NCBI RefSeq assembly: GCF_030156785.1
Contig: NZ_JASGLW010000001.1
Span: 1 to 64,000 of the forward strand
From: Methanohalophilus sp.
Lineage (GTDB): Archaea > Halobacteriota > Methanosarcinia > Methanosarcinales > Methanosarcinaceae
Direction of reading: 5' to 3'
Length of the DNA: 64,000 nucleotides
Position 1 is the stretch's first letter. Each line of letters opens with the position of its first letter. The notes under the pieces are model-generated. The model saw only the letters and a program-made list of their open reading frames with translations, was not told the DNA's origin and did not search any database. Shown here one piece after another: positions 1-64,000 of this stretch. Made by a program: the position numbers and the translations under genes.

Positions 1-1466
1 GTACGTCATCGACACTTCCAAGATCTTTCTCGTAAACATAAGTCTCGTCAGCAGACAAGATGTCGCTATCTACTTCATCACCATCTTTGGTAAGACTTAT
101 CATGACTCGTTCCCCGTTGACATCTACTTCCTGAATATTAAGGGTATACCCTTCCTCAAGTATCAGTGATGAACCGGAATAGACAGATTCATCATCATCT
201 GTGTCAATGAGAACCTCTGCAAGGATGCCTTTGGACATGAGGCTTAGATCTTCATCAATGATATCAACATCAGTAGCTGTGGTGTAACCGGCAAAGAATT
301 TCTGTGCCATGAACCCGATTACTTCGTATTCACCCCAATCCTCATATTCAAACTCTGTTGTAATTGGGACTGCGGTGTAAACAAGATCTCCTTGCTCAAT
401 TTCACGACCTGAAACATCAATTGTTATTTCCATACTTTCGGAGGTCTCACCTGTATCAAGATCGTAGAAGAATCCGGAAAAACTTCTGGCATCCCAAGTG
501 TAAGGATTAGCCAGATTTTCAGCCTCATCCCAGATACGGTTACCCCACGATGAAAGCGTAGTAAAGTCGTAGATTGAAGTATTGGTATAAACACTTTCGT
601 TGCTTGCATTGTAAGCGAAAACACTGTAATAGTATTTTGTAGCCGCATTCAAGTTTGTAAGTTCAATACTGCGACTTGTTGTACTGCTATAATCCCAGTC
701 TGACCATATTAGAGAGGACAGATCTGAAGATGTGCTGTAAGCAACTCTTGAAGGAGCATTTGTCTGGTTTACATCAAATTCGATTGTAGCACTGGAACCT
801 TTAATATCTGTCACTGAAATATCTGATATAGAAGGGGCAGTTGGTGTGATTGTGGTGAAATTATGGATGCTTGAATTAGAGAATATACTATCATTTACGG
901 CATTATAAGCATAGATTCTGTAATAGTATGTTGTTCCTTCACTTAGACTGGATAATAGAACATCTCTGGTAGTTCCGGACGTCTCATTTGTAGTCAAGCT
1001 TGGAGAAGACAGATCTGAAGATGTGCTGTAAGCAATTTGTGTAATAGCATCATCCTGATCTACAGCAAAGTTAATTGTGGCGCTTGTAGTATCAATATCT
1101 GTCTCTGAAATATCTGAAATAACAGGTGCAACAATTGCATCCACATTCCATGTCCATGTTGCTTCATCTGTTCCGTTTGCATTTTCAGCAATTGCTTTTA
1201 CAGTATGGGATCCCACTGGTGTGGTGGAATTTGTGTAAGACGCAGATGTAACACTGGTATTTGTTGTCAGATTTACTCCATCTATTTGCCATATAACATC
1301 AACTGTTTCAGTCACATTAACTGAAAATGTTTGAGATACACCCTCATAGCTGGAAACAGGAGATGGAGGGTAGTATTCCGTTATTACCGGTTCTGCAAAA
1401 GCTACTCCTGTAAACAATCCTATAGTCAACAAAGCAATCAAAATAAAATTGAAATGATATTTCATA
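1..1466 (-). CDS. S-layer-type surface protein, N-terminal part (runs off the window)
   Basis: Reading the minus strand from an ATG at about 1466 gives 488 open codons that continue past base 1. The product begins with a Sec signal peptide (short Lys-containing start, long hydrophobic core, cleavage after AFA near residue 25). A PKD/Ig-like domain follows (about 25-110), then two fibronectin III-like repeats (about 113-205 and 208-305) rich in N-x-S/T sites. From about residue 308 it enters a domain opening with SWGNRIWDEAENLANP, typical of the Methanosarcinales S-layer duplication domain (PF07752/DUF1608). Family knowledge says these domains tile the cell envelope; membership here is inferred from the motif. 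The C-terminus and any anchor lie outside the window. It is divergent from nothing and lies just downstream of thiL on the same strand. Confidence 0.85.
717..1035. repeat. 28-bp direct repeat inside the two FN3 modules of the S-layer-type gene
   Basis: Bases 717-744 and 1008-1035 are identical over 28 bp (both contain agatctgaagatgtgctg). They are 291 bp, exactly 97 codons, apart, and encode the same AYSTSSDLS strand in consecutive fibronectin III-like modules. This indicates fairly recent module duplication or gene conversion within the gene rather than a mobile repeat. Confidence 0.8.
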
Positions 1467-1480
1467 CTATACAATCCCCA

Positions 1481-2479
1481 TTATACGTTTATATTTTCAG
1501 ATGATTTCATGTGCAAATAACCTTTTCGATTTATAGTAATTGTTTCGCCATATTTAGGAACCATGGACACACCTTCTTCATAATTTACAACTTCTCCTAT
1601 AATAGTTAGATAAGATTTACCACGTAACCATTTGGCATGTTTAGAATTGACGGTAAAAAGAAGTTCAAAATCTCCGCCAGAGTAAAGTGCAAGTTCAAGT
1701 GCATCGGTAGAATTGGAAGCAATCTGCTCCACTCGTTTATCAACAGGCAATTTGGATTCATAAATCTGAAAACCAACATTACTGGCTTCTGCCAGATCGT
1801 AGAGTGACATCGCTAGCCCATCGCTGGTATCCATTGCTGAAGTTGCGCATCCGCTTTTTGCGAGAATCCGTCCCTCTGAAATTCTTGGAACCGGCTCAAA
1901 AAGACCTTTGAGAAAATCGGAATCTACATCCCTATCATCCAGCAGTGCCTGCAAAGCTGCACCCGCGCCCCCAAGGGTTCCGGTCACACACACTAGATCG
2001 CCTACCTGCGCACCATCCCGGCGCAGGATTTGTCCACCTTTGGCTTTCCCAAAAGCTGTACCGGTAATTGTCAGTTCGTCGTGGATATCCACATCGCCGC
2101 CCAGTACAGACGTTCCGCAAAAGGAAGCACAATCGTGCATTCCACGTGAAATTTCTGCGGCTTCTTCGTAAAACATATCAGGAGGATAACCCACAGCTGC
2201 AAGCAATCCAACTGGTGCGGCACCCATTGCAGCAATGTCGCTGAAGTTTACAGCTGCCGACATCCAGCCTATCTGCCATGCAGACATACCCGACGGGAAA
2301 TCCGTTTTTCTGTGAAGCATATCAGTAGTTACAACGAGTGAATCATCACCCACTTTAATGATAGCGCAGTCGTCTTTGCCTGCACCCGCAATCACATCTT
2401 TATCATCACTTTCAAGTATTCCTATAAGTCGCCTGATAAATTCCCTCTCATCAATATCCCTGATTAACTCCACATTCAT
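1481..2479 (-). CDS. thiL: Thiamine-monophosphate kinase ThiL
   Basis: ThiL phosphorylates thiamine monophosphate with ATP to give thiamine diphosphate, the last step of cofactor synthesis in the cytoplasm. The 332-residue product has the family length. It shows the N-terminal AIR-synthase-like fold signature with DDCAIIKVGDD (metal and ATP binding), TTDML, the glycine-rich LGGDVD segment and a later SAMDTSDGLAMSL motif. All are conserved positions of the PurM/ThiL superfamily. PurM, SelD and HypE relatives differ at these places, so ThiL is the best reading. It lies 17 bp downstream of the DUF4349 gene on the same strand and may be co-transcribed. A thiazole synthase gene (thi4) also occurs in this window, at 24.6 kb. 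Confidence 0.93.
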   Translation of the reverse strand: MNVELIRDIDEREFIRRLIGILESDDKDVIAGAGKDDCAIIKVGDDSLVVTTDMLHRKTDFPSGMSAWQIGWMSAAVNFSDIAAMGAAPVGLLAAVGYPPDMFYEEAAEISRGMHDCASFCGTSVLGGDVDIHDELTITGTAFGKAKGGQILRRDGAQVGDLVCVTGTLGGAGAALQALLDDRDVDSDFLKGLFEPVPRISEGRILAKSGCATSAMDTSDGLAMSLYDLAEASNVGFQIYESKLPVDKRVEQIASNSTDALELALYSGGDFELLFTVNSKHAKWLRGKSYLTIIGEVVNYEEGVSMVPKYGETITINRKGYLHMKSSENINV

Positions 2480-2495
2480 CCGATACCCCTAATAC

Positions 2496-3386
2496 TTATT
2501 TTTTCTTTCTGCGAACTGCCAGAATAATTATTCCACCGGCAGCCGAAAGCACAATTACAACCGGAAGGACATAGCCCATGAAAACAATTATTCCCCTAAC
2601 AGATATTATGAATCCTTGGACTGCATCGGAGATTGCATTCCGAATTCCAAGAGAACCTCCAAGTGGAGCAGGTTCTGTGAGATACACGTTAACCGTCGTC
2701 ATGTCAATTTGGCTGTTAAGGTAATTCAATCTTCCCTGAAGACTCTCAATCTCACCCCTTAGCCGTTCAAGTTCTTTCTCAACTTCCAGAACATCCTGAA
2801 CGGTGGTTGCCATGTCAAGGATCTCAAGCAGCCTTTCCTCCTGTTTTTCCATATTGGAAAGCCGTGCATTAAGGTCGATATATTCTTCCGTGACATCCTG
2901 TGCCGAACTGCTTTCGGACTGGATCTCCCCTAGATCTTTTATTTTTCCAAGCGCGTCATCGAGTTTCTCTGCAGGAATGCGAAGATTGACATATCCTTGT
3001 TTTTGTACATAACTTTCATAGTAATAGCTGTCGTAAACAGAAGAGGAAGAAATATAGCCTCCGTAGGAATTGGCAATATCTGCAAGAGCTTCAGCGGCAG
3101 TTGTTGCATTTTCAACCCTTAGTGACAAATCTACGGTTTTTATGACCTGCCGTTCCATAGATGTAGTATCTGATGATATGGGACTCTCATACTCTACCCT
3201 AACTCCCGTGGACTCATCAAAAACAATTGCTTCCTCATAAGCAAGATCACTCCTGTAATCATAACCCCCACCAATTTGTTTCTCTGATATGGAAGAAGAA
3301 AAATCCCCGCCTAGAGAAAGGCAGCCTGCCGATATTATGGATAACATCAGCAGTAAAAGAATAAGATGCAGATGTTTGTATTTCAT
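2496..3386 (-). CDS. DUF4349 membrane-anchored lipoprotein
   Basis: The 296-residue product starts with a lipoprotein-type signal (hydrophobic stretch ending ISAGC, candidate lipidated Cys at about residue 21). An extracytoplasmic DUF4349 domain follows with the characteristic YISSSSVYD and VNLRIPAEKLDDAL segments, then a coiled-coil of about 50 residues (LSNMEKQEERLLEIL through LERLRGEIESLQGRL). A C-terminal transmembrane helix (about 268-290) precedes a basic tail. The domain is widespread in bacteria and archaea, but its function is not established. Topology suggests an envelope protein with its soluble part outside. It sits between thiL (17 bp downstream) and the nrd operon, and shares no obvious pathway with either. 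Confidence 0.85.
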   Translation of the reverse strand: MKYKHLHLILLLLMLSIISAGCLSLGGDFSSSISEKQIGGGYDYRSDLAYEEAIVFDESTGVRVEYESPISSDTTSMERQVIKTVDLSLRVENATTAAEALADIANSYGGYISSSSVYDSYYYESYVQKQGYVNLRIPAEKLDDALGKIKDLGEIQSESSSAQDVTEEYIDLNARLSNMEKQEERLLEILDMATTVQDVLEVEKELERLRGEIESLQGRLNYLNSQIDMTTVNVYLTEPAPLGGSLGIRNAISDAVQGFIISVRGIIVFMGYVLPVVIVLSAAGGIIILAVRRKKK

Positions 3387-3439
3387 TTATACACCTATAA
3401 CGGTGTAGTTGCCAAAGATATAAAGCAATTGCTTAAACT

Positions 3440-4270
3440 TCAAACTGTTTCGAAGCTAACCTTTTCAGATCCGTTCTCTTTGGTGCGAATATACAATTCC
3501 ACTCCGGCATCAAGAGAAGGCTTTGATAACTTCAACAGAAAATCCCTTGAAAGTGGTGGCAATTTCTGCAACAAAGGATTATTTGTATGGTCCGGAAATC
3601 CCTGCTGTATAACATAAGGAGCTTTTAAATTTTTCAGATAAGGAGCTATCGAATTCACAATTGATCTGATCAATGAGGGAGAATCCATATGGTTGGGAAG
3701 AACAGTGGTTCTTAATTCCTCTAATATACCATGTTTTACTGCAATTTCAATGGACTTACAAACATTTTCTGCTGCTTTAATCGGAAGAATAGTTACCGAT
3801 GGTTTTTCAGAACCTATCATCTCTCCATATAATTTTGGATTGTCAAGAGGGGCTTTTACATCTATGAACACACCATCCACAAGTTTTCGCTTACAGAGTA
3901 TTTCCAGCACTTCCGGATATGCTCCATTGGTGTGAATTCCAACATCCAGACCCATGTCTTTCACAGAGGAGCACAACTTAAGAACAGCTTCTCCCTGCTG
4001 CAGGGGTTCACCACCTGAAAAAACAACTGTGCTAACAAAAAGCCTGGAGGATTCGATAAGCTGTTCAATCTGTCTGGTATCAACCAGATCGGAACCGCTT
4101 AATATCGAATAATTCTGGCAGTAGGGACATCGATAAGGACATCCACGGAGGAAGAATACCACCGATGCCCTTCCTGGCCAGTCTAAAGTAGAAAGGGATA
4201 CATAGTCCCCAAAATTTACAACTGTACGATTATTGCATGTCTGAAGAGCCATAGCGCATCCTGTCAGCAA
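3440..4270 (-). CDS. nrdG: Anaerobic ribonucleotide reductase activating protein (radical SAM)
   Basis: NrdG uses S-adenosylmethionine and a [4Fe-4S] cluster to generate the glycyl radical on NrdD. The product carries the radical SAM signature RGCPYRCPYCQN (CxxxCxxC) about 45 residues in, followed by the SAM-binding VVFSGGEPL motif. At 276 residues (270 if the second Met at 4252 is used) it resembles the longer archaeal version, which is related to pyruvate-formate-lyase activases. It overlaps the 3' end of nrdD by 40 bp (about 22 bp with the internal start), so the two are translationally coupled. The second start begins MALQTCNN, and either start leaves the domain intact. Confidence 0.9.
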   Translation of the reverse strand: MLTGCAMALQTCNNRTVVNFGDYVSLSTLDWPGRASVVFFLRGCPYRCPYCQNYSILSGSDLVDTRQIEQLIESSRLFVSTVVFSGGEPLQQGEAVLKLCSSVKDMGLDVGIHTNGAYPEVLEILCKRKLVDGVFIDVKAPLDNPKLYGEMIGSEKPSVTILPIKAAENVCKSIEIAVKHGILEELRTTVLPNHMDSPSLIRSIVNSIAPYLKNLKAPYVIQQGFPDHTNNPLLQKLPPLSRDFLLKLSKPSLDAGVELYIRTKENGSEKVSFETV

Positions 4271-6659
4271 GTTCCTGTTTCTTTGCAGCGTTCCAACCGC
4301 TTACAGATTGAATGTACCCTGTAACACGGGATAGTTGCTCAACGTTCGAAGAACCACAATTCTCGCAACAGTCCTTCAATCCGGACATCATATGGAAATC
4401 ATCCAGGCAAATTGTCATGTCCTTGGTAAAGGCAAAATAACCGGTCTGTGTATTTTTTGCAAGGTTCATAGCAAATTCCTTGAGACCTTTAGCATTTGGC
4501 GCACCTTCACCAAGCCATATGTGCATAATATCTCCGCCATCGACGATGGGGAAAAACACATGTTCATATTTAATTCTCTCAGCCAGTGAAATATTAGCTC
4601 CAGGGGGCACATGAGTACCGTTTGTGTAATAAACCGGCAGATCACGTGTCTTCTTAATGTCCCTCATGGCGGCCTCAACATCTCCTTTAAGCACAGACAT
4701 TGCCTGTTCACGGTATTCTTCATGAAGGAGGTCGGAAACACCGAACCTTTGTCCAGTTGTTTCTGCAGGAGTTCTTGCAAGGGCGATCTCAATACCGTGT
4801 TTGCGGGAAAGTTCCTTTGCATATATTTCCATTTCTGTCATGGCACGTACTGCAAGTCTGAAAGCATCCTTCGATTCATAAATCTGTGAACCGGTATGAT
4901 ACTGAACCATTTCATTGATGCCTATTACTCCTATTGTAAACACAAGACCATCGAGATCAACTGCCACTGCACCTTTTTTACCAGTCACAGGATCCTTTGG
5001 CGTCTGTGTTGCAAAAGGCATTCTCCCGGATTCGATTATTGGAGTCATCCATTTTACCTTGGTGTGGAAAACTTCCACAGCCATATCCATAAGATGCCTG
5101 AGCCTTGCATATAGCTCTTCATCATTGCCTTTGGCTTTGTAGGCAGCTCTCGGGCAGTTTAGTGAAACTACCTGCCATGAGCCCATGGAAAAGTGTGCTC
5201 CATTCCTGAAGTAAAGTTTGTCTTCAAAGCACTCATCATCCTCCTCATTTGCGGAAAACTGATAGGCACAGCATTGGTAACATGAAATTCCGTTGCCTGC
5301 ACCACGATATGCCGGAAGCTGGTTGTCAAAGTACGGAGTTCCATATTTGGCTGCAAGCTCAAATGTGAGGGTATATAGTTCATCATAGGTCGGAAGTTCT
5401 GGGTGAGCCAGGTTGAACATTTCATCCTCTTCCATAAAATCAGGTTCAATGGAAATCTCGGGTTTTGGGAAGTTAAAAGGTTTACCCCAATAATCACCTT
5501 CAAGCATGACATTCATAAGAGCCTTGAATGCAAGACGCACTTCACGCTCAAAATCCCCATAAACCCTTTTTTCGGTTCCATTGGTTCCGTCCCAGACCTT
5601 TCCACGGTAAACTACAGGTTTGTCTTTCCAGAGTTTTGGTACACCGGGAGACAACTGGACAGAGGAAAAAACAAGTTGTCCTCCACGGGCCACCATCATC
5701 TGTGTCATCTCATAAACAAACATCTGCATGAGTTGCTCAATTTCCTTGTAAGACTTGCCTTCAAAGTGGGGAGCAAGGAATGTAAGGAAGTTGTAGAATC
5801 CCTGACCGCCTGCAAAGTTGGTCTGGGCACTACCAAGGGCTTTCACCGCATGAAGGATTGCAACCTCGGCATTCATAGCAGGACCGGCAACACTTGCCTT
5901 GGAGCCTGAACCATCTGGCATAAGTCCATAATAGAGGAAATATCTCAAATCCCAATCCTGACAGAAAGCTCGAGTACCCATATATTCAAGATCATGGATA
6001 TGGAAGTCACCATTGAGGTGAAGATCAGCAAGTTTGGGAGGCAGCAGCAGAAGATACTGCTCCTTTGAAATTTTATCGGCTTTTTTCTTGTGAGAAGTTT
6101 CGGCATTTTCCTGAAGGTTTGCGTTTTCATTTGCTTCAAACCCCGTTCCAAGGTCGATTTCACAAGAATCATAAACCGGCGTACCCACCCTTGTGGAAAC
6201 ATTGCGCCATTCAATCTTGTTCTTTTCAAGAAGGATCATGTTTACAAGTTCACGAATAAGAGGACCTGAAAGAAACTTGAGATTCATACTGCGTATACGC
6301 TTCTCCGTTTCTTTTGCAATTTCAAGTGCTTCTTCCTTTGTAATTGCAGGAACGTCATGGAATCTCTCACTTAGCTGAGTTTCCTTAATAAGCTGGTTTA
6401 CCACGATATTGCGATCCCATTCAACCATGTGACCATCAGTAGTTCGCACTTTTGGCATTGCGGAAATAAAACCGCCATCCAGCGTCTTCTGGAGAGGACC
6501 ATGAGTTAAAGAGGATTTGATAGAAGGAGTCTCTTTCGGGGTGCTTTTTTCCTTGATTTTATCCTGAAAAAGCTCTGTGGCACATTTTGCCTCTTTAATT
6601 TTTATCGTGTCCATTGTCTCTTTAATAGATTCCTTTGTCATCGCACCCATAACTCTCAC
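4230..6659 (-). CDS. nrdD: Anaerobic (class III) ribonucleoside-triphosphate reductase
   Basis: NrdD reduces ribonucleoside triphosphates to deoxyribonucleotides under anoxia using a glycyl radical. The 809-residue product has an N-terminal ATP-cone (about residues 58-145, starting VRTTDGHMVEWDRN), the large catalytic barrel with a GISCYQCCAYQF cysteine segment, and a C-terminal zinc site (CCENCG). The glycyl-radical loop is RVTGYIQSVSGWN, with the radical Gly in VTGY. About 60 charged residues precede the ATP-cone and look poorly conserved, so translation may start at a later Met. The gene follows the glutaredoxin gene by 3 bp and overlaps nrdG, giving one nrdH-like, nrdD, nrdG operon. No inserted intein is visible. 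Confidence 0.95.
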   Translation of the reverse strand: MRVMGAMTKESIKETMDTIKIKEAKCATELFQDKIKEKSTPKETPSIKSSLTHGPLQKTLDGGFISAMPKVRTTDGHMVEWDRNIVVNQLIKETQLSERFHDVPAITKEEALEIAKETEKRIRSMNLKFLSGPLIRELVNMILLEKNKIEWRNVSTRVGTPVYDSCEIDLGTGFEANENANLQENAETSHKKKADKISKEQYLLLLPPKLADLHLNGDFHIHDLEYMGTRAFCQDWDLRYFLYYGLMPDGSGSKASVAGPAMNAEVAILHAVKALGSAQTNFAGGQGFYNFLTFLAPHFEGKSYKEIEQLMQMFVYEMTQMMVARGGQLVFSSVQLSPGVPKLWKDKPVVYRGKVWDGTNGTEKRVYGDFEREVRLAFKALMNVMLEGDYWGKPFNFPKPEISIEPDFMEEDEMFNLAHPELPTYDELYTLTFELAAKYGTPYFDNQLPAYRGAGNGISCYQCCAYQFSANEEDDECFEDKLYFRNGAHFSMGSWQVVSLNCPRAAYKAKGNDEELYARLRHLMDMAVEVFHTKVKWMTPIIESGRMPFATQTPKDPVTGKKGAVAVDLDGLVFTIGVIGINEMVQYHTGSQIYESKDAFRLAVRAMTEMEIYAKELSRKHGIEIALARTPAETTGQRFGVSDLLHEEYREQAMSVLKGDVEAAMRDIKKTRDLPVYYTNGTHVPPGANISLAERIKYEHVFFPIVDGGDIMHIWLGEGAPNAKGLKEFAMNLAKNTQTGYFAFTKDMTICLDDFHMMSGLKDCCENCGSSNVEQLSRVTGYIQSVSGWNAAKKQELADRMRYGSSDMQ

Positions 6660-6662
6660 CTT

Positions 6663-6914
6663 TTATAACAAATCTCCAAGAGCTTTCTTATTCACTTCAT
6701 TGCCACTGAAGAGATCATTGCCCTCCAGGAATGTATTATCTATCTGAAGTACCGGGGCTTCATTGGTAAAAACACCATTAATACGAAGCTCGGTCAGTGA
6801 TTCCGGCGTAGACATGTCGGCTTCCTTATAAGCTATATTATTCTCATCAAGTAACTTCTTAAGGCGAACACAACGTGGGCATGATTGTGTGGTATAAACA
6901 GTAATCTCAGGCAT
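6663..6914 (-). CDS. Glutaredoxin/NrdH-like redoxin
   Basis: An 83-residue thioredoxin-fold protein beginning MPEITVYTTQ with the active-site motif SCPRC near residue 12 and the cis-Pro segment EAPVLQID. It probably supplies electrons to the ribonucleotide reductase encoded 3 bp downstream, as NrdH-type redoxins and methanogen glutaredoxin homologues do; the partner assignment is inferred from context. I chose the ATG at 6914 because a strong GGAGGAT-GGAG ribosome-binding region directly precedes it. An upstream in-frame ATG at 6932 lies inside that region and would add six unconserved residues. Confidence 0.88.
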   Translation of the reverse strand: MPEITVYTTQSCPRCVRLKKLLDENNIAYKEADMSTPESLTELRINGVFTNEAPVLQIDNTFLEGNDLFSGNEVNKKALGDLL

Positions 6915-7194
6915 TATAACTCCATCCTCCAAATTTAATAAACCCGTTGACTGGAACGAAAAGCACAGCTAGAAGCATAAGCAATTCTTTCTTGTCAACA
7001 ATTCCATAATGGGTAAACCTTAGCTATCTACACCTTCCTTTATAATGCTTTTTCAGCACATGTTTGTATACATAAAAACCACTTACATGATCCGATTTGA
7101 TAACAATAAGATAGGATGTGATCATATATGAATACAAATCAATGTTCCAAAAGTTTATTACATGAACAGTCACAATTAGCCCCATATCCTCAGC

Positions 7195-7884
7195 ATGCCA
7201 GAGGTGTCAATAATAACAGGTAAATTACTGAAATCAGGTTGTGTTCCACTTGATGAAATGCTTGGAGGAGGTTTCGAAGCAGGAATTATTACCCAAGTAT
7301 TTGGGGAAGCCGGTAGCGGCAAGACAAACCTTTGCCTCCAGCTTGCAGTAAAGTGTGTAAACGAAGGAAAAAGAGTGGTGTATGTAGACACCGAAGCACT
7401 ATCACCTGAAAGGTTCAGGCAAATTGCAGGTGAAAACGCAAAAAATATTGCACAGAACATTATCATTTATGAACCACACAGTTTTGAAGAACAATACTCT
7501 GCAATAAGGGAAATTGAGAAGATTAGTGCTGAGAACATTGGTCTTATAATAGTGGACTCAGCAACCTCGTACTACCGTTTTGGACTTGAAGATCAGGAAA
7601 ACAGCATCCGCAATCGAAGAGAGTTAGCAAACCAAATAGGATACCTTCACAGCCTTGCGCGTAAAAGAGGAATTGTAGTACTAATTACAAATCAGGTTTA
7701 TTCGGACATACAAAGCGGGGAACTAAAACCTATTGGTGGCAGCACCATAGGTCACATGTCTAAAACAATTATTGAATTCAAACGGGAAGAGAAAAACAAG
7801 CGAAGTGCAGTACTACGGAAACACCGCTCAAGACCTGATGGCATAAGTTGTGAATTCTCACTTACAGAAGAAGGAATAAAGTAA
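7195..7884 (+). CDS. radB: DNA repair and recombination protein RadB
   Basis: RadB is an archaeal RecA/RadA paralogue that assists RadA in homologous recombination. The 229-residue product has the short RadB architecture without the N-terminal helix-hairpin-helix domain of RadA. It starts with CVPLDEMLGGGFE, then Walker A GEAGSGKTN (about 39-47) and Walker B GLIIVDSAT (about 118-126). Loop regions RNRRELANQ and VLITNQVYSD follow, as expected for RadB. It is convergent with the KaiC-like ATPase gene, the stops being about 6 bp apart. The upstream 260 bp contain AT-rich promoter-like DNA but no gene that I recognise. Confidence 0.93.
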   Translation: MPEVSIITGKLLKSGCVPLDEMLGGGFEAGIITQVFGEAGSGKTNLCLQLAVKCVNEGKRVVYVDTEALSPERFRQIAGENAKNIAQNIIIYEPHSFEEQYSAIREIEKISAENIGLIIVDSATSYYRFGLEDQENSIRNRRELANQIGYLHSLARKRGIVVLITNQVYSDIQSGELKPIGGSTIGHMSKTIIEFKREEKNKRSAVLRKHRSRPDGISCEFSLTEEGIK

Positions 7885-7889
7885 AAGGC

Positions 7890-8618
7890 TTACTCCAGAT
7901 ACGGAGACTGGGCAAGCACAGACATTCCACTGTCGGATATATGCAAAACCCTTACTTCATTAATCGTTCCTGAACCTCTCATTTTCATCACATATATAGA
8001 GCGTTGCAGCGTATTTCCCGTACGGATGCGCTCAAGCTTGACAACTGAATCCGCTCCATACTCTATAATTTCATCGAGACCAAAAATTGTACCAACAGTG
8101 ATGACTGTAGTAACGTTTTGTTTGCGCAAAACCCCGAAAACATCATCTATCAGAGTACGCAATTTATAATTAGATTCTATTGCAAGGAACAGTGCCTCAA
8201 TTGAATCAATAAAAACACGAGTTGGTTGGATTTCCTCAATCCTGCTTTTAACCAGTTTCTTGAAACTTTTTATCAATTCCGATGGAGCAATTTCCACACT
8301 TTTCTGCAGTCTAAGGCTTGGATCGGTAATGTCAACAAAAGTGATCATGCCTTTTTCTTCAAGTTCTGCAAAATCCCATCCAAACGAAGCCTTCATTTCC
8401 CGCACAATTGAATGTGATTCTTCAGATGTAATAACACACATTCCCTTTTCGCCATTTTTTGCACCTTCATACAGGAACTGAGAACCAAAGATAGTTTTGC
8501 CTGTACCGGATTTACCTGAAACAACATTAACTGACCCTTTAAAGTAGCCGCCATGCAACATCTCATCGAGACCGCTTATGCCAGTTGAAACACGCTCGGG
8601 AATATTTGTTTCTTCCAT
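7890..8618 (-). CDS. KaiC-like RecA-superfamily ATPase
   Basis: Single-domain KaiC family ATPase of 242 residues. The N-terminal GISGLDEMLHGGY segment leads into Walker A SGKSGTGKT (about 34-42). An acidic TSEES segment follows, where KaiC proteins carry catalytic glutamates, and Walker B is TRVFIDSIEAL. Single-domain KaiC proteins are numerous in methanogens and are implicated in signalling or motility regulation (FlaH-like and GvpD-like relatives); the actual role here is unknown. The gene is monocistronic, convergent with radB, with about 130 bp of promoter DNA behind it. Confidence 0.85.
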   Translation of the reverse strand: MEETNIPERVSTGISGLDEMLHGGYFKGSVNVVSGKSGTGKTIFGSQFLYEGAKNGEKGMCVITSEESHSIVREMKASFGWDFAELEEKGMITFVDITDPSLRLQKSVEIAPSELIKSFKKLVKSRIEEIQPTRVFIDSIEALFLAIESNYKLRTLIDDVFGVLRKQNVTTVITVGTIFGLDEIIEYGADSVVKLERIRTGNTLQRSIYVMKMRGSGTINEVRVLHISDSGMSVLAQSPYLE

Positions 8619-8754
8619 TTTGGAACACCTTATAAAATCAAAGTAATACTGAAATGAGGTCAGAAGATTCCTTTTTCATTATCATCGACCCTTGTTGGAA
8701 ATAGGTAAGTACTGATATAAAAAATCATGTATCTTTTTCTTGCAGGAAAATAGC

Positions 8755-9120
8755 TCAATCGCTATCAACACCCGGCTCCTCCACGGAAAAAGTCAGGAAA
8801 ATCTCGCTGAATAGCATTTTTTCGATTATTCTTGCAACATAAGCTCTCTGCTGGTGCTTCTGGATATCCTCACCCAGCCTTAAATCCGAATCCACCTGTA
8901 CCCGCATAAGGGACAGCCTGAAATCATCAGGTTCTGGAAGATCGAGGGAGTAGAAATCAGCAAGGAGATAAGGCAGAATTGAAGGATTATCCACGGCTTC
9001 ACATAAGAGCAAATATTCTGCACCTATTTCAGCATTCAGGTCAAAATCCTGATCACCCAGAATAAGTTTCAAAGTAGAAACATTATATTGTTTTCCATTT
9101 TTTTCTATGAAAGAGTTCAT
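8755..9120 (-). CDS. Small acidic protein of unknown function at the end of the cobamide operon
   Basis: A 121-residue acidic protein I do not recognise. It has no transmembrane helix, signal peptide or cysteine cluster. The first half is Leu/Asp-rich (LGDQDFDLNAE, YLLADFYSLDLPEPDD); the second half looks helical. It is preceded by a GGAG ribosome-binding site and begins about 20 bp after the cobY stop, so it is probably the last gene of the cob operon. Position suggests a link with corrinoid metabolism, but nothing in the sequence proves it. Codon use and ATG plus SD support a real gene. Confidence 0.7.
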   Translation of the reverse strand: MNSFIEKNGKQYNVSTLKLILGDQDFDLNAEIGAEYLLLCEAVDNPSILPYLLADFYSLDLPEPDDFRLSLMRVQVDSDLRLGEDIQKHQQRAYVARIIEKMLFSEIFLTFSVEEPGVDSD

Positions 9121-9140
9121 CAGGAGGACTCCCTAATATT

Positions 9141-9758
9141 TTAGCTCTTTTTCTTTTTACTGAGAATATCGGAACAATATTTGAGATCTTCGACAGTATT
9201 GATATTAATAGCAACCTGTGGATCATCCAGCAGGAAATTATGATATTCCTGTTCGACCCGAATGTCTTTTCCATCCAGAATGTTAATACCTGCAGGAACT
9301 ATCAATTGGCCATCCCAATTAAACACAGTATCAGGACGTAATCCCACTTTCTTGCAAAGTGAAAGAGGTATAAAAACAGACATAGACGCTTTTCCACATT
9401 CATAATATGCCCTGACAATCTGATCAATAAGAGAAGATGTTACCAGTGGGAGATCTGACATTATAATCATAACAGGACTTGTTATTCCAGCAGATTCCAC
9501 TGCATAAATCATATCCCCAACGTAGTTATCACCGCCGGTATCGATGGTCTTAATTCGTCCTTTATAATACTCATTTACAACTTTTTCAGTAGTTGGAGTA
9601 AAAGGAGAAACTGTCACATATATCTTCTCAATTTCTTCCGCACCCTCAAGACTATCAATAATGTAACTGATAAGGGGTTTTCCAAGCAGATCAACAACTG
9701 GCTTTTCACCCATTCCCAGACGTAGACCCTGGCCGCCGGCCATTATAATAGCATCCAT
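9141..9758 (-). CDS. cobY: Adenosylcobinamide-phosphate guanylyltransferase CobY
   Basis: CobY transfers GMP from GTP to adenosylcobinamide phosphate, giving adenosylcobinamide-GDP. It is the archaeal non-orthologous replacement of bacterial CobU. The 205-residue product has the nucleotidyltransferase start MDAIIMAGGQGLRLG with the downstream EKPVVDLLGKPLI segment and the SDLPLV metal-binding motif. The gene overlaps the 3' end of cobS by 16 bp and is followed by the small acidic ORF. A MobA-type guanylyltransferase is the main alternative by fold. The setting among cbiB, cobZ and cobS decides for CobY. Confidence 0.93.
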   Translation of the reverse strand: MDAIIMAGGQGLRLGMGEKPVVDLLGKPLISYIIDSLEGAEEIEKIYVTVSPFTPTTEKVVNEYYKGRIKTIDTGGDNYVGDMIYAVESAGITSPVMIIMSDLPLVTSSLIDQIVRAYYECGKASMSVFIPLSLCKKVGLRPDTVFNWDGQLIVPAGINILDGKDIRVEQEYHNFLLDDPQVAININTVEDLKYCSDILSKKKKS

Positions 9759-10564
9759 ACAATCCCCCCGTAGCTAGTTGAGATTAGATTGAGAGCAATA
9801 ATAATGGCAATCAATGAAACAATTCGTCCCACTTCATTAGCAGTGCCTATGCAATCACCATTAATTCCGGTGAAATGTTTATTGGAAACATAAAGTACCC
9901 AGAACGCGGAAACAATTGCAGCTACAAAAGCTATTAATCCGACAATACCCAATGCAATTCCAGATACAATTCCTCCAATCAGCACACTCCTGAGGAAAGT
10001 GCTGAAATTAGTGACATTGATTATCATGGAACCTAGGCCTTCATGAATGGGCTTCCCAAAAGCTGAAATTGTAACCATTGCTTGTTTGGCACCAATTTCC
10101 GCTACCAAAACCGACAAAGGCAGATACAGCCATCTGACATCACCTGATATTGTTGATTGAATTACACCCTGCAGTGAGAGAATAGCAGAGTAAAGAACCA
10201 ATAATGAGATCACACAGAAAGCGACGCCTCCAATACCAAGAGACATGTCCTTAAGTGCTTTGATTTTTTTCTCAAGGGATCCATGGGCTGTGAAACCATC
10301 TCCGAAATCGGATAATCCGTCAAGATGATTGAAGCCTGTGAGATAATAAACAAAAGCTACAATAAGGGCAACACTCAGGCTTGAAGGGAAAATATATTCT
10401 GCCGCAGCTGTAAAGATTCCCATGAGGGACCCCAATATAATCCCGGTAAAAACAAAAAGATAGCTCCTCTTTGAAAGCTCATCAAGACCTTCCATTGTTA
10501 TCCCAACCGGAATGGTTGAAAGGAAACCAAAACCGGTCCTTACTGCAAGCAGGAATCCACTCAT
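9743..10564 (-). CDS. cobS: Adenosylcobinamide-GDP ribazoletransferase (cobalamin synthase)
   Basis: CobS is the integral membrane enzyme that joins adenosylcobinamide-GDP to alpha-ribazole phosphate. The 273-residue polytopic protein shows the family signatures FLSTIPVG near the N-terminus and NHLDGLSDFGDGFTAHGS (about 79-96), which supplies the acidic metal-binding residues, plus several long hydrophobic helices. Its ATG overlaps the cobZ stop as ATGA, and cobY overlaps its own 3' end, so translation is coupled through this part of the operon. The enzyme acts at the cytoplasmic membrane together with CbiB. Confidence 0.94.
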   Translation of the reverse strand: MSGFLLAVRTGFGFLSTIPVGITMEGLDELSKRSYLFVFTGIILGSLMGIFTAAAEYIFPSSLSVALIVAFVYYLTGFNHLDGLSDFGDGFTAHGSLEKKIKALKDMSLGIGGVAFCVISLLVLYSAILSLQGVIQSTISGDVRWLYLPLSVLVAEIGAKQAMVTISAFGKPIHEGLGSMIINVTNFSTFLRSVLIGGIVSGIALGIVGLIAFVAAIVSAFWVLYVSNKHFTGINGDCIGTANEVGRIVSLIAIIIALNLISTSYGGIVWMLL

Positions 10565-11139
10565 CCGGCGATCACATCACTAACAGTTTTTTTCATTTCG
10601 TTCTTCTCTTCCACTTCTGCCATAGCTCTTGTGTACATGTTGGCAGAAACTCCTCCAATCAACCCAGCTACGATGTCATCCATAAAAGGACCAAGTTCTG
10701 CAAGGATGCCTGGTTTTTGTTTGTCAAAACGGACAAATTCAAACATTCCTTTATCCCCACTGATATATTTGGAGATGCTCATACCAAGTACTTCATCAGC
10801 AATTATGAATGTTAGATCACGTTCATAGGAATCAGGGCTTATGTTAGGAAGTTTCCCTGCACGACCATCTCTTTCCAATAATATTCCCGCATATATTAAC
10901 ATACAGAGATTGGGATCTGAAATAGCGATTTTTAGTTCCCTCATAAACATATTTTCTGCAATTTCGCGGGTTTCAAGGCCGGGGTGTGGTGTATAAAGGG
11001 ACAATGCCGCATCTAGCATAGCCTCAACTGTGACACCTTCCTCTTTAAGAATTTCTAGGATATCACGTGTATTGTCTGTTTTAGCAGTTTCCGACTGACC
11101 TTTTTTAAGATCTTTGGATTTAATCTCTGACAATTTCAT
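10561..11139 (-). CDS. cobZ: Alpha-ribazole-5'-phosphate phosphatase CobZ
   Basis: CobZ is the archaeal replacement of CobC and dephosphorylates the alpha-ribazole phosphate moiety in late cobamide synthesis. The product (192 residues from the ATG at 11139) has a charged N-terminal extension of about 40 residues. The PgpA-like phosphatase core follows, with DKGMFEFVRFDKQKPG and GPFMDDIVAGLIGG containing the conserved Asp pair. A GTG nine bases upstream is possible, but the ATG fits family starts better. A plain phosphatidylglycerophosphatase is excluded mainly by the gene order cbiB-cobZ-cobS-cobY. Confidence 0.88.
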   Translation of the reverse strand: MKLSEIKSKDLKKGQSETAKTDNTRDILEILKEEGVTVEAMLDAALSLYTPHPGLETREIAENMFMRELKIAISDPNLCMLIYAGILLERDGRAGKLPNISPDSYERDLTFIIADEVLGMSISKYISGDKGMFEFVRFDKQKPGILAELGPFMDDIVAGLIGGVSANMYTRAMAEVEEKNEMKKTVSDVIAG

Positions 11140-11150
11140 TGTAACCACTT

Positions 11151-12146
11151 TTATCCAATTCGATTAATAATATCTGGAACTGTATAGACAACCAATGCGA
11201 GCACAGCAACTGTAAGAAGGGATGTAGCTAATATCAACAAAGATGCTCGTTTTATGTCTTCACATTCAGGACGGGCATATTTTTCTCCCAACACATAAAT
11301 TCCGGGCTTTTCCATACGCACTTTAAGCGATCCCGCAAATGCTGCCATTGAATAACCAGAGTTTGGAGATGGCGGTATGCGGCAATCACTAAAAGCACAC
11401 AAATGTGCCTCTTTTGGGTCGTAGGCGGAACCCTTGAAGAGATTTAAAATGATAGATGCTCCAATGATAAAAAATACTGATAAGCGTGCAGTAGGCCAGT
11501 TAAGGACATCATCAAGCCTTGCTGAAAATTTACCCATATCAATATGATCCTCATCTTTGTAACCAACCATAGAATCAAGTGTATTCACTGCCTTATAGAC
11601 ATAGGCAGCAATCAGCCCCAGTGGGCCAAAAATCGCATAGTAGAATAGGGGGGTAAAAATTGAATCCACAAAGTTCTCAGAAAGGGTTTCAATAGCTGCA
11701 GAGGATACTTCGGATTCACTAAGTTCTGAAGTATCCCTGCTGACATACATGGAAAGTTTCTGACGTGCAGACTCCAGACCCTCTTCACAAAGGGCATTGT
11801 ATAGTTCCTCGCCTGCATAAAGGAGACGGTTGATTGCGAAAGTACATTTGAGGAACAGAGCCTCAATGAAAATTGCTCCGATTTCAGGCATCCATGGTGC
11901 ACTTGCAACCCATAAGACAGTTAGTGCGATAGCCGAAGCAAATCCCATACAGAATACCCCCATGAAAACACCATAAGCAAGCCTGTGGGATTTAGGAGCA
12001 TTCCTTTTGAAAAAATAAATAAGATTTCCAATCCAGACTACAGGATGAAGTCTGGGATTTGGCTCTCCAATTGCAAAATCAATTAGTATTGCAAGCAAGA
12101 ATACATTTAGCAAATGAAGGCCATTCAACAACTCAAAATCAATCAT
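11151..12146 (-). CDS. cbiB: Adenosylcobinamide-phosphate synthase CbiB
   Basis: CbiB attaches (R)-1-amino-2-propanol phosphate to adenosylcobyric acid in the membrane. The 331-residue polytopic protein has AILIDFAIGEPNPRLHPVVW near the N-terminus, the SRDTSELSESEVSSAAIETL region and the NFVDSIFTPLFYY motif (about 158-170). It ends with a helical segment after PPSPNSGYSMAAFAG. All are family hallmarks. Its ATG overlaps the stop of the cobD-like gene (ATGA). Its substrate is the product of CobD, which makes the defective state of the neighbouring cobD-like gene notable. Confidence 0.95.
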   Translation of the reverse strand: MIDFELLNGLHLLNVFLLAILIDFAIGEPNPRLHPVVWIGNLIYFFKRNAPKSHRLAYGVFMGVFCMGFASAIALTVLWVASAPWMPEIGAIFIEALFLKCTFAINRLLYAGEELYNALCEEGLESARQKLSMYVSRDTSELSESEVSSAAIETLSENFVDSIFTPLFYYAIFGPLGLIAAYVYKAVNTLDSMVGYKDEDHIDMGKFSARLDDVLNWPTARLSVFFIIGASIILNLFKGSAYDPKEAHLCAFSDCRIPPSPNSGYSMAAFAGSLKVRMEKPGIYVLGEKYARPECEDIKRASLLILATSLLTVAVLALVVYTVPDIINRIG

Positions 12147-13618
12147 AGAAGCGGTTCCACCACCTTTTTCCAGGTTTTTTTCAGTTTTTCTTCCATTGGA
12201 GAATCCACACGGAGTTCACAAACCAGTTTTTTTGCCACATCAGGAAGATGAACAATATTGCATCCTTCACAGCTCCATACCTTCCCTCCACTGGAACGTT
12301 CAACCCATTTGCCCCCTGTTCTTTCATTCCCGCATGGGTAAAAGGGACAGAAACAGAACGTGCAATCCTGCCCTTGGAAATGGCAGGGATAATAAGGGCA
12401 TGTTTTATTTGGACCGATGGCTGAAAATTCAGGAGACAATAACGAAGTTTCAAGTTTTTCCATGGCTTTGTCTCGTGCAGAATCGACCACAGCAATACCA
12501 ATTTCCCTAACAAGATTATCAGTAGCTTCCTTTGAACGAACAGAAACTCGGATAAAATCCTGTCCCATTGAATAAAGATTGGAACAATCCTTGACTTTAA
12601 TTCCCGCATCAAGAAGACGATGTGTGAGTTCAGTTGAACCTATCGAAGAAGCGCTGATGTCCACAAGTACATAATGAGAATCTCCGGGTAACACCCTGAA
12701 TTTGCGAATCTTGCTGAGACGGTCTACAAGGTATTCCTGGTTTTCAGAAATATATTTCCGGGTTTTTGCAAGGTAGTTTTTGGAAAGATCATCTCGCCTC
12801 ATAAGCGAAATCGCAACTTTTTCCGATACAACGCCCAGATTCCAGGAAAGTCTTGCAGAATTAAGTTTTACCGCCATTTCCGGGGATGTAACACCAAATC
12901 CAACTCTGATTCCCGGGATTGCGAACATTGTATCAAGGGAACGAAGCACAAAAAGATTATTGTTAGATCTTGTGATTGATATAAGACTTGCTGATTCATC
13001 GGCAAAATCAATACAACTCTCATTTACGAAAAGAAGGGTGTTCGTCTGAATGCATATTTCAGAGAGTTTTTTAAGTACATTTTCTTCCACCAGTTTTCCA
13101 GAAACATCCGAAGGGTTGGAAAGAAACATGACTTTTGCATCCTGGATATCGGAAGGATCAATATCTTGTATTTCATCTTCCATTATATGCATGGTTTCCG
13201 CACCATGAATGTTACAATACTTTTCGAATAGCTTCGTTGCAGGCTGGACAATTACAACTTTGTCTCCCTCATTAACGGTGCACTCAAAAACCAGTTTCAC
13301 GAGTTCACATGATCCGTTTCCGGGAACAACCTGCTCCGGAAGAATTGTATTTTCAAAAAAGGAAGCGACCGAATCCCTAAATTCAGAATAGCGATTGTCA
13401 GGATATTGAGTAAGCCGTTGAGAAGCATTTTTTGTAGCTTTTGAAAAATCCAATCCAGAATCAGGTTGATCAAAGGGGTTCCCCAGAGGATTTATTAACA
13501 GACTGAAATCAAGCTCAGGCTCTACACGAATCGACTTTGCAGAGTTTAAGTTTAGATCTTCAAATGAATTATATCCAAGATCCATGATCCTTTTTTTCAA
13601 TATCCTGTCCTCTGGCAA
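12143..13618 (-). CDS. CobD-like aminotransferase-fold protein lacking PLP residues, with Cys-rich tail
   Basis: This 491-residue protein aligns along its length with CobD (threonine-phosphate decarboxylase) and shares the C-terminal Cys-rich extension of methanosarcinal CobD (CHFQGQDCTFCFCPFYPC). However, the Schiff-base lysine motif SLTK reads SLDT (Thr at about 230). The NPxNPTG motif reads NPSDVSG (about 168-174), and the pyridine-binding Asp is Asn (VNES, about 199). The N-terminal HGG motif is absent. PLP-dependent decarboxylation is therefore unlikely. An intact paralogue lies at 35262-36788. Methanosarcina CobD is known to have threonine kinase activity as well, so this copy might keep the kinase or a regulatory role (inference). 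It is the first gene of the cob operon, overlapping cbiB. Confidence 0.88.
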   Translation of the reverse strand: MPEDRILKKRIMDLGYNSFEDLNLNSAKSIRVEPELDFSLLINPLGNPFDQPDSGLDFSKATKNASQRLTQYPDNRYSEFRDSVASFFENTILPEQVVPGNGSCELVKLVFECTVNEGDKVVIVQPATKLFEKYCNIHGAETMHIMEDEIQDIDPSDIQDAKVMFLSNPSDVSGKLVEENVLKKLSEICIQTNTLLFVNESCIDFADESASLISITRSNNNLFVLRSLDTMFAIPGIRVGFGVTSPEMAVKLNSARLSWNLGVVSEKVAISLMRRDDLSKNYLAKTRKYISENQEYLVDRLSKIRKFRVLPGDSHYVLVDISASSIGSTELTHRLLDAGIKVKDCSNLYSMGQDFIRVSVRSKEATDNLVREIGIAVVDSARDKAMEKLETSLLSPEFSAIGPNKTCPYYPCHFQGQDCTFCFCPFYPCGNERTGGKWVERSSGGKVWSCEGCNIVHLPDVAKKLVCELRVDSPMEEKLKKTWKKVVEPLL

Positions 13619-13668
13619 GTTAATCGGAGTAGTGTATGAACAGCAGCTATATTAAATTAATCAAATTG

Positions 13669-13693
13669 ACTTTCATTTAGTCAAAATGAAAGT
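13669..13693. promoter_or_regulatory. Inverted repeat upstream of the cob operon
   Basis: Perfect 10-bp inverted repeat actttcattt-agtca-aaatgaaagt, about 50 bp upstream of the first operon gene. On the minus strand it is followed by an AT-rich TATA-like stretch (taatttaatatagc, about 13645-13660). The position just upstream of the promoter core suits an activator or repressor site. No cobalamin riboswitch elements were seen. Confidence 0.55.
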
Positions 13694-13752
13694 AACACTC
13701 CAGATCGTTTTTCCAGATACGAACCAGATAAAGTTGTTCTGAAATGAATAAA

Positions 13753-14505
13753 TTATTTCCTTGCAAATGTCAGGTAACCTGTGTGACCCACAGGAATTGT
13801 AGAGGGGCGCGTACCCCGGGATGAAAATGAAATTTCGCGCTCAAAGCACTCAAATGTCCTGCAATCAAAGAAATCCAGCTTTTCGATTTCTTCACGGATT
13901 TTTGTAGCCTGCTCCAAAAAGGGGGAATAGGTCACAAGGAAACCACCGTTTTTCAGCTTTTCAAAGCATCCGCACACAGCCTTTTCCGAGCCGCCCATGT
14001 CAAGGATAATAACATCAAATTCTTCCGAGATCAAAGGTAGCGTTTCCACCAGATCCCCACAGCGTATTTCAACATTTGACAGACCTGCTTTTGCAACATT
14101 ATTCTGTGCAACTCTGACAAACTCTTCCCTTATTTCATAACTAAGTACTCTTTTCGCAACAAAACCCAGATATATAGTCAGTGATCCAGAACCGGTTCCT
14201 GCTTCCAGCACAGTGTCAGAGGAGCAAATCCCTGTATGGGCCATTATCAGTCCTATGTCCTTGGGAATCATAGGAGTACCTGTGCGTTTTGAATGACGGA
14301 AAAAGTCGGGGGATCTGGGAGTTACCACAGAGAATTTCTGCCCCATATGGGAAGTAACGGTTTCCAGATTCTCGTTCTCCAGAAGAACACTCAAATCAAT
14401 AACTCCAAACTCTGTATGAAACGGAGCTTCGGAAAGTGTAGCAAGATATTCTTTTACCTTTCCTTTGTGATGTGTCCTGAGAAGGACTACGTTTTTAGGA
14501 CTCAT
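13753..14505 (-). CDS. trmI: tRNA (adenine-N1)-methyltransferase TrmI
   Basis: SAM-dependent methyltransferase of the TrmI family, which in archaea methylates adenines 57/58 of the tRNA T-loop. The 250-residue product has a small N-terminal beta domain, then GTPMIPKDIGLIMAHTGI, a family hallmark ahead of motif I. Motif I is VLEAGTGSGSLT (about 101-112), motif II includes SYEIREEF and motif IV VIILDMGG. A protein isoaspartate methyltransferase is the fold-level alternative, but the MIPKD segment favours TrmI. It is transcribed toward the cob operon with about 130 bp between them. Confidence 0.9.
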   Translation of the reverse strand: MSPKNVVLLRTHHKGKVKEYLATLSEAPFHTEFGVIDLSVLLENENLETVTSHMGQKFSVVTPRSPDFFRHSKRTGTPMIPKDIGLIMAHTGICSSDTVLEAGTGSGSLTIYLGFVAKRVLSYEIREEFVRVAQNNVAKAGLSNVEIRCGDLVETLPLISEEFDVIILDMGGSEKAVCGCFEKLKNGGFLVTYSPFLEQATKIREEIEKLDFFDCRTFECFEREISFSSRGTRPSTIPVGHTGYLTFARK

Positions 14506-14542
14506 AATCAGGATGTCGGGGGTTCGAATTTCCCCATCTGCA
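14501..14542 (+). other. Possible tRNA 3'-half-like remnant
   Basis: The plus strand reads ggggttcgaatttcccc, which folds as a T-arm with a near-consensus B-box, followed by catctgca like an acceptor end. A ctcataa loop-like stretch lies just upstream. No matching 5' half (gcagatg) is found within 80 bp upstream, and the upstream part overlaps the trmI start. It could be a decayed tRNA end or a chance match. Confidence 0.3.
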
Positions 14543-15063
14543 GGTTTTGATTGTTAAAATCTCTATTCTGGCAGTTTTTTCAGTTCAGAGAGTATCAAGT
14601 AATTTATCGATAGTTTCTGAAAAGCGATACCTAAAAATCTCTTTTATAAATATAGAATTTCCTCCCGAAATTCTAATATGTAAGTCTACTTTTTCTGGTT
14701 GTTTCCCCTGATTGCTTCTTTATAAAGGTTGATTCAGAGTATGTGATTGTCTCATGTGGACATTAAGAGTAAGAGATATATATAACCATAGGAACAAAAA
14801 GTATTTCAGTTATCAATTGGCATAAATTATATTCTCTCTCATTCCTTTGGTATGCAAAAAAATTAATAACATTTCTAAAAAGAGAATGGACTTTCATCTT
14901 GATTTTATTAAAGAAAGTAAATTTTCTTGCCCTCTTTTCAAGACTGTATTTGAGAGAACATATGCGTTGAAGATTGAGAAGTATAGAAATACACGAGATA
15001 TCCGCAGTGGCACGGAAATACGTTTGCCCACATAATGTTAAAAAGAACCACCTTTTAATCAAT
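14543..15063. other. AT-rich intergenic stretch without a supported gene
   Basis: About 520 bp between trmI and the frameshifted surface-protein gene. I see TATA-like elements (tttataaatatag near 14641, which could serve trmI) but no open frame with a ribosome-binding site or recognisable product. A minus-strand open frame here has low-complexity, Phe-rich composition and no homology that I recognise. Confidence 0.5.
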
Positions 15064-15130
15064 CTTGAAAAGATCCAAAAAAGTAAAAAGAAGTAAAAAG
15101 AAGTAAAAAGTGCAGCATAATATGCCACAC
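15064..15130 (-). terminator. Transcription terminator: imperfect hairpin and three T-tracts
   Basis: Directly after the stop of the surface-protein gene, the minus strand has a short dyad (gcatattatgc), then three consecutive copies of a TTTTTACTTC unit and a T6 run. On the plus strand these are tandem copies of aagtaaaaag at about 15082-15110. Oligo-T tracts are the established archaeal termination signal. Confidence 0.6.
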
Positions 15131-17093
15131 TTAGACCTTTCTTCTGAATATAGCATAGACTATAACTAGAACACCAATCATGAGAAGTGAGCTGAATCCT
15201 GGCGAACCATTCGTGGATTCTGTCTCTTCTTCTCCAGATAATGATACATCATCTTCGGAAACTTCCTCATCTGAAACAACTGGCTTGGTCTCAGTGTCCT
15301 GAGCAGCTTCTACCTCCACAGCAGAGATTGCAAATGGTGAAAAACCAGTTGTGTGCGATTCGAAGTAAAAGAATTCATCATCCTCGTCAATAAGAGAGGT
15401 GTCTAGCTCTTTCCATCCATCATCGTAATGGAACATAGCAATTGATGCAGGAATAACATTATTTTCAGTCATCCATTCCTTGCTTACCCTGAAGCCAACA
15501 ACAGGATCTTCCATGTTGTCTTCATCAAAGGTAGCAGTACCCAGCCAGATGTTAAGATATTTGTAGGCCCGGCCAGGTGCATCTTCATCCACAAGTGAAG
15601 AAGTACCTTTCAGGATCTCAACAAGCGCCTTAATCTGTCCGGAATTGGTTGTTGCCCTGAATTGGATATAGGACACCGGGTTGTCATCATTAACAAATTC
15701 ATACTTTACATCTAAACCTGCTGTTACTATACGAGTCTGAGATTCTTTTAAAACGATGTTTTCATATGCTTCGGCGGACGAGCTCAAACCAGATGGGCCA
15801 CCAGATGATCCACCATTATTACTTTCTACTGGAACTGTCGATGGTATGTTGTCTATTGTTATTAATACATTAGTCTCATTGTTCCAGTTTGATGGCGATT
15901 CGGTATCTGAGGCGTTTATTCTAACACGATAATTGCCATCGGCTACACCAAGTTGTGTTGTATTAATGAAGCCTGTGTAGTTTACATTTGTTAGGCTCAT
16001 TTGTATGAGATTACTTGCATAGCCAGTATCGTTTTCAAGCCTGCAGTAAACATCTCCAACTCCACTATCATCTGTTATGTTTGCCTCTACAGTTATGTTT
16101 CCTTCATAGACTCCGATTGTTGGTCTAACAATTATTACTGTTGGTGCCTCCTCAACATTGTATGTCGACCAATGATTTACTGTAAAGGTGATAGAATAAT
16201 TTCCGCCAGTCATTGGTAACACTGCAGGAGTCCCTGCGAGGTATTCCAAATCAACATTTCTAGTAGCCCAGTTAAAAACTTCTAGTGGCTGATCGGACCC
16301 ATCAGGAATTGTGTAAATAACAATATTGTCGGTTGTTAGATTGTATATTGTGATATTCGATGTTCTGTTGAACTCTCTCATGGCAGTTGTGGCATTATTG
16401 ATGGACATACTCCTTGATGCCATTATCAGGTTATAGCCTAGGTTTTGAAGACTCTGGATGAAGTTCTGATCAAGCAAGTTCACAGATTCAAGAATCTCAA
16501 GATTTCCATCAATCAATCCTCCCGTGCTGTTGTGCTGGAATGTAAGTCCTGTAACATTGCTGAAATCCTCTATATCTCTCCAAGACGTTGTTTCAGGGTT
16601 GTCCAGACCGGGAATGTCTTCTTTTGGATCGAAGTTTATTATGGCAAAGCTGGCGTTTATCTGAGTTGTAGGGACAATTGTGCCGGTAGAATTAGTTATG
16701 TTCAAATAAACCGGAATTGTAATCGGAAAAACTCTCATTCACTGGGATATTAGCTATTGGGTATGTGAGTGTGAACATATAGTAATCCCCGTCCACGATC
16801 CCGGAGTTATTGAACCTCATAACTGGATTATCTGATGAAATTACCTGGCTAAAATTAGCACTTACGTTGTAATCGCTGACTGGATTTAGATTGGGAGTTA
16901 TATTAATATATACTTCTAAAGTTACCGTATCAGAATCGTTGTAGAAGTAATAGTAGTTTGACGGTTCTTCCGGAAGTGTGTCATTGTAGATGTAAACCAT
17001 GCTATTAATATTGACCTCCCCTGCTGCTGTAGATACCAAAGCTATCGAGATCAAAGCCAAAGCAAATATTCCGATTTTCACATAATCACCCAT
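15131..17093 (-). pseudogene. PGF-CTERM surface protein split by a single-base frameshift
   Basis: Two overlapping minus-strand frames form one protein. The upstream frame (17093 to 16692) has a Sec signal peptide and a beta-rich, N-glycosylation-rich region ending at IANIPVNES. The downstream frame (16738 to 15131) continues as FPITIPVYLNITN and holds the rest. Removing one T from the run of five near 16726-16730 joins them. The downstream part has NEW3/Ig-like segments, a PGF-pre-PGF domain (about the last 220 residues) and a C-terminal SPGFSSLLMIG-type PGF-CTERM sorting signal with one helix and a basic tail. Such proteins are processed by archaeosortase A and anchored at the cell surface. 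Real mutation, phase variation and sequencing error are all possible. Confidence 0.82.
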
Positions 17094-17168
17094 TAGTCCT
17101 TGTTAAATTTTCCAAAATTCAATTATATATTATCCATATTTCTTATTTTCATGTCAAATAAAAGTTTC

Positions 17169-17530
17169 TCAAACAGTATAAAGCAAATGCTTGCCTATCG
17201 GCTGACCGTCCAGTTCGGGCTGGAATGCCGGATTGCGTTGCAAAACCCCTTCAACTGCGTGTGAGAATGCAGAATGGCCCACGTCATGAAGGAGTCCCGC
17301 AACTCAACATACGTTTTTCATCTTCCGGGAGTTCCAGTACATTGGCAAAAAGAGACGCCGTGTGCATAGTCCCCAAACTATGCTCAAAACGAGTGTGGTT
17401 TGCACCGGGGTAAACAACATCCGCAAGTCCCAGTTGCTGTATCCCCCTGAGCCTCTGGAGATGAGGAGTTTCAAGCAACCGCTGCTGTAAGTGTTATCAT
17501 TATCGTCTTATGAACCGGATCATGTACCAT
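17169..17530 (-). pseudogene. Decayed HD-domain phosphohydrolase
   Basis: Minus-strand remains of a SAMHD1/dNTPase-like HD protein spread over three frames. The start MVHDPVHKTI lies in one frame, [16 protein letters not shown] and [13 protein letters not shown] in a second, and [17 protein letters not shown] in a third, ending soon after at a stop. The metal-binding His and HD positions are still readable, which points to recent decay. At least two frameshifts are needed, near 17490 and 17300. Intact family members are roughly three times longer, so the C-terminal part is gone as well. Confidence 0.85.
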
Positions 17531-17631
17531 AAAAGAGCTGGTCATGCAAAAATATTAGGGTGGAAGATATATAAAGTTGCAAAATAACTTGAAGTCCTGT
17601 ATTATCAAAAATTCATGTTTAAGTGATAACA

Positions 17632-18651
17632 ATGAGAACCATAGAATGGAATGATGAAAAGGGGAGTATCATGATGATTGATCAGACCCTGTTACCCACA
17701 GAGTATAAGATCATCGAATGTGAAAATCTGGCTTCCCTTTGTGAAGCTATCAAATTCCTTCGTGTAAGAGGAGCACCTGCACTGGCAGCCGCCGGAGCAT
17801 TTGGAATCGCACTTGCTTCTAAATTAAGCAGTGCACAGACGATGGAAAAGCTGCTTGAAGATCTTAAAAGTGCCGCCAAGATTATCAAGTCAACCCGCCC
17901 CACTGCGATAAATCTTGAATGGGGGATGTACCGGGTTATAAACGCCACTTCTGAGGCTTATGATCTAAATGGGATGCGTGACATTGCTATTTCCGAAGCA
18001 AAAAGAATTGCCGATGAGGATGTGGAAATCAACAAGAGATTGGGTAAATATGGCGCATCGCAACTAGAGGACGGTGACACGGTGCTGACTCACTGTAATG
18101 CAGGAAGACTCGCCTGCGTGGACTGGGGCACAGCCCTTGGTGTTGTAAGGTCAGCAGTACAGGAGGGAAAAGAAATCAAGGTTATAGCCTGTGAAACACG
18201 TCCTCTGAATCAGGGAGGGAGACTGACAACATGGGAACTAATGCAGGACAACATACCTGTAACCCTGATAGCCGATTCCATGAGCGGTCATGTGATGCGT
18301 CAGGGGATGGTGGACAAGGTTATTGTGGGGGCGGATCGGATAACAGAAGATGCGGTTTTCAACAAAATTGGTACTTTCACTCATGCAGTATTGGCCCATG
18401 AACATGAAATTCCCTTTTTTGTAGCAGCACCGATTTCAACATTCGATTTCAATGGGTGGGAAGGTAGTGTCACAATCGAGCAGAGAAATCCAGATGAATT
18501 GAGATATTTCCGTGGAGAACAAATCACCCCGGAAAATGTACCTGTTTATAATCCGGCATTTGACGCCACACCTATGGAATATATTGATGCAGTAATCACA
18601 GAGAGAGGAATTTTCAAACCGCCTTTCTTGCTGGATGAAGTCAGAACCTAA
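17632..18651 (+). CDS. mtnA: S-methyl-5-thioribose-1-phosphate isomerase MtnA / eIF2B-like
   Basis: Member of the eIF2B alpha/MtnA isomerase superfamily, about 339 residues. It begins MRTIEW, the usual MtnA start, with FLRVRGAPALAAAGAFG (about 44-60), the conserved TRPTAINLEWG segment, the catalytic Cys in LTHCNAG and the Asp in VGADRI. It would convert methylthioribose 1-phosphate to methylthioribulose 1-phosphate in methionine salvage. The related archaeal ribose-1,5-bisphosphate isomerase is an alternative, but the N-terminus and length fit MtnA better. A GTG nine bases upstream of the ATG is also possible. Confidence 0.88.
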   Translation: MRTIEWNDEKGSIMMIDQTLLPTEYKIIECENLASLCEAIKFLRVRGAPALAAAGAFGIALASKLSSAQTMEKLLEDLKSAAKIIKSTRPTAINLEWGMYRVINATSEAYDLNGMRDIAISEAKRIADEDVEINKRLGKYGASQLEDGDTVLTHCNAGRLACVDWGTALGVVRSAVQEGKEIKVIACETRPLNQGGRLTTWELMQDNIPVTLIADSMSGHVMRQGMVDKVIVGADRITEDAVFNKIGTFTHAVLAHEHEIPFFVAAPISTFDFNGWEGSVTIEQRNPDELRYFRGEQITPENVPVYNPAFDATPMEYIDAVITERGIFKPPFLLDEVRT

Positions 18652-18733
18652 AATACAGTTGCGGAAAATACAGGGCAAAATCTTTAAAACTTGGTAATAC
18701 ATGAAGGTATGATATACAAAGGAGTACTTAAAG

Positions 18734-18907
18734 ATGGCAAAAAAGAATCAGGGTGGCAGTGGATTGATGTCGTCTGCCGGTCTTATGCGCTATTATGATG
18801 CGGATAAGAAGGCAATTCATCTAGATCCTAAAGCCATTGTTGTTTTTGGAGTAATTTGTGGTGTTGTTGTACTACTACTTAGCGCTAATTTTGGAACATG
18901 GCCTTGA
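18734..18907 (+). CDS. Preprotein translocase Sec61 beta (SecG) subunit
   Basis: A 57-residue protein encoded behind a GGAG-type ribosome-binding site. It starts MAKKNQGGSGLMSSAGLMRYYD, here cited only to its first motifs, with an Arg-Tyr-Tyr segment and a DPKAIVVFGV entry into one C-terminal transmembrane helix. This is the standard layout of archaeal Sec61 beta, a tail-anchored part of the SecYE-beta channel. The gene is convergent with srp19, another protein-targeting gene, and a strong hairpin separates the two. Confidence 0.93.
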   Translation: MAKKNQGGSGLMSSAGLMRYYDADKKAIHLDPKAIVVFGVICGVVVLLLSANFGTWP

Positions 18908-18928
18908 TGTAATTAAGGCCTAAGGCCC

Positions 18929-18949
18929 ATGCCCTTAAAATAAGGGCAT
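18929..18949. terminator. Perfect hairpin between convergent sec61 beta and srp19
   Basis: The sequence atgccctta-aaa-taagggcat is a perfect 9-bp stem with a 3-base loop, placed 21 bp after the Sec61 beta stop and 17 bp before the srp19 stop. Its symmetry and place suit a bidirectional terminator or 3'-end stabiliser. There is no long T-tract, so the mechanism is uncertain. Confidence 0.6.
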
Positions 18950-18966
18950 AAGTTCTGAAATAAAAG

Positions 18967-19260
18967 TCAGTTTCCACGATCTTTTTTAATTATTTTGGCA
19001 ATATTCCTGGCAACCGTGTTTTTGGAAGCAGTTTTATCTACCATTACCCTTCCACTTTTTTCCCACCATGAACGAGGATATGCTTTGTCAGCCTCAACAC
19101 GCGGGTTTAATCCAAGGGATTGAGCTGCTTTGGTAATTTCATCCAATTTTGGATCCGAAACAGAACTCTTGCGGGAAATTATACGACCTTCTCTGCGTGA
19201 TCTTGAGCGATCAATACTTGCAGGCCATATTACAAGCTTCCCTTCATCTCGCATCATCAT
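18967..19260 (-). CDS. srp19: Signal recognition particle 19 kDa protein
   Basis: SRP19 binds 7S RNA and primes it for SRP54. The 97-residue product has the family start around KLVIWPASIDRSRSRREGR and the central NPRVEADKAYPRSWWEKSGRV (shown in part: the PRSWW motif at about 64-68). It ends in the basic tail KKDRGN. Three consecutive ATG codons open the frame, so the exact start is uncertain by two residues. Its promoter must lie in the roughly 95 bp shared with the divergent phosphoglucosamine mutase gene. Confidence 0.94.
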   Translation of the reverse strand: MMMRDEGKLVIWPASIDRSRSRREGRIISRKSSVSDPKLDEITKAAQSLGLNPRVEADKAYPRSWWEKSGRVMVDKTASKNTVARNIAKIIKKDRGN

Positions 19261-19362
19261 GTTTTACGAGTTGGTTTTCATTCGATATTAAGTTTAGCGT
19301 TTTGCATGAAAAAGCTAAAAAAGCATTGAGAATATCAGTTACCTGAGAAGGGAGATATGAAA

Positions 19363-20706
19363 ATGGGTCTTTTCGGAACAAACGGTGTACGCGGAAAAGC
19401 TAATGAAAAAATCACACCATCACTTGCTATGGATATTGCCAGAAGCCTTGGCAAATACATGAAAGGAGAAGGAACTATTGCAATAGGTAAAGATACTCGC
19501 ATATCAGGAGATATGCTTAAATCTGCTGCTATTGCAGGTGCACTTTCAGCAGGACTTGAAGTAATCGATATCGGAACTGCTCCAACACCTTCTATACAAT
19601 ATTATGTCCGGGATTATGCCGATGCCGGAATTGTAATAACCGCGTCTCACAATCCCCGGGAAGATAATGGAATTAAACTCATTGCGGGGGACGGAACTGA
19701 ATTTTCCCGTGAAGGAGAGGCAGAAGTTGAGAAAATTTATTTTGCAAAGGATTTTACTCCTGCGAACTGGGATCAAACCGGAAACCTCAGGAAAGACCTT
19801 TCTGCAAATAACTATTACATTAATGGAATAATAAATGCCGTTGATTCCAAACGCATACAGAAGAAGGGGTTTAGGGTTGCAGTTGATACCGGATGTGGTG
19901 CAGGATCTCTCACTCTACCCTTTTTGCTAAGACGCCTTGGTTGTGAAGTCATAACAATCAATGCGCAGCCAGATGGTACTTTCCCGTGGAGAAACCCTGA
20001 ACCCACACCTGATGTACTGGGAGAGCTTATTGACATCGTCAAAAATTATGGAGCGGACATGGGAGTCGCACAGGATGGTGATGCCGACAGAGCGGTTTTT
20101 ATTGACGAAAACGGCAATTTCATCGATGAAGAGATCCTGCTTGCAATGCTTGGAAAACACATTCTGAATATCAAAAAAGGACCTCTTGTAACACCTGTAA
20201 GCTCATCCAAAAGGCTCCTTGATATTGCCAAAGAAAATGGCGTGGAGATTGTATGGACTGCTGTGGGCTCCATAAACGTCGCCCGTAAAATGATGGAAAT
20301 TGGTGCCGTTTATGGAGGGGAAGGAAACGGCGGACTTATTTTCCCTGAACACCAGTATTGCCGAGACGGAGCAATGGCATGCGCCAAGCTGCTTGAAATT
20401 ATGGCATCGGGCGTCAAGCTATCGGAAATGGCGGCAGATGTTCCCAAATACAGTAATTTCAAAACAAAAGTTCGTTGTAAAAACCTTCTTGGTACTATGG
20501 AAGCTGTGAAAAAAGAAATCCTGAGAAAGGAAAATAATGTTGACACAACAGATGGTCTGAAAATCTGGAGAGACGAGGGTTGGCTACTCATACGTCCATC
20601 GGGAACTGAACCTATCATTCGAATATTTGCAGAAGCCGAAAATGATGAACAGGCTATCAGGCTTATGAAAGAAGGCGAAGAATTGGTCAATCAGTACAAT
20701 AAATGA
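19363..20706 (+). CDS. glmM: Phosphoglucosamine mutase (phosphohexomutase family)
   Basis: Alpha-D-phosphohexomutase of about 447 residues converting glucosamine 6-phosphate to the 1-phosphate for UDP-GlcNAc and glycan synthesis. It starts MGLFGTNGVRG, has the phosphoserine loop ITASHNP (about 92-98), the metal loop QDGDADRA and the sugar-binding GGEGNGG. The phosphate-binding RPSGTEP sits near the C-terminus. The ATG at 19363 is preferred because the GGGAG ribosome-binding site is 8 bp away; the ATG six bases earlier is only 2 bp from it. Phosphomannomutase specificity cannot be excluded. Confidence 0.9.
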   Translation: MGLFGTNGVRGKANEKITPSLAMDIARSLGKYMKGEGTIAIGKDTRISGDMLKSAAIAGALSAGLEVIDIGTAPTPSIQYYVRDYADAGIVITASHNPREDNGIKLIAGDGTEFSREGEAEVEKIYFAKDFTPANWDQTGNLRKDLSANNYYINGIINAVDSKRIQKKGFRVAVDTGCGAGSLTLPFLLRRLGCEVITINAQPDGTFPWRNPEPTPDVLGELIDIVKNYGADMGVAQDGDADRAVFIDENGNFIDEEILLAMLGKHILNIKKGPLVTPVSSSKRLLDIAKENGVEIVWTAVGSINVARKMMEIGAVYGGEGNGGLIFPEHQYCRDGAMACAKLLEIMASGVKLSEMAADVPKYSNFKTKVRCKNLLGTMEAVKKEILRKENNVDTTDGLKIWRDEGWLLIRPSGTEPIIRIFAEAENDEQAIRLMKEGEELVNQYNK

Positions 20707-20710
20707 TTTT

Positions 20711-21298
20711 TCAAACCCTTCCACAGGATTCGCCACATACTATGCCGGTGGCAATTAGGTGTGCCACCCGCAATGGTTCAGGAATATTGCTATGAGTGGC
20801 GGTTAATTTCACAACTTCAATTGCTTTACCCATCTCAATTCCTGAGCATTGAATAAATATGGGATTTTCAGACTCTTTTGTAACGACTTCTTTTATTTCA
20901 CCCGCTTTCAGGATCAAATTCATTCTTTCTTTTGGAAACGGGAGATGAGAAGCAGCGATACGCATTCTTTCGAGATCAGGTAATGATCTCATCAGCACAA
21001 TTACCCCCGAACCACTCTTTTGGCTCAATTCAACTATATCCACTGGATTAAAACCACCATAAGTGACACCATCAAGCATAATGACCCGAATCTGTTCATG
21101 GTGCTTGCTGTTCAAAGCAAGCTTGATCAGGGAATCCGTGGCATCCATGCCATCCCGAGTGATATAAGTGGACACAACACCATCCAGCCATTCACCTCCC
21201 CTGAAAAATGCACCGACTACCAGAATTCGATCATCAATGAGTGCAGAATCATCTATTCCCAGAACACGGATCTGTGACTTTATGTGAAAAGAAGACAA
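20711..21298 (-). CDS. DUF99 family protein
   Basis: A 195-residue member of the DUF99 (UPF0215) family, recognised by VLGIDDSAL at the N-terminus, VVSTYITRDGMDAT, IMLDGVTYGGFNPVD and the C-terminal RVAHLIATGIVCGESCGRV region. DUF99 proteins are archaeal and share a fold with endonuclease V, but no activity is established. The two Cys residues near the end are conserved in the pattern GESCGR. The gene is convergent with glmM, the stops being 5 bp apart. Confidence 0.88.
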   Translation of the reverse strand: MSSFHIKSQIRVLGIDDSALIDDRILVVGAFFRGGEWLDGVVSTYITRDGMDATDSLIKLALNSKHHEQIRVIMLDGVTYGGFNPVDIVELSQKSGSGVIVLMRSLPDLERMRIAASHLPFPKERMNLILKAGEIKEVVTKESENPIFIQCSGIEMGKAIEVVKLTATHSNIPEPLRVAHLIATGIVCGESCGRV

Positions 21299-21316
21299 AA
21301 AGGAGGAACACCCCCT

Positions 21317-22600
21317 TTAACCAAACATAAAGAATGGATGTTTGTCCTTGGATTCATCGCTCTTGGTTATTTTATCCAGAGCAGCAAGGAAATCATCCAT
21401 AGTTACACAATTCCTGTCTTCACGAACCGCAAACATTCCTGCTTCCATGGCTACTGCCCGGAGATCCGCACCACTTAAACCTTTGGAAAGGGAAGCAAGC
21501 TTGTCAAAATCGACATCTTCCGATATAGACATGCCTTTTGTGTGTATCAGTATAATAGTTTTTCGTGCTCCTTCATCGGGAAGAGGGACCTCGACTGCCC
21601 TGTCAAACCTGCCTGGCCTGATGATTGCAGGATCAAGAACATCTGGACGATTTGTTGCACCTATTATACGCACTTCACCACGGTTGCCAAAACCATCCAT
21701 TTCAGCAAGCAGTTGCATCAGAGTTCTCTGGACTTCACGATCAGCGCCATTGGTATCATTAAGCCTTGTTGCTGCAATTGCATCCAGTTCATCAATAAAT
21801 ATTATGCTGGGAGCCTTACGCCTTGCCATTTCAAAGACTTCTTTTACGAGTTTGGAACCTTCACCGATGTATTTCTGAACAAGTTCGGAAGCAACTACCC
21901 GTATGAAAGTAGCCTCGGTTTTATGTGCCACGGCCTTCGCAAGAAGGGTTTTTCCAGTACCTGGAGGACCATAAAGCAAAACACCTTTTGGAGGAGTGAT
22001 TCCAATCTTCTCAAATGATTCCGGTCGTGTAATCGGCAATTCTACACATTCTACAAGTTCCTGTATCTGGGCATCAAGACCCCCGATGTCCTCATAGCTG
22101 ACATCCTGGGTTTCCTGTACTTCCAGAGCCCTGACATCTGGTTCATCGGATGAAGGAAGGACATCTACAATAGCCAGTGTTTGCTGGTTCAATGCCACCC
22201 TGACACCTGGTACAAGCTGATTGTTTTCAATAAATTGTGATACACCAACCATAAAATGAGGGCCGGTGCTACTTCTGATCAGCACCTTATTGTCGTCAAT
22301 AACATCTAGTACAGTAGCAACTACAAGAGGAACTGTTTTCAGCCGTTCAATTTCGGATTTAAGTTTCCGAACTTCCCGTTCATACTTGAGTTTCTGAGTT
22401 TCAACATAACGTTTCTCAGATTCAATCTGGTCGCATTGCTCTCGTAGCTGACTATTGCGTGATTCAAGTTGCTTCATCCTGTCAAGCAAATACTTGGAGA
22501 ATTCAACATCCTGTCCCATTTCCTGAACATCATATGGATCCGGCAGATGCTTAAAACCATAATTCTTCCAATCTGCCGTTTTGTCCTTAGTATCGCACAT
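21317..22600 (-). CDS. pan: Proteasome-activating nucleotidase PAN
   Basis: PAN is the hexameric AAA ATPase that unfolds substrates for the archaeal 20S proteasome. The product has an N-terminal coiled coil ([15 protein letters not shown] onward), an OB domain, Walker A GPPGTGKT, Walker [12 protein letters not shown] and the second region of homology ending RPGRFDR. The extreme C-terminus reads HPFFMFG. The docking motif would thus be Hb-Phe-X instead of the usual Hb-Tyr-X. An ATG at 22627 is in frame, but a TATA-like element (ctatatacc) immediately precedes it. The ATG at 22600 has a GGAG site 5 bp upstream, so I place the start there. Confidence 0.94.
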
Positions 22601-22684
22601 AGCGCTCCGAATAGTATTTAAGTCCATAGGTATATAGCACTTTCGAGACGTGGCAGGTACGCCGGGTCAGGGAGGATCCTTATT

Positions 22685-23173
22685 ATGCAATGTGAAATAT
22701 GTGGCACAGATATAAGAGGCAAACCTTTCAAAGTTACAGTTGAAGGAAGTGAACTAAACGTATGCGCACGGTGTTCACAATATGGTACTGCCATAAAAGC
22801 AAGAACACCTGTATCAAAGAAAAATGCCCCTGTACCAATACGATCCCGGCAAACTTCCCGCCCCCGTCCCAAGAAAGATCCCTTTGCAGAACTTAATGAT
22901 GAGCTTGTAGATGGATATGAGCACATTATTAAGGAAGCAAGAGAAAAACGCGGTTGGACGCAAGAAGTGCTTGCATCAAAGATAAAAGAAAAAGCATCTC
23001 TGATAAAGAAAATTGAGAGAGGGGAAATTGTCCCGGAAGATTCAGTTCGCAAAAAACTGGAACATACTCTTGACGTAAAACTAATGGAAAGAGTAAGTGG
23101 AGACGACTGGCAAGCAGATGGATTTCGGAGTAATACGACTCTTGGGGATATAGTTACTATTAAAAAGAAATGA
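22685..23173 (+). CDS. Multiprotein bridging factor aMBF1 (HTH, Zn ribbon)
   Basis: Archaeal MBF1-type transcription factor of 162 residues. An N-terminal zinc ribbon (CEICG and later CARC) is followed by a basic linker. A helix-turn-helix domain then runs from about residue 78, with KRGWTQEVLASKIKEKAS and IKKIERGEIVPED as recognition elements. In archaea aMBF1 associates with the transcription or translation machinery. It is divergent from PAN across about 60-85 bp with a shared promoter region and overlaps proC, or lies just ahead of it. Confidence 0.92.
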   Translation: MQCEICGTDIRGKPFKVTVEGSELNVCARCSQYGTAIKARTPVSKKNAPVPIRSRQTSRPRPKKDPFAELNDELVDGYEHIIKEAREKRGWTQEVLASKIKEKASLIKKIERGEIVPEDSVRKKLEHTLDVKLMERVSGDDWQADGFRSNTTLGDIVTIKKK

Positions 23174-23187
23174 AAGCAGGGAATATA

Positions 23188-24000
23188 ATGGACATCAAGA
23201 GCAAGAAAATTGGGATAATTGGCACAGGGAAGATGGGACAAAGTCTGCTCAGAGGGATCCTAGCAGCAGGGCTCTCCAATCCGGAAGATGTCTATGCAAG
23301 TGATGTCTACGAACCGTCATTAAATAGTCTTCGTGATGAGCTGGGAATTAACATTTCCACAGAGAACGCAGATATTGCATCTCACTGCAATATAGTGATT
23401 ATTGCTGTTAAACCACAAGTCATCAAAACTGTGTTGAGGGATATTAATCCATATCTTGAAAACAAATTATTGATATCTATTGCTGCCGGCATAACTACAG
23501 AGGCTATTGAAGCAGAACTAGATGAGGATCGTCATGTTATCAGAGTGATGCCAAACATTGCAGCAACCGTGGGAGAAGCTGCATCTGCAATTTGCACTGG
23601 AAAAAATGCGTCGGTGAATGATGCCGAAATTGCAATGGAAATTTTCAACTGTTTAGGAGTTGCCACGCTTGTTCCGGAGCATCTGATGGATGCAGTCACC
23701 GGCCTTTCCGGGAGTGGACCTGCATACATATTTCCTGTAATTGAAGCTCTTGCAGATGGTGCAGTATATGAGGGGCTTGATAGGGAAAATGCTCTCAAGC
23801 TGGCAGCTCAGACGGTACTTGGTGCTGCAAAAATGGTTCTTGAAACAGGGATGCATCCCGGAGAGCTCAAGGACATGGTTACATCACCGGCAGGAACAAC
23901 CATCCGTGCTATGCACGTACTTGAGCAAAATGGCATTCGTTCAGCGTTCATGGATGCAGTAATCAAATCCTCTGAGCGTTCGAAAGAGCTTGGTAAATAA
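23188..24000 (+). CDS. proC: Pyrroline-5-carboxylate reductase
   Basis: ProC reduces 1-pyrroline-5-carboxylate to proline. The product is 270 residues from the ATG at 23188. It has the Rossmann motif IGIIGTGKMGQSL, then IAVKPQ, the RVMPNIAATVGEA signature and the C-terminal catalytic segment DAVTGLSGSGPAY with DMVTSPAGTTI. The upstream ATG at 23170 overlaps the aMBF1 stop (ATGA) and would add six residues. The GCAGGGA site is better placed for the later start. Organisation with aMBF1 suggests co-transcription. Confidence 0.93.
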   Translation: MDIKSKKIGIIGTGKMGQSLLRGILAAGLSNPEDVYASDVYEPSLNSLRDELGINISTENADIASHCNIVIIAVKPQVIKTVLRDINPYLENKLLISIAAGITTEAIEAELDEDRHVIRVMPNIAATVGEAASAICTGKNASVNDAEIAMEIFNCLGVATLVPEHLMDAVTGLSGSGPAYIFPVIEALADGAVYEGLDRENALKLAAQTVLGAAKMVLETGMHPGELKDMVTSPAGTTIRAMHVLEQNGIRSAFMDAVIKSSERSKELGK

Positions 24001-24039
24001 GCTATCTTTTGATTTTTTGCAAAACTTGATATAGTGATA

Positions 24040-24435
24040 ATGAATATATATCATCGCAAAAACAGGGGTGGGATTCTGAAATCTTTTGCTATTGTCAGGG
24101 GAAAAGACAGAACAAAAGTTAAAATTGCACTACACGATATGGAACATTACGGAAGTATGCGGTTTAGCGCAAAACCAAGGCGTATAGAACCATCATACGC
24201 AGACAATTTACTTGTAAGGGTAGTTGGTGTGCCATTACGCACCCCTTGTAAAGTTGCCGCTCTTGTGGAACTTGAAAACAATGCTGGTGCAGCTATTAGT
24301 AAACTGAGAAAAATACATCCTCCTGCGCACATCGTTATTGTGAGTCCAAGACATTCACCGTACAATGAGCTAATGGAATGTGTGGACATTTATCCGGAAT
24401 TCGAAATGGAATCAGAAATGGAAGTTTCAGCTTAA
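24040..24435 (+). CDS. DUF356 family protein
   Basis: Small methanogen-specific DUF356 protein, recognised by KSFAIVRGKDRTKVKIAL at the start of the conserved part, a central LVRVVGVPLRTPCKVAALVEL segment (about 53-73) and VIVSPRHSPYNEL near the end. Function is unknown. The start is uncertain. The ATG at 24040 sits inside what looks like a TATA box (gaatatatat). A strong GGGGTGGG site at about 24065 points to a start near 24073-24078, where only ATT or CTG codons occur. It follows proC by about 40-75 bp. Confidence 0.8.
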   Translation: MNIYHRKNRGGILKSFAIVRGKDRTKVKIALHDMEHYGSMRFSAKPRRIEPSYADNLLVRVVGVPLRTPCKVAALVELENNAGAAISKLRKIHPPAHIVIVSPRHSPYNELMECVDIYPEFEMESEMEVSA

Positions 24436-24479
24436 TTCCAGACCTTCTTGTTGTAAAAAAAGCATAAAAATAAGAGGAA

Positions 24480-24554
<75 letters not shown>

Positions 24555-24621
24555 ACAATAAATATAGTGCCTCATACTGGAAGCACCTTATAGATACATT
24601 GCTCTTATATAAAGATATCTC

Positions 24622-25398
24622 TCATGATTTCAGTTTTGATATTGCAAGCTCTGCGGCTTTTTCACCGGATAGGAGCATGCCCCCAAATACAGGACCCATT
24701 CTGGGAGATCCTGCAAAAGCATTTGCAGCCATTCCTGATACAATTAGGCCGGGATAAACCTCTAACGTGTTTTTCACAACAAGACGTTCACCGCTTTCAG
24801 CACAAAGTGGCTTTTCACCAACAATTTTTTTTCCACCAAATGCAGTCGGAATCTTACGCTGGACGGTATTACAAACAGCAGCTTCATGACCGGTACCATC
24901 GATGATAACTTTTGCCTTTACGGTAAGAGGATCAACATGGAATCCTCCAATAGAAACCGGAGTCCAGTTGATAACAAGACCACATATAGTATCATCATCC
25001 CTTATCATTACGTCCTCAGCATTTACAAGATTAAAAAATTCGGCTCCTGCTGAGGTTGCACCACTAATAAGTTTACCCACAGATTCAACGGAGTTTGCAA
25101 CATAATAACCTTCCTGATATTCACGGTAAGATATTCCGAAATCATCTAGGATATGCCTGGCTTCTTCCTGAACAACAATTCTGGGGAACATCATTCCACC
25201 ACCCCACATTCCACCACCCACTGATAATTTTTTCTCAAAAAGAGCAGTTTTAATGCCTCTTTCGGCAAGATGTTTGGCAGCTACAAGGTTAGCCGGGCCT
25301 CCGCCCACCAAGGCAACATCAACTTCAGAATACTTAAGGAATGCTTGAGTAAATTCTTCAACAATTGCTTTTGTAATTATAACTTCATCAAGTCCCAT
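24622..25398 (-). CDS. Archaeal Thi4-type thiazole synthase (sulfide-dependent)
   Basis: Thi4-family protein of 258 residues making adenylated thiazole carboxylate from NAD, glycine and sulfur for thiamine synthesis. It shows the dinucleotide-binding VALVGGGPANLVAA, the GGGMWGGGMMFPRIVV segment and the C-terminal SPRMGPVFGGML motif. The position of the sacrificial Cys of yeast Thi4 reads DGTGHEAA, with His. In the methanogen enzyme studied this goes with catalytic use of free sulfide. Ribose-1,5-bisphosphate isomerase is an older misannotation of this family. A tRNA-His gene lies about 70 bp downstream. Confidence 0.93.
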   Translation of the reverse strand: MGLDEVIITKAIVEEFTQAFLKYSEVDVALVGGGPANLVAAKHLAERGIKTALFEKKLSVGGGMWGGGMMFPRIVVQEEARHILDDFGISYREYQEGYYVANSVESVGKLISGATSAGAEFFNLVNAEDVMIRDDDTICGLVINWTPVSIGGFHVDPLTVKAKVIIDGTGHEAAVCNTVQRKIPTAFGGKKIVGEKPLCAESGERLVVKNTLEVYPGLIVSGMAANAFAGSPRMGPVFGGMLLSGEKAAELAISKLKS

Positions 25399-26027
25399 TT
25401 TTACACCTCGGATGAATAAGGACGACTATTCATAGGGTTATGAGCAGTTAAAAGTATTTTGGAAAAACGGCTCTGTAGAAATCCTATTTGTAAATCCTAC
25501 TTATAAGAATATGCTTCCTGTGTTTTTTTGTACCAAAAACGCAAGGAGATGATAGTGTTTTGTTCTATACTGAAAATCGGGACTTCCTATTAAATCTGCG
25601 ATTTAATTAATGGCTTTTCGAACAAGTACTTAAAATTTATCGATATAGTCTTGCAAGTAACACGATATTCACACTTTTCACTATACTGTTATAAATACTC
25701 CTCCATACTTGATCTTATTTTTAAGAAGACCTTGGATCCATTTTACAAGAATGGAGACTCAGTTGAAGTTAATGGTTTCGATTCAATTGGCTTTACAAGT
25801 GGGATTGCATCCTTCCTTCTTTTTTGGAACATTTGTTGAGTACTGGATCCACAGTCATCATGAATACATGGCAACATTCTTTATAAAATGAAAGAATATA
25901 TAAAGGACTGATAAGGAATTATGGCGAGTGCCTTGAAGTTGCTTTAGTGCATCGCTTCAATTTGTAAATTTTACAGGATATTCTTGTCATATTCCATAGA
26001 TGTACTTGAAACGGGGAGGAAAATATA
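25399..26027. other. Long AT-rich intergenic region upstream of the 544-residue protein gene
   Basis: About 630 bp. Several TATA-like elements occur (for example gttataaatact near 25690 and agaatatataaagg near 25893, which could serve the downstream gene). A plus-strand open stretch near 25735-25839 reads like decayed coding DNA (DPFYKNGDSVEVNG), but has no ribosome-binding site and no recognised family. A clear ggagg site lies at about 26014, just before the next gene. Confidence 0.5.
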
Positions 26028-27662
26028 ATGGGATGGCTTGATGTTGTTGCAGGTGTTTGTACAGGCGGTCTATACACCATAGGAAAAGCTATTTATCAGG
26101 CAGGTAATGCTGCAGAATCGGCCGGCGATGCAGCAGAACAGGCAGGGATGGCGATCGCAGTCATTGGTTCTACACTTGAAGCTGTTGGGGAGCAACTCGA
26201 ATCAACGCTTAGGGAAGCAGAAGAGTTGCTGGTAATAACAAGAATGACACCCAGAGATGAAGATGATCTCTGGGATGAAGAAAAGGAAAGGCTGAATGCA
26301 CTCCGTCAGGAAGAGACCCGCCTTTTGAACAAGCTTTCCGAAATGGGAGTTGATGACGTTACAGATTTCAGCTTTGATTTCTGGGATATGCTGTCCGATA
26401 TGCAGGATGTCATTAAAAAATTCCAGATCATGGCAAGGCTTGCTGCTGTCAGGAAAGAGATCCATGACATCTTCTATCAGGAACCGGGTGTACTTTCAAA
26501 TACCATCTACAATGCCAAAGAATCACTTGAGCGGTTCAATACCATCGAGCAGCCGATGATCGAGGACATACTGGATTCCCTTGATAACAACCTGGAGGTC
26601 AGCGAGGAGGTCCTTCAGGAAGTCAAGAAACTTTTTGTTACCAAAAAGAAGATCCCGATCGCAATAGCTGACCTAAGTCCTGAGATACAGCAGCATCTGG
26701 AAATGCTCAAAAAGGACAAGTTGTATTACCAGGGTCTGATCACAAGGAAGGATGCGGTCACTTCTCAGCTTGCAAGTGTCATCGAGCAGTTCCCTGAAAA
26801 AAAGTTTGACATAAACATGGGGTCCATAGGTATAGCCGGAGCAAACATCAGTGCAGGGGATGTCGTACATGAAGGAAGCTATACCGGAAACTTCGGTGAA
26901 ATCGTGACGGAAAGACCCCACAAGGAAGACATTGTTCGTGGAGATACTCAGGAAAACACTGAAAAGCCGGTTGCGGATATTAGACACGAAAGAATAACTG
27001 ACAATCATTTCATCAAAAAAGCAGAGAGTGATATCGGAACTTATATTGACAGGGAGATCACAAAGGGCGTGGCTGTTGAGGAACATAAGATACGTTCTAC
27101 TAAGTCCGCTTACACAACTGCAGCCCCGGCGGCAAAGGCTACCATGGAAACAACGACAAAGCTCAACAGGTCCTTTGCCAGAACTGCTAAACGTTCAATG
27201 CTCACAATGCAACCCCACGGTGCCAGAATATCTGCATCACTGAGCACAAAATTCGATGGTTATCAGAGGAACTACGACCTGCTAAAAGCCCAGAAGACAT
27301 TCTACTACAGGCAATCCCTGAAGATGGAAAGAAAGTACGAACTGCTGGCAAACAAGTGGGAGGAAGAGCCGGGGATCATCCCGAAGACGTTGGATGAGCT
27401 CCACGGAGTACTGAAGAACGTCAGGACAGAGGAGCAGCCACGCATCGATGAGCTTCTTGATAACCTGAATGCGAATCTGACCGAGACACAGGAAACACTT
27501 TCAAAGGCAAATGATACCATGGATTCAGTCCAGAACGCCCTATCCTTCATGGACATGGATACCGGAAAGATCAAGCTAGGTGTCATGGTGATCGGTGGCC
27601 TTGTCGTGCTCAACCTCTTTGTGGGGCTGATCGTGCTTATTCGGATGGCGCTTGGGTATTGA
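26028..27662 (+). CDS. Unrecognised 544-residue coiled-coil protein with internal duplication and C-terminal membrane anchor
   Basis: I do not recognise this protein. It opens with a Gly/Ala-rich amphipathic region (about 8-58), then long heptad-rich helices. Two segments look duplicated: about 152-200 (EPGVLSNT, IEQPMIEDILDSLDNNLE) and about 447-495 (EPGIIPKT, EEQPRIDELLDNLNANLT), each following a Tyr-rich helical stretch. A Gly-containing middle part (FDINMGSIGIAGANIS, about 265-280) and a Thr/Ala-rich linker separate them. One transmembrane helix lies at about 517-542 with only two residues after it, so it is tail-anchored. A strong GGAGG site precedes the ATG. Coding DNA looks richer in G and C than its surroundings. 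The gene stands alone. Confidence 0.78.
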   Translation: MGWLDVVAGVCTGGLYTIGKAIYQAGNAAESAGDAAEQAGMAIAVIGSTLEAVGEQLESTLREAEELLVITRMTPRDEDDLWDEEKERLNALRQEETRLLNKLSEMGVDDVTDFSFDFWDMLSDMQDVIKKFQIMARLAAVRKEIHDIFYQEPGVLSNTIYNAKESLERFNTIEQPMIEDILDSLDNNLEVSEEVLQEVKKLFVTKKKIPIAIADLSPEIQQHLEMLKKDKLYYQGLITRKDAVTSQLASVIEQFPEKKFDINMGSIGIAGANISAGDVVHEGSYTGNFGEIVTERPHKEDIVRGDTQENTEKPVADIRHERITDNHFIKKAESDIGTYIDREITKGVAVEEHKIRSTKSAYTTAAPAAKATMETTTKLNRSFARTAKRSMLTMQPHGARISASLSTKFDGYQRNYDLLKAQKTFYYRQSLKMERKYELLANKWEEEPGIIPKTLDELHGVLKNVRTEEQPRIDELLDNLNANLTETQETLSKANDTMDSVQNALSFMDMDTGKIKLGVMVIGGLVVLNLFVGLIVLIRMALGY

Positions 27663-28079
27663 GAAACCCTGGTTTGAACTTATTTCCCAAGGTCGAATAA
27701 GCGATAAAAGACATCTGGATACTCCGTAATGTTCACTTAATAGGACTCATGTGACTCCACTGTATGTTATCCGCTGAAGAAGTCCGCTCGTATTTCAGGA
27801 AGGAGAAAGCAATCTTTGCTGAACTAAAGCAGGGGAGTCTGGACACTTCCGCTATTCAGGAGTTTTTCATCTGAATGTCCGGCGAAGGCGGGATTGCGTC
27901 GAGGAAGAGACTAGGAGGGTGAAAGATCGGGTCAGGGATAGTTTGGGTGTGGAATCATGAAGGAATTGGTTCATAAATCCACCTGACAAATAGCAATTGC
28001 TATTAGCTATTAAAATTACAATCATTTCCCTATTGACAAAACACACATAAAAACAATGCATGGGGAAAGATCGTGAATA
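27663..28079. other. Intergenic stretch with scattered short open frames
   Basis: About 420 bp after the coiled-coil gene. It holds one short plus-strand frame (27764-27874) and, in another frame just after it (about 27880-27959), codons reading RRDCVEEETRRVKDRVRDS before a stop. This looks like a frameshifted remnant of a charged helical protein. No RNA gene or mobile element is recognisable. A TAATAGC-type near-palindrome (caattgctattagctatt) lies near 27994. Confidence 0.45.
27764..27874 (+). CDS. Possible 36-residue ORF, perhaps a gene remnant
   Basis: The frame from ATG 27764 to TGA 27874 encodes 36 residues starting MLSAEEVRSYFRKEK, helical and charged. There is no good ribosome-binding site. 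Together with the adjacent out-of-frame coding-like segment, it may be the start of a broken gene rather than a functional small protein. Confidence 0.25.
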   Translation: MLSAEEVRSYFRKEKAIFAELKQGSLDTSAIQEFFI

Positions 28080-28448
28080 TCATTTGTTGTTTACATAACT
28101 GGCCACTGCATTCCTGAATTCGGATATATCAATTGGTTTTGAAATGTAACCACTACAACCAGCATTGATGAATTTATCTTTGTCTCCCCGCATGGAATAG
28201 GCAGTCAGCGCTATTACTGGAATGTCTTTAGTTTGGCTCGATTTCTTGAGCTTGTCGAGGAGTTCAAGCCCATCCATCACCGGAAGCTGTATATCCAATA
28301 ATATTAAGTCGACTTTATTTTCCTTAAGCAGATCTAGTGCCATCGGTCCATCTTCTGCCTGCAGTACATCATAGCCGTCGGATTGAAGGAGATCTACAGT
28401 GAGCTCCATATTCATAGGATTGTCCTCGACAACCATTACAGTTACCAT
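28080..28448 (-). CDS. Stand-alone response regulator receiver protein (CheY-like)
   Basis: A 122-residue receiver domain with nothing attached. It has the acidic pocket VEDN (Glu8, Asp9), the phospho-acceptor Asp52 in LILLDIQLP, the switch Thr in ALTAYS and the conserved Lys in ISKPID near residue 104. It resembles the receiver modules that follow hybrid histidine kinases (DivK/CheY-like). No kinase gene lies in the window, so the input is unknown. The gene is monocistronic and divergent from the AAA ATPase gene with about 230 bp between. Confidence 0.9.
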   Translation of the reverse strand: MVTVMVVEDNPMNMELTVDLLQSDGYDVLQAEDGPMALDLLKENKVDLILLDIQLPVMDGLELLDKLKKSSQTKDIPVIALTAYSMRGDKDKFINAGCSGYISKPIDISEFRNAVASYVNNK

Positions 28449-28675
28449 TATTTATACCTCAATATTAGTAGTCATTTATTAAACTAACTGTTGCAAAAAG
28501 ATATTGGAAAATTAGGATTACTCAAATATGATTCATAAAGTTCCTCCGTTAAGGTCATATATGGAAAGTATATTTACTTGCTTTGAACTCTTCTAAAGAA
28601 AGACTTCAAAGAAGGGTTAACTATAATTAGTCTTCAAACAACCATTTTTTAACGAAAACAAAACGGTAACCACAA

Positions 28676-29782
28676 ATGATTCGATCTGCCCAGCGTTCTA
28701 ACCCACAAAAAAAAAGAGATACACCTTCAGGAACAGAAGGTGCACCTGCTGATATTGTAATTATCAAACCCGCCGGATACCCTATGTGTGGAATCGTAGA
28801 CGATTACCCACAGGTTGAAAACCCGGAAGTCTTTGAATGCTATGCAAGACAACAATGGAACGGGTATATTGCAAGAGTCGGAGATTATCTTTTTGACCAT
28901 CGCATGTATCCTGATTTTGCATATCGTATCATTGATGTACAACCACCTGAATCTATTATTGGCCAGTTTACATCGTTTATAGTGAATGAAGATTTGCCAG
29001 AATCTCCGAAGATCGAATATAATACCAATGTGAGTTTTGATGATGTCATCGGGCAGACGCTTGCAAGGCAAAAATGTAAGCTTGTAGAGAGATATTTGGA
29101 AAAGCCGGAGTTGTTTGGGAAGTGGGCACCTAAGAACATACTTTTTTTTGGACCTTCGGGAACCGGGAAAACCATGCTTTCAAAAGCGCTGGCAAACCAT
29201 TCAAAGGTACCCCTAATACCAATCAAAGCAACCCAGCTAATCGGCGAATTTGTTGGAGAAGGATCAAGACAGATTCACCAGCTTTATGAGAAGGCAGCAG
29301 ATCTTTCCCCATGCATTGTTTTTATTGATGAACTGGATGCTATCGCATTAGATCGCAGACATCAGGAATTAAGAGGAGATGTATCTGAAGTTGTGAACGC
29401 CCTTCTTACTGAAATGGATGGAATAGACGAGAGAAAAGGTGTCTGTACAATTTGTGCTACAAATCGTCCCGAAGTACTTGATGCAGCCATAAGAAGCCGT
29501 TTTGAGGAAGAAATTGAGTTTGTACTACCCAATAAAGAAGAAAGAGAAGCTATTATAATCAACAATTTGAAAACATTCCCGTTGCCTGCAAATCCAGATA
29601 CATCTAACCTTGCCACAAAAACAAAGGGATTTTCAGGAAGGGATCTTGTTGAGAAGATACTTAAGAATGCCCTGCATCGGGCAATAATGGAAGATCTTGA
29701 AGAAGTACCCGAAAGATTCTTTGAAGAAGCAATTACAAAAGTTGTGCCAAAGCAGGAAAAAGACAGCACAATGTATGTTTAA
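28676..29782 (+). CDS. AAA family ATPase, MJ1494-like
   Basis: A 368-residue protein with a non-AAA N-terminal domain of about 115 residues (VIIKPAGYPMCGIVDD onward) and one AAA module. The module has Walker A FFGPSGTGKT (about 157-166), Walker [13 protein letters not shown], and a second region of homology (CATNRPEVLDAAIRSRF) whose arginines are closer together than in PAN. It ends with a small helical lid domain. Relatives exist in methanogens as proteasome-regulatory-subunit-like ATPases without known substrates. A 99-residue protein gene follows by about 22 bp, so the two form an operon. Confidence 0.85.
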   Translation: MIRSAQRSNPQKKRDTPSGTEGAPADIVIIKPAGYPMCGIVDDYPQVENPEVFECYARQQWNGYIARVGDYLFDHRMYPDFAYRIIDVQPPESIIGQFTSFIVNEDLPESPKIEYNTNVSFDDVIGQTLARQKCKLVERYLEKPELFGKWAPKNILFFGPSGTGKTMLSKALANHSKVPLIPIKATQLIGEFVGEGSRQIHQLYEKAADLSPCIVFIDELDAIALDRRHQELRGDVSEVVNALLTEMDGIDERKGVCTICATNRPEVLDAAIRSRFEEEIEFVLPNKEEREAIIINNLKTFPLPANPDTSNLATKTKGFSGRDLVEKILKNALHRAIMEDLEEVPERFFEEAITKVVPKQEKDSTMYV

Positions 29783-29804
29783 CCAGTAATGGAGGATGTT
29801 GTAA

Positions 29805-30104
29805 ATGGACATTGATCCTTCTGACCGTTTTAAATGTAAAGTCATTAATATAATCGATACTCTCAAATGGAAAGGTGTTACTGTACAAGAAGAAGTTACC
29901 AAGGGAATAGTCTATTTTGCAAGAGTATCACCGGAAAATAACTTGCAAGTCGGTGACACCCTTTATCTGAAGGTACTGGAGCTTCCTCACGAACTTGATG
30001 AAATGGGGGCTGAAATCCAGCTTATGGACGAAAATGATAATAAAATTGACTGGACCTATATTTCAAGAGGCACCCAACCACAGCAGAATATAAATCTTTA
30101 CTGA
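29805..30104 (+). CDS. Unknown 99-residue protein paired with the AAA ATPase
   Basis: Small acidic protein, not recognised. It is predicted mainly beta (VSPENNLQVGDTLYLKVLELP), resembling a small OB or beta-barrel domain, with no cysteines except one near residue 11. A GGAGG site (tggaggatg) sits just before the ATG. The tight spacing behind the AAA ATPase gene suggests a substrate adaptor or partner, which is inference only. Confidence 0.75.
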   Translation: MDIDPSDRFKCKVINIIDTLKWKGVTVQEEVTKGIVYFARVSPENNLQVGDTLYLKVLELPHELDEMGAEIQLMDENDNKIDWTYISRGTQPQQNINLY

Positions 30105-30746
30105 AAACCATAAATCCATTCAATTTTATATTCGTAGCTCTTTTTACGTGTTTGCACTGAATGTTAGATTATCTTGTCTCCAGAATTACATCAAAACAAT
30201 GGGTGTCAAATACATTAATTTGATCTATTGGACCTGGATAAATCTCTCTTATTTATCCATTTCAAAAACTTCTCGGACGTTAATGATTCCAGAATTTGTT
30301 GAATAAACAAAAAAATTAGGTGGAAGAACTTCCGGCTCAATCTTGTAAACAGGATACGTGGATAAGTTCATACCACTCTCTATTAATTATTTCCATTGAT
30401 TATCAGATTTTCCCATAGATGAAGCGCTTCAATGGCAGGATAAACATTGATTCCTATTTTTTACCTGCGGCGAGTGACGGAGGGATAAGTCCCTTGTTCC
30501 GGGTAGCATTATATGGGATATGTTTCCAGGTACCTGAAAAGCAAGAGACAGATTCATTTTTCTGCAATTACCCTGCTTAAGTGTTGACTAAGATCTTTTA
30601 ATGGTGCCACTTTTTCAATGATTGCGTTATATTCATTGATATCTCTAGGGATCTACAATATGCTCTATTTTGTGTATTTCCGTCTAATTTATACCACAGA
30701 CCGTCTATACGCAGGCGATATAAGTGTTTAAATATATACCGGAAAA
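30105..30746. other. Long intergenic region with coding relics
   Basis: About 640 bp between the AAA operon and rnz. On the minus strand two coding-like fragments lie in different frames: about 30375-30440 (VYPAIEALHLWENLI) and 30249-30371. This suggests the broken end of a gene. A GC-richer patch at about 30465-30545 (ctgcggcgagtgacgg, and the palindrome caggtacctg) could form RNA structure. I recognise no RNase P, SRP RNA or box C/D motif. Confidence 0.45.
30249..30371 (-). pseudogene. Possible gene remnant (40 codons)
   Basis: The minus-strand frame from 30371 to 30249 encodes 40 residues with normal-looking composition (YPVYKIEPEVLPPNFFVYS). The segment immediately upstream is coding-like only in another frame. 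This fits the C-terminal end of a degraded gene, but a small intact protein cannot be excluded. No family is recognised. Confidence 0.3.
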
Positions 30747-31667
30747 TTAATTTTTATCCATAAATGGAATTTCAAGCTCTAAAAGATCGGAAGCAATTTC
30801 CACATTTTCAAATACTGCTTTTGCTTCCTCAAGAAGAACAGATGGATCATCACTATACCTGGAACTTATGTGGGTTAGGATCAATCGGGATACATTTGCT
30901 TCCTGAGCGACTTCCGCTGCTTCCCTTGCAGTCGAATGTAAAGACTCTTTTGCCCACTCCAGTTTATCTTCTGCCAGAGTAGCATCGTGGATAAGGAGAT
31001 CAGCATCACGACTTAATTCGATGATCTCAGCACAAGGTCTTGTATCACCACTGTACACTATTTTTCTACCAGCACGTGGTGCTCCGACAACATCTTCCGG
31101 ATGGATAACCTTACCGTCAATTTCCACAGATTCACCTCTGTGCAATTTTGAAAAGAGAGGTCCTACAGGTACACCCAATTCAATTGCTCTGTCCCTGTCA
31201 AACCGCCCTGGACGTGGTTTTTCCACAAATGCATACGCAAGAGAGGGAACACTATGTATCCCTTTTGCAGTCATTATGAAATAATCATCCATTTCTACCG
31301 CTTCGCCGGGAATTAACACGTGTGCACGGACTTCGAATTTCAATTTGCAATAACCAAGAGCAATAACAAGGCGAGTGAAATCTTCTATCCACATCGGGCC
31401 ATAGATATCAAGAGGTTCTTCTCTTCCATGGAAAGAAAGTGTCTGCAAAAGCCCTGGAATTCCCAGTACATGATCAGCATGGAAATGAGTTATGAATATA
31501 GAGGATATCGCCATCATTCCAGTTTTTGCACGCATCATCTGCTGCTGGGCCCCTTCCCCACAATCAAATAGCAATAACTCCCCATCTCGGTTTAGCATAA
31601 TCGAAGAAGGATTCCGCGTTTTAGTCGGAAGTGCACCACCTGTGCCAAGAAAAGTTACACGAAGCAT
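30747..31667 (-). CDS. rnz: Ribonuclease Z
   Basis: tRNase Z, an endonuclease removing the 3' trailer from tRNA precursors. The 306-residue product has the short-form architecture: start LRVTFLGTGGALPT, the zinc motif ITHFHADHVLGIPG (about 59-72), the flexible-arm region EKPRPGRFDR, YSGDTRPC and a final LTHISSRYS metal ligand segment. The GTGGA start and the flexible arm separate it from other metallo-beta-lactamase proteins. The promoter lies in the 140 bp shared with the divergent S8e gene. Confidence 0.95.
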   Translation of the reverse strand: MLRVTFLGTGGALPTKTRNPSSIMLNRDGELLLFDCGEGAQQQMMRAKTGMMAISSIFITHFHADHVLGIPGLLQTLSFHGREEPLDIYGPMWIEDFTRLVIALGYCKLKFEVRAHVLIPGEAVEMDDYFIMTAKGIHSVPSLAYAFVEKPRPGRFDRDRAIELGVPVGPLFSKLHRGESVEIDGKVIHPEDVVGAPRAGRKIVYSGDTRPCAEIIELSRDADLLIHDATLAEDKLEWAKESLHSTAREAAEVAQEANVSRLILTHISSRYSDDPSVLLEEAKAVFENVEIASDLLELEIPFMDKN

Positions 31668-31810
31668 ATCTGATAGATAAGTGTGAAAACTTATTTATTG
31701 ATTATCCACCCAAAAAAGAGTATGATTCGAAAGATTCATATACAATCCTACATGTAAGGAGTGCCCATATAAACTGGATTATCTCAAAATCATTATTATG
31801 AGGATTTAAT

Positions 31811-32188
31811 ATGAAGTATCAGGGAAAATCAAGAAGGACCGCAACCGGTGGAAAGAGAAAAAGCTCACATGGAAAACTTAAATGTCATATTGGAAGGGAA
31901 GCTGCAGAGCCGCATGTCGCAGAGACAAAGAGAAAGAACACCAAGACACGCGGAGGAAACCGCAAGGTCAAACTTCTCCAGTGCAACACAGCAAATGTTA
32001 CAGATCCAGCAACCGGTAAGACAACAGTTGTATCCATTGAAAACGTTGTGGAAAATGAAGCAAATGTTCACTACGTCAGACGTAATATCCTTACTCGCGG
32101 TTCAGTTATCCAGACAAGCGCAGGGAATGCAAAAGTAACCAGTCGCCCCGGACAGGATGGAGTGGTTAACGCAGTTCTCATAGAATGA
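31811..32188 (+). CDS. rps8e: 30S ribosomal protein S8e
   Basis: Archaeal/eukaryotic small-subunit protein S8e, 125 residues. It opens [17 protein letters not shown], has the conserved [12 protein letters not shown] and ends [16 protein letters not shown]. The length is typical for archaea. A TATA-like cccatataaac at about 31766 precedes it. The next gene begins about 26 bp downstream on the same strand. Confidence 0.96.
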
Positions 32189-32214
32189 ATCATTCAAGCT
32201 GTAAGGTCGGCATA

Positions 32215-32706
32215 ATGGACAGCAAAACCCGGGATATTCTGGAAATACTGGAAAATAATGCAAGGGCAACTCCCGAAGAGATTTCAGCCCTCGTTGACAT
32301 GCCTTCAAAGGAAGTGGAAGATAGCATTCGCCACCTCGAAAAAGTTGGCATTATCCGCAGGTATAAAACAGTAATTGACTGGGAACTTGCCGGGGAAGAT
32401 TATGTATATGCTATCATTGAGCTTAAAGTCAGTCTTGAGCGCAGGCAGGGTTATGATGCTATCGCAGAGAGACTGTACAAATTCCCCGAAGTTCGGTCTG
32501 TAAGACTTCTTTCCGGCGAACACGACATTGTTCTTACAATCCGCGGAAAGACTATGAAACAGGTAGCTTTCTTTGTCGCGGAAAAGATTGCTACCCTCGA
32601 ACAGGTACAAAGTACTTCTACACACTTTGTTCTTAAAACATACAAGGAAGACGGCCTTATTCTTGAAGAACCTGAACATGCCAAGAGGCTGCCAGTATCT
32701 CCATAA
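32215..32706 (+). CDS. Lrp/AsnC-family transcriptional regulator
   Basis: A 163-residue Lrp-type regulator. The N-terminal winged helix starts MDSKTRDILEILENNARATPEEISALV, cited here only to its first motif; the RAM ligand-binding domain follows with VYAIIELKVSLERR and HDIVLTIRG. It is followed after 18 bp by an aminotransferase gene. Family practice makes it a likely amino-acid-responsive regulator of that gene (inference). The ATG at 32215 follows a GGTCGG stretch; an upstream ATG overlapping the S8e stop would add ten unconserved residues. Confidence 0.9.
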   Translation: MDSKTRDILEILENNARATPEEISALVDMPSKEVEDSIRHLEKVGIIRRYKTVIDWELAGEDYVYAIIELKVSLERRQGYDAIAERLYKFPEVRSVRLLSGEHDIVLTIRGKTMKQVAFFVAEKIATLEQVQSTSTHFVLKTYKEDGLILEEPEHAKRLPVSP

Positions 32707-32724
32707 CGTTGAGGAGAATGCGTT

Positions 32725-33897
32725 ATGGAAAGAATGGAAGATTGTCGTTTTGTGGCAGAAAAAGTTAAGAATGTGCCGCCTTCTGGGATTCGTCGTTTTT
32801 TTGATTTGGTTTCCGACAATGAAGAGATAATCTCCCTTGGCGTAGGGGAACCAGACTATGTTTCTCCGTGGCATATTAGGGAAGCCTGCATTCATTCACT
32901 TGAACATGGAGAAACTTCCTACACTTCAAATTCCGGCCTGATTGAGCTACGGGAAGAAATTTCACGCAACTATACCCGAAGACAGGATCTTTATTACAAC
33001 CCGGAATCCGAAATCCTAGTTACCAGTGGTGTCAGCGAGGCTCTTGACCTTGCAATCCGCTCTATTGTTGACATAGGGGATGAAGTAATCGTCACCGAAC
33101 CAACATATGTTGCCTACATACCTTCAATTGTCCTTGCAGGAGGCAAGGCTGTGCCTGTTCCTACAACCCGTGAGGATGATTTCAGAGTTAAAGCGGAAGA
33201 GATTGAAAAACGAATTACTGCCCGTACCAAGGCAATCATAATCAACTATCCTAATAATCCCACCGGTGCCATAATGCCGAGGGATGAACTGGAGACCATC
33301 GCAAAGGTTGCAGAAAAGCATGATCTTGTGGTGATAACAGATGAAGTGTATGAAAGGCTCACATACACAGGAAAACATTGCTCTATAGCTGCTCTTGACG
33401 GCATGAGAGAGCGGACTATCGTACTCAACGGATTCTCCAAAGCATACTCTATGACGGGTTTCCGGCTTGGTTATATTTTAGCTCCAGAACCACTTCTGAA
33501 TGCAATGATGCGCATCCATCAATACACAATGTTGTGTGCCCCGGTAACCGCACAGGTAGGAGGTATTGAAGCTCTTCGTAACGGTGAGAGCGAAGTGCAG
33601 GCAATGGTTAACGAGTACAACCGCCGTCGCAGGCTCATTGTCAAAGGCTTCAACAATATAGGTCTTGACTGTTTTAACCCGGGCGGTGCTTTCTACGCAT
33701 TTCCGTCCATTGCTGCAACAGGACTGACTTCCGAGCAATTTGCTCAGAGACTACTTGAGGAGCAGAAAGTTGTAACAATACCCGGAGATGTTTTTGGAAA
33801 GGCAGGAACAGGTTTTTTGAGGTGTGCGTATGCTGCTTCAAGGGAAGATATCAAGGAAGCTCTTGAGAGAATTGAAGCTTTTTTGAACAGGCTGTGA
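32725..33897 (+). CDS. Class I/II aminotransferase (aspartate/aromatic type)
   Basis: PLP-dependent fold-type I aminotransferase of 390 residues. It shows SLGVGEPDYVSP near the N-terminus, YPNNPTGA, the Asp-Glu-x-Tyr PLP contact in ITDEVYERL and the Schiff-base Lys in NGFSKAYSMTGFRLGY. The Arg in FLRCAYAAS near the C-terminus binds the substrate carboxylate. Substrate range (aspartate, aromatic or alanine) cannot be settled by eye. Operon position after an Lrp regulator is common for methanogen amino-acid aminotransferases. Confidence 0.9.
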   Translation: MERMEDCRFVAEKVKNVPPSGIRRFFDLVSDNEEIISLGVGEPDYVSPWHIREACIHSLEHGETSYTSNSGLIELREEISRNYTRRQDLYYNPESEILVTSGVSEALDLAIRSIVDIGDEVIVTEPTYVAYIPSIVLAGGKAVPVPTTREDDFRVKAEEIEKRITARTKAIIINYPNNPTGAIMPRDELETIAKVAEKHDLVVITDEVYERLTYTGKHCSIAALDGMRERTIVLNGFSKAYSMTGFRLGYILAPEPLLNAMMRIHQYTMLCAPVTAQVGGIEALRNGESEVQAMVNEYNRRRRLIVKGFNNIGLDCFNPGGAFYAFPSIAATGLTSEQFAQRLLEEQKVVTIPGDVFGKAGTGFLRCAYAASREDIKEALERIEAFLNRL

Positions 33898-34089
33898 GTA
33901 TTTCTTTTCTGTCAGTGGCTTAAACGATTCCAAGCATCTCACAACATACTGAAAAAGCAATTGTAAAAGCTTTCATTCGTACTGCTGCTTTATGTTAGTA
34001 TACCACTACACATCCCACATAAAGACATATATGGATATTTAATGATGTAAAAGAAATTATTGTTACCCTTGTATCAAACTGTATCCACT

Positions 34090-34464
34090 TCACTCTTTTA
34101 TAAATTCTTTATCCATATTCTGAATCAGAGAACTAACTTTTTGGTACCACTTATCTATGCTTTCCTGAACCATTTTTTTAACTTCAGATGGGTCTACTGC
34201 CACATATTCATAATAGTATCCACCAGTTTCAATTGTTTTTGCCTCACGGAAAACAAGGCCGCAGGAAATAAGATTTTGGAGAGAACGATAGGCTGTACTT
34301 CGTTCTCGTGATAAATGCTGTCCGAGAACTTCAGCAGTCATTGAACCATTAGCCAGCAGAATCTTGTAAGCCTGAAGATCAAGATCTTTAAGTCCCAGAA
34401 TGCATTTAGTTACGTCTTCACACTCGCAATTAGCCCTGAGCATCTCTGAAATTGAAGCATTCAT
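34090..34464 (-). CDS. TrmB-like helix-turn-helix regulator with Cys-rich N-terminus
   Basis: A 124-residue winged-helix protein resembling the DNA-binding part of TrmB/MarR-type archaeal regulators, with LLANGSMTAEVLGQHL and RERSTAYRSLQNLISCGLV as helix-turn-helix. It lacks the sugar-binding C-terminal domain of TrmB. The N-terminus carries NCECEDVTKC, three cysteines within eight positions, which could bind a metal or sense redox state (inference). A helical tail may mediate dimerisation. It is divergent from the DUF5591 gene, near the pyl and cobD genes. Confidence 0.8.
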   Translation of the reverse strand: MNASISEMLRANCECEDVTKCILGLKDLDLQAYKILLANGSMTAEVLGQHLSRERSTAYRSLQNLISCGLVFREAKTIETGGYYYEYVAVDPSEVKKMVQESIDKWYQKVSSLIQNMDKEFIKE

Positions 34465-34585
34465 GAAAAGTCTCCGTTTTGTCAGAACGATTGTAATATT
34501 ATTTGTGTTGTAGTGCAGAGTTTTCGCAAAACCACAACCATCTATTCGTTAATTATATATATAATTTATCAGAACCTCGCAGCAG

Positions 34586-35269
34586 ATGCCAATGATTATT
34601 CCTGAAGATGAGCGTACAGATGAACCAATGGATACAGAAAGAGTGATCTATCATCCGGATATGATTAAAGCAAACGAATGGGTACTTTCCGAATATGAAG
34701 CACCTATCAGGAAAATAGCTGTTTTTGTCCCATGCTCTAAAAGAAAACCATATCATACAAGCCCATCTCACAAAATGTATGATCGAATAATATTTGGCAT
34801 CCTTAAGCCTGAAGATGTTCACGTGGTGGTTTTTGGAACATGTGGAATTACTCCACGGGAAATCGATACGGAGTACCCTTTTACTGCTTACAAATTTATA
34901 TTGGGGAAGTGCAATGTTGCCAGCATAAAAAGGGATTTCATAAAAATGGAAAGCCAACGGCTTTCACGATATCTGGAAAAAACAAGAGATAACTACGAAC
35001 ACAGAGTGGCATATTGTATAGGTGACTTTCGAACAGCAATGGAAAAAGCTGTTGAAATGGTTGATATTGACGTAACAATTGTACCAAAGCCGGAAACTCT
35101 TGAGAAAAATATCAAACCCAACAAACGTTTTATTTATGGAAGTTTGAGTCAGTTAGACTACTTGCAGGATTTTTCCGATGCCATAACCAATGCATTGGAT
35201 TTACCAAAGAGAAAAGTTGGAATTAATCCAGAACTTTCGGAAAACGATAACGATTGGTATCTTATTTGA
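34586..35269 (+). CDS. DUF5591 protein, ArcS core-like (archaeosine pathway)
   Basis: A 227-residue protein with the motif PCSKRKPYHTSPSH (about 49-62). It fits the PC-x3-KPY-x2-S-x2-H signature of archaeosine synthase ArcS, which forms the lysine adduct of preQ0 in tRNA. Full ArcS proteins carry extra TGT-like and PUA domains that are missing here. It could therefore be a split ArcS subunit or a paralogue. The rest (VVVFGTCGITPREIDTEYPF) also matches the DUF5591 domain. Its 3' end overlaps the convergent cobD gene by 8 bp. Confidence 0.82.
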   Translation: MPMIIPEDERTDEPMDTERVIYHPDMIKANEWVLSEYEAPIRKIAVFVPCSKRKPYHTSPSHKMYDRIIFGILKPEDVHVVVFGTCGITPREIDTEYPFTAYKFILGKCNVASIKRDFIKMESQRLSRYLEKTRDNYEHRVAYCIGDFRTAMEKAVEMVDIDVTIVPKPETLEKNIKPNKRFIYGSLSQLDYLQDFSDAITNALDLPKRKVGINPELSENDNDWYLI

Positions 35270-36788
35270 TGTCCAAAACAGGTGCTATTACCTCATCCCA
35301 TGCTTTCTTCAGGCTTTCTTTCAAGCCACCATCTTCCATTAGAATCTCAAGTATTTTTTGAGCGGTTTCTGGCTCGTGTATTATAGTGCAGTCTTCACAG
35401 CTCCAGACTTCGGTGCCGGTTGTGCTTTCAATCCATTTTCCTCCGGTTTTTACCTCCTTGCATGGGTAAAAGGGACAGAAGCAGAATGTGCAATCCTGCC
35501 CATGAAGGTGGCAGGGATAATAATTACAGGTGTTTCTCACTGCTTTTTTTCCGGATGATGCAATCGCTATGTTCTCACGAATTTTTCCTGCGCCATATTC
35601 TTTTCCTGATTCTGTAAGCACTTCACCTATGGCATAAAGCAGCCTATCGGTTTCTTCAGGAGGACGTACTGCAATTCGTATATAATTTCCTCCCATGGTT
35701 GGGAAAGAACTGCAATCACGGACCAAAATACCATGAGAAGCTAGTCGAGTGCTCAATTCTGTTGAATCAATCAGAAGATTGGAAATGTCCACAAGTATAT
35801 AATTCGCTTCACTGGGGAGAGGAATAAATCCGTAAATATCCGACAGACGGTCTGCAAGATATGTGCGTGCCATATCCACAAATGCCCTTGAACGCATGAG
35901 ATAAGGACTCTTAATACCTCCTTCCATCCTCAGCAGAGTACAACTCATTTCTTCCGCAAATGCTCCCATGTTCCAGGATAATCTTGCTGCATTGAGAAGA
36001 TCTGCCATTTCCTTCGAAGCAACCCCAAAACCCATGCGAATTCCGGGAATTGCAAAGCATTTGGTAAGGGATCGCATTACAAAAAGGTAATTTGAATTTG
36101 GAACTTCACCAACGACTGTTTGTGAAATATCAGAAAGCTCAATGAACGCTTCGTCAACGTATAGAAGCGTTTCATTTGCCTCGCATCTGGAAGCAAATTC
36201 AAGTATGCTTTCGGAAGGAATCAGTTTACCGGTGGGATTATTGGGATTACATACAAAAACAATCTTAGCTTTCGCAAGCATTTCATCGGGTATGTTGAGT
36301 ATATCATCAACAGGATAAGATAGTACTTTCGCTCCTGTAATACTGCATTGCTGTCCGTATTCTGCAAATGTGGGCGTGGGAATAATTACCGAATCATTGG
36401 GACCAAGAATACATTCTGCAACTAATCTGATGATTTCCGTGGAACCATTCCCTGGAATAATACAGTCTCTTGTTACTCCATTACCTACAAATTCTGCTGC
36501 AGCTTCCCTGAACTCAATATAACGATTATCAGGATACTGCCCAATTCTCTCAAATGATCTTGCAATAATAGAGTCAAGGTCCATACCATATTCTGGATGA
36601 TCAAAAGGAGTGCCAAGTGGATTAAGACTTGCACTCATATCCAAGATTTCATCTTCAGGAATTGAGTATAGTTGGGATGCATGTCGTATAAGCCCTCCAT
36701 GTGAAGGAGGTGTAAGAGCAAGTATATTTTCTTTAAGTGGGAGCATGAGAAGATCCTCATCCATGTCATTGTTCCTTATTTTAAACAA
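35262..36788 (-). CDS. cobD: L-threonine-O-3-phosphate decarboxylase CobD with Cys-rich tail
   Basis: CobD makes (R)-1-aminopropan-2-ol phosphate for the corrinoid nucleotide loop. This 508-residue copy keeps all PLP elements: SHGG (about 29-32), NPNNPTG (181-187), VDEAF (Asp212) and Schiff-base Lys243 in SLTKCFAIPG. The roughly 110-residue C-terminal extension contains CHLHGQDCTFCFCPFYPC and VWSCEDC, a probable metal or Fe-S site. In Methanosarcina mazei this enzyme type is reported to be bifunctional, also phosphorylating threonine. It is not in the cob operon but divergent from tRNA-Pyl, and paralogous to the PLP-less gene at 12143-13618. Confidence 0.92.
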   Translation of the reverse strand: MFKIRNNDMDEDLLMLPLKENILALTPPSHGGLIRHASQLYSIPEDEILDMSASLNPLGTPFDHPEYGMDLDSIIARSFERIGQYPDNRYIEFREAAAEFVGNGVTRDCIIPGNGSTEIIRLVAECILGPNDSVIIPTPTFAEYGQQCSITGAKVLSYPVDDILNIPDEMLAKAKIVFVCNPNNPTGKLIPSESILEFASRCEANETLLYVDEAFIELSDISQTVVGEVPNSNYLFVMRSLTKCFAIPGIRMGFGVASKEMADLLNAARLSWNMGAFAEEMSCTLLRMEGGIKSPYLMRSRAFVDMARTYLADRLSDIYGFIPLPSEANYILVDISNLLIDSTELSTRLASHGILVRDCSSFPTMGGNYIRIAVRPPEETDRLLYAIGEVLTESGKEYGAGKIRENIAIASSGKKAVRNTCNYYPCHLHGQDCTFCFCPFYPCKEVKTGGKWIESTTGTEVWSCEDCTIIHEPETAQKILEILMEDGGLKESLKKAWDEVIAPVLDIK

Positions 36789-36885
36789 GAACTGATCGTT
36801 TTTAAAGCAACTTTTAGTTGTTCCTTTTATGTTTAATATATATATGTATTTAGTTTGATTGGATATGAAAAATCAAAACCCATAA

Positions 36886-36900
36886 TCTTAAATATATCCT
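36886..36900 (+). promoter_or_regulatory. TATA box of tRNA-Pyl
   Basis: The stretch cttaaatatatcct is centred about 27 bp before the first tRNA base. This is the normal archaeal TATA-to-start distance and suggests transcription starts at or very near the tRNA 5' end. Confidence 0.6.
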
Positions 36901-36921
36901 TCAAGATAAAACAGCCGTCAT

Positions 36922-36993
36922 GGAAACCTGATCAGGTAGATCAAATGGACTCTAGATCCATTCAGCCGGGTTAGATTCCCGGGGTTTCCGCCA
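36922..36993 (+). tRNA. pylT: tRNA-Pyl (CUA anticodon)
   Basis: This 72-base gene matches the unusual tRNA-Pyl fold. The acceptor is GGAAACC/GGTTTCC, with a single base (T) between acceptor and D stem. The D-loop is very short, the anticodon stem extended (AATGGA/TCCATT), the loop CTCTAGA has anticodon CTA at 36952-36954, and the variable loop has three bases. The T-arm CCGGG-TTAGATT-CCCGG and an encoded GCCA end follow. It decodes amber codons in methylamine methyltransferases with pyrrolysine. pylS starts 92 bp downstream. Confidence 0.98.
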
Positions 36994-37070
36994 AGAAAAT
37001 CGAGATGGCACAAAAATGATGCAGAAGTAGACACACCAAGACTTGTAGCTGGAAATCTTACCCTCTGTAG

Positions 37071-38306
<1,236 letters not shown>

Positions 38307-38310
38307 TCAA

Positions 38311-39363
38311 ATGTTAAAGGACATGAGTCGGGAAGAACTTGACAATTTTGCAGAATCCATCATTAATGGGCAAAAGCTGTCAGATGATAATATCCGGGAT
38401 CTGCTTAATATTGAAGATGATGAAATCTTAGAAAAACTTTATTCTATTGCAAGATCAATAAGAAACCACTATTTCGGGAACAAGGTTTTCCTGTACAGTT
38501 TTGTCTATTTTTCCACTTACTGCAAAAATAATTGTGCATTCTGCTATTATCACTGTAAAAACGACATCAATAGGTATCGCTTGACACCTGACGAAATCGA
38601 AAAGGTGTGCGAGGCTCTTAAGGGAGATCCCATTCACATGGTGGATCTTACCATGGGAGAAGATCCCTATTATCACAACCATCCGGAAAGGCTTGTGGAA
38701 GTCGTCAGGAGAGTAAAGGAAATTCTGGGTCTTCCAATAATGATATCTCCGGGAGTTGTTGAGGATAAAGTCCTTGAAGAATTGAGGAGAAATGGTGCAA
38801 ACTTTCTTGCCCTTTATCAGGAAACCTATGACCCCGCACTATTTGCAAGGCTAAGGGTTGGTCAATCATTTGAAAAACGTGTCAATTGCCGGAATTATGC
38901 ACGTAAAGCCGGAATGTGTATTGAAGACGGGATACTGACAGAAGTCGAACCAGACAAAGAATCTACTTTCAAATCCTTAAAGGGACTGGAGAAATCAGAT
39001 CCAGATATGGTTAGGGTCATGACATTTGTTCCGCAGGAAGGCACTCCATTTGGAAAAATGGTGCCGGGTTCAAGCAAATCCGAACTGAAAATAATCGCCA
39101 TTTTAAGGCTTATGTTCCCAAACCGTCTGATTCCTGCATCGCTTGATCTGGAAGGGATTGACGGAATGGTTCACCGCCTCAATGCCGGAGCAAATGTTGT
39201 AACCTCCATCATACCTTCGGGATCATCCCTTGAAGGTGTTGTTAATTACGACAGAAACCTCGCGAAGAGGGATAGGGATGTACATAGTGTGATAAAGAGA
39301 CTTGAATCCATGGGAATGGAGCCTGCGAAACAGGAAGATTTCAACATGATACTGAGCCGGTAG
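38311..39363 (+). CDS. pylB: Methylornithine synthase PylB (radical SAM), ends in amber codon
   Basis: PylB isomerises L-lysine to (3R)-3-methyl-D-ornithine, the first step of pyrrolysine synthesis. The 350-residue product has the radical SAM cysteines Cys71, Cys75 and Cys78 (CKNNCAFC) and the VDLTMGEDPYY and MISPGVV segments of the family. The stop codon is TAG. In a cell with charged tRNA-Pyl this could be read through, adding Pyl plus 39 residues before the next in-frame TAA at 39481. Every other gene whose stop I checked in the window ends in TAA or TGA. pylC starts 1 bp after the stop. Confidence 0.97.
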   Translation: MLKDMSREELDNFAESIINGQKLSDDNIRDLLNIEDDEILEKLYSIARSIRNHYFGNKVFLYSFVYFSTYCKNNCAFCYYHCKNDINRYRLTPDEIEKVCEALKGDPIHMVDLTMGEDPYYHNHPERLVEVVRRVKEILGLPIMISPGVVEDKVLEELRRNGANFLALYQETYDPALFARLRVGQSFEKRVNCRNYARKAGMCIEDGILTEVEPDKESTFKSLKGLEKSDPDMVRVMTFVPQEGTPFGKMVPGSSKSELKIIAILRLMFPNRLIPASLDLEGIDGMVHRLNAGANVVTSIIPSGSSLEGVVNYDRNLAKRDRDVHSVIKRLESMGMEPAKQEDFNMILSR

Positions 39364-39364
39364 A

Positions 39365-40444
39365 ATGAATACAATATGTCTGATAGGGGGCAAGCTGCAG
39401 GGCTTCGAAGTAGCCTACCTTGCTCACAAAGCCGGAATGGAAGTTGTTCTGGTGGACAAAAATCCCCGAGCTTTAATACGTAATGTCGTAGATTACACAT
39501 TCTGTTTTGATATAACAAAAGAGCCATCTCGCCTCATAGAACTTTCCCGGGAAGTTTCTGCCATCATTCCTACGAACGAAAATCTGGACACCCTTCTTTT
39601 CCTGAAAAGAATTGTTCAGGAACTTGAATGTCCCTTACTATTTGATTTTGAGGCATACCATGTGAGCATGGACAAAAAACGATCAAAGGAATACTTTGCT
39701 TCCATAGGTGTTCCGACTCCATGCGACAAACCTTCAAAACCCCCGTATTTTGTCAAACCTCCATGCATGAGCAGCAGCATTGGAGCAAGAATAATTGAAA
39801 CCGAGGAAGAGCTGGCACAAATTGGGCCTGAAATGCTCGTAGAGGAATACCTGACTGGCTCCGTAATATCCCTTGAAGTTGTAGGATACGGAGACAAGTA
39901 TGCAATTGGTCAGCAGACTCAGGTACATATTGATGACGTGTATGATTGTTACAAAGTAACCCCGATGAATACCGATGAAGAGTTCAGAGACATCAGTTAC
40001 CGGCTTGCCAGCAATCTGAACCTGAAAGGAATAATGGACGTGGAAGCAATAGCTTCACCATCAGGCATTCGTGTAATCGAAATTGATGCCAGATTTCCAA
40101 GCCAGACTCCAACAGTTGTCTACCATAGTAGCGGAATTAACCTACTAACCTGGCTGATGGATGCGTTCTGCGCGAAAGTACCCGATGTTAAACCTCAGAT
40201 TCTTAAACATTGTATTTACGAACACCTGATGGTTAACGGCAAAAGCCTGAGACCTACAGGAGAACATTTGTTTTCGGAAGGTGAAGATTATTTCCCTCTT
40301 TTTGAAGGTGATAATATTGAGATCTTCAAATCAACCGGAAAACACACAATTTACACCCTGATTTGCACAGGTTATTCCTCAAAGCAAGTCGAGAATGTTC
40401 ACAATGAAGCAATTAAGATCATCAGGAAAGATATGGATAAGTAA
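39365..40444 (+). CDS. pylC: 3-methylornithine--L-lysine ligase PylC
   Basis: PylC joins methylornithine to the epsilon-amine of a second lysine using ATP. The 359-residue product has an N-terminal Rossmann-like preATP-grasp domain (CLIGGKLQGFEVAYLAHKAG) and the ATP-grasp core. The core includes CPLLFDFEAYHVSMDKKRSK, the VEEYLTGSVISLEVVG segment and the metal ligands in VIEIDARFPSQTP. It starts 1 bp after the amber stop of pylB and is followed 13 bp later by pylD. Confidence 0.96.
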   Translation: MNTICLIGGKLQGFEVAYLAHKAGMEVVLVDKNPRALIRNVVDYTFCFDITKEPSRLIELSREVSAIIPTNENLDTLLFLKRIVQELECPLLFDFEAYHVSMDKKRSKEYFASIGVPTPCDKPSKPPYFVKPPCMSSSIGARIIETEEELAQIGPEMLVEEYLTGSVISLEVVGYGDKYAIGQQTQVHIDDVYDCYKVTPMNTDEEFRDISYRLASNLNLKGIMDVEAIASPSGIRVIEIDARFPSQTPTVVYHSSGINLLTWLMDAFCAKVPDVKPQILKHCIYEHLMVNGKSLRPTGEHLFSEGEDYFPLFEGDNIEIFKSTGKHTIYTLICTGYSSKQVENVHNEAIKIIRKDMDK

Positions 40445-40457
40445 AGGAGGATAAGAT

Positions 40458-41237
40458 ATGGCATTACTTACACCGGAAGATTTGGAAAACCTTCTGGATA
40501 AACTCAACCACAACAATGAGATTATAAAGAAGAATACAGGCATGGACATTGCGGAAATCTGCCATGCCATTTACGGAACAAATCCTGGAAATGAGAGAAT
40601 TGGCATAATACCGATTACCTCAGGAAACGGAATTATCAGTAACTTTTCAGCATCATTGCTGGCCATTACTGATTATTTTGGAATGGACGGTTTCATCACA
40701 AAACACCCGGATATCACTGGTTACTACGAAGCAATCACTGGAAAAGCCGACATAATTCTCATGGCTGACGATCATATTTTTATTGCCCATAATCTTCGTA
40801 ACGGGAAAATTGCCACAAACCACGTTTGTACAGGTGTTATATATGCTGAAATTGCCTCTAGGTATATTCATGCCGATTCAAAAGAAATACTCGTAATTGG
40901 GATGGGTAAGGTAGGCTATGCTGGAGCCGAGCATCTGGTGAACAAGGGGTTTACTGTATATGCATGTGACCCAGACAAAAAAATCATGGAGAAGGCGAAA
41001 AAAGAGCTTGGGGTAATACCTTACAGATGTGATGGTACAAGAAAATTCTCTATGGTTCTTGAAGCAACTCCTAATCCAAACACAATTTCCGAAGGGATGG
41101 TTGCAGAAAGGTGTCTTGTTTCCACTCCCGGCATTCCATGTGGGCTGCCGGAAGAAATTGGAAGAAGGAAGGGTGTCGACCTTGTCATGGAACCCCTTGT
41201 AATCGGGGTAGCTGCAATGCTATATTCAGTGATCTAA
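40458..41237 (+). CDS. pylD: Pyrrolysine synthase PylD
   Basis: PylD oxidises lysine-N-epsilon-3-methylornithine with NAD and lets it cyclise to pyrrolysine. The 259-residue protein has an N-terminal helical bundle (LTPEDLENLLDKLNHNNE) and a Rossmann domain with VIGMGKVGYAGAEHL for NAD binding. The C-terminal SEGMVAERCLVSTPGIPCGL segment matches the family. An AGGAGG-type site (aaggagg) precedes the ATG. It closes the pylSBCD operon; a new promoter for mtbA follows. Confidence 0.96.
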   Translation: MALLTPEDLENLLDKLNHNNEIIKKNTGMDIAEICHAIYGTNPGNERIGIIPITSGNGIISNFSASLLAITDYFGMDGFITKHPDITGYYEAITGKADIILMADDHIFIAHNLRNGKIATNHVCTGVIYAEIASRYIHADSKEILVIGMGKVGYAGAEHLVNKGFTVYACDPDKKIMEKAKKELGVIPYRCDGTRKFSMVLEATPNPNTISEGMVAERCLVSTPGIPCGLPEEIGRRKGVDLVMEPLVIGVAAMLYSVI

Positions 41238-41263
41238 ATAACGGTATTAGTAGACGTCATTGA

Positions 41264-41309
41264 CTATGCATTTTTAATATGAAAAGGTATATATATGCTA
41301 AATGCATAG
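41264..41309 (+). promoter_or_regulatory. mtbA promoter: TATA box framed by a perfect inverted repeat
   Basis: The arms ctatgcattt (41264-41273) and aaatgcatag (41300-41309) are exact reverse complements, with 26 bp between them. The element aaaaggtatatatatg lies between the arms and looks like BRE plus TATA. A regulator bound to both arms would cover or loop the promoter. The start codon is about 45 bp downstream, with a gaggag site at about 41340. Confidence 0.6.
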
Positions 41310-41354
41310 CCACATTACCTTTTAAATTGAACTTACTTAGAGGAGTTTAAGGTT

Positions 41355-42383
41355 ATGGATGAATATACACCAAAAGAGAGATTAGCACGCGTACTTGCAC
41401 ACAAGGAAGTTGACAGGATGCCTGCAATCTGTGTTACACAGACAGGCACAGTCGAGCAAATGGACGCCTGTGGGGCAGAATGGCCAGAAGCACACGAAAA
41501 TGCGGAAAAGATGGCAACTCTTGCAGAAGCAGCCCACACAATTGTCGGTTTTGAAGCAGTTCGTGTACCTTTTGACATCACTGCTGAAGCAGAATTCTTT
41601 GGTTGTGGTATCAAACCAAGTACGAAGGTACAACAGCCATCCGTTATCAGTCACGTAATTAATTCAGTGGATGACCTTGAAGATCACAAGGACTATGACA
41701 TCACAACCAAAAGGATAGGACAAGTGCTAAAAGCAATTAATATTCTCGCTGACAAATATGGCGATGAACTCCCAATCATCGGTAGCATGATCGGTCCTTT
41801 CTCCCTTGCACAGCATCTCACCGGAGATTCTTGGTTTATGAGCATCATGACCGATGAGGAGTTCGGTAAGGCTGTCATGGACTTCACAACCGAATTCGGT
41901 ATTAAATATGCACTTGCACAGGTCGAGAATGGTGCTGACACCTTCTCAATCATTGATCCAACTGCAAGCTACTCACTTATCGGTGCAGAGTTCTACAAGA
42001 AGTTTGTCATACCTTACCACACCAAGCTTGTTGATGCACTTCACGAGAAAGGTGTCCCATCCGTACTTCACATTTGTGGTGACACAACCCCTGGTCTTTC
42101 TATCATGGAAACCTGTGGTGTCGACGCAATCAGTATTGATCAGAATGTTGATGTAGCAACAGCAGTCGCAAACGTTGACAAAGCACTTATCGTTGGTAAC
42201 CTTGACCCTGTCAGCGTGCTCTGGAACTCCGGTGAAGAGAACGTTGCAGCAATCAAGGAAGAATCACAAAAAGCTCTGGAAGCTGGCGTTGGACTGCTCG
42301 CACCTGGCTGTGGTATTGTGAGCCAGACCCCAACAGTCAACCTTCAGGCAATGATTGAATGTGCAAAGAACTGGACCTACTAA
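41355..42383 (+). CDS. mtbA: Methylcobamide:CoM methyltransferase, MtbA type
   Basis: Zinc enzyme of the uroporphyrinogen-decarboxylase fold family that moves the methyl group from a methylated corrinoid protein to coenzyme M. The 342-residue product begins [20 protein letters not shown], a family start. It carries the zinc ligands in VLHICGDTT (His, Cys) and APGCGI (Cys) near the C-terminus. MtaA (methanol) and MtbA (methylamine) are close. I choose MtbA because the gene directly follows the pyl operon needed for methylamine methyltransferases; the substrate assignment is inferred. It has its own promoter and a T-rich terminator. Confidence 0.9.
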
Positions 42384-42385
42384 GG

Positions 42386-42420
42386 TCCTTCTTTTCTTTC
42401 TTTTTTTATTTTCTTTCTTC
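42386..42420 (+). terminator. T-rich terminator after mtbA
   Basis: Within 40 bp of the mtbA stop the plus strand has consecutive pyrimidine/T tracts (tctttctttttttattttc). This fits the established oligo-T archaeal terminators. No stable hairpin is needed or visible. Confidence 0.6.
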
Positions 42421-42850
42421 ATATCCCGGCAGCTAGAATGCTGAGGAGACCTAAAACAATACAGATCATAGAGAAATCTACTTTTGCTGCAAAGTTTTAG
42501 GAGACTTATTTGTAATATATCCAGATACAAAAGCACAGCAGTGCCACAAGAGCACCCTGATCAACTTCGACGCTCCCGGTTACCGTAAGTCCTGCCATCA
42601 CAATCATTACTGCTGGGGTGCTCATTAGTAAAAACTCAGCTCAATTGTCGAGATATAGAATGACCACGCAGCAGAGGCTCTCTATTGACGTGAAGTCATT
42701 TTGCTATTCCTTGCACAAGACCGACAACAATAGCTTCCGCAAGAGTCAACATAATGTGGGATGGGTATTCTTCTGTCTAAATAAAACAATTTTCTACCAT
42801 AATATAAGTCAATGGTTTTTAGCACATAAGAGTACAAATATAATAGAGTT
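42421..42850. other. Intergenic region with small hydrophobic frames
   Basis: About 430 bp between the mtbA terminator and the promoter of the NifX-like operon. On the minus strand, two short hydrophobic frames are seen: 42506-42625 and, in another frame, a stretch at about 42431-42500 ending CIVLGLLSILAAGI. Together they look like a broken membrane-protein gene. No RNA gene was recognised. Confidence 0.4.
42506..42625 (-). CDS. Possible 39-residue membrane peptide or gene remnant
   Basis: The frame from ATG 42625 to TAA 42506 encodes 39 residues with two hydrophobic stretches (PAVMIVMAGLTV and GALVALLCFCIWIYY). No clear ribosome-binding site is present. The neighbouring hydrophobic fragment in another frame suggests decay of a larger membrane protein. 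Functional status is open. Confidence 0.25.
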   Translation of the reverse strand: MSTPAVMIVMAGLTVTGSVEVDQGALVALLCFCIWIYYK

Positions 42851-42901
42851 GTGGGATACTTTTATATACATTTACACATATGGGACAATGAGGCAATCTA
42901 T

Positions 42902-43282
42902 ATGAAAATATGCGTACCATCATCAGGAGAAGATATAAACTCAAATATTGATGATCGCTTTGGCCGATGTAGCTACTTTGTGATTGTAGATTCTGAAAAT
43001 ATGGATACAACTGCTTTCCGGAATCCGGCTAGTTCAGCAACCGGTGGAGCCGGAATACAGGCTGCACAGGAAATCATAAACCATGACGTAAATGTTTTGC
43101 TTGTCAATAACATTGGACCAAATGCGCATCAGGTAATCTCAGCAGCAGGAGTTGAGCTTTTTGAAATGCATGGAAACACAGTGGCTGAAGCTGTAAAAAA
43201 GTATCTGTCTGAGGGGGCAGAGGGACTTGAAAAGCTTTCCAGACCAAATTCATCATCTCATACCGGAATGAGGCAGGAATAA
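42902..43282 (+). CDS. NifX/ORP-like (MTH1175 family) metal-cluster protein
   Basis: A 126-residue protein of the dinitrogenase FeMo-cofactor-binding-like superfamily. It starts MKICVPSSGEDINSNID, has GRCSYFVIVD and TGGAGIQAAQEI, and repeats the family pattern NVLLVNNIGPNA. Members such as MTH1175 and the Desulfovibrio orange protein hold metal-sulfur clusters or act as scaffolds. The C-terminal 25 residues are polar and likely flexible. A TATA element (cttttatatacat, about 42868) lies some 30 bp before the ATG, so this is the first operon gene. A GTG start further upstream would overlap that promoter and is rejected. Confidence 0.87.
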   Translation: MKICVPSSGEDINSNIDDRFGRCSYFVIVDSENMDTTAFRNPASSATGGAGIQAAQEIINHDVNVLLVNNIGPNAHQVISAAGVELFEMHGNTVAEAVKKYLSEGAEGLEKLSRPNSSSHTGMRQE

Positions 43283-43315
43283 TCGATAAAAACATCAAAT
43301 AAAGGAGATATTAAT

Positions 43316-43675
43316 ATGAGAGTATGTGTACCTTCAATGGGAACTGGGGGGCTGGACTCAATGGTAGGCCAGCATTTCGGGAAAGTTCCAAATTACACCA
43401 TAATAGACAGCGAAACCGAAGAAGTGGAAGTGATCCCTAACACCAGTGAACATATGGGTGGTGTAGGCGTACCTCCAGACCAACTTTCAAAAGTAGGAGT
43501 GGATGTTATGCTCTGCGGAGGGCTTGGAAGAAGAGCAGTTCAGCTTTTTGAGAGTTACGGAATCGAAGTATTTGTAGGAGCAGAAGGAACTGTTGCTGAA
43601 GCTTTCAATGCCTGGAGGAACGGAAAACTCGAATTGGCCAGCATGAACAATGCCTGCATCGGACATGATCACTGA
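43316..43675 (+). CDS. Second NifX/ORP-like metal-cluster protein
   Basis: A 119-residue paralogue of the preceding gene product, with MRVCVPSMGTGGLDSMV, FGKVPNYTIID and LCGGLGRRAVQLFE. It ends in an acidic/His tail (CIGHDH) that could bind metal. A GGAG site (aaaggagat) precedes the ATG. Two paralogues side by side may form a heterodimeric scaffold for a cluster handled by the ATPases encoded next (inference from ORP-type operons). Confidence 0.87.
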   Translation: MRVCVPSMGTGGLDSMVGQHFGKVPNYTIIDSETEEVEVIPNTSEHMGGVGVPPDQLSKVGVDVMLCGGLGRRAVQLFESYGIEVFVGAEGTVAEAFNAWRNGKLELASMNNACIGHDH

Positions 43676-43690
43676 CACGGAAAAACTAAC

Positions 43691-44524
43691 ATGAAAATTG
43701 CTGTAGCCAGCGGGAAAGGTGGCACCGGAAAAACCACAGTAGCTGTAAATCTTGCATTGTCCTTGCAGGATATTCAGCTTTTGGACTGTGATGTTGAGGA
43801 ACCAAACGCCAACCTTTTCCTGCAAAAATCAGTTGACAGGGTGGAAGATGTAAGTATTTTAGTACCACAAATTGATGATGATTTATGTAACTGCTGCGGT
43901 GATTGTGTTGCTTTCTGTCAGTACAATGCACTTGCAGCCCTTCCAAATAAAGTGATGGTATTTGAATCCCTCTGTCACGGCTGTGGTGGATGCAAGTTAG
44001 TATGTCCGGAAAAAGCGATAACTGAAACTGGCCGTAATATTGGATACATTGAAAAATCATCCGGTAATGGACTTGATTTTTATCACGGAATTCTTTGCAT
44101 TGGAGATGCAATGGCATCTCCCCTTATTCAAAGACTCAAGTGCTATGCCGATGAAAATAAAACTATTATCCTTGATGCACCCCCGGGAACTGCCTGCCCC
44201 ATGATCACCACTCTTAAAGATGTGGATTACTGCATTCTGGTAACCGAACCAACACCATTTGGACTACATGATCTTAAACTTGCCGTGGAAGTTGTCGAGA
44301 AAATGAGTATTCCTGCAGGCATAATTATTAATCAGGACGCAGAGGGTTATTCTGAAGTTGAGGAGTTTTGCAAAAGCAAGAATATTCCTATAATTCTCAG
44401 GATACCTTATGATCGCAGGATTGCTGAAATGTATTCCAAGGGGATCCCCTTTGCAGAAGAGCTGCCCGGCTGGAAAGAAAAGTTCCGGGAAATGTACGAA
44501 CAAATAAAGAGGATTATTGAATGA
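43691..44524 (+). CDS. MinD/Mrp-like P-loop ATPase with inserted 2x[4Fe-4S] ferredoxin domain (1)
   Basis: A 277-residue MinD/ParA-superfamily ATPase. The deviant Walker A is SGKGGTGKTT (about 8-17). A ferredoxin insert lies at about 65-115 with CNCCGDCVAFC and CHGCGGCKLVC for two [4Fe-4S] clusters, and the switch II segment is LDAPPGTACP. Such ATPases occur in pairs beside ORP/NifX-like proteins and are thought to load or insert metal-sulfur clusters. The stop overlaps the ATG of the next gene (ATGA), so the two ATPases are translationally coupled. Confidence 0.92.
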   Translation: MKIAVASGKGGTGKTTVAVNLALSLQDIQLLDCDVEEPNANLFLQKSVDRVEDVSILVPQIDDDLCNCCGDCVAFCQYNALAALPNKVMVFESLCHGCGGCKLVCPEKAITETGRNIGYIEKSSGNGLDFYHGILCIGDAMASPLIQRLKCYADENKTIILDAPPGTACPMITTLKDVDYCILVTEPTPFGLHDLKLAVEVVEKMSIPAGIIINQDAEGYSEVEEFCKSKNIPIILRIPYDRRIAEMYSKGIPFAEELPGWKEKFREMYEQIKRIIE

Positions 44525-45387
44525 AACAACTTGCTATAATCAGCGGCAAAGGGGGTACAGGAAAAACTACTGTAACATCCTCATTTGCTGTACTTGCAAA
44601 CAATGCCGTTGTGGCAGATTGTGATGTGGATGCTGCAAATATGCATCTGCTCCTTAATCCACAGATCCTCTCAAAACATGATTTTTATGGGCTTTCTGTG
44701 GCATCCATAGATAATCAATTGTGCACAGAATGCGGTCTTTGTAAAAAACACTGCCGTTTCGATGCCATAAACGATAATTTCTGCGTTGAGTCATTCCAAT
44801 GTGAAGGGTGTGGCGTCTGTAAATATGTATGTCCTTCAGATGCCATATCCATGGAAACGAATAAAGCAGGCGAAGCGTATGAATCCATAACTCGTCTGGG
44901 ATTATTGCTTGCCCATGCAAAACTTGGAATTGGAGAGGACGCAAGCGGAAAACTCATTGCGGTAGTACGGGAAATTGCAATTCGTATGGCAGAAGAAAAT
45001 AAGGCGGATCTCATACTGATTGACGGACCCCCCGGAACTGGGTGTGCTGTAATTGCAACGCTTACGGGAGTTGATCTTGCATTGATAGTTACAGAACCTA
45101 CTATTTCAGGCATCCACGATCTTGAGAGAGCACTGGAAGTCACCAGTCATTTCAACATACCTGCCCTTGTCTGTATTAATAAGTATGATATTAACGAAGA
45201 AATGGCAAGAGAGATCGAAGCAATGTCTAATTCCCACAACGCAATGATTGTTGGGAAGTTGCCTTTTAATAAGATACCTACCGAAGCTATGATAGTCGGG
45301 AAAACTGTTGTTGAATATGCTTCAAATACATTTACCTCCAACATAGAGGAAATGTGGAGTAAAGTAAAGGAGGTTCTCAAATTATGA
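44521..45387 (+). CDS. MinD/Mrp-like P-loop ATPase with inserted 2x[4Fe-4S] ferredoxin domain (2)
   Basis: A 288-residue paralogue of the preceding ATPase. It has SGKGGTGKTT near residue 8, ferredoxin cysteines CTECGLCKKHC and CEGCGVCKYVC at about 62-105, and the switch II segment IDGPPGTGCAV. Differences outside the motifs suggest that the pair forms a heterodimer rather than being interchangeable. It overlaps the DUF1847 gene downstream by 4 bp. Confidence 0.92.
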   Translation: MKQLAIISGKGGTGKTTVTSSFAVLANNAVVADCDVDAANMHLLLNPQILSKHDFYGLSVASIDNQLCTECGLCKKHCRFDAINDNFCVESFQCEGCGVCKYVCPSDAISMETNKAGEAYESITRLGLLLAHAKLGIGEDASGKLIAVVREIAIRMAEENKADLILIDGPPGTGCAVIATLTGVDLALIVTEPTISGIHDLERALEVTSHFNIPALVCINKYDINEEMAREIEAMSNSHNAMIVGKLPFNKIPTEAMIVGKTVVEYASNTFTSNIEEMWSKVKEVLKL

Positions 45388-45956
45388 AATGCGCTTCTTG
45401 TACCCATAAGGAATGCAGAGAAGGAAAAGACTGTACCACCATCACTGAAACCCTTGCCTATACAGAGGATGAACAGGCACTCATGAAAGCTGCATCAGAA
45501 ATTGAAGCCCGATACTACATGAAAAAAACTCGTTTGGAAGAGTTGATCCTCTTTGCAAAGGAGATGGGATACAAACGAATTGGGCTTGCATTCTGTATTG
45601 GCCTCTCCAATGAAGCCGGAATTATTGCAAAAATACTCAAAAAAGATTTTAAAGTCTTTTCTGTTTGTTGCAAGGTATGTGGCATTCAGAAAGAAAAGTT
45701 TAATCTTAAAAAGATAAGTCCTGAAAATTTTGAAGTAACATGTAACCCGAAGGCACAGGCAATACTCCTTAATGAGAAACAGACAGAACTAAACATTATT
45801 GTCGGGCTTTGCATGGGCCACGATATTATATTTACCAAAAATAGTATTGCTCCGGTAACCACACTGCTTGTGAAAGATAGGGTACTTGCGCACAATCCTG
45901 TTGGGGTCATCTATTCACGTTATTATCTAAAGAATAAATTCGGGCTGGCGGACTAA
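45384..45956 (+). CDS. DUF1847 cysteine-rich protein
   Basis: A 190-residue protein of the DUF1847 family, recognised by the N-terminal CASCTHKECREGKDC cluster, YKRIGLAFCIGLSNEA, the CCKVCGI motif (about 93-99), CNPKAQA and a GLCMGHDI segment. The many conserved Cys suggest metal or Fe-S binding, but no activity is known. The start overlaps the second ATPase gene (ATGA) and the stop abuts the next ATG. It therefore belongs to the cluster-handling operon. Confidence 0.87.
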   Translation: MKCASCTHKECREGKDCTTITETLAYTEDEQALMKAASEIEARYYMKKTRLEELILFAKEMGYKRIGLAFCIGLSNEAGIIAKILKKDFKVFSVCCKVCGIQKEKFNLKKISPENFEVTCNPKAQAILLNEKQTELNIIVGLCMGHDIIFTKNSIAPVTTLLVKDRVLAHNPVGVIYSRYYLKNKFGLAD

Positions 45957-46616
45957 ATGCCCAAAATTACAGTTGTGGATGACAACAAAACAAATGGAAA
46001 ACTAAACAATGGATGGGGATTTTCCTGTCTGGTCGAACAAGGGAGTAATAAAGTACTCTTTGACACAGGATGGGACGGTCAGGCATTATTGGAAAATCTT
46101 GAAATTCTTGGAATCAACCCCAAAACAATTGATATACTTGTATTGTCACATCAGCACTGGGATCATGTTGGTGGTGTTCCCCACATGCTCCACGCTGCCG
46201 GAAACCTGAAAGTTTATGTTCCTTCGTCCTTTTCCCCTAACCTAAAGAAGGAAATATCCATTCATGCCGAAGTTGCTGAAGTTACAAATGCATGCGAAAT
46301 AATCCAGGGGATTTACAGCAGCGGAGAACTTGGAGAGAAGACTCCCGAACAATCTCTGATCATCAAAGGAAAAAGCGGAATCTTTGTTATAACCGGCTGT
46401 GCCCATCCCGGACTTAGTCCTATTCTGGAGGTTGCCAGTTCTTTTGGGAAAATTGTCGGGGTTCTGGGCGGATTGCACTCACTGGATGAAATCCAGTTGC
46501 TTGAGAATATGAAATATATTGCCGCCGGGCATTGTACCAGAAGAATAGAAGATCTCAAATCCCTCTATGGCAACAGATATACTCCCATATATGCAGGATA
46601 TTCCATTGTGTTCTGA
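45957..46616 (+). CDS. Metallo-beta-lactamase fold hydrolase (operon-associated)
   Basis: A 219-residue MBL-fold protein with the metal motif LSHQHWDHVGG (about 61-71), a GCAHPG metal ligand and a final AGHCTRR His. It resembles the family sometimes annotated as MJ0937- or DHPMP-related synthases (7,8-dihydropterin-6-methyl-4-(beta-D-ribofuranosyl)aminobenzene-5'-phosphate synthase). I would not assign that activity from context. The ATG follows the DUF1847 stop with no gap, and MBL genes recur in ORP-type operons. Confidence 0.85.
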   Translation: MPKITVVDDNKTNGKLNNGWGFSCLVEQGSNKVLFDTGWDGQALLENLEILGINPKTIDILVLSHQHWDHVGGVPHMLHAAGNLKVYVPSSFSPNLKKEISIHAEVAEVTNACEIIQGIYSSGELGEKTPEQSLIIKGKSGIFVITGCAHPGLSPILEVASSFGKIVGVLGGLHSLDEIQLLENMKYIAAGHCTRRIEDLKSLYGNRYTPIYAGYSIVF

Positions 46617-46805
46617 GTCATTTCCCCGATCTTAAATACCAGAGAAGCACACATTGCCAGTCCAATTCAAATCCAGTCCAAATAGCAGCCATCATACAGA
46701 TCACCACTTCATTTAATGCTGATATGGGTTGGTAAAGGAATTAGTGAAATAATGCAGCAAAAATATATATTAGCACATTCATATTTTTAAAGAGGAGTGT
46801 ATCTA

Positions 46806-47090
46806 ATGTTATCCAGAATTCCTATAGACCTTGCCACTATTGGTAGAGAAAATATTGATAAGGAGATTTTGCGTGTAGGTATAATTGCAGAGCTTGATGC
46901 TATTAATCTTTATGAGCAGATGGCAGAACTTGCAACAACTGATGAGATGAAAGCAATTCTGCTGGACATTGCAAAAGAAGAAAAGACCCATGTAGGCGAA
47001 TTCCAGACAATGCTATTACGCTACGATGAAGAGCAGGTAAAGGAACTGGAAGCTGGTAAAAAGGAAGTTGAAGAAGATATTTTGGGCTGA
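46806..47090 (+). CDS. EncFtn-like minimal ferritin (encapsulin-cargo type)
   Basis: A 94-residue two-helix ferritin-like protein. The segment IIAELDAINLYEQMA with Glu29 and Glu37, and KEEKTHVGEF with Glu59 and His62, match the iron ligands of encapsulated ferritins. The sequence closely resembles what I recall of the N-terminal ferritin domain fused to the Pyrococcus encapsulin. Such proteins assemble as decamers and oxidise iron in a nanocompartment. No shell gene lies nearby and the tail (EEDILG) lacks an obvious targeting peptide. A GGAG site precedes the ATG, and a TATA box (aaaatatatatta) lies about 40 bp upstream. Confidence 0.82.
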   Translation: MLSRIPIDLATIGRENIDKEILRVGIIAELDAINLYEQMAELATTDEMKAILLDIAKEEKTHVGEFQTMLLRYDEEQVKELEAGKKEVEEDILG

Positions 47091-47167
47091 TACAGAGGTC
47101 TTTTCCTTAAGGGGGTGGGGAAACGGACTTCATACTACCGGGAATTGATCCGGCACTTTCAGATTTT

Positions 47168-48415
47168 TTGCAGAAACTAATCCTGTCATTGATGATAGGA
47201 ATACTGGTTGGTGTGGAAAGAGAACACCGCAAAGCCGATCATGAAGTTTTTGCAGGAGTCCGGACATTTGCTATAACCTGTGTCAGTGGAATGCTTGCAG
47301 CATTTGTGGGAACTTTTATAGGATTCGAGATTCTCCTGATTGCAGCATTTCTTATCGTAATCTGTGCAGCTGCGCTAATCTACCGCACCTACACCCTTCG
47401 TGGAAGGCTTGGGATGACAAATGCAATAGCCCTCTACTGTACATTTCTACTTGGGATCCTTGTGGCTAACAATTACTTCCTTTTTGCTATAATCAGCAGT
47501 GTAATAATCACGTTCCTCCTTGTTGAAAAGAGACCGCTGCACTCCTTTGCACAAAAACTCACAGATGATGAACTACTCAGTGCCCTGCGTTTTCTGGCGG
47601 TTGCGTTTATTCTTTACCCCCTCGCGCCTTCAGAACCTGTATTTGGAATCATAGATCTGAAGGCAACGATATTTATTGTTGTACTTGTGATGTTTATAGG
47701 GTTTGTCAGCTATCTCGCACTGAGATATGTTGGTTATGAGGGAGGAATTGCCTATTCAGGATTCCTTGGAGGATTTGTCAGTAGTGATGCCACTGTGGTA
47801 GCCCTGGCGGCGATTGCAAAACAAAAAACAGGACTCATAAACTCATTTTACATCGGCGTATTACTGGCTACCCTCTCAATGCTGATAAGTAATCTGGTTA
47901 TTGCATTTATAGTAGATACCAGCGGCATGGTTGCATACTTCATGGCGCCGCCACACATCCTGATGGGAATTGTTGTAGGATTATTGTATTTTTCCGGGAA
48001 ACAAAAAAGTGGAACTGTTACTGAACCACTTGAACTCAAATCGCCTTTTGGACTGAAACCTGCCTTTCAATTTGGTGCAGTTTTTCTCATTCTTCAGTTA
48101 GTAGGTATTTTTGTCAGCAAATATCTGGGCACATATGGAATATATGCACTTGCTATAGGCGGAGTTGTCAGCAGTTCGGCAGTGACAGCGTCTCTGGCAG
48201 CTTTGGCGGTTAACGGAAACCTCTCATATATTACAGCAGCAGAAATTGCGGTTATTGCAGGAATTATCAGTATTTTGAATAAAATTGTGCTTATACGCAT
48301 TAGCGGTTCCCCGGAACTTGAACAAAAGAGCAGGTGGAAACTTCTAATTCTTGCTGCAGTTGGATTAACCACACTTTTTGGCTGGGAGGTCTTTGCAAGG
48401 AATCTGCTGTTATAA
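47168..48415 (+). CDS. MgtC/SapB-DUF4010 membrane protein
   Basis: Polytopic membrane protein of about 415 residues. It has the MgtC-type N-terminus (SLMIGILVGVEREHRK, then FAGVRTFAITCVSGML), followed by a DUF4010 region with GGFVSSDATVVALA and GGVVSSSAVTASLAALA repeats. These resemble symmetric half-sites of a transporter. The substrate is unknown. No ATG or GTG is in frame after the upstream stop at about 47108. The start could be TTG 47168, or a non-standard codon nearer the GGGGGTGGGG purine stretch at 47111. It lies 80 bp after the ferritin-like gene. Confidence 0.82.
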   Translation: MQKLILSLMIGILVGVEREHRKADHEVFAGVRTFAITCVSGMLAAFVGTFIGFEILLIAAFLIVICAAALIYRTYTLRGRLGMTNAIALYCTFLLGILVANNYFLFAIISSVIITFLLVEKRPLHSFAQKLTDDELLSALRFLAVAFILYPLAPSEPVFGIIDLKATIFIVVLVMFIGFVSYLALRYVGYEGGIAYSGFLGGFVSSDATVVALAAIAKQKTGLINSFYIGVLLATLSMLISNLVIAFIVDTSGMVAYFMAPPHILMGIVVGLLYFSGKQKSGTVTEPLELKSPFGLKPAFQFGAVFLILQLVGIFVSKYLGTYGIYALAIGGVVSSSAVTASLAALAVNGNLSYITAAEIAVIAGIISILNKIVLIRISGSPELEQKSRWKLLILAAVGLTTLFGWEVFARNLLL

Positions 48416-48540
48416 CATCGTTTTTGCAGAAAAGCCTGTACTTTGCACATAAATCATTATTAGTATAGGTCTCGAGAACACAGAGAATGAATACTCTGTG
48501 AATCCCATGGTTCTCAGTGATTATATTTGTAATCTCATAA

Positions 48541-48552
48541 TTCTCATGAGAA
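48541..48552. promoter_or_regulatory. Palindromic operator candidate before the DtxR-family gene
   Basis: The sequence ttctcatgagaa is a perfect 12-bp palindrome about 30 bp upstream of a TATA-like element (gctttaaataacc, about 48580). Two further ttctca half-sites lie at about 48511 and 48569, giving a 28-30 bp spacing. Metal-dependent DtxR-family regulators often bind such palindromes at their own promoters. Confidence 0.5.
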
Positions 48553-48610
48553 ATCTACAGAACCGTAATTCTCAAAAAGCTTTAAATAACCACCTGCTTC
48601 TCCTTTATCC

Positions 48611-49036
48611 ATGGAAAAAATTACCGGGCTTGAACTTTCACCGAGAAAAATAGATTATCTCAAGTACCTCTACCAGAAGGATGCAAGGATTCGTACAAAT
48701 GAAATTTCTGAACACTTTAATGTAGATCCTTCCACTATTACCAAAACGATAACCGAACTTTCGAATTCAGGATATGTTGATCATATCCCATACAGGGGAG
48801 TTAAACTTACAAAAATGGGAAAAGAATACGCAACGTTCCTCATACACAGACACCGCATACTGAGCCTGATGCTAAAGCAACATGGGCTCGAATCAGAAGA
48901 TGCCTGCAGGGAAGCTTCCCGTTTTGAAGGATATGTGTCAAAAAAAGCAATTGACAGGATATGTAGTTCCATGGGACATCCCAGAATGGGAGTTTGCGGA
49001 AAAATTGATCACGCGTATTGTGATTTTGGGCAGTGA
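48611..49036 (+). CDS. DtxR/MntR-family metal-dependent regulator
   Basis: A 141-residue iron- or manganese-type repressor. The winged helix runs over about 8-70 (RTNEISEHFNVDPSTITKTI). A dimerisation/metal domain follows with HRHRILSLML, GLESEDACREASRFEGYVS and ICSSMGHPRMGVCGK. It lacks the SH3 domain of DtxR, as most archaeal members do. Cys and His residues near the C-terminus fit a metal site. It probably autoregulates through the palindrome upstream and could control the neighbouring ferritin and membrane protein genes (inference). It is convergent with tfuA, 2 bp apart. Confidence 0.88.
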   Translation: MEKITGLELSPRKIDYLKYLYQKDARIRTNEISEHFNVDPSTITKTITELSNSGYVDHIPYRGVKLTKMGKEYATFLIHRHRILSLMLKQHGLESEDACREASRFEGYVSKKAIDRICSSMGHPRMGVCGKIDHAYCDFGQ

Positions 49037-49038
49037 AA

Positions 49039-49692
49039 TCACTCCCCCAGCAATTCCCCGACTTTCCGAATAACTGCAATTGCATCTTCTTTTTTAACAT
49101 CAACTTCATTGTTTTTGCAGTAATCCAGCAGTATTCCAGCCTGCTGTGGGGTCAGCTTTCCTTCTTTTTCAGCAGGTTTAATAATTCCAAGATAGCTTCG
49201 CAGGGAATAATGCATCGCTTTTGCAATCTTCATCAGGGATTCGTATTCATTATTATCAATCAAGCCCTCATCCATAGCCGCCAGAAAAGTCTGTCTGATA
49301 TTCACAAGAGGTAATGAGATAGGTTCGTAAGTATCAGGATTTGTAGCCACTGCCACTTCGTCATCATCCTCAATAACACCGTCACGGTACCAGCCATATA
49401 TACTTCCACTCCCTATCATCCCGTGACGGTCAAGTTCACAGGCACGCAATGCCCCCATACTGCAACCTCCAACTACGGTTGTTCCCTTTTTCATAACCTC
49501 AAGGATTTCCCGATGTCCGACGGCAGCCCTGTCATAAAAAATCCCGTCAATAATGCCGATAATATCATATCGGGAAGTAATTTTGCCCAAGTCTCCTCTG
49601 CGCACAGGAGGCTGGTAATCCACATCCAGAATACTGCGAGCTTCTTCAAAAGAGATACTCGTTCCAGCAAAAATCAAGGCTTTATTACTCAT
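49039..49692 (-). CDS. tfuA: TfuA-like protein (McrA thioamidation partner)
   Basis: TfuA-domain protein of about 217 residues with FAGTSISFEEAR at the N-terminus, PVRRGDLGKI, IGIIDGIFYDRAAVGHREIL and VGGCSMGALRACELD. In methanogens TfuA works with YcaO to install thioglycine in McrA, probably by delivering sulfide; that role is established knowledge for the pair. The ATG at 49692 overlaps the ycaO stop (ATGA), which fixes the start. An in-frame ATG at 49713 inside ycaO is less likely. Confidence 0.93.
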   Translation of the reverse strand: MSNKALIFAGTSISFEEARSILDVDYQPPVRRGDLGKITSRYDIIGIIDGIFYDRAAVGHREILEVMKKGTTVVGGCSMGALRACELDRHGMIGSGSIYGWYRDGVIEDDDEVAVATNPDTYEPISLPLVNIRQTFLAAMDEGLIDNNEYESLMKIAKAMHYSLRSYLGIIKPAEKEGKLTPQQAGILLDYCKNNEVDVKKEDAIAVIRKVGELLGE

Positions 49693-50969
49693 ACTCTCGG
49701 CCTGCGTTTCCATGGCTTATCCTGTGACAAGCCTTTCCTCTTACCTGCCAGACGTATCCGTTTTCCCAAACGTTCTCTGTCAAGGGTATACTGCTCAAAA
49801 CCGGGAATAATTATCCTGACAACGGGTACAGGAATGCTACTTCTACTTAAATCCACTGCAATAACCCTGTCCGTGATTTTCCGTAGATGATTAAGAACGG
49901 TATTAATGTTCTTTGCAGGAGTGGAAGCGGACAGATCATTCAATTTGTTCAAGGTTATTGTTTCGGAACCGTCCTCGTACCAGAAGCGATTCATCCTCTT
50001 CATACGATCATAACCAATCTGCCGGACAAATTGTTCCCTTGCAGTGTCCTCGCGTGCCCCATGAATCTGCACCACTCGGGATTGGGCAGCCTCAGATAAT
50101 GCTCTGCTGACTGCAATTGCAGGATCAAGATGTGCACCAGCACCCATTACGAGTAATGCAGGATCCTTAAGCTGAAGGTCATCTGTTGCCACAACTACAG
50201 TTGTAATCGGAGTATCATGATTTACAACCCAGAGTTTCACTTCCACACCAGCGTTCTGAAATTTGGAGAAAAGCTCATAGTTTATGCCGTCTTCCTCGGA
50301 TAAAAGAAGTTCTTTTCCGGGATTACGATTAAACTCAGCTATGCTGAGAGCATCCCTTTCAATTACTTCAAGCATTCCGTGCAAAAGAGCCTCTTCCATA
50401 ACGTTACCTGCTGCAAGCCCATTGGTATTACTCCTGAAAAGGTGCGTTGAACGACCCGGGGAATTATATGGGTGGTACACGGCATTGGAAGGAACAAATA
50501 CATCCTCATTTGAAAGCAGATCAAACCCCTGTGTCCATTCTATAAGGGACCCAGCACCAAGAGGCTCAGGCAATAAAAGGGAGGCTGGTTTTACTATTAC
50601 GTGTTCTTCAGCAGCAACTTCAGTAGCCTCAATGAATTCCTCAGCATCTATATTTTCAGAAATGTTTGCATTAATGCCCACTCGCTCTGCAAGGCAGCGT
50701 TCGTAGCTTTCCATTATAGCTGAAATACGAGCCTGCTCAAGATTCACTCCTTTGCCTGAATAAACCGAAATAGCACCATCTGCAGCACTTGGTCTTATGG
50801 TTGAAAAAACCGGGATACCTACACGATCCAGATCGGTAATATTGGCAACCCTTGTAACACCAATACTATCCAAACCAGACTGGATGAGTTCAAGGGTTTC
50901 TTCCCCAGTCATTACCCGCTGGGTACCCTTGATATATGAAAGTGAATGATCAATAGAGATAGATGACAT
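49689..50969 (-). CDS. ycaO: YcaO-type ATP-dependent cyclodehydratase/thioamidation enzyme
   Basis: YcaO activates a peptide backbone amide with ATP. In methanogens with TfuA it forms the thioglycine of methyl-coenzyme M reductase. The product (about 426 residues from the ATG at 50969) shows GVTRVANITDLDRVGIPVF near the N-terminus (family hallmark), the ATP-site ARISAIMESYER and Glu-rich segment LHGMLEVIERDA, and VSRALSEAAQSR. The C-terminus ends in a basic tail (KRRPRV) rather than the Pro-rich tail of some YcaO proteins. A longer in-frame start at 51044 adds unconserved hydrophobic residues and is rejected. Confidence 0.93.
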   Translation of the reverse strand: MSSISIDHSLSYIKGTQRVMTGEETLELIQSGLDSIGVTRVANITDLDRVGIPVFSTIRPSAADGAISVYSGKGVNLEQARISAIMESYERCLAERVGINANISENIDAEEFIEATEVAAEEHVIVKPASLLLPEPLGAGSLIEWTQGFDLLSNEDVFVPSNAVYHPYNSPGRSTHLFRSNTNGLAAGNVMEEALLHGMLEVIERDALSIAEFNRNPGKELLLSEEDGINYELFSKFQNAGVEVKLWVVNHDTPITTVVVATDDLQLKDPALLVMGAGAHLDPAIAVSRALSEAAQSRVVQIHGAREDTAREQFVRQIGYDRMKRMNRFWYEDGSETITLNKLNDLSASTPAKNINTVLNHLRKITDRVIAVDLSRSSIPVPVVRIIIPGFEQYTLDRERLGKRIRLAGKRKGLSQDKPWKRRPRV

Positions 50970-51147
50970 GAGAGGAAAGTTTCTTGCATCTGTTATAACC
51001 TTTACGACAATATATCTATCACAAATTATAAATAAGATAAGCACATGATGGAGTGTTCAACAACATATCATAATCCATAGGGTTTGAGGGGATTTGAATG
51101 TACCCTATATTGTTTTTTAACTGTTGAAGAGACAGGAGGCTAAATTA

Positions 51148-51294
51148 ATGAGAAATATATCTAAAAAATATGAGATGTGTAGCAATAGAACTCCGTCATA
51201 CCACAATGTGGTAAACGGAAAAACAGAAGATGAACTTAACGAGGATGAAAAAGAACTCTATCAGTTCATTGTAGGGGGAATGCAGGCAAAATAA
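51148..51294 (+). CDS. Small 48-residue charged protein of unknown function
   Basis: The frame from ATG 51148 to TAA 51294 encodes 48 residues: MRNISKKYEMCSNRTPSY, then an acidic helix (TEDELNEDEKELYQF). A textbook AGGAGG site sits 8 bp before the ATG. It lies between ycaO and the cysteine desulfurase gene and points toward the latter, 42 bp away. I do not recognise a family. The ribosome-binding site makes it a credible small gene. Confidence 0.6.
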   Translation: MRNISKKYEMCSNRTPSYHNVVNGKTEDELNEDEKELYQFIVGGMQAK

Positions 51295-51336
51295 CCTGCA
51301 AAAACCTTTTTTATTAATTGAACCGTACTGTTTTCC

Positions 51337-52515
51337 ATGTATGATATTGATCTCATAAGGGAAGACTTTCCGGTTCTTAAAGATGTTATTTATTTTGATA
51401 ATGGAGCTACAACCCAAACCCCTATACAGGCAGTTAGGGTAATGGAAGACTATTTTTTCAAATATGCTGCCAATCACGGAAGAGGAGCACACAGACTTGC
51501 ACGCTATACAACCGAACATTACGAGAATGCAAGGGAAACTGTTGCAGGGTTCCTGAATGCTCCTGTAGAAAATACTATATTTACCCGAAACACTACAGAG
51601 AGCATCAATATTGTAGCTCAGGGGCTTTCTTGGGAAAAGGGCGATCATGTTATCACAACCCTTGTTGAGCACCATTCAAACCTGCTGCCATGGATGAGAC
51701 TCAGGGAGCAGGGCGTTGAAATGACAATTGTTGAACCTGATGAAACAGGTACAGTTGACCCAGCAAAAATTGAAGAAGCAATTACCGATAAAACAAAATT
51801 AATCGCAGTAACACATGTTTCCAACGTTTTTGGTTCCGTAATGGACGTAAAATCCATCTGTAAACTGGCAAAAGAAAGGGAAATACTATCGGTTATAGAT
51901 GGTGCACAATCTGCCGGTCACATGCCTGTAGACTTTGAGAAAATCGGGTGCGATTTCTTTGCTGCTCCCGGACACAAAGCGCTGCTGGGTCCACAGGGAA
52001 CCGGCATTCTCTGCATGAAAGATCCTTACCTCGTCAAGCCACTTAATATTGGAGGAGGGGCTGTCACTTCCGTCACTGCCTCTGGGTATGAACTTGATAA
52101 TGCTCCATCCCGCTTTGAAGCAGGTACACCGAACATACCCGGGGTAATCGGGCTTGGAAGGGCTGTGGAATATGTGCAGGAATTGGGTGTTGAAAACATC
52201 GAAGCCCATGAAAAGAACCTTGCAAAAAAGGCTGCAAAAGGACTTGCATCCATAGAAGGAATTGATGTTTACGGCCCTGAAGATCGTGCACCGGTAGTCC
52301 CATTCAACCTTAACGGAATGCACCCGCATGATGTTGCGCTGATCCTTGACGAAACCCGCAGGATCTGTGTCCGTAGCGGATATCATTGTGCAATGCCGGG
52401 AATCCTGCATATGGGACTTGAAGGCACTGTAAGGGCTTCATTCGGCCCCTATAATACATCAGAAGAAGTGGATGTTTTTATTGAGACCATGGAGGAAGTA
52501 ACCCGACTGGTCTGA
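51337..52515 (+). CDS. sufS: Cysteine desulfurase, SufS/CsdA type
   Basis: PLP enzyme of 392 residues releasing sulfur from cysteine as persulfide. It has the start REDFPVLKDVIYFDNGATTQTP (residues about 7-28), TLVEHHSNLLPW, the PLP Asp in VIDGAQSAGH, the Schiff-base Lys in APGHKALLGPQGTG and the persulfide Cys in VRSGYHCAMP. The Arg binding the substrate carboxylate is in TVRASFGPYNT. These features match group II (SufS-like) desulfurases. Many methanogens rely on sulfide, so the role may be specialised. It could serve the nearby YcaO-TfuA system, but that is inference. Confidence 0.93.
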   Translation: MYDIDLIREDFPVLKDVIYFDNGATTQTPIQAVRVMEDYFFKYAANHGRGAHRLARYTTEHYENARETVAGFLNAPVENTIFTRNTTESINIVAQGLSWEKGDHVITTLVEHHSNLLPWMRLREQGVEMTIVEPDETGTVDPAKIEEAITDKTKLIAVTHVSNVFGSVMDVKSICKLAKEREILSVIDGAQSAGHMPVDFEKIGCDFFAAPGHKALLGPQGTGILCMKDPYLVKPLNIGGGAVTSVTASGYELDNAPSRFEAGTPNIPGVIGLGRAVEYVQELGVENIEAHEKNLAKKAAKGLASIEGIDVYGPEDRAPVVPFNLNGMHPHDVALILDETRRICVRSGYHCAMPGILHMGLEGTVRASFGPYNTSEEVDVFIETMEEVTRLV

Positions 52516-52523
52516 ATTATAAT

Positions 52524-54671
52524 TTATTCCATCATCATTTTTGTAAGGCTTTGCAATGATTCGTTGATTTCCTGAATCCCTAAAGATAGGGTCTTTTCGG
52601 GAAGCTTTATTTCAAGGGATTTCCCTCCAACTGTACCTATGACTGCATGAGGAACTCCATCCAGTATTTCACCGGCTTTTTCGGGTTCTGATGTCGTAAT
52701 CAAGGCACGGGCATATGATTCGGAAAACAAAAGTTCGTCTGTCCTCAAGCCGTCTGAAATGCCCGCAAGATCAACTTTTGCACCCATGGTAGAACACATC
52801 TTGCTTAGAGCTATTGCCAGACCTCCCAATGACAGATCTTTTGATGCATTAACAACACCAGATCTTGTTGCAGAAATCAATGTTGAAATAATGGAAGCAT
52901 AGTTTTCCGGAACAATTGGGGAGTGCCCAACATTCTGGCAACCGAGAAGATCATGATATTCGGATGCTCCCATCTCAGCTTTTGTAGTACCTACAAGGAT
53001 AATTGAATCCCCTTCATTACGGAATGTTGAAGAGGGGACCTGTGAAACATCAGGAATAAAACCAATAACTCCAAGAGCCGGAGTAGGAAGAATTGCCATA
53101 TTAAATTCCTCGCTTTCATTATAGAGAGATACATTGCCACCTACTACCGGAATTGAAAGATCCCTTGCAGCATCTGCAAGACCCATTATGCTATGTTTGA
53201 ATTGCCAGTAAATATCTGGTTTCTCAGGATTCCCGAAGTTGAGGCAATTAACAAGAGCAATGCTCTCTGCACCTTTTATTGCAAGGTTCATGGCATTTTC
53301 CACAACTGCGCCCCTGCTACCCTCATACGGATCCAGCCCGACATGGCGTGGATTGCAGCCGCAGGAGATGCCAATTCCCTGGACTCCTGAAATTCTTAAA
53401 ATGCCAGCATCATCACCGGGTTTTACAACTGTACGTATCTGTACTTCATGGTCATATTGGCGGTAAATCCATTCTCTGGAAGCAACATTGTGAGAAGAAA
53501 GAATCTTGAGTATCGTGTTTTTGAGATCTTCCGGCATTTCTGGCGAAGTACCCATATCGCGCTTCTTAGGAGGAGTTGAAGGTCTTTCAAAAGTAGGAGC
53601 CCCCTCAGTCAGGAGCAGAATAGGCACATCCGCCACAACTTCGCCTTTAAATTCAACTGTGAAATAGAGACGTTCGGTAAGCTCGCCTATTACAGCAGAG
53701 TTAAGATCGTATTTGTCGGCGATTGCAAGGACTGCATCAACATCTTCGGGAGCTACTTCAACAAGCATGCGTTCCTGGGATTCAGCAATCAATATTTCAA
53801 AGGCTGTCATGTTGTCCTCACGCAGAGGTACATTATCTGCAATCAGGCGAATGCCTAGTCTTCCCTTGGAGGCCATTTCGGATGATGCACCCGCCAATCC
53901 GGCGGCGCCAAGATCCCTGCAGGATTTAACGTAACCTTTATTGATGGCTTCAAGGGTTGCTTCGATAAGCAGCTTTTCAATAAAAGGATCTCCTACCTGA
54001 ATACTCGGACGATCTTCGGCTTCCGAATCTTCGGATAAGTCTCGGGATGCAAAAGAAGCTCCTCCCAGACCATCACGGCCGGTAGTTGATCCCATAAGCA
54101 CAATCTTATTCCCGGCTTTTTGTGCAGTAGCTGTTACAAGCTTGTCTTCCTCAACAAGCCCGACACATACAACATTGACCAAGGGATTTCCACTGTAACT
54201 CTCATCAAAGAAAGTTTCACCACGGACAACCGGAACACCGATGCAGTTTCCGTAACTGGATATGCCTTCGACTATGTGCTCGAAAAGATAGAGATTCTTG
54301 GGAGTGTTCAGTGGACCGAAATACAGAGGGTCCATCAAAGCTATGGGACGAGCACCCATTGATATAATATCCCTGACAATTCCCCCGACACCTGTGGAAG
54401 AGCCATTAAAGGGATCCACATAGGAAGGATGGTTGTGGCTTTCCATTCCTATGGCAAGTGCCAGCCCCCTGCCAAAACGCACAATCGCTGCGTCGTCTCC
54501 GGGGCCAATGATTACTTTCTCACCTTCGGTTACAAAGCATTTCAAAAGGGGTGCACTAGAGCGGTAAGAACAATGTTCACTCCAGAGATTCAGAAAACAA
54601 CCCTGTTCGACAAGGTTTGGTTTTCTTCCCATCTTTTCGGTTATGATTTTTAGATCATCGTCAGGTAACAT
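52524..54671 (-). CDS. purL: Phosphoribosylformylglycinamidine synthase subunit PurL
   Basis: PurL catalyses the ATP-dependent FGAR to FGAM step of purine synthesis with PurQ and PurS. The product, about 715 residues, is the short (archaeal/Bacillus) form without the fused glutaminase. It starts [18 protein letters not shown], has the catalytic [33 protein letters not shown] and [18 protein letters not shown] segments, and the second AIR-synthase-like half ([10 protein letters not shown]). Longer starts at 54719 and 54755 exist. They overlap or abut DUF192 and add an unconserved leader, so I prefer 54671. Confidence 0.94.
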
Positions 54672-54747
54672 CTGGGCGCCTCTTATTAGCTGGAATCTGT
54701 CCTCACATAAACCGGACATATAGATAAATATTTCTGGATAATCTTCT

Positions 54748-55098
54748 TCACTCAATAAGATATAGCTTCTGCCCTTTTTTAAGTTTGTAGCGATTTACAG
54801 TGCCAGCGGGAAGCTCAATCACATAGCTCACCTCAAACTTGCTTTTCAGTAAACCAACCCACGCTTTCAAATGCTGAGTATCCAGGATTCTCATATCCTT
54901 ATCCAAAAGAAGGACATCAATGGGAAACGGTACAAAAAACATGTGAAGGCGCACCTTTACAGGTTTCTTTAACACAAAAAGCAGAGCATATCCTTCAGGT
55001 ATGCTTCTCCTGAACATCAACCCCCGGCTTTTTGCAAGAAAACTGCAAGCTACATCCATTTTTGCGGCCACTATTTTACCATTAGATATTAATAGCAT
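54748..55098 (-). CDS. DUF192 family protein
   Basis: A 116-residue DUF192 protein. Signatures are [37 protein letters not shown] and the C-terminal [18 protein letters not shown]. The fold is a small beta barrel and the function is unknown. Many members carry signal peptides, but this one has none obvious. It lies directly upstream of purL and may share its transcript. It is divergent from aIF1, with the start regions about 75 bp apart. Confidence 0.88.
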
Positions 55099-55174
55099 CG
55101 AAGTTAACTCTTAGTGTCTGTACATATAAAAAGTACAGATGCTAAGCATTTATAATTGGAGGAAATACCCAAAA

Positions 55175-55483
55175 ATGAGTTCAGAAATGTGTGCTGTATG
55201 TGGATTGCCAAAGGAACTATGCATATGCGAAGAAGTGGCAAAGGAACAGCAAAGAATTACCGTAAAGGTTAACAGGCGTAGGTATGGAAAAGAAGTGACA
55301 GTTGTGGAAGGTTTTGATGCCAACGAGATTGATCTTCATGAACTTGCAACATATCTGAAATCCAAATTTGCCTGTGGAGGGACAGTAAAAGGCAATGCTG
55401 TTGAATTACAGGGTAATCATCTTGGCCGCATGAAACAAGTACTTATTGAAAAGGGTTTCTCTCCCGATCAGATTAAGGACTAA
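55175..55483 (+). CDS. Translation initiation factor aIF1 (SUI1)
   Basis: SUI1-family factor of 102 residues helping start-codon selection on the small ribosomal subunit. It has an N-terminal Cys motif ([13 protein letters not shown], a knuckle typical of archaeal aIF1), then [17 protein letters not shown] and the core [25 protein letters not shown] site at about 55158 precedes the ATG at 55175. An in-frame upstream ATG at 55139 is rejected because that site would fall inside the coding region. Confidence 0.95.
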
Positions 55484-55538
55484 AAACATCGTTTTTAAAC
55501 TGTTCTGCAAAATCAATTGAAAATTGAAAGCAACAACT

Positions 55539-55590
55539 ATCGCTGCTGGCAGCGATTTTGAGGGCGATTGGTTTTTTTCTTGCAATCGCC
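55539..55590 (+). terminator. Two consecutive hairpins after aIF1
   Basis: The first dyad is atcgctgc-tg-gcagcgat (55539-55556). The second is ggcgattg (55563-55570) paired with caatcgcc (55583-55590) across a T-rich loop containing a T7 run. They lie 55-107 bp after the aIF1 stop and about 45 bp before the next gene. They could end the aIF1 transcript or control the HTH gene. Confidence 0.5.
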
Positions 55591-55636
55591 TCTTTTGCTA
55601 ACGATAATTTCCAAATCATTCACCAGAGGTGGTTAA

Positions 55637-55996
55637 ATGCGACCTACATGTGAAATAATGGTCCAGAGAGTCTTACCCGCAATACGTGCAGAAGTCGCCA
55701 GAGTAATGATGGTTGAATTTGGGTGTACACAACAGCAAGTCGCAGAAAATCTAGGCTTATCCAGAGCTGCAGTATCACAATATGTAAGTGAAAAAAGGGG
55801 TGCAGACATCGATTTTTCGGAAGAGACGCTGGATCTGATTAGTATTTTTGCTTCAGAACTCCTCAACGATCTCACACCAAAGGAAAAAGTGAAAAAAATG
55901 TGTGAGATCTGCAAGCATGTCCAGAAGTCTGGCTGGCTTTACAAAAACGCACCCGGTGCAGAATATTGCTTCCTATGCGGAGTGGACGATGATTGA
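55637..55996 (+). CDS. HTH transcriptional regulator with Cys-rich C-terminus
   Basis: A 119-residue predicted regulator. A helix-turn-helix lies at about 25-55 (FGCTQQQVAENLGLSRAAVSQY). It is followed by an acidic segment and a C-terminal Cys motif pattern (MCEICKH, then YCFLCGVDDD) that could bind zinc or sense redox. The same HTH type occurs fused to ThiN domains in archaeal thiamine regulators, but no ThiN domain is present here. The stop overlaps the nreA start (ATGA), so the two are co-transcribed. Confidence 0.85.
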   Translation: MRPTCEIMVQRVLPAIRAEVARVMMVEFGCTQQQVAENLGLSRAAVSQYVSEKRGADIDFSEETLDLISIFASELLNDLTPKEKVKKMCEICKHVQKSGWLYKNAPGAEYCFLCGVDDD

Positions 55997-57210
55997 ATTG
56001 CAGATGTATCCAGTGCAAAGGAAGGGGGATGTGCGGAAGGCCGACATGTCCTATTCTTGAGAAAATTAAAACTACTTCTAACCTATCTTTTTTACAAGAG
56101 GGAAAAAAAGATGTTTTTGGAGCGTCACCTCCCGCTGTATTTGTTGGAAGATATGGGTATCCGCAGGTAAAAGCCGGACCAATGATTCCACCTGATGTTT
56201 TAGGGGACGATGCCTTGGATCTTGAAGATCCAAAAAAACTTCTTAAAATGGGAATTGATGACATAATTCGCCAGCGCTGCAGTCTTGTGCGCGCAAGCAC
56301 ACTAGCTGACGTGAAACAACCACTTAGCAATCAGCTAATTGAAAAAGCACAGGAGTTGGCCCTTTCAAGCCAACCAGTTGATGCGGAAGCAAGGTTTAGC
56401 AAACCCCTGAAAGCAACCACAAGTTTTGATGGAGTTATGACTCCCATGGGTCCTTCGGGGAAAGTGGAGAAATTTGACCTTGCAGAGAATCCCAGGGTTC
56501 CCGCAAAAGTTGATTACCTGGCATATGACACCGATGCCCTTGCTAAAGATGTGACTCTCGAATTATTCAATTCAAATATAGGTACCGAACACATTACCCG
56601 TCTTTTGTCAATAGGTTTGCTCGGACAAAAACGCAAGCTTGTACCAACACGATGGGCAATAACTGCTACGGACGATATGATTGGCAAAGAGCTGGCAAAA
56701 CAGGCACTTGATTATCCTGAAGTTAAGGACATACAATTATTCAGCGGTGGATGCTTGGGAAACCATTTTGAAATTCTGCTTTACCCCCGTACTTATTCCT
56801 TTGAGCTGCTTGAAATCTGGATGAAAAAAACCGTTTGGTCCGGTGCAAATTCATGGATAGGACAGGATATGGAAGGTGCAAAAGGAAAGAAGGGGTATTC
56901 AAATCTGGCAGGAGGTTACTATGCCGCCAGGCTTCCGGTTTTGGAGCACTTCCAGAAAACAAGGCGGCAGGCAGCAATATTTGCGATTCGGGAAATTACT
57001 CCGGAATACTGGGCTCCTCTTGGCGTATGGGTGGTGAGGGAAGCGGCAAGGAATACAATGACCAGAAAACCACAAACATTCGAAACCCTTGAAGGTGCAC
57101 TCATGGATATGGAAAAAAGAATCCATACGCCCCGAAGCGAATGGCAAAGTCGCTCCGAAATATTACAGCTCCTGCAAAAACAAACATCATTATCACAGTT
57201 TTTGAATTAA
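55993..57210 (+). CDS. nreA: DNA repair protein NreA
   Basis: NreA is an archaeal DNA-repair protein that works with PCNA. The 405-residue product has an N-terminal Cys cluster (CRCIQCKGRGMCGRPTCP). DUF650-type sequence follows from about residue 40 (GASPPAVFVGRYGYP), and a DUF651-type C-terminal half includes LVPTRWAITATDD. It ends in QTSLSQFLN, a good match to a PCNA-interacting (PIP) box, Q-x2-L-x2-F-L. Coupling with the Cys-rich HTH regulator upstream suggests regulated expression, signal unknown. Confidence 0.94.
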   Translation: MNCRCIQCKGRGMCGRPTCPILEKIKTTSNLSFLQEGKKDVFGASPPAVFVGRYGYPQVKAGPMIPPDVLGDDALDLEDPKKLLKMGIDDIIRQRCSLVRASTLADVKQPLSNQLIEKAQELALSSQPVDAEARFSKPLKATTSFDGVMTPMGPSGKVEKFDLAENPRVPAKVDYLAYDTDALAKDVTLELFNSNIGTEHITRLLSIGLLGQKRKLVPTRWAITATDDMIGKELAKQALDYPEVKDIQLFSGGCLGNHFEILLYPRTYSFELLEIWMKKTVWSGANSWIGQDMEGAKGKKGYSNLAGGYYAARLPVLEHFQKTRRQAAIFAIREITPEYWAPLGVWVVREAARNTMTRKPQTFETLEGALMDMEKRIHTPRSEWQSRSEILQLLQKQTSLSQFLN

Positions 57211-57311
57211 CTATGTGAGATATATTGATCTATATAGCACAATGAAACTATATAGGAAACTTATATCTGCAAATGGCTGTTTTCATCCTCAGAGATTGAG
57301 GAGTTATTCCA

Positions 57312-58349
57312 ATGGATTACTTAAACCCATACATGATAATTTTAGTTCTTGCCGGTTTGTATATGGCATGGAATATAGGAGCCAATGATCTGGCTAACGC
57401 CATGGGAACCTCAGTGGGGAGTGGTGCACTGACCCTGAAAAAGGTTGTGATTGTTGCAGCCTTTTTTGAATTCACTGGAGCCGTATTTTTCGGGAAACGT
57501 GTTACAACAACAATTGCAAAGGGAATTGTCCCCCTTGATGCAATAAAGACAATAGATCCTCATCTGGTAGTACTGGGAATGCTTGCTGCAATTCTTGCAG
57601 CCGGATTCTGGATCACACTGGCAACATTCTACAATTTACCCGTTTCCACAACCCATTCAATAGTAGGGGCAGTACTTGGTTTTGGAATAATAGCTGCTAT
57701 GATGGACATAATCGCAATAAATGACATCCAGTGGAGCATCCTAGCTAAAATTGTAGCAAGTTGGCTCATTTCCCCGATCCTTGGAGCAATAATTGCTTAC
57801 ATTATATTCTTAATTGTGCGATTCTTATTTTTACAAAGAGCGACTGAACCACATGATGTAGAGAGAAAATTTGTTTATCTGCAAATAATGACTGCTTGTT
57901 ACATCGCATTTGCACATGGATCAAACGATGTAGCAAACGCCGTTGGACCCCTGTATGCTGGACTTAATGCACTTGGTGCCGCGGATGGCGGAGTTCCAAT
58001 ATGGGTTCTTGCAGTAGGAGGAATAGGAATGGTAATCGGGCTTGCCACATGGGGATACCGAGTGATTGAAACCATCGGAACAAGGATAACTGAACTAACT
58101 CCTACAAGAGGTTTCTCTGCAGAGTTTGCAACCGCTTCTGTAGTGATTTTGCATAGTTATAGCTCCCTTCCAATATCGACCACACACACTCTTGTGGGTT
58201 CTGTGATTGGTGTGGGGCTTGCTGGAGGTCTTGCTGCCGTTGACCTCAGTGTGATAGGCAAGATTGTAGCATCATGGATCACTACAGTACCTATAGCTGC
58301 TCTGACTTCAGCAGTCATTTTTACAATATTATTGGGGATTGGAATATGA
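57312..58349 (+). CDS. pit: PiT-family inorganic phosphate transporter
   Basis: Low-affinity phosphate/cation symporter with about ten transmembrane helices, 345 residues. The two PD001131-type repeats read NIGANDLANAMGTSVGSGAL (about 21-40) and AHGSNDVANAVGPLYAG. LPVSTTHSIVGAV and LPISTTHTLVGSV form the duplicated half-sites. The stop overlaps the next ATG (ATGA). Two ctatatag elements upstream (about 57230 and 57248) flank the likely promoter and could bind a regulator. Confidence 0.94.
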   Translation: MDYLNPYMIILVLAGLYMAWNIGANDLANAMGTSVGSGALTLKKVVIVAAFFEFTGAVFFGKRVTTTIAKGIVPLDAIKTIDPHLVVLGMLAAILAAGFWITLATFYNLPVSTTHSIVGAVLGFGIIAAMMDIIAINDIQWSILAKIVASWLISPILGAIIAYIIFLIVRFLFLQRATEPHDVERKFVYLQIMTACYIAFAHGSNDVANAVGPLYAGLNALGAADGGVPIWVLAVGGIGMVIGLATWGYRVIETIGTRITELTPTRGFSAEFATASVVILHSYSSLPISTTHTLVGSVIGVGLAGGLAAVDLSVIGKIVASWITTVPIAALTSAVIFTILLGIGI

Positions 58350-59038
58350 AAAAATTTGATTACATACGTACAGTTCTGGATATTTTTGCAACGTCACCGT
58401 TCAAACCAATAGCTATGCATGCCAGCAAAGGTGTGGAGGCAACCTACATTTTACAGAAATCATTTGAAGCATACTGTGAAGGAAATATGGATGCAGTACT
58501 GGAATATAGCAGGCAGATTGATTCCATCGAACATGAAGCTGATATCATCAAACAAACCATAAGAAGCGAGATTTCTTCATCCATAATGCTTCCAGTTAAG
58601 GCAGAAGACCTATTTAATTTCCTCAAACCACAGGATTCAATTGCAGACGTCGCCCAAGAAGTCGGATTCTGGATGACTTTAAGAAAGTGCGAAGTGCCAC
58701 AAGATCTGAAAGAAGAGCTTAAGAGGCTTGTGGAAAAAACAATTGAAACTGTTGACACATATGAACTGCTTATAGGCGAACTTGAGGATTTACTGGAATC
58801 ATCCTTTGGAAAAAAAGATGTCAAAGAAGCCCTTGCACTTGTTCCAAGAGTAGAGGAACTGGAGCACGAAGTTGACATTATTGAAAAAAACTTAATGATG
58901 AAGATATTCAACTCAGAGAATGAGCTTGGTGGAGCAGCCGTATATCACCTCACAGAACTTGTTAAACTCACAGGGGATATAGCAGACAAGGCAGAACATG
59001 CAGCAGACCGTCTCAGAACGATGATACTGAGAAGATAA
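58346..59038 (+). CDS. PhoU-like DUF47 protein paired with the phosphate transporter
   Basis: A 230-residue helical protein of the DUF47/TIGR00153 (PhoU-like) family. It has MHASKGVEATYILQK, IDSIEHEADIIKQTIR and, in the second half, RVEELEHEVDIIEKNLM. These are two copies of the E-x3-D metal-binding pattern, typical of PhoU folds. The tail reads DIADKAEHAADRLR. Such proteins are usually encoded beside PiT transporters and are thought to regulate them. The ATG overlaps the transporter stop, so translation is coupled. Confidence 0.92.
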   Translation: MKKFDYIRTVLDIFATSPFKPIAMHASKGVEATYILQKSFEAYCEGNMDAVLEYSRQIDSIEHEADIIKQTIRSEISSSIMLPVKAEDLFNFLKPQDSIADVAQEVGFWMTLRKCEVPQDLKEELKRLVEKTIETVDTYELLIGELEDLLESSFGKKDVKEALALVPRVEELEHEVDIIEKNLMMKIFNSENELGGAAVYHLTELVKLTGDIADKAEHAADRLRTMILRR

Positions 59039-59040
59039 TG

Positions 59041-60486
59041 TCAGTGAAGGTTTGAATCTTCATTTAATATCCCTAACAATTCGATTATCGAGTAAGCCGC
59101 ACGTGTAATCCCCATGCTGCGGCTGTCCGTATCTGTTCCTGCTATATAAAGATTCTTAACAGGAGTTCTTATTTTCGCAAAATTTCCGTCAATTGTAACT
59201 GAGGCCTTTTCTGGAATCGTTACTTGTTCATGCTGCATTTCCACATGGTCCTCAGCATTGGGAACTGCCGTGAAAACGGTCTCATAGGCCTTTTTAATTT
59301 CAGTATTTTGCGATGCACCCTCATCCATGGCAAATGCAAATCCCACAAGCTGTTTACCTGATGGGGCAAGTGAGGAATCATAATTGCTTATTGGCATTGC
59401 CCAATAGGCATTTTCCTTATACCAGATTTCAGAGCCTATGTAATTAAATTCATCAAGTATTTTATCAAAGCCCAGCCACAAAGTAAGGCTTTTGCTATGC
59501 ACAATACCATTTAATTCATCGATATATGCTTGTGGCAACTCTTCTATCATAGAAGGCAAATCGCGGGCAAATCCTGTATGAATAACAACATCCGCAGTAT
59601 AAATCTCATCTGCCTCCACACCTGTGACCTTTCCATCCTTCACAAATATCTTCCGGACTTCACATTCAGTCTTGATTTCAACCGATTTTGGAAGGGAAAA
59701 TAAAATTGCATTGAGCAAGGCTTTGAGGCCTTTGCGGGGGTAACCCTGAGAATTACTTGCCTTGTTTGTAGCAAGTCTTCCAAGGGAGGAAAACTGGTTT
59801 GATACACTGTAAATCCGATCTTGTAGGGATGCATGATGCTCTGACGGAATTATAGTCCGGAGTATTGATTCCACAGGTGTTTTCTTGTGTTTGCCAACAA
59901 TACTTTCAAACTGCTCCTGAGTAACACGATCCCTGACAAAGCTACTTCCGGTCAGTATTCTGTGCACAGAAGTCTCTTTCATGGATTTTCCGGATAGGAA
60001 ATGCGATATTGAATCAACAAAATCATAGGTATCCTTAGAGAGGTTTTTTGGCAAGGCATCATATACCGATTGTTTGGTGAGATCAAAACCAAAAGTTGAA
60101 AGTGTTAGTTGCTTTGTCAAAGCCTGGGCGATTAGTAAGCGGTCTTTTTTTGGAAGAGGATCAAATACGGCAAATTCCTTTAGGTTGGAAGGGACTTTTA
60201 CAAAGTGTTGTTCCGTCCTGGCAAAATAATTCCCGTAGTCCTCAAAAACCGGAAGATAATCAAAGTAGTTTTCCATCAGTATTTTCAGGGGACCTTCTGC
60301 AAGGTGTGTAATTGCATGAGGACCAGTATCAACTTGGAATCCATCAATCATGTAACTATTGCAATTTCCCCCGACATGTGACTTTTTTTCAAGCACCAGC
60401 ACTTTTTTTCCATGCTTTGAAAGTGTCAGTGCTGCTAAAAGACCGCTTGCTCCTGCACCTATTATTACAATATCATATTTACCCAT
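59041..60486 (-). CDS. FAD-dependent oxidoreductase, phytoene-desaturase-like
   Basis: A 481-residue flavoprotein with the dinucleotide-binding IIGAGASGLLAALTLSKHG, LVLEKKSHVGGNC at the expected second position and a C-terminal LYIAGTDTDSRSMGITRAAYS FAD segment. It resembles the carotenoid desaturase/prolycopene isomerase/amine oxidase superfamily. The substrate (isoprenoid or other) cannot be assigned. No membrane helix is evident. It is convergent with the PhoU-like gene, the stops 3 bp apart, and followed upstream by purC on the same strand. Confidence 0.85.
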   Translation of the reverse strand: MGKYDIVIIGAGASGLLAALTLSKHGKKVLVLEKKSHVGGNCNSYMIDGFQVDTGPHAITHLAEGPLKILMENYFDYLPVFEDYGNYFARTEQHFVKVPSNLKEFAVFDPLPKKDRLLIAQALTKQLTLSTFGFDLTKQSVYDALPKNLSKDTYDFVDSISHFLSGKSMKETSVHRILTGSSFVRDRVTQEQFESIVGKHKKTPVESILRTIIPSEHHASLQDRIYSVSNQFSSLGRLATNKASNSQGYPRKGLKALLNAILFSLPKSVEIKTECEVRKIFVKDGKVTGVEADEIYTADVVIHTGFARDLPSMIEELPQAYIDELNGIVHSKSLTLWLGFDKILDEFNYIGSEIWYKENAYWAMPISNYDSSLAPSGKQLVGFAFAMDEGASQNTEIKKAYETVFTAVPNAEDHVEMQHEQVTIPEKASVTIDGNFAKIRTPVKNLYIAGTDTDSRSMGITRAAYSIIELLGILNEDSNLH

Positions 60487-60574
60487 ATTTTTTCTTCCGT
60501 TTTAATAAGGAAGTAAGGATAATGAAAAAATGTCAATGCGAAGTGACAGGAATTCCATTATACCTTTCAAAAAA

Positions 60575-61300
60575 TTATTCAAATATCTCAGGAACTATTC
60601 GCCGGGCTACCTTTTCATAGACTCCCGTAACATTGCCTTTGTCAAACCTGAAAACATCCTTGTCAAGAGACTCACCAGTTTCTGCATCCCAGAAACGGCA
60701 GGTATCACAGGAGATCTCATCAGCAAGCACAATCTCGCCGTCCCTGCGACCAAATTCCAATTTGAAGTCAACAAGGATTAAGCCCCGCTTCTCTAGGTAT
60801 GCAGTTAAGAGTTCATTTATCTTCAATGCAAGCTCCCTTATTTTAGCAATCTCTTCTCTTGTTGCAATGCCGAGTGCTACTGCGATGTCCTCATTGAGCA
60901 TTGGATCACCGTATTCGTCACTCTTATAATCCATCACAATAACCGGTTCTTTGAAACGCATACCTTCTTCAAATGGATATTTGCGGGTGATAGAACCGGC
61001 TGCGATGTTCCTTGGAATTACTTCGATAAGGATTATATCAACCATTTGAACCAGCATATGCTCATCATCCAGCATACCAAGATAGTGGGTTTTTATTCCG
61101 GCGTCTTCAAGCATTTCAAATAGTTTTCTGGAAATTTGAGCGTTATAGTAACCTTTCTTCTCTGCCTCACTTTTTTTCTTGCCATCAAATGCAGTCAAGC
61201 TATCCCTAAAGTGTGAAACCAAAACATCGGGATCAGTTGTCTTGTAAATAGTCTTGGCTTTTCCAGAATATAATTTGTCTTTAATTTCAATCTCCGACAT
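60575..61300 (-). CDS. purC: SAICAR synthetase PurC
   Basis: PurC joins CAIR and aspartate in purine synthesis. The 241-residue product shows [12 protein letters not shown] (ATP loop), [13 protein letters not shown] as [35 protein letters not shown] and [15 protein letters not shown]. All are family motifs at normal positions. It is divergent from nikR across about 160 bp containing a 35-bp tandem duplication. Confidence 0.96.
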
Positions 61301-61335
61301 AGCAATCTCCTATACTAAATAAGTGATTTTTGATA

Positions 61336-61405
61336 ATAAATTTATGCAACGAAATATGCGTACATGGTTTATAAATTTATGCAACGAAATATGCGTACAT
61401 GGTTT
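61336..61405. repeat. Perfect 35-bp tandem duplication in the purC-nikR promoter region
   Basis: The 35-bp unit beginning ataaatttatgcaacgaaat and ending tacatggttt occurs at 61336-61370 and again, unbroken and identical, at 61371-61405. Each copy includes an ATAAATTT TATA-like element. The array lies about 60 bp upstream of the nikR ATG and 36 bp behind the purC start. It therefore duplicates a promoter element or operator. Confidence 0.85.
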
Positions 61406-61463
61406 ATGCCATAACACAAAATGTTATTAATAAAAAATCCAATAGTTGATAGGTGAAGATAAG

Positions 61464-61886
61464 ATGGATCCGGAACTTATGAGAATTGGCGTATCACTAC
61501 CTAATAACCTATTAAACAAGTTTGACTCCATCATAATGGAAAGAGGTTATTCCTCCAGATCCGAAGGGATAAGGGATGCCATCCGCAGTTACATTAACTA
61601 CTATGAATGGATGAATGACATAAGTGGCAGACGAGTGGGTACAATTACCCTCATTTATGATCATACCAAAAGAGGGGTTTCAAATGCGGTTGCTGATATT
61701 CAGCACGACTATTCAGACCTTATAAAGTCCTCTGTACACATTCATCTAGATAAAGAAAACTGCCTTGAAGTTATAATTTTTGATGGAGATGGGAACGATA
61801 TTAGGGAACTGGATGAAAGTCTTATGGCACTTAAAGGAGTAAAATACGTCAAATTGAATACAACGCCTCCGGCAGAAAAATTGTAA
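61464..61886 (+). CDS. nikR: Nickel-responsive regulator NikR
   Basis: NikR is a ribbon-helix-helix repressor of nickel uptake. From the ATG at 61464 the product has 140 residues. The N-terminal RHH domain reads [17 protein letters not shown], with [13 protein letters not shown]. The ACT-like nickel domain has His81, His92, His94 and Cys100, the square-planar site. A TTG 18 bases upstream would add six residues. Nickel control matters for F430 and hydrogenase or CODH synthesis in methanogens. The CobN-like gene is encoded convergently downstream. Confidence 0.95.
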
Positions 61887-62097
61887 GTTTTAGCACCTTA
61901 TGTTAAATGCCATTTATTTATTTGGCATTGCTTGGCGGTACATGATATTCAGAGAAAAAATACCATATTTGCGGAAATCATTTTTCAGTTGATGAAAATG
62001 TAGCCCGCAAAAGAACATTCTGCATACTTCTCTGTTACAATAAAATCCGATAACAGGCTTACTGCTGCAATCGATAAAAAAATGGACTTGTCGCTTG

Positions 62098-62129
62098 ATT
62101 AAAAAATAAAACTGCCTATAGAGGCAGTT
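62098..62129 (-). terminator. Hairpin plus T-tract terminator of the CobN-like gene
   Basis: Read on the minus strand, the stop codon of the CobN-like gene runs into aactgcct-ctat-aggcagtt, a perfect 8-bp stem with a 4-base loop. It is followed at once by TTTTATTTTTT. It looks like an intrinsic (bacterial-style) terminator and overlaps the end of the gene. Confidence 0.75.
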
Positions 62130-64000
62130 CATTTCATTTTTCTATGGTATCCGTACATAATGACAACTGCGGCTGCCAGAATAAAGACGGTGCCAAAAAC
62201 ATCAGCTGCCGAAAAAGCAGAGGAAACGCCTTCACCGCTTGAAGGTGTTTCACGGTTCATCTCATAGCCCTCCACATAAGTATCTCCTTTCTTTGACTGC
62301 TGACTGGCAGGAGTATTTTCCTCACCGGCACCCGTGACACTTACAACTTCTGATGTCTGATTACCCGAAGCCCCGGTGATAACACGTGCTTCCCCCCTTC
62401 CAGAAAATGAAGGATTGTTATCCTTGGAAGGAAGACTACCTGACATGCCTGTAGCGGTCTCCATGAGCTGCAGGTAATCGCTGGCTGCCTGTTTGCTGAC
62501 ATGCGTGGTGGGAGCTGAAATATAACCATGCACATACTCATGGAGCAAGGGGTTGCCACAGGTATGGTGACAGCAGGTCACGCCATTCTCAGCAACGGAT
62601 TCCACATACTCTTCTACAAGACGTTCCACAACTTCCTCAGGGGCATCCCAGTAATCTTTGCGCACAGCCTCCAGCATGCGTGCAACTGCAGACTGGTATG
62701 CATATGGGTTTTGTGTGTTGAATGCTTCCTTGATGCCGATTTCATTGCGATCAAGCACAAGAGTTTCGTAAAGATCGTTCCACATGTAGTCCTTCACAAG
62801 TTCCGGTGACACCACCTGCCATCCCCAGAGGTTGTCCACGATCTCGGCGATTTCCTTCATACCGGAGTATCCTGAGCCCATCATACCTTCAAGGTATAGA
62901 GGATTAAGGGCACGACTTCTCAATTCCCTTGCGAGGAAAACCTCTAAAGGCTCCACAACCGGATCGCCCCGTAAATTTACGACTTTGATCTCAGGCGAAG
63001 TTCCTGAAACGTGTTCAATCGCCACGGCAAGCCCTCCCACATACTGGAAGAAATCATCATTATCCAGCACGCCGTACAGGCTTGTGGAACGGCTGTTGAA
63101 AATAACGTCTGTTCCCTTGAGATTTTCGCTGAAGATATCCTCATAGTTCCCGAGGTAATGCACATTACCGCCTTCATCACTGGTGTAGAGATTGGCCATA
63201 CGGAAGATATACATCGAACCAATGGCTTCCGTGGAATTGGAGGCATCCCATGCCGTACCACCTGCTTCAATCTCTTTTTCAATGCCCACACCATAACCGC
63301 CGGGCGGAGGTCCGAATATCCTGTGCCTGGAGAGTTTGGCTGCAAGTTCAGGGAAATCCCCGGCAAACCCGGGATCAGCCTGCAGGTAGTATTCCATCAG
63401 ATCCCGTTTCTGGCTTTCATTAAATCCCAGAAGATGTTGTTCGATCTCCTGACTGTGCTTGCGGACATAATTCTCCTCAACAGATTCATTCAGTCCCGAG
63501 ATCTCCCAGACGGCTACATCCAGCATCCTCATCTGGTACTGGAGAGTGTCACGGTAAAGACCCGAAGTTGTGATGACGACATCTATCCGCGGGCGCTGCA
63601 CCACAGTACCATTTGAAAGGGTTAATGTCAGCTCATCGAGAGGCGTCACTGTTACCCGATCATTGTAGACTTTGGAAAAAGCACCGCTTCTGGTATAATA
63701 AAAAGACGGTTCTGCACCCATCAGCCGTAGCACCATGGATTCCACGACACCGTTATGCCGCAGTGTTTCCACAGACCACATGGATACACCCATCTTATCC
63801 GGAAAATGCCCGTGTAGCTCATAGTAATCCACCAGCATGTCATCTGCCAGGTCCTTTCCGATCTCCCATGTAGTGGGATCAGGGACTTTTTTGGAATTGA
63901 AACCGTAGTAATTACAGCCGGTTGGGAGAGCTGACGGGTTACTGACCGGATCGCCCTGCTCTCCGGGTATCACGTAACCACCATCAAGGGCATGGATTAA
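62129..64000 (-). CDS. Membrane-anchored CobN/Mg-chelatase H-like protein, C-terminal part (runs off the window)
   Basis: The minus-strand frame is open from the window edge to 62129, 624 codons visible. It matches the C-terminal half of CobN/BchH-type chelatase subunits: PTGCNYYGFNSKKVPD, GVSMWSVETLRHNG, DVVITTSGLYRD and GPPPGGYGVGIE. Unlike cytoplasmic CobN it adds a roughly 120-residue Ser/Thr/Gly-rich low-complexity linker, then a C-terminal transmembrane helix (FGTVFILAAAVVIMYGY) and a basic tail. A CxHHxCG motif (CCHHTCG) precedes the linker. This topology suggests an extracytoplasmic domain, perhaps binding corrinoid or nickel tetrapyrrole or metal. The missing N-terminus would show whether a signal peptide exists. 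Confidence 0.88.
   Translation of the reverse strand, partial: LIHALDGGYVIPGEQGDPVSNPSALPTGCNYYGFNSKKVPDPTTWEIGKDLADDMLVDYYELHGHFPDKMGVSMWSVETLRHNGVVESMVLRLMGAEPSFYYTRSGAFSKVYNDRVTVTPLDELTLTLSNGTVVQRPRIDVVITTSGLYRDTLQYQMRMLDVAVWEISGLNESVEENYVRKHSQEIEQHLLGFNESQKRDLMEYYLQADPGFAGDFPELAAKLSRHRIFGPPPGGYGVGIEKEIEAGGTAWDASNSTEAIGSMYIFRMANLYTSDEGGNVHYLGNYEDIFSENLKGTDVIFNSRSTSLYGVLDNDDFFQYVGGLAVAIEHVSGTSPEIKVVNLRGDPVVEPLEVFLARELRSRALNPLYLEGMMGSGYSGMKEIAEIVDNLWGWQVVSPELVKDYMWNDLYETLVLDRNEIGIKEAFNTQNPYAYQSAVARMLEAVRKDYWDAPEEVVERLVEEYVESVAENGVTCCHHTCGNPLLHEYVHGYISAPTTHVSKQAASDYLQLMETATGMSGSLPSKDNNPSFSGRGEARVITGASGNQTSEVVSVTGAGEENTPASQQSKKGDTYVEGYEMNRETPSSGEGVSSAFSAADVFGTVFILAAAVVIMYGYHRKMK

Follow-up and report, generated by a model that had tools for sequence, protein, structure and literature searches.

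A CobD paralogue without the PLP-binding lysine in the cobamide operon of Methanohalophilus, possibly kept for its Cys-rich domain

The closest described relative of the protein studied here is the CobD of Methanosarcina mazei (MM2060), which is reportedly a bifunctional L-threonine kinase and L-threonine-phosphate (L-Thr-P) decarboxylase with metallocentres, the kinase being placed in the N-domain. We know of no sequence signature for this L-threonine kinase, and literature searches returned nothing on the function of the Cys-rich domain family PF04071. CobD, CbiZ and CbiP alike make substrates of CbiB. In Haloferax, two CobD genes are described along with the lack of a kinase (PMC8305020), and another report describes the serine palmitoyltransferase subunit LCB1 as a paralogue without the PLP-binding Lys whose partner keeps it (PMC3794620).

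Here, we investigated a window of 64,000 nucleotides from Methanohalophilus sp. (the whole stretch of DNA analysed, contig NZ_JASGLW010000001.1), in which a Lys-less cobD is the first gene of an operon with the order cobD-cbiB-cobZ-cobS-cobY (Table 1). It overlaps by 4 nt with cbiB, the product of which we take to be the consumer of the CobD product. The frame of 491 codons given by a first-pass annotation is open and lies on the minus strand, which had been left unstated; the plus strand over the same interval is stop-rich. The TTG start is supported because both upstream boxes are common to all eight Lys-less genes of the genus, and TTG or GTG stands right after the second box in five upstream regions (the window, G033, G031, G035 and G034). 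The first box appears promoter-like (TATA) by inference. A cobalamin riboswitch ahead of the gene was rejected, as Rfam at gathering scores recovered one tRNA only from the whole window. The two cobD genes of the window are 21.6 kb apart, and with the CobD equivalog model TIGR01140 (cut-off 290.55) the intact copy, P0002, passes at 292.5 bits and the Lys-less copy fails at 201.5.

Table 1. Coordinates of the cobD paralogues, their domains and neighboring features in the window
Feature	Position	Strand	Details
Lys-less CobD paralogue	12143..13618	minus	491 aa, TTG start; cbiB-proximal copy, C-domain type N418
Aminotransferase class I/II fold	12500..13435	minus	residues 62-373, without Schiff-base Lys; Pfam PF00155, 123.6 bits (gathering score 19.7)
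Thr230 codon (PLP-binding Lys position)	12929..12931	minus	from alignments
Cys-rich small domain PF04071	12215..12418	minus	residues 401-468; 85.6 bits (cut-off 27); invariant Cys/His all kept
Upstream box TTTGATTAATTTAATATAG	13647..13665	minus	exact ahead of the Lys-less gene in 8/8 genomes of the genus
Second upstream box CGATTAAC	13619..13626	minus	abuts the start codon; exact in 8/8 genomes of the genus
cbiB, adenosylcobinamide-phosphate synthase	11151..12146	minus	TIGR00380, 252.9 bits, above cut-off
cobZ, alpha-ribazole phosphatase	10561..11148	minus	TIGR03161, 164.5 bits, above cut-off
cobS	9743..10564	minus	TIGR00317, 142.8 bits, above cut-off
cobY-like gene	9141..9758	minus	under NCBIfam cut-offs: TIGR00454 139/174.7 bits, NF045495 129.8/250 bits
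Intact CobD paralogue P0002	35262..36788	minus	distal copy, C-domain type R418/M484, Lys243 present

The window protein belongs to the fold-type-I aminotransferase superfamily by its PF00155 match and by its model (ten-residue-block mean pLDDT 65-95 over residues 41-380), for which Foldseek hits include 3ftb and 1lkc/1lc8 at a probability of 1.00, with target-length TM-scores of 0.88 for 3ftb and 0.81 for 1lkc. PF04071 is matched at full strength. With P0002 as reference, the motif losses reported in the first-pass annotation were recovered: RSLTK reads RSLDT, with the Schiff-base Lys replaced by Thr230, NPNNPTG reads NPSDVSG, YVDEAF reads FVNESC, with the pyridine Asp replaced by Asn199, and SHGGL reads SFEDL, without the HGG motif. 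The wording that every PLP-binding motif had been lost goes too far, since GNGSxE (100-105), the phosphate Arg R238, the carboxylate Arg R357 and YPDNRY (72-77), with roles that we presume from knowledge of the family, are retained. The alignment places no other Lys at the Schiff-base position of the window copy, a possibility that the annotation had raised, and no substitute Lys adjoining Thr230 in the window copy or G033. The pyridine Asp is retained in the Lys-less groups other than that of the window copy. These comparisons support the view that the window copy has lost the residues needed to decarboxylate.

A search of 111 genomes of the family gave matches in 109 (none in G004 and G108), and 137 CobD proteins of 84 genomes, drawn from among the matches listed, were aligned (81 genomes by handle and three as L034, L035 and L036, which we equated with G047, G040 and G051). 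Identical proteins have one count, frames shorter than 440 aa were left out, which removed the broken proximal frame in G024 among others, and genus g13 is represented by 11 of its 30 genomes. The Lys loss, which the first-pass annotation had proposed to map across relatives, extends to three genera: Lys-less and intact copies occur together in all aligned genomes of g1, the genus of the window (8/8), g10 (27/27) and g11 (5/5). In the aligned set, 40 genomes of the family have a Lys-less copy; an intact paralogue accompanies it every time, and the Lys-less frame is open over at least 440 aa in all 40; G070 (g11) has a Lys-less copy too, with an intact copy interrupted by the contig end. Because the Lys-less state is found in 8/8 genomes of the genus, chance or sequencing error is excluded, and a one-off mutation is ruled out. 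In g3, g10 and g11 the two cobD genes lie in tandem, and in g7 they nearly do. In family f23 the matches end short of the C-domain.

A single loss, with all 23 Lys-less rows of the tree in one clade, was rejected by the AU test (p-AU 0.000124) on a main tree of 89 of the 137 rows and 10 outgroup rows; smaller sets were used for other trees. The g1 Lys-less rows share a clade with Lys-bearing copies of g7 and g3, and by position opposite members of the pair lost the Lys, the cbiB-proximal copy in g1 and the distal copy in two other genera. The Lys appears from these trees to have been lost independently at least twice, and four times on the widest tree. There is a third Lys-less lineage, and the gene of one of its members lies in a run together with CbiZ and a FecCD/periplasmic-binding/ABC set.

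The Cys-rich C-domain falls into two types across all 137 rows, R418/M484 and N418/not-M484. With few exceptions (G030, G051, G063 and G069, which have extra copies), both types are present once in genomes with two cobD genes, whichever copy lost the Lys, and the single-copy genera among these rows have the R type only. Proximal and distal copies separate in the C-domain tree with an unstarred support of 83 and are not grouped as one duplication in the full-length trees. The invariant columns that survive in Lys-less copies number 24/24 in the C-domain and 21/89 in the N-domain. All 24 are kept in the window copy, in line with the annotated full conservation of the Cys-rich tail, and with them every invariant Cys and His of a putative metallocentre. 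For the 73 invariant N-domain columns, the numbers kept are 45 in the window copy, 50 in g10, 40 in g11 and 27 across the eight g1 Lys-less rows, and 64-71 in the intact partners. Mean identity to single-copy CobDs is 0.38-0.45 in the N-domain vs 0.58-0.65 in the C-domain for Lys-less copies, and 0.55-0.58 vs 0.57-0.65 for the Lys-bearing copies of two-copy genera. With a dN/dS of 0.14-0.27, the N-domain of Lys-less copies is under purifying selection rather than in decay, as the first-pass annotation had held for the gene.

We give a probability of about 0.5 to the reading that the window gene encodes a pseudo-decarboxylase and is maintained for the sake of the Cys-rich domain. A fused CobD, with the aminotransferase fold and PF04071, would have been duplicated, and the Cys-rich domains of the two copies would have become the two stable types seen as a sequence pattern. 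Selection would keep both types, and because of this L-Thr-P decarboxylation would be redundant in one copy. The PLP Lys would then have gone from either copy, the losses being visible in the alignment and their cause conjectural, and the dead aminotransferase fold, itself under selection, may be retained as a folded scaffold. Aminopropanol phosphate would come from the intact 35-kb copy, a role that the annotation had assigned to it and that its complete motifs bear out. Because relatives independently lost the catalytic core and kept the tail, the pattern suggests that the tail, not the enzyme, is what these organisms need. As for the earlier idea that the Cys-rich domain may regulate the pathway, the importance of the domain is upheld, and regulation would be a candidate function.

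It is rather doubtful that the Lys-less copy instead kept only the L-threonine kinase of an MM2060-type enzyme, with decarboxylation left to the 35-kb copy, as the annotation had proposed. The reported double activity in M. mazei, the N-domain dN/dS of 0.14, and the retention in all Lys-less groups of F62, N88, N181, Y296 and R301 (intact-copy numbering), for which Salmonella CobD has another residue or a gap, and of the carboxylate Arg (R371 of the intact copy) are in its favor, as is the absence of a Pfam kinase domain from the eight proteins scanned. However, the alignment gives no hint that kinase and decarboxylase were divided between the copies, as none of the 73 invariant N-domain columns is lost in the intact partner yet kept in the Lys-less mate; the N-domain is eroded while the C-domain is intact, and f29, where no cbiB was found, still keeps a Lys-less copy or the Cys-rich part alone. 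A heteromer as in serine palmitoyltransferase, with the Lys-less subunit and the intact copy sharing an active site across the dimer interface, is unlikely, despite the LCB1/LCB2 precedent and the match of the window protein model to CobD folds. The window copy, g10 and g11 all retain the motif YPDNRY, which presumably reaches into the site of the neighboring subunit, and tandem genes would suit such a partnership, but the window genes are far apart, the YPD Tyr is Phe in six sister species, one gene suffices in most single-copy genera, and the f29 genome G241 has a Lys-less copy and no cbiB, its next best relative being HisC.

Still less probable is that the old pocket has acquired another activity, or that a different Lys has taken over PLP binding. 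A Lys does stand one residue ahead of the usual position in the same six sister species (SLKDT, SLKNT, SLKYT), but they are also without the phosphate loop and phosphate Arg, the window copy and G033 are without such a Lys, and the residue that replaces the Lys varies from lineage to lineage and inside lineages (T, D, Y, N, H, G, R). That the gene is decaying or a sequencing artefact is very improbable: the N-domain dN/dS of the window copy against its nearest relative reaches roughly fourfold the value for the intact copy (0.141 vs 0.034), but the frames are open, the upstream boxes exact and the invariant C-domain columns all kept, and a pseudogene was rejected. Some observations sit less well with a pseudo-decarboxylase, namely the purifying selection on the N-domain and a number of invariant N-domain columns in the window copy beyond the need of a mere carrier, the tree topologies and extra copies noted above, and the low confidence of a separate AlphaFold model of the C-domain (pLDDT 62.9). 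The M. mazei C-domain alone is said to be without activity, which also counts against this reading.

PF04071 is widespread, being found in 285 of 392 genomes drawn of this archaeal phylum. Elsewhere it occurs joined to CbiZ, CbiP or CbiB, or as a stand-alone gene ahead of cbiB, and the CbiZ-type protein L133 has no Pfam CbiZ match left and keeps the Cys-rich domain. Of two sister species in f29, one has a Lys-less CobD-zf and the other the Cys-rich part alone after the same RNR gene. The appeal of a simple docking tag for CbiB lies in the shared role of CobD, CbiZ and CbiP as sources of CbiB substrates and in the fusion of PF04071 to cbiB, or its position beside it, in some relatives. This idea is weakened by the three of 18 PF04071-bearing genomes searched in which no cbiB was found (G241, G378 and G337 (75% complete)), by the control genome of Haloferax volcanii, with CbiB and no PF04071 match, by the f9 loci, where cbiB lies beside a stand-alone PF04071 in just 2/7 within the stretch read, and by one family that joins PF04071 to a GDPD phosphodiesterase, outside cobamide synthesis; the last three observations also fit a pseudo-decarboxylase poorly.

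More tentatively, PF04071 might be the selected unit in archaeal cobamide metabolism, with two functional types needed side by side by many methylotrophic methanogens and the fused decarboxylase a dispensable carrier, which would have been inactivated repeatedly, now in one copy and now in the other, and which one distant species lacks; as a module that senses corrinoids or metals, PF04071 could then control arm attachment and salvage. Where catalytic residues are lost repeatedly and the domain is conserved throughout, two naturally fused functions come apart, and the Lys-less proteins are therefore ready-made tools for the function of PF04071. 'CobD' annotations in Methanosarcinaceae include proteins that, by their residues, would be unable to decarboxylate.

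Compared with the known systems, the window protein shares with MM2060 the aminotransferase fold, the C-terminal PF04071 and the operon position ahead of cbiB, as in the single-copy genera read, and differs in having no Schiff-base Lys, pyridine Asp or HGG and in falling under the CobD equivalog cut-off; P0002 looks like the direct counterpart of MM2060. The CobD of Salmonella enterica (1LC5/1LC7/1LC8/1LKC) has the same fold (Foldseek E 2e-24 to 1LKC), whereas it is a 364-residue chain without the Cys-rich domain and has SLTK in the alignment. LCB1 is likewise a Lys-less paralogue, but the window protein differs by its pathway and extra Cys-rich domain, and a heterodimer would be assumed for it by analogy. 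The archaeal PF04071 proteins, whether fused to CbiZ, CbiP, CbiB or GDPD or stand-alone, have the same domain, which in the window is carried by an inactivated decarboxylase.

The window encodes two CobD paralogues with 42% identity, each fusing an aminotransferase part (N-domain) to a Cys-rich PF04071 part (C-domain), an arrangement called CobD-zf here. One of them heads an operon-like run that continues with cbiB, which it overlaps by 4 bases, cobZ, cobS, and a cobY-like gene, and it lacks the Schiff-base Lys that binds PLP (Lys-less copy). The other, intact copy scores barely over the curated CobD cut-off of 290.55 bits (292.5) and the Lys-less copy under it (201.5). Motif-by-motif comparison bears out the first-pass annotation in that SLTK, NPxNPTG, the pyridine Asp, and HGG are all gone from this copy, but its claim that every PLP-binding motif was lost went too far, as GNGSxE, the GIR phosphate Arg, the carboxylate Arg, and YPDNRY are still present. 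From Foldseek matches to histidinol-phosphate aminotransferases and Salmonella CobD and from ten-residue pLDDT blocks of 65–95 over residues 41 to 380, the protein is still predicted to fold as CobD (model from 8 sequences, mean pLDDT 74.0, low in the C-domain). The assembly (1.55 Mb, 94.55% complete) holds two CobD matches spanning most of the protein, which both fall inside the window, two weaker ones elsewhere (28% and 23% identity), and two PF04071 matches. Two further window frames match no Pfam family.

Coordinates of the window features and of loci in related genomes (L, locus; G, genome; g, genus of the window's family, g1 being its own; f, other family)
Feature	Location	Strand	Remark
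Lys-less CobD paralogue	window:13618..12143	-	491 codons, TTG start
Aminotransferase fold	residues 62-373 of Lys-less copy	-	Pfam
Cys-rich small domain PF04071	residues 401-468 of Lys-less copy	-	Pfam
Intact CobD paralogue	window:36788..35262	-	
Two upstream boxes	window:13619-13665	-	
Frame without Pfam family	window:8755-9120	-	also follows cobY in g3, g7, and some g11 loci
Frame without Pfam family	window:15131-16738	-	
Proximal cobD of G024	L057:5670-7177	-	split into two overlapping frames
CbiZ-sized PF04071 protein	L133:1471-2496	-	
CbiB-PF04071 fusion	L216:4854-6209	+	one open frame
Small PF04071 gene	L200:3862-5285	-	directly upstream of cbiB
Small PF04071 gene	L203:4929-6196	+	directly upstream of cbiB
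Third, very diverged Lys-less CobD-zf	L285:1504-2955	-	G069 and G063
	L293:350-8886	-	
	L286:1387-2895	+	
f29 Lys-less CobD-zf / Cys-rich-only loci	L244:3341-3829	-	after ribonucleotide reductase gene
	L242:7656-9128	+	

A CobD match was found in 109 of the 111 genomes of the family, and 137 proteins from 84 family genomes were aligned. Mapping of the Lys loss across relatives, as initially proposed, confines Lys-less copies among these rows to g1, g10, and g11, where every aligned genome carries a Lys-less and a Lys-bearing copy together (8/8, 27/27, and 5/5); the remaining 97 rows all bear the Lys (40 partners of Lys-less copies and 57 proteins from eleven other genera). A sixth g11 genome, G070, has the same pair; there a contig end truncates the intact copy. 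The paired genes lie 21.6 kb apart in the window and 19 to 25 kb apart in six sister genomes, and in G037 they are on different contigs.

The Lys was lost independently in opposite copies of the pair. In a tree calculated without the motif columns, the Lys-less copies of g1 share one starred clade with the Lys-bearing proximal copies (those adjoining cbiB) of g7 and g3. The Lys-less copies of g10 and g11 group in a second clade. By gene order, the copy that lost the Lys is the proximal one in g1 and the other, distal one in g10 and g11. A single loss was rejected, as one clade of all 23 Lys-less rows is 49 log-likelihood units worse (p-AU 0.000124). A wider tree that includes the third Lys-less CobD-zf of G063 and G069 and a copy from the distant family f29, which sits unsurely on a very long branch, requires four changes, three of them forced by starred branches. 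Both copies bear the Lys in g3, in tandem beside pylS, and in g7, where a cobY-like gene lies between them, except for a broken copy in G024 that reflects an assembly error or a recent break. An extra cobY-like gene adjoins cobD in g7 and g12 (L052-L062, L100-L101).

Purifying pressure on the Lys-less copy, asserted in the first-pass annotation, is real and weaker than on the intact copy. Pairwise Yang-Nielsen dN/dS of the N-domain (most pairs offer too little C-domain sequence for an estimate) is 0.141 for the Lys-less and 0.034 for the intact copies when the window is compared with G033; among six sister species it is 0.16–0.27 and 0.05–0.18, respectively. Two boxes upstream of the Lys-less gene, a putative promoter or operator worth further attention, are exact in 8/8 g1 genomes, although the window's Lys-less protein is only ~45% identical to its counterparts in six of them. 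The first box, of 19 bases, occurs exactly before none of the 129 other rows, some of whose upstream stretches end at contig ends.

Two C-domain types were found: in 137/137 rows, Arg418 is accompanied by Met484 (R type) and Asn418 by a residue other than Met at that position (N type; numbering of the intact copy). Single-gene genera have the R type only, and in g1, g3, g7, g10, and g11 the proximal copy is of the N type and the distal copy of the R type, regardless of which lost the Lys; g9 has both types, in G029 both with Lys. Exceptions to one of each are G024, whose broken proximal copy was omitted from the rows; G030, where two almost identical R-type copies sit at the edges of contigs and an N-type end is also present; G051, which has a further, Lys-bearing N-type copy; and G063 and G069, whose Lys-less third copy is of the N type. 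One change splits proximal from distal copies in the C-domain tree (distal-clade support 83, not starred); one shared duplication was not recovered in full-length trees.

PF04071 is present in 285 of 392 genomes sampled from the phylum, and its fusion partners among the proteins examined are CobD, CbiZ, CbiP (cobyric acid synthase, 546.5 bits, at L037), CbiB, and GDPD. Four of five scanned CbiZ-type proteins match the Pfam CbiZ family; the remaining one, at L133, matches PF04071 in full but not CbiZ, and may be a second case of an enzyme domain that decayed beside a preserved Cys-rich domain. Stand-alone PF04071 genes occur in f9, with cbiB directly next at two of seven loci and absent from the stretch read at the other five. 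Five f5 proteins (L205-L209) end in PF04071 and begin like a glycerophosphodiester phosphodiesterase (Pfam GDPD in 3/3 scanned), an unusual fusion partner lying outside the cobamide pathway. At L224-L228, proteins of ~170-240 aa carry PF04071 ahead of a part that matches no Pfam family (two of five scanned). In G069, the third-type copy has CbiZ and a FecCD/periplasmic-binding/ABC set as same-strand neighbours. This set is not among the scanned neighbours of the G063 relative, which are a T2SS-type pair, RNase HII, an amidotransferase, and a CDP-alcohol transferase.

In f29, a ribonucleotide reductase gene is followed closely by a Lys-less CobD-zf in G241, and the same gene in its sister G378 is followed by the Cys-rich part alone; 1,085 and 188 bases, respectively, separate the end of the reductase gene from the first Cys. 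The Cys-only case rests on one contig because the G378 assembly is fragmented and 7% contaminated. In both genomes cbiB was not found and the next best relative is HisC, over its cut-off.

In the 97 Lys-bearing rows, 113 alignment columns reach 97% invariance. The Lys-less copies keep all 24 of these from position 400 on, in agreement with the conserved Cys-rich tail first described, but only 21 of the 89 before that position (a column counts as kept at 90% or more in each of four groups, namely the window copy with G033, the six sisters, g10, and g11). Mean identity to single-copy CobDs is 0.38–0.45 in the N-domain and 0.58–0.65 in the C-domain of Lys-less copies, and 0.55–0.58 and 0.57–0.65 in Lys-bearing copies of two-copy genera. 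The first-pass annotation had suggested, as one of two options, that the Lys-less copy kept only the threonine kinase and left decarboxylation to the other copy, which we consider unlikely. Such a division might show as N-domain positions lost in the intact partner yet kept in its Lys-less mate, but this holds for 0 of 73 N-domain columns invariant in 33 single-copy and outgroup rows, and the pattern appears only at C-domain positions 418, 484, and 503. Of the 73, the window's Lys-less copy keeps 45, and Lys-less copies across g1 as a whole keep 27, in g10 50, and in g11 40; intact partners keep 64 to 71.

We give roughly even odds (about 0.5) to the joint reading that the Lys-less protein would be unable to decarboxylate and that its C-domain would be the working part, acting as a metal- or redox-dependent partner or regulator for arm attachment and salvage. 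Titles and abstract openings among the literature matches listed contain no description of Lys-less CobD paralogues or of PF04071 function, which is no proof of absence, as subscription literature lay mostly outside the search. Methanosarcina mazei CobD has reportedly been studied as a kinase/decarboxylase (2018) and for its metallocentres (2019); its C-domain alone is said to be inactive, and both activities to persist weakly in vivo without it. This would place the kinase in the N-domain, the eroded part, and the inactivity of the isolated C-domain also weighs against its functioning on its own.
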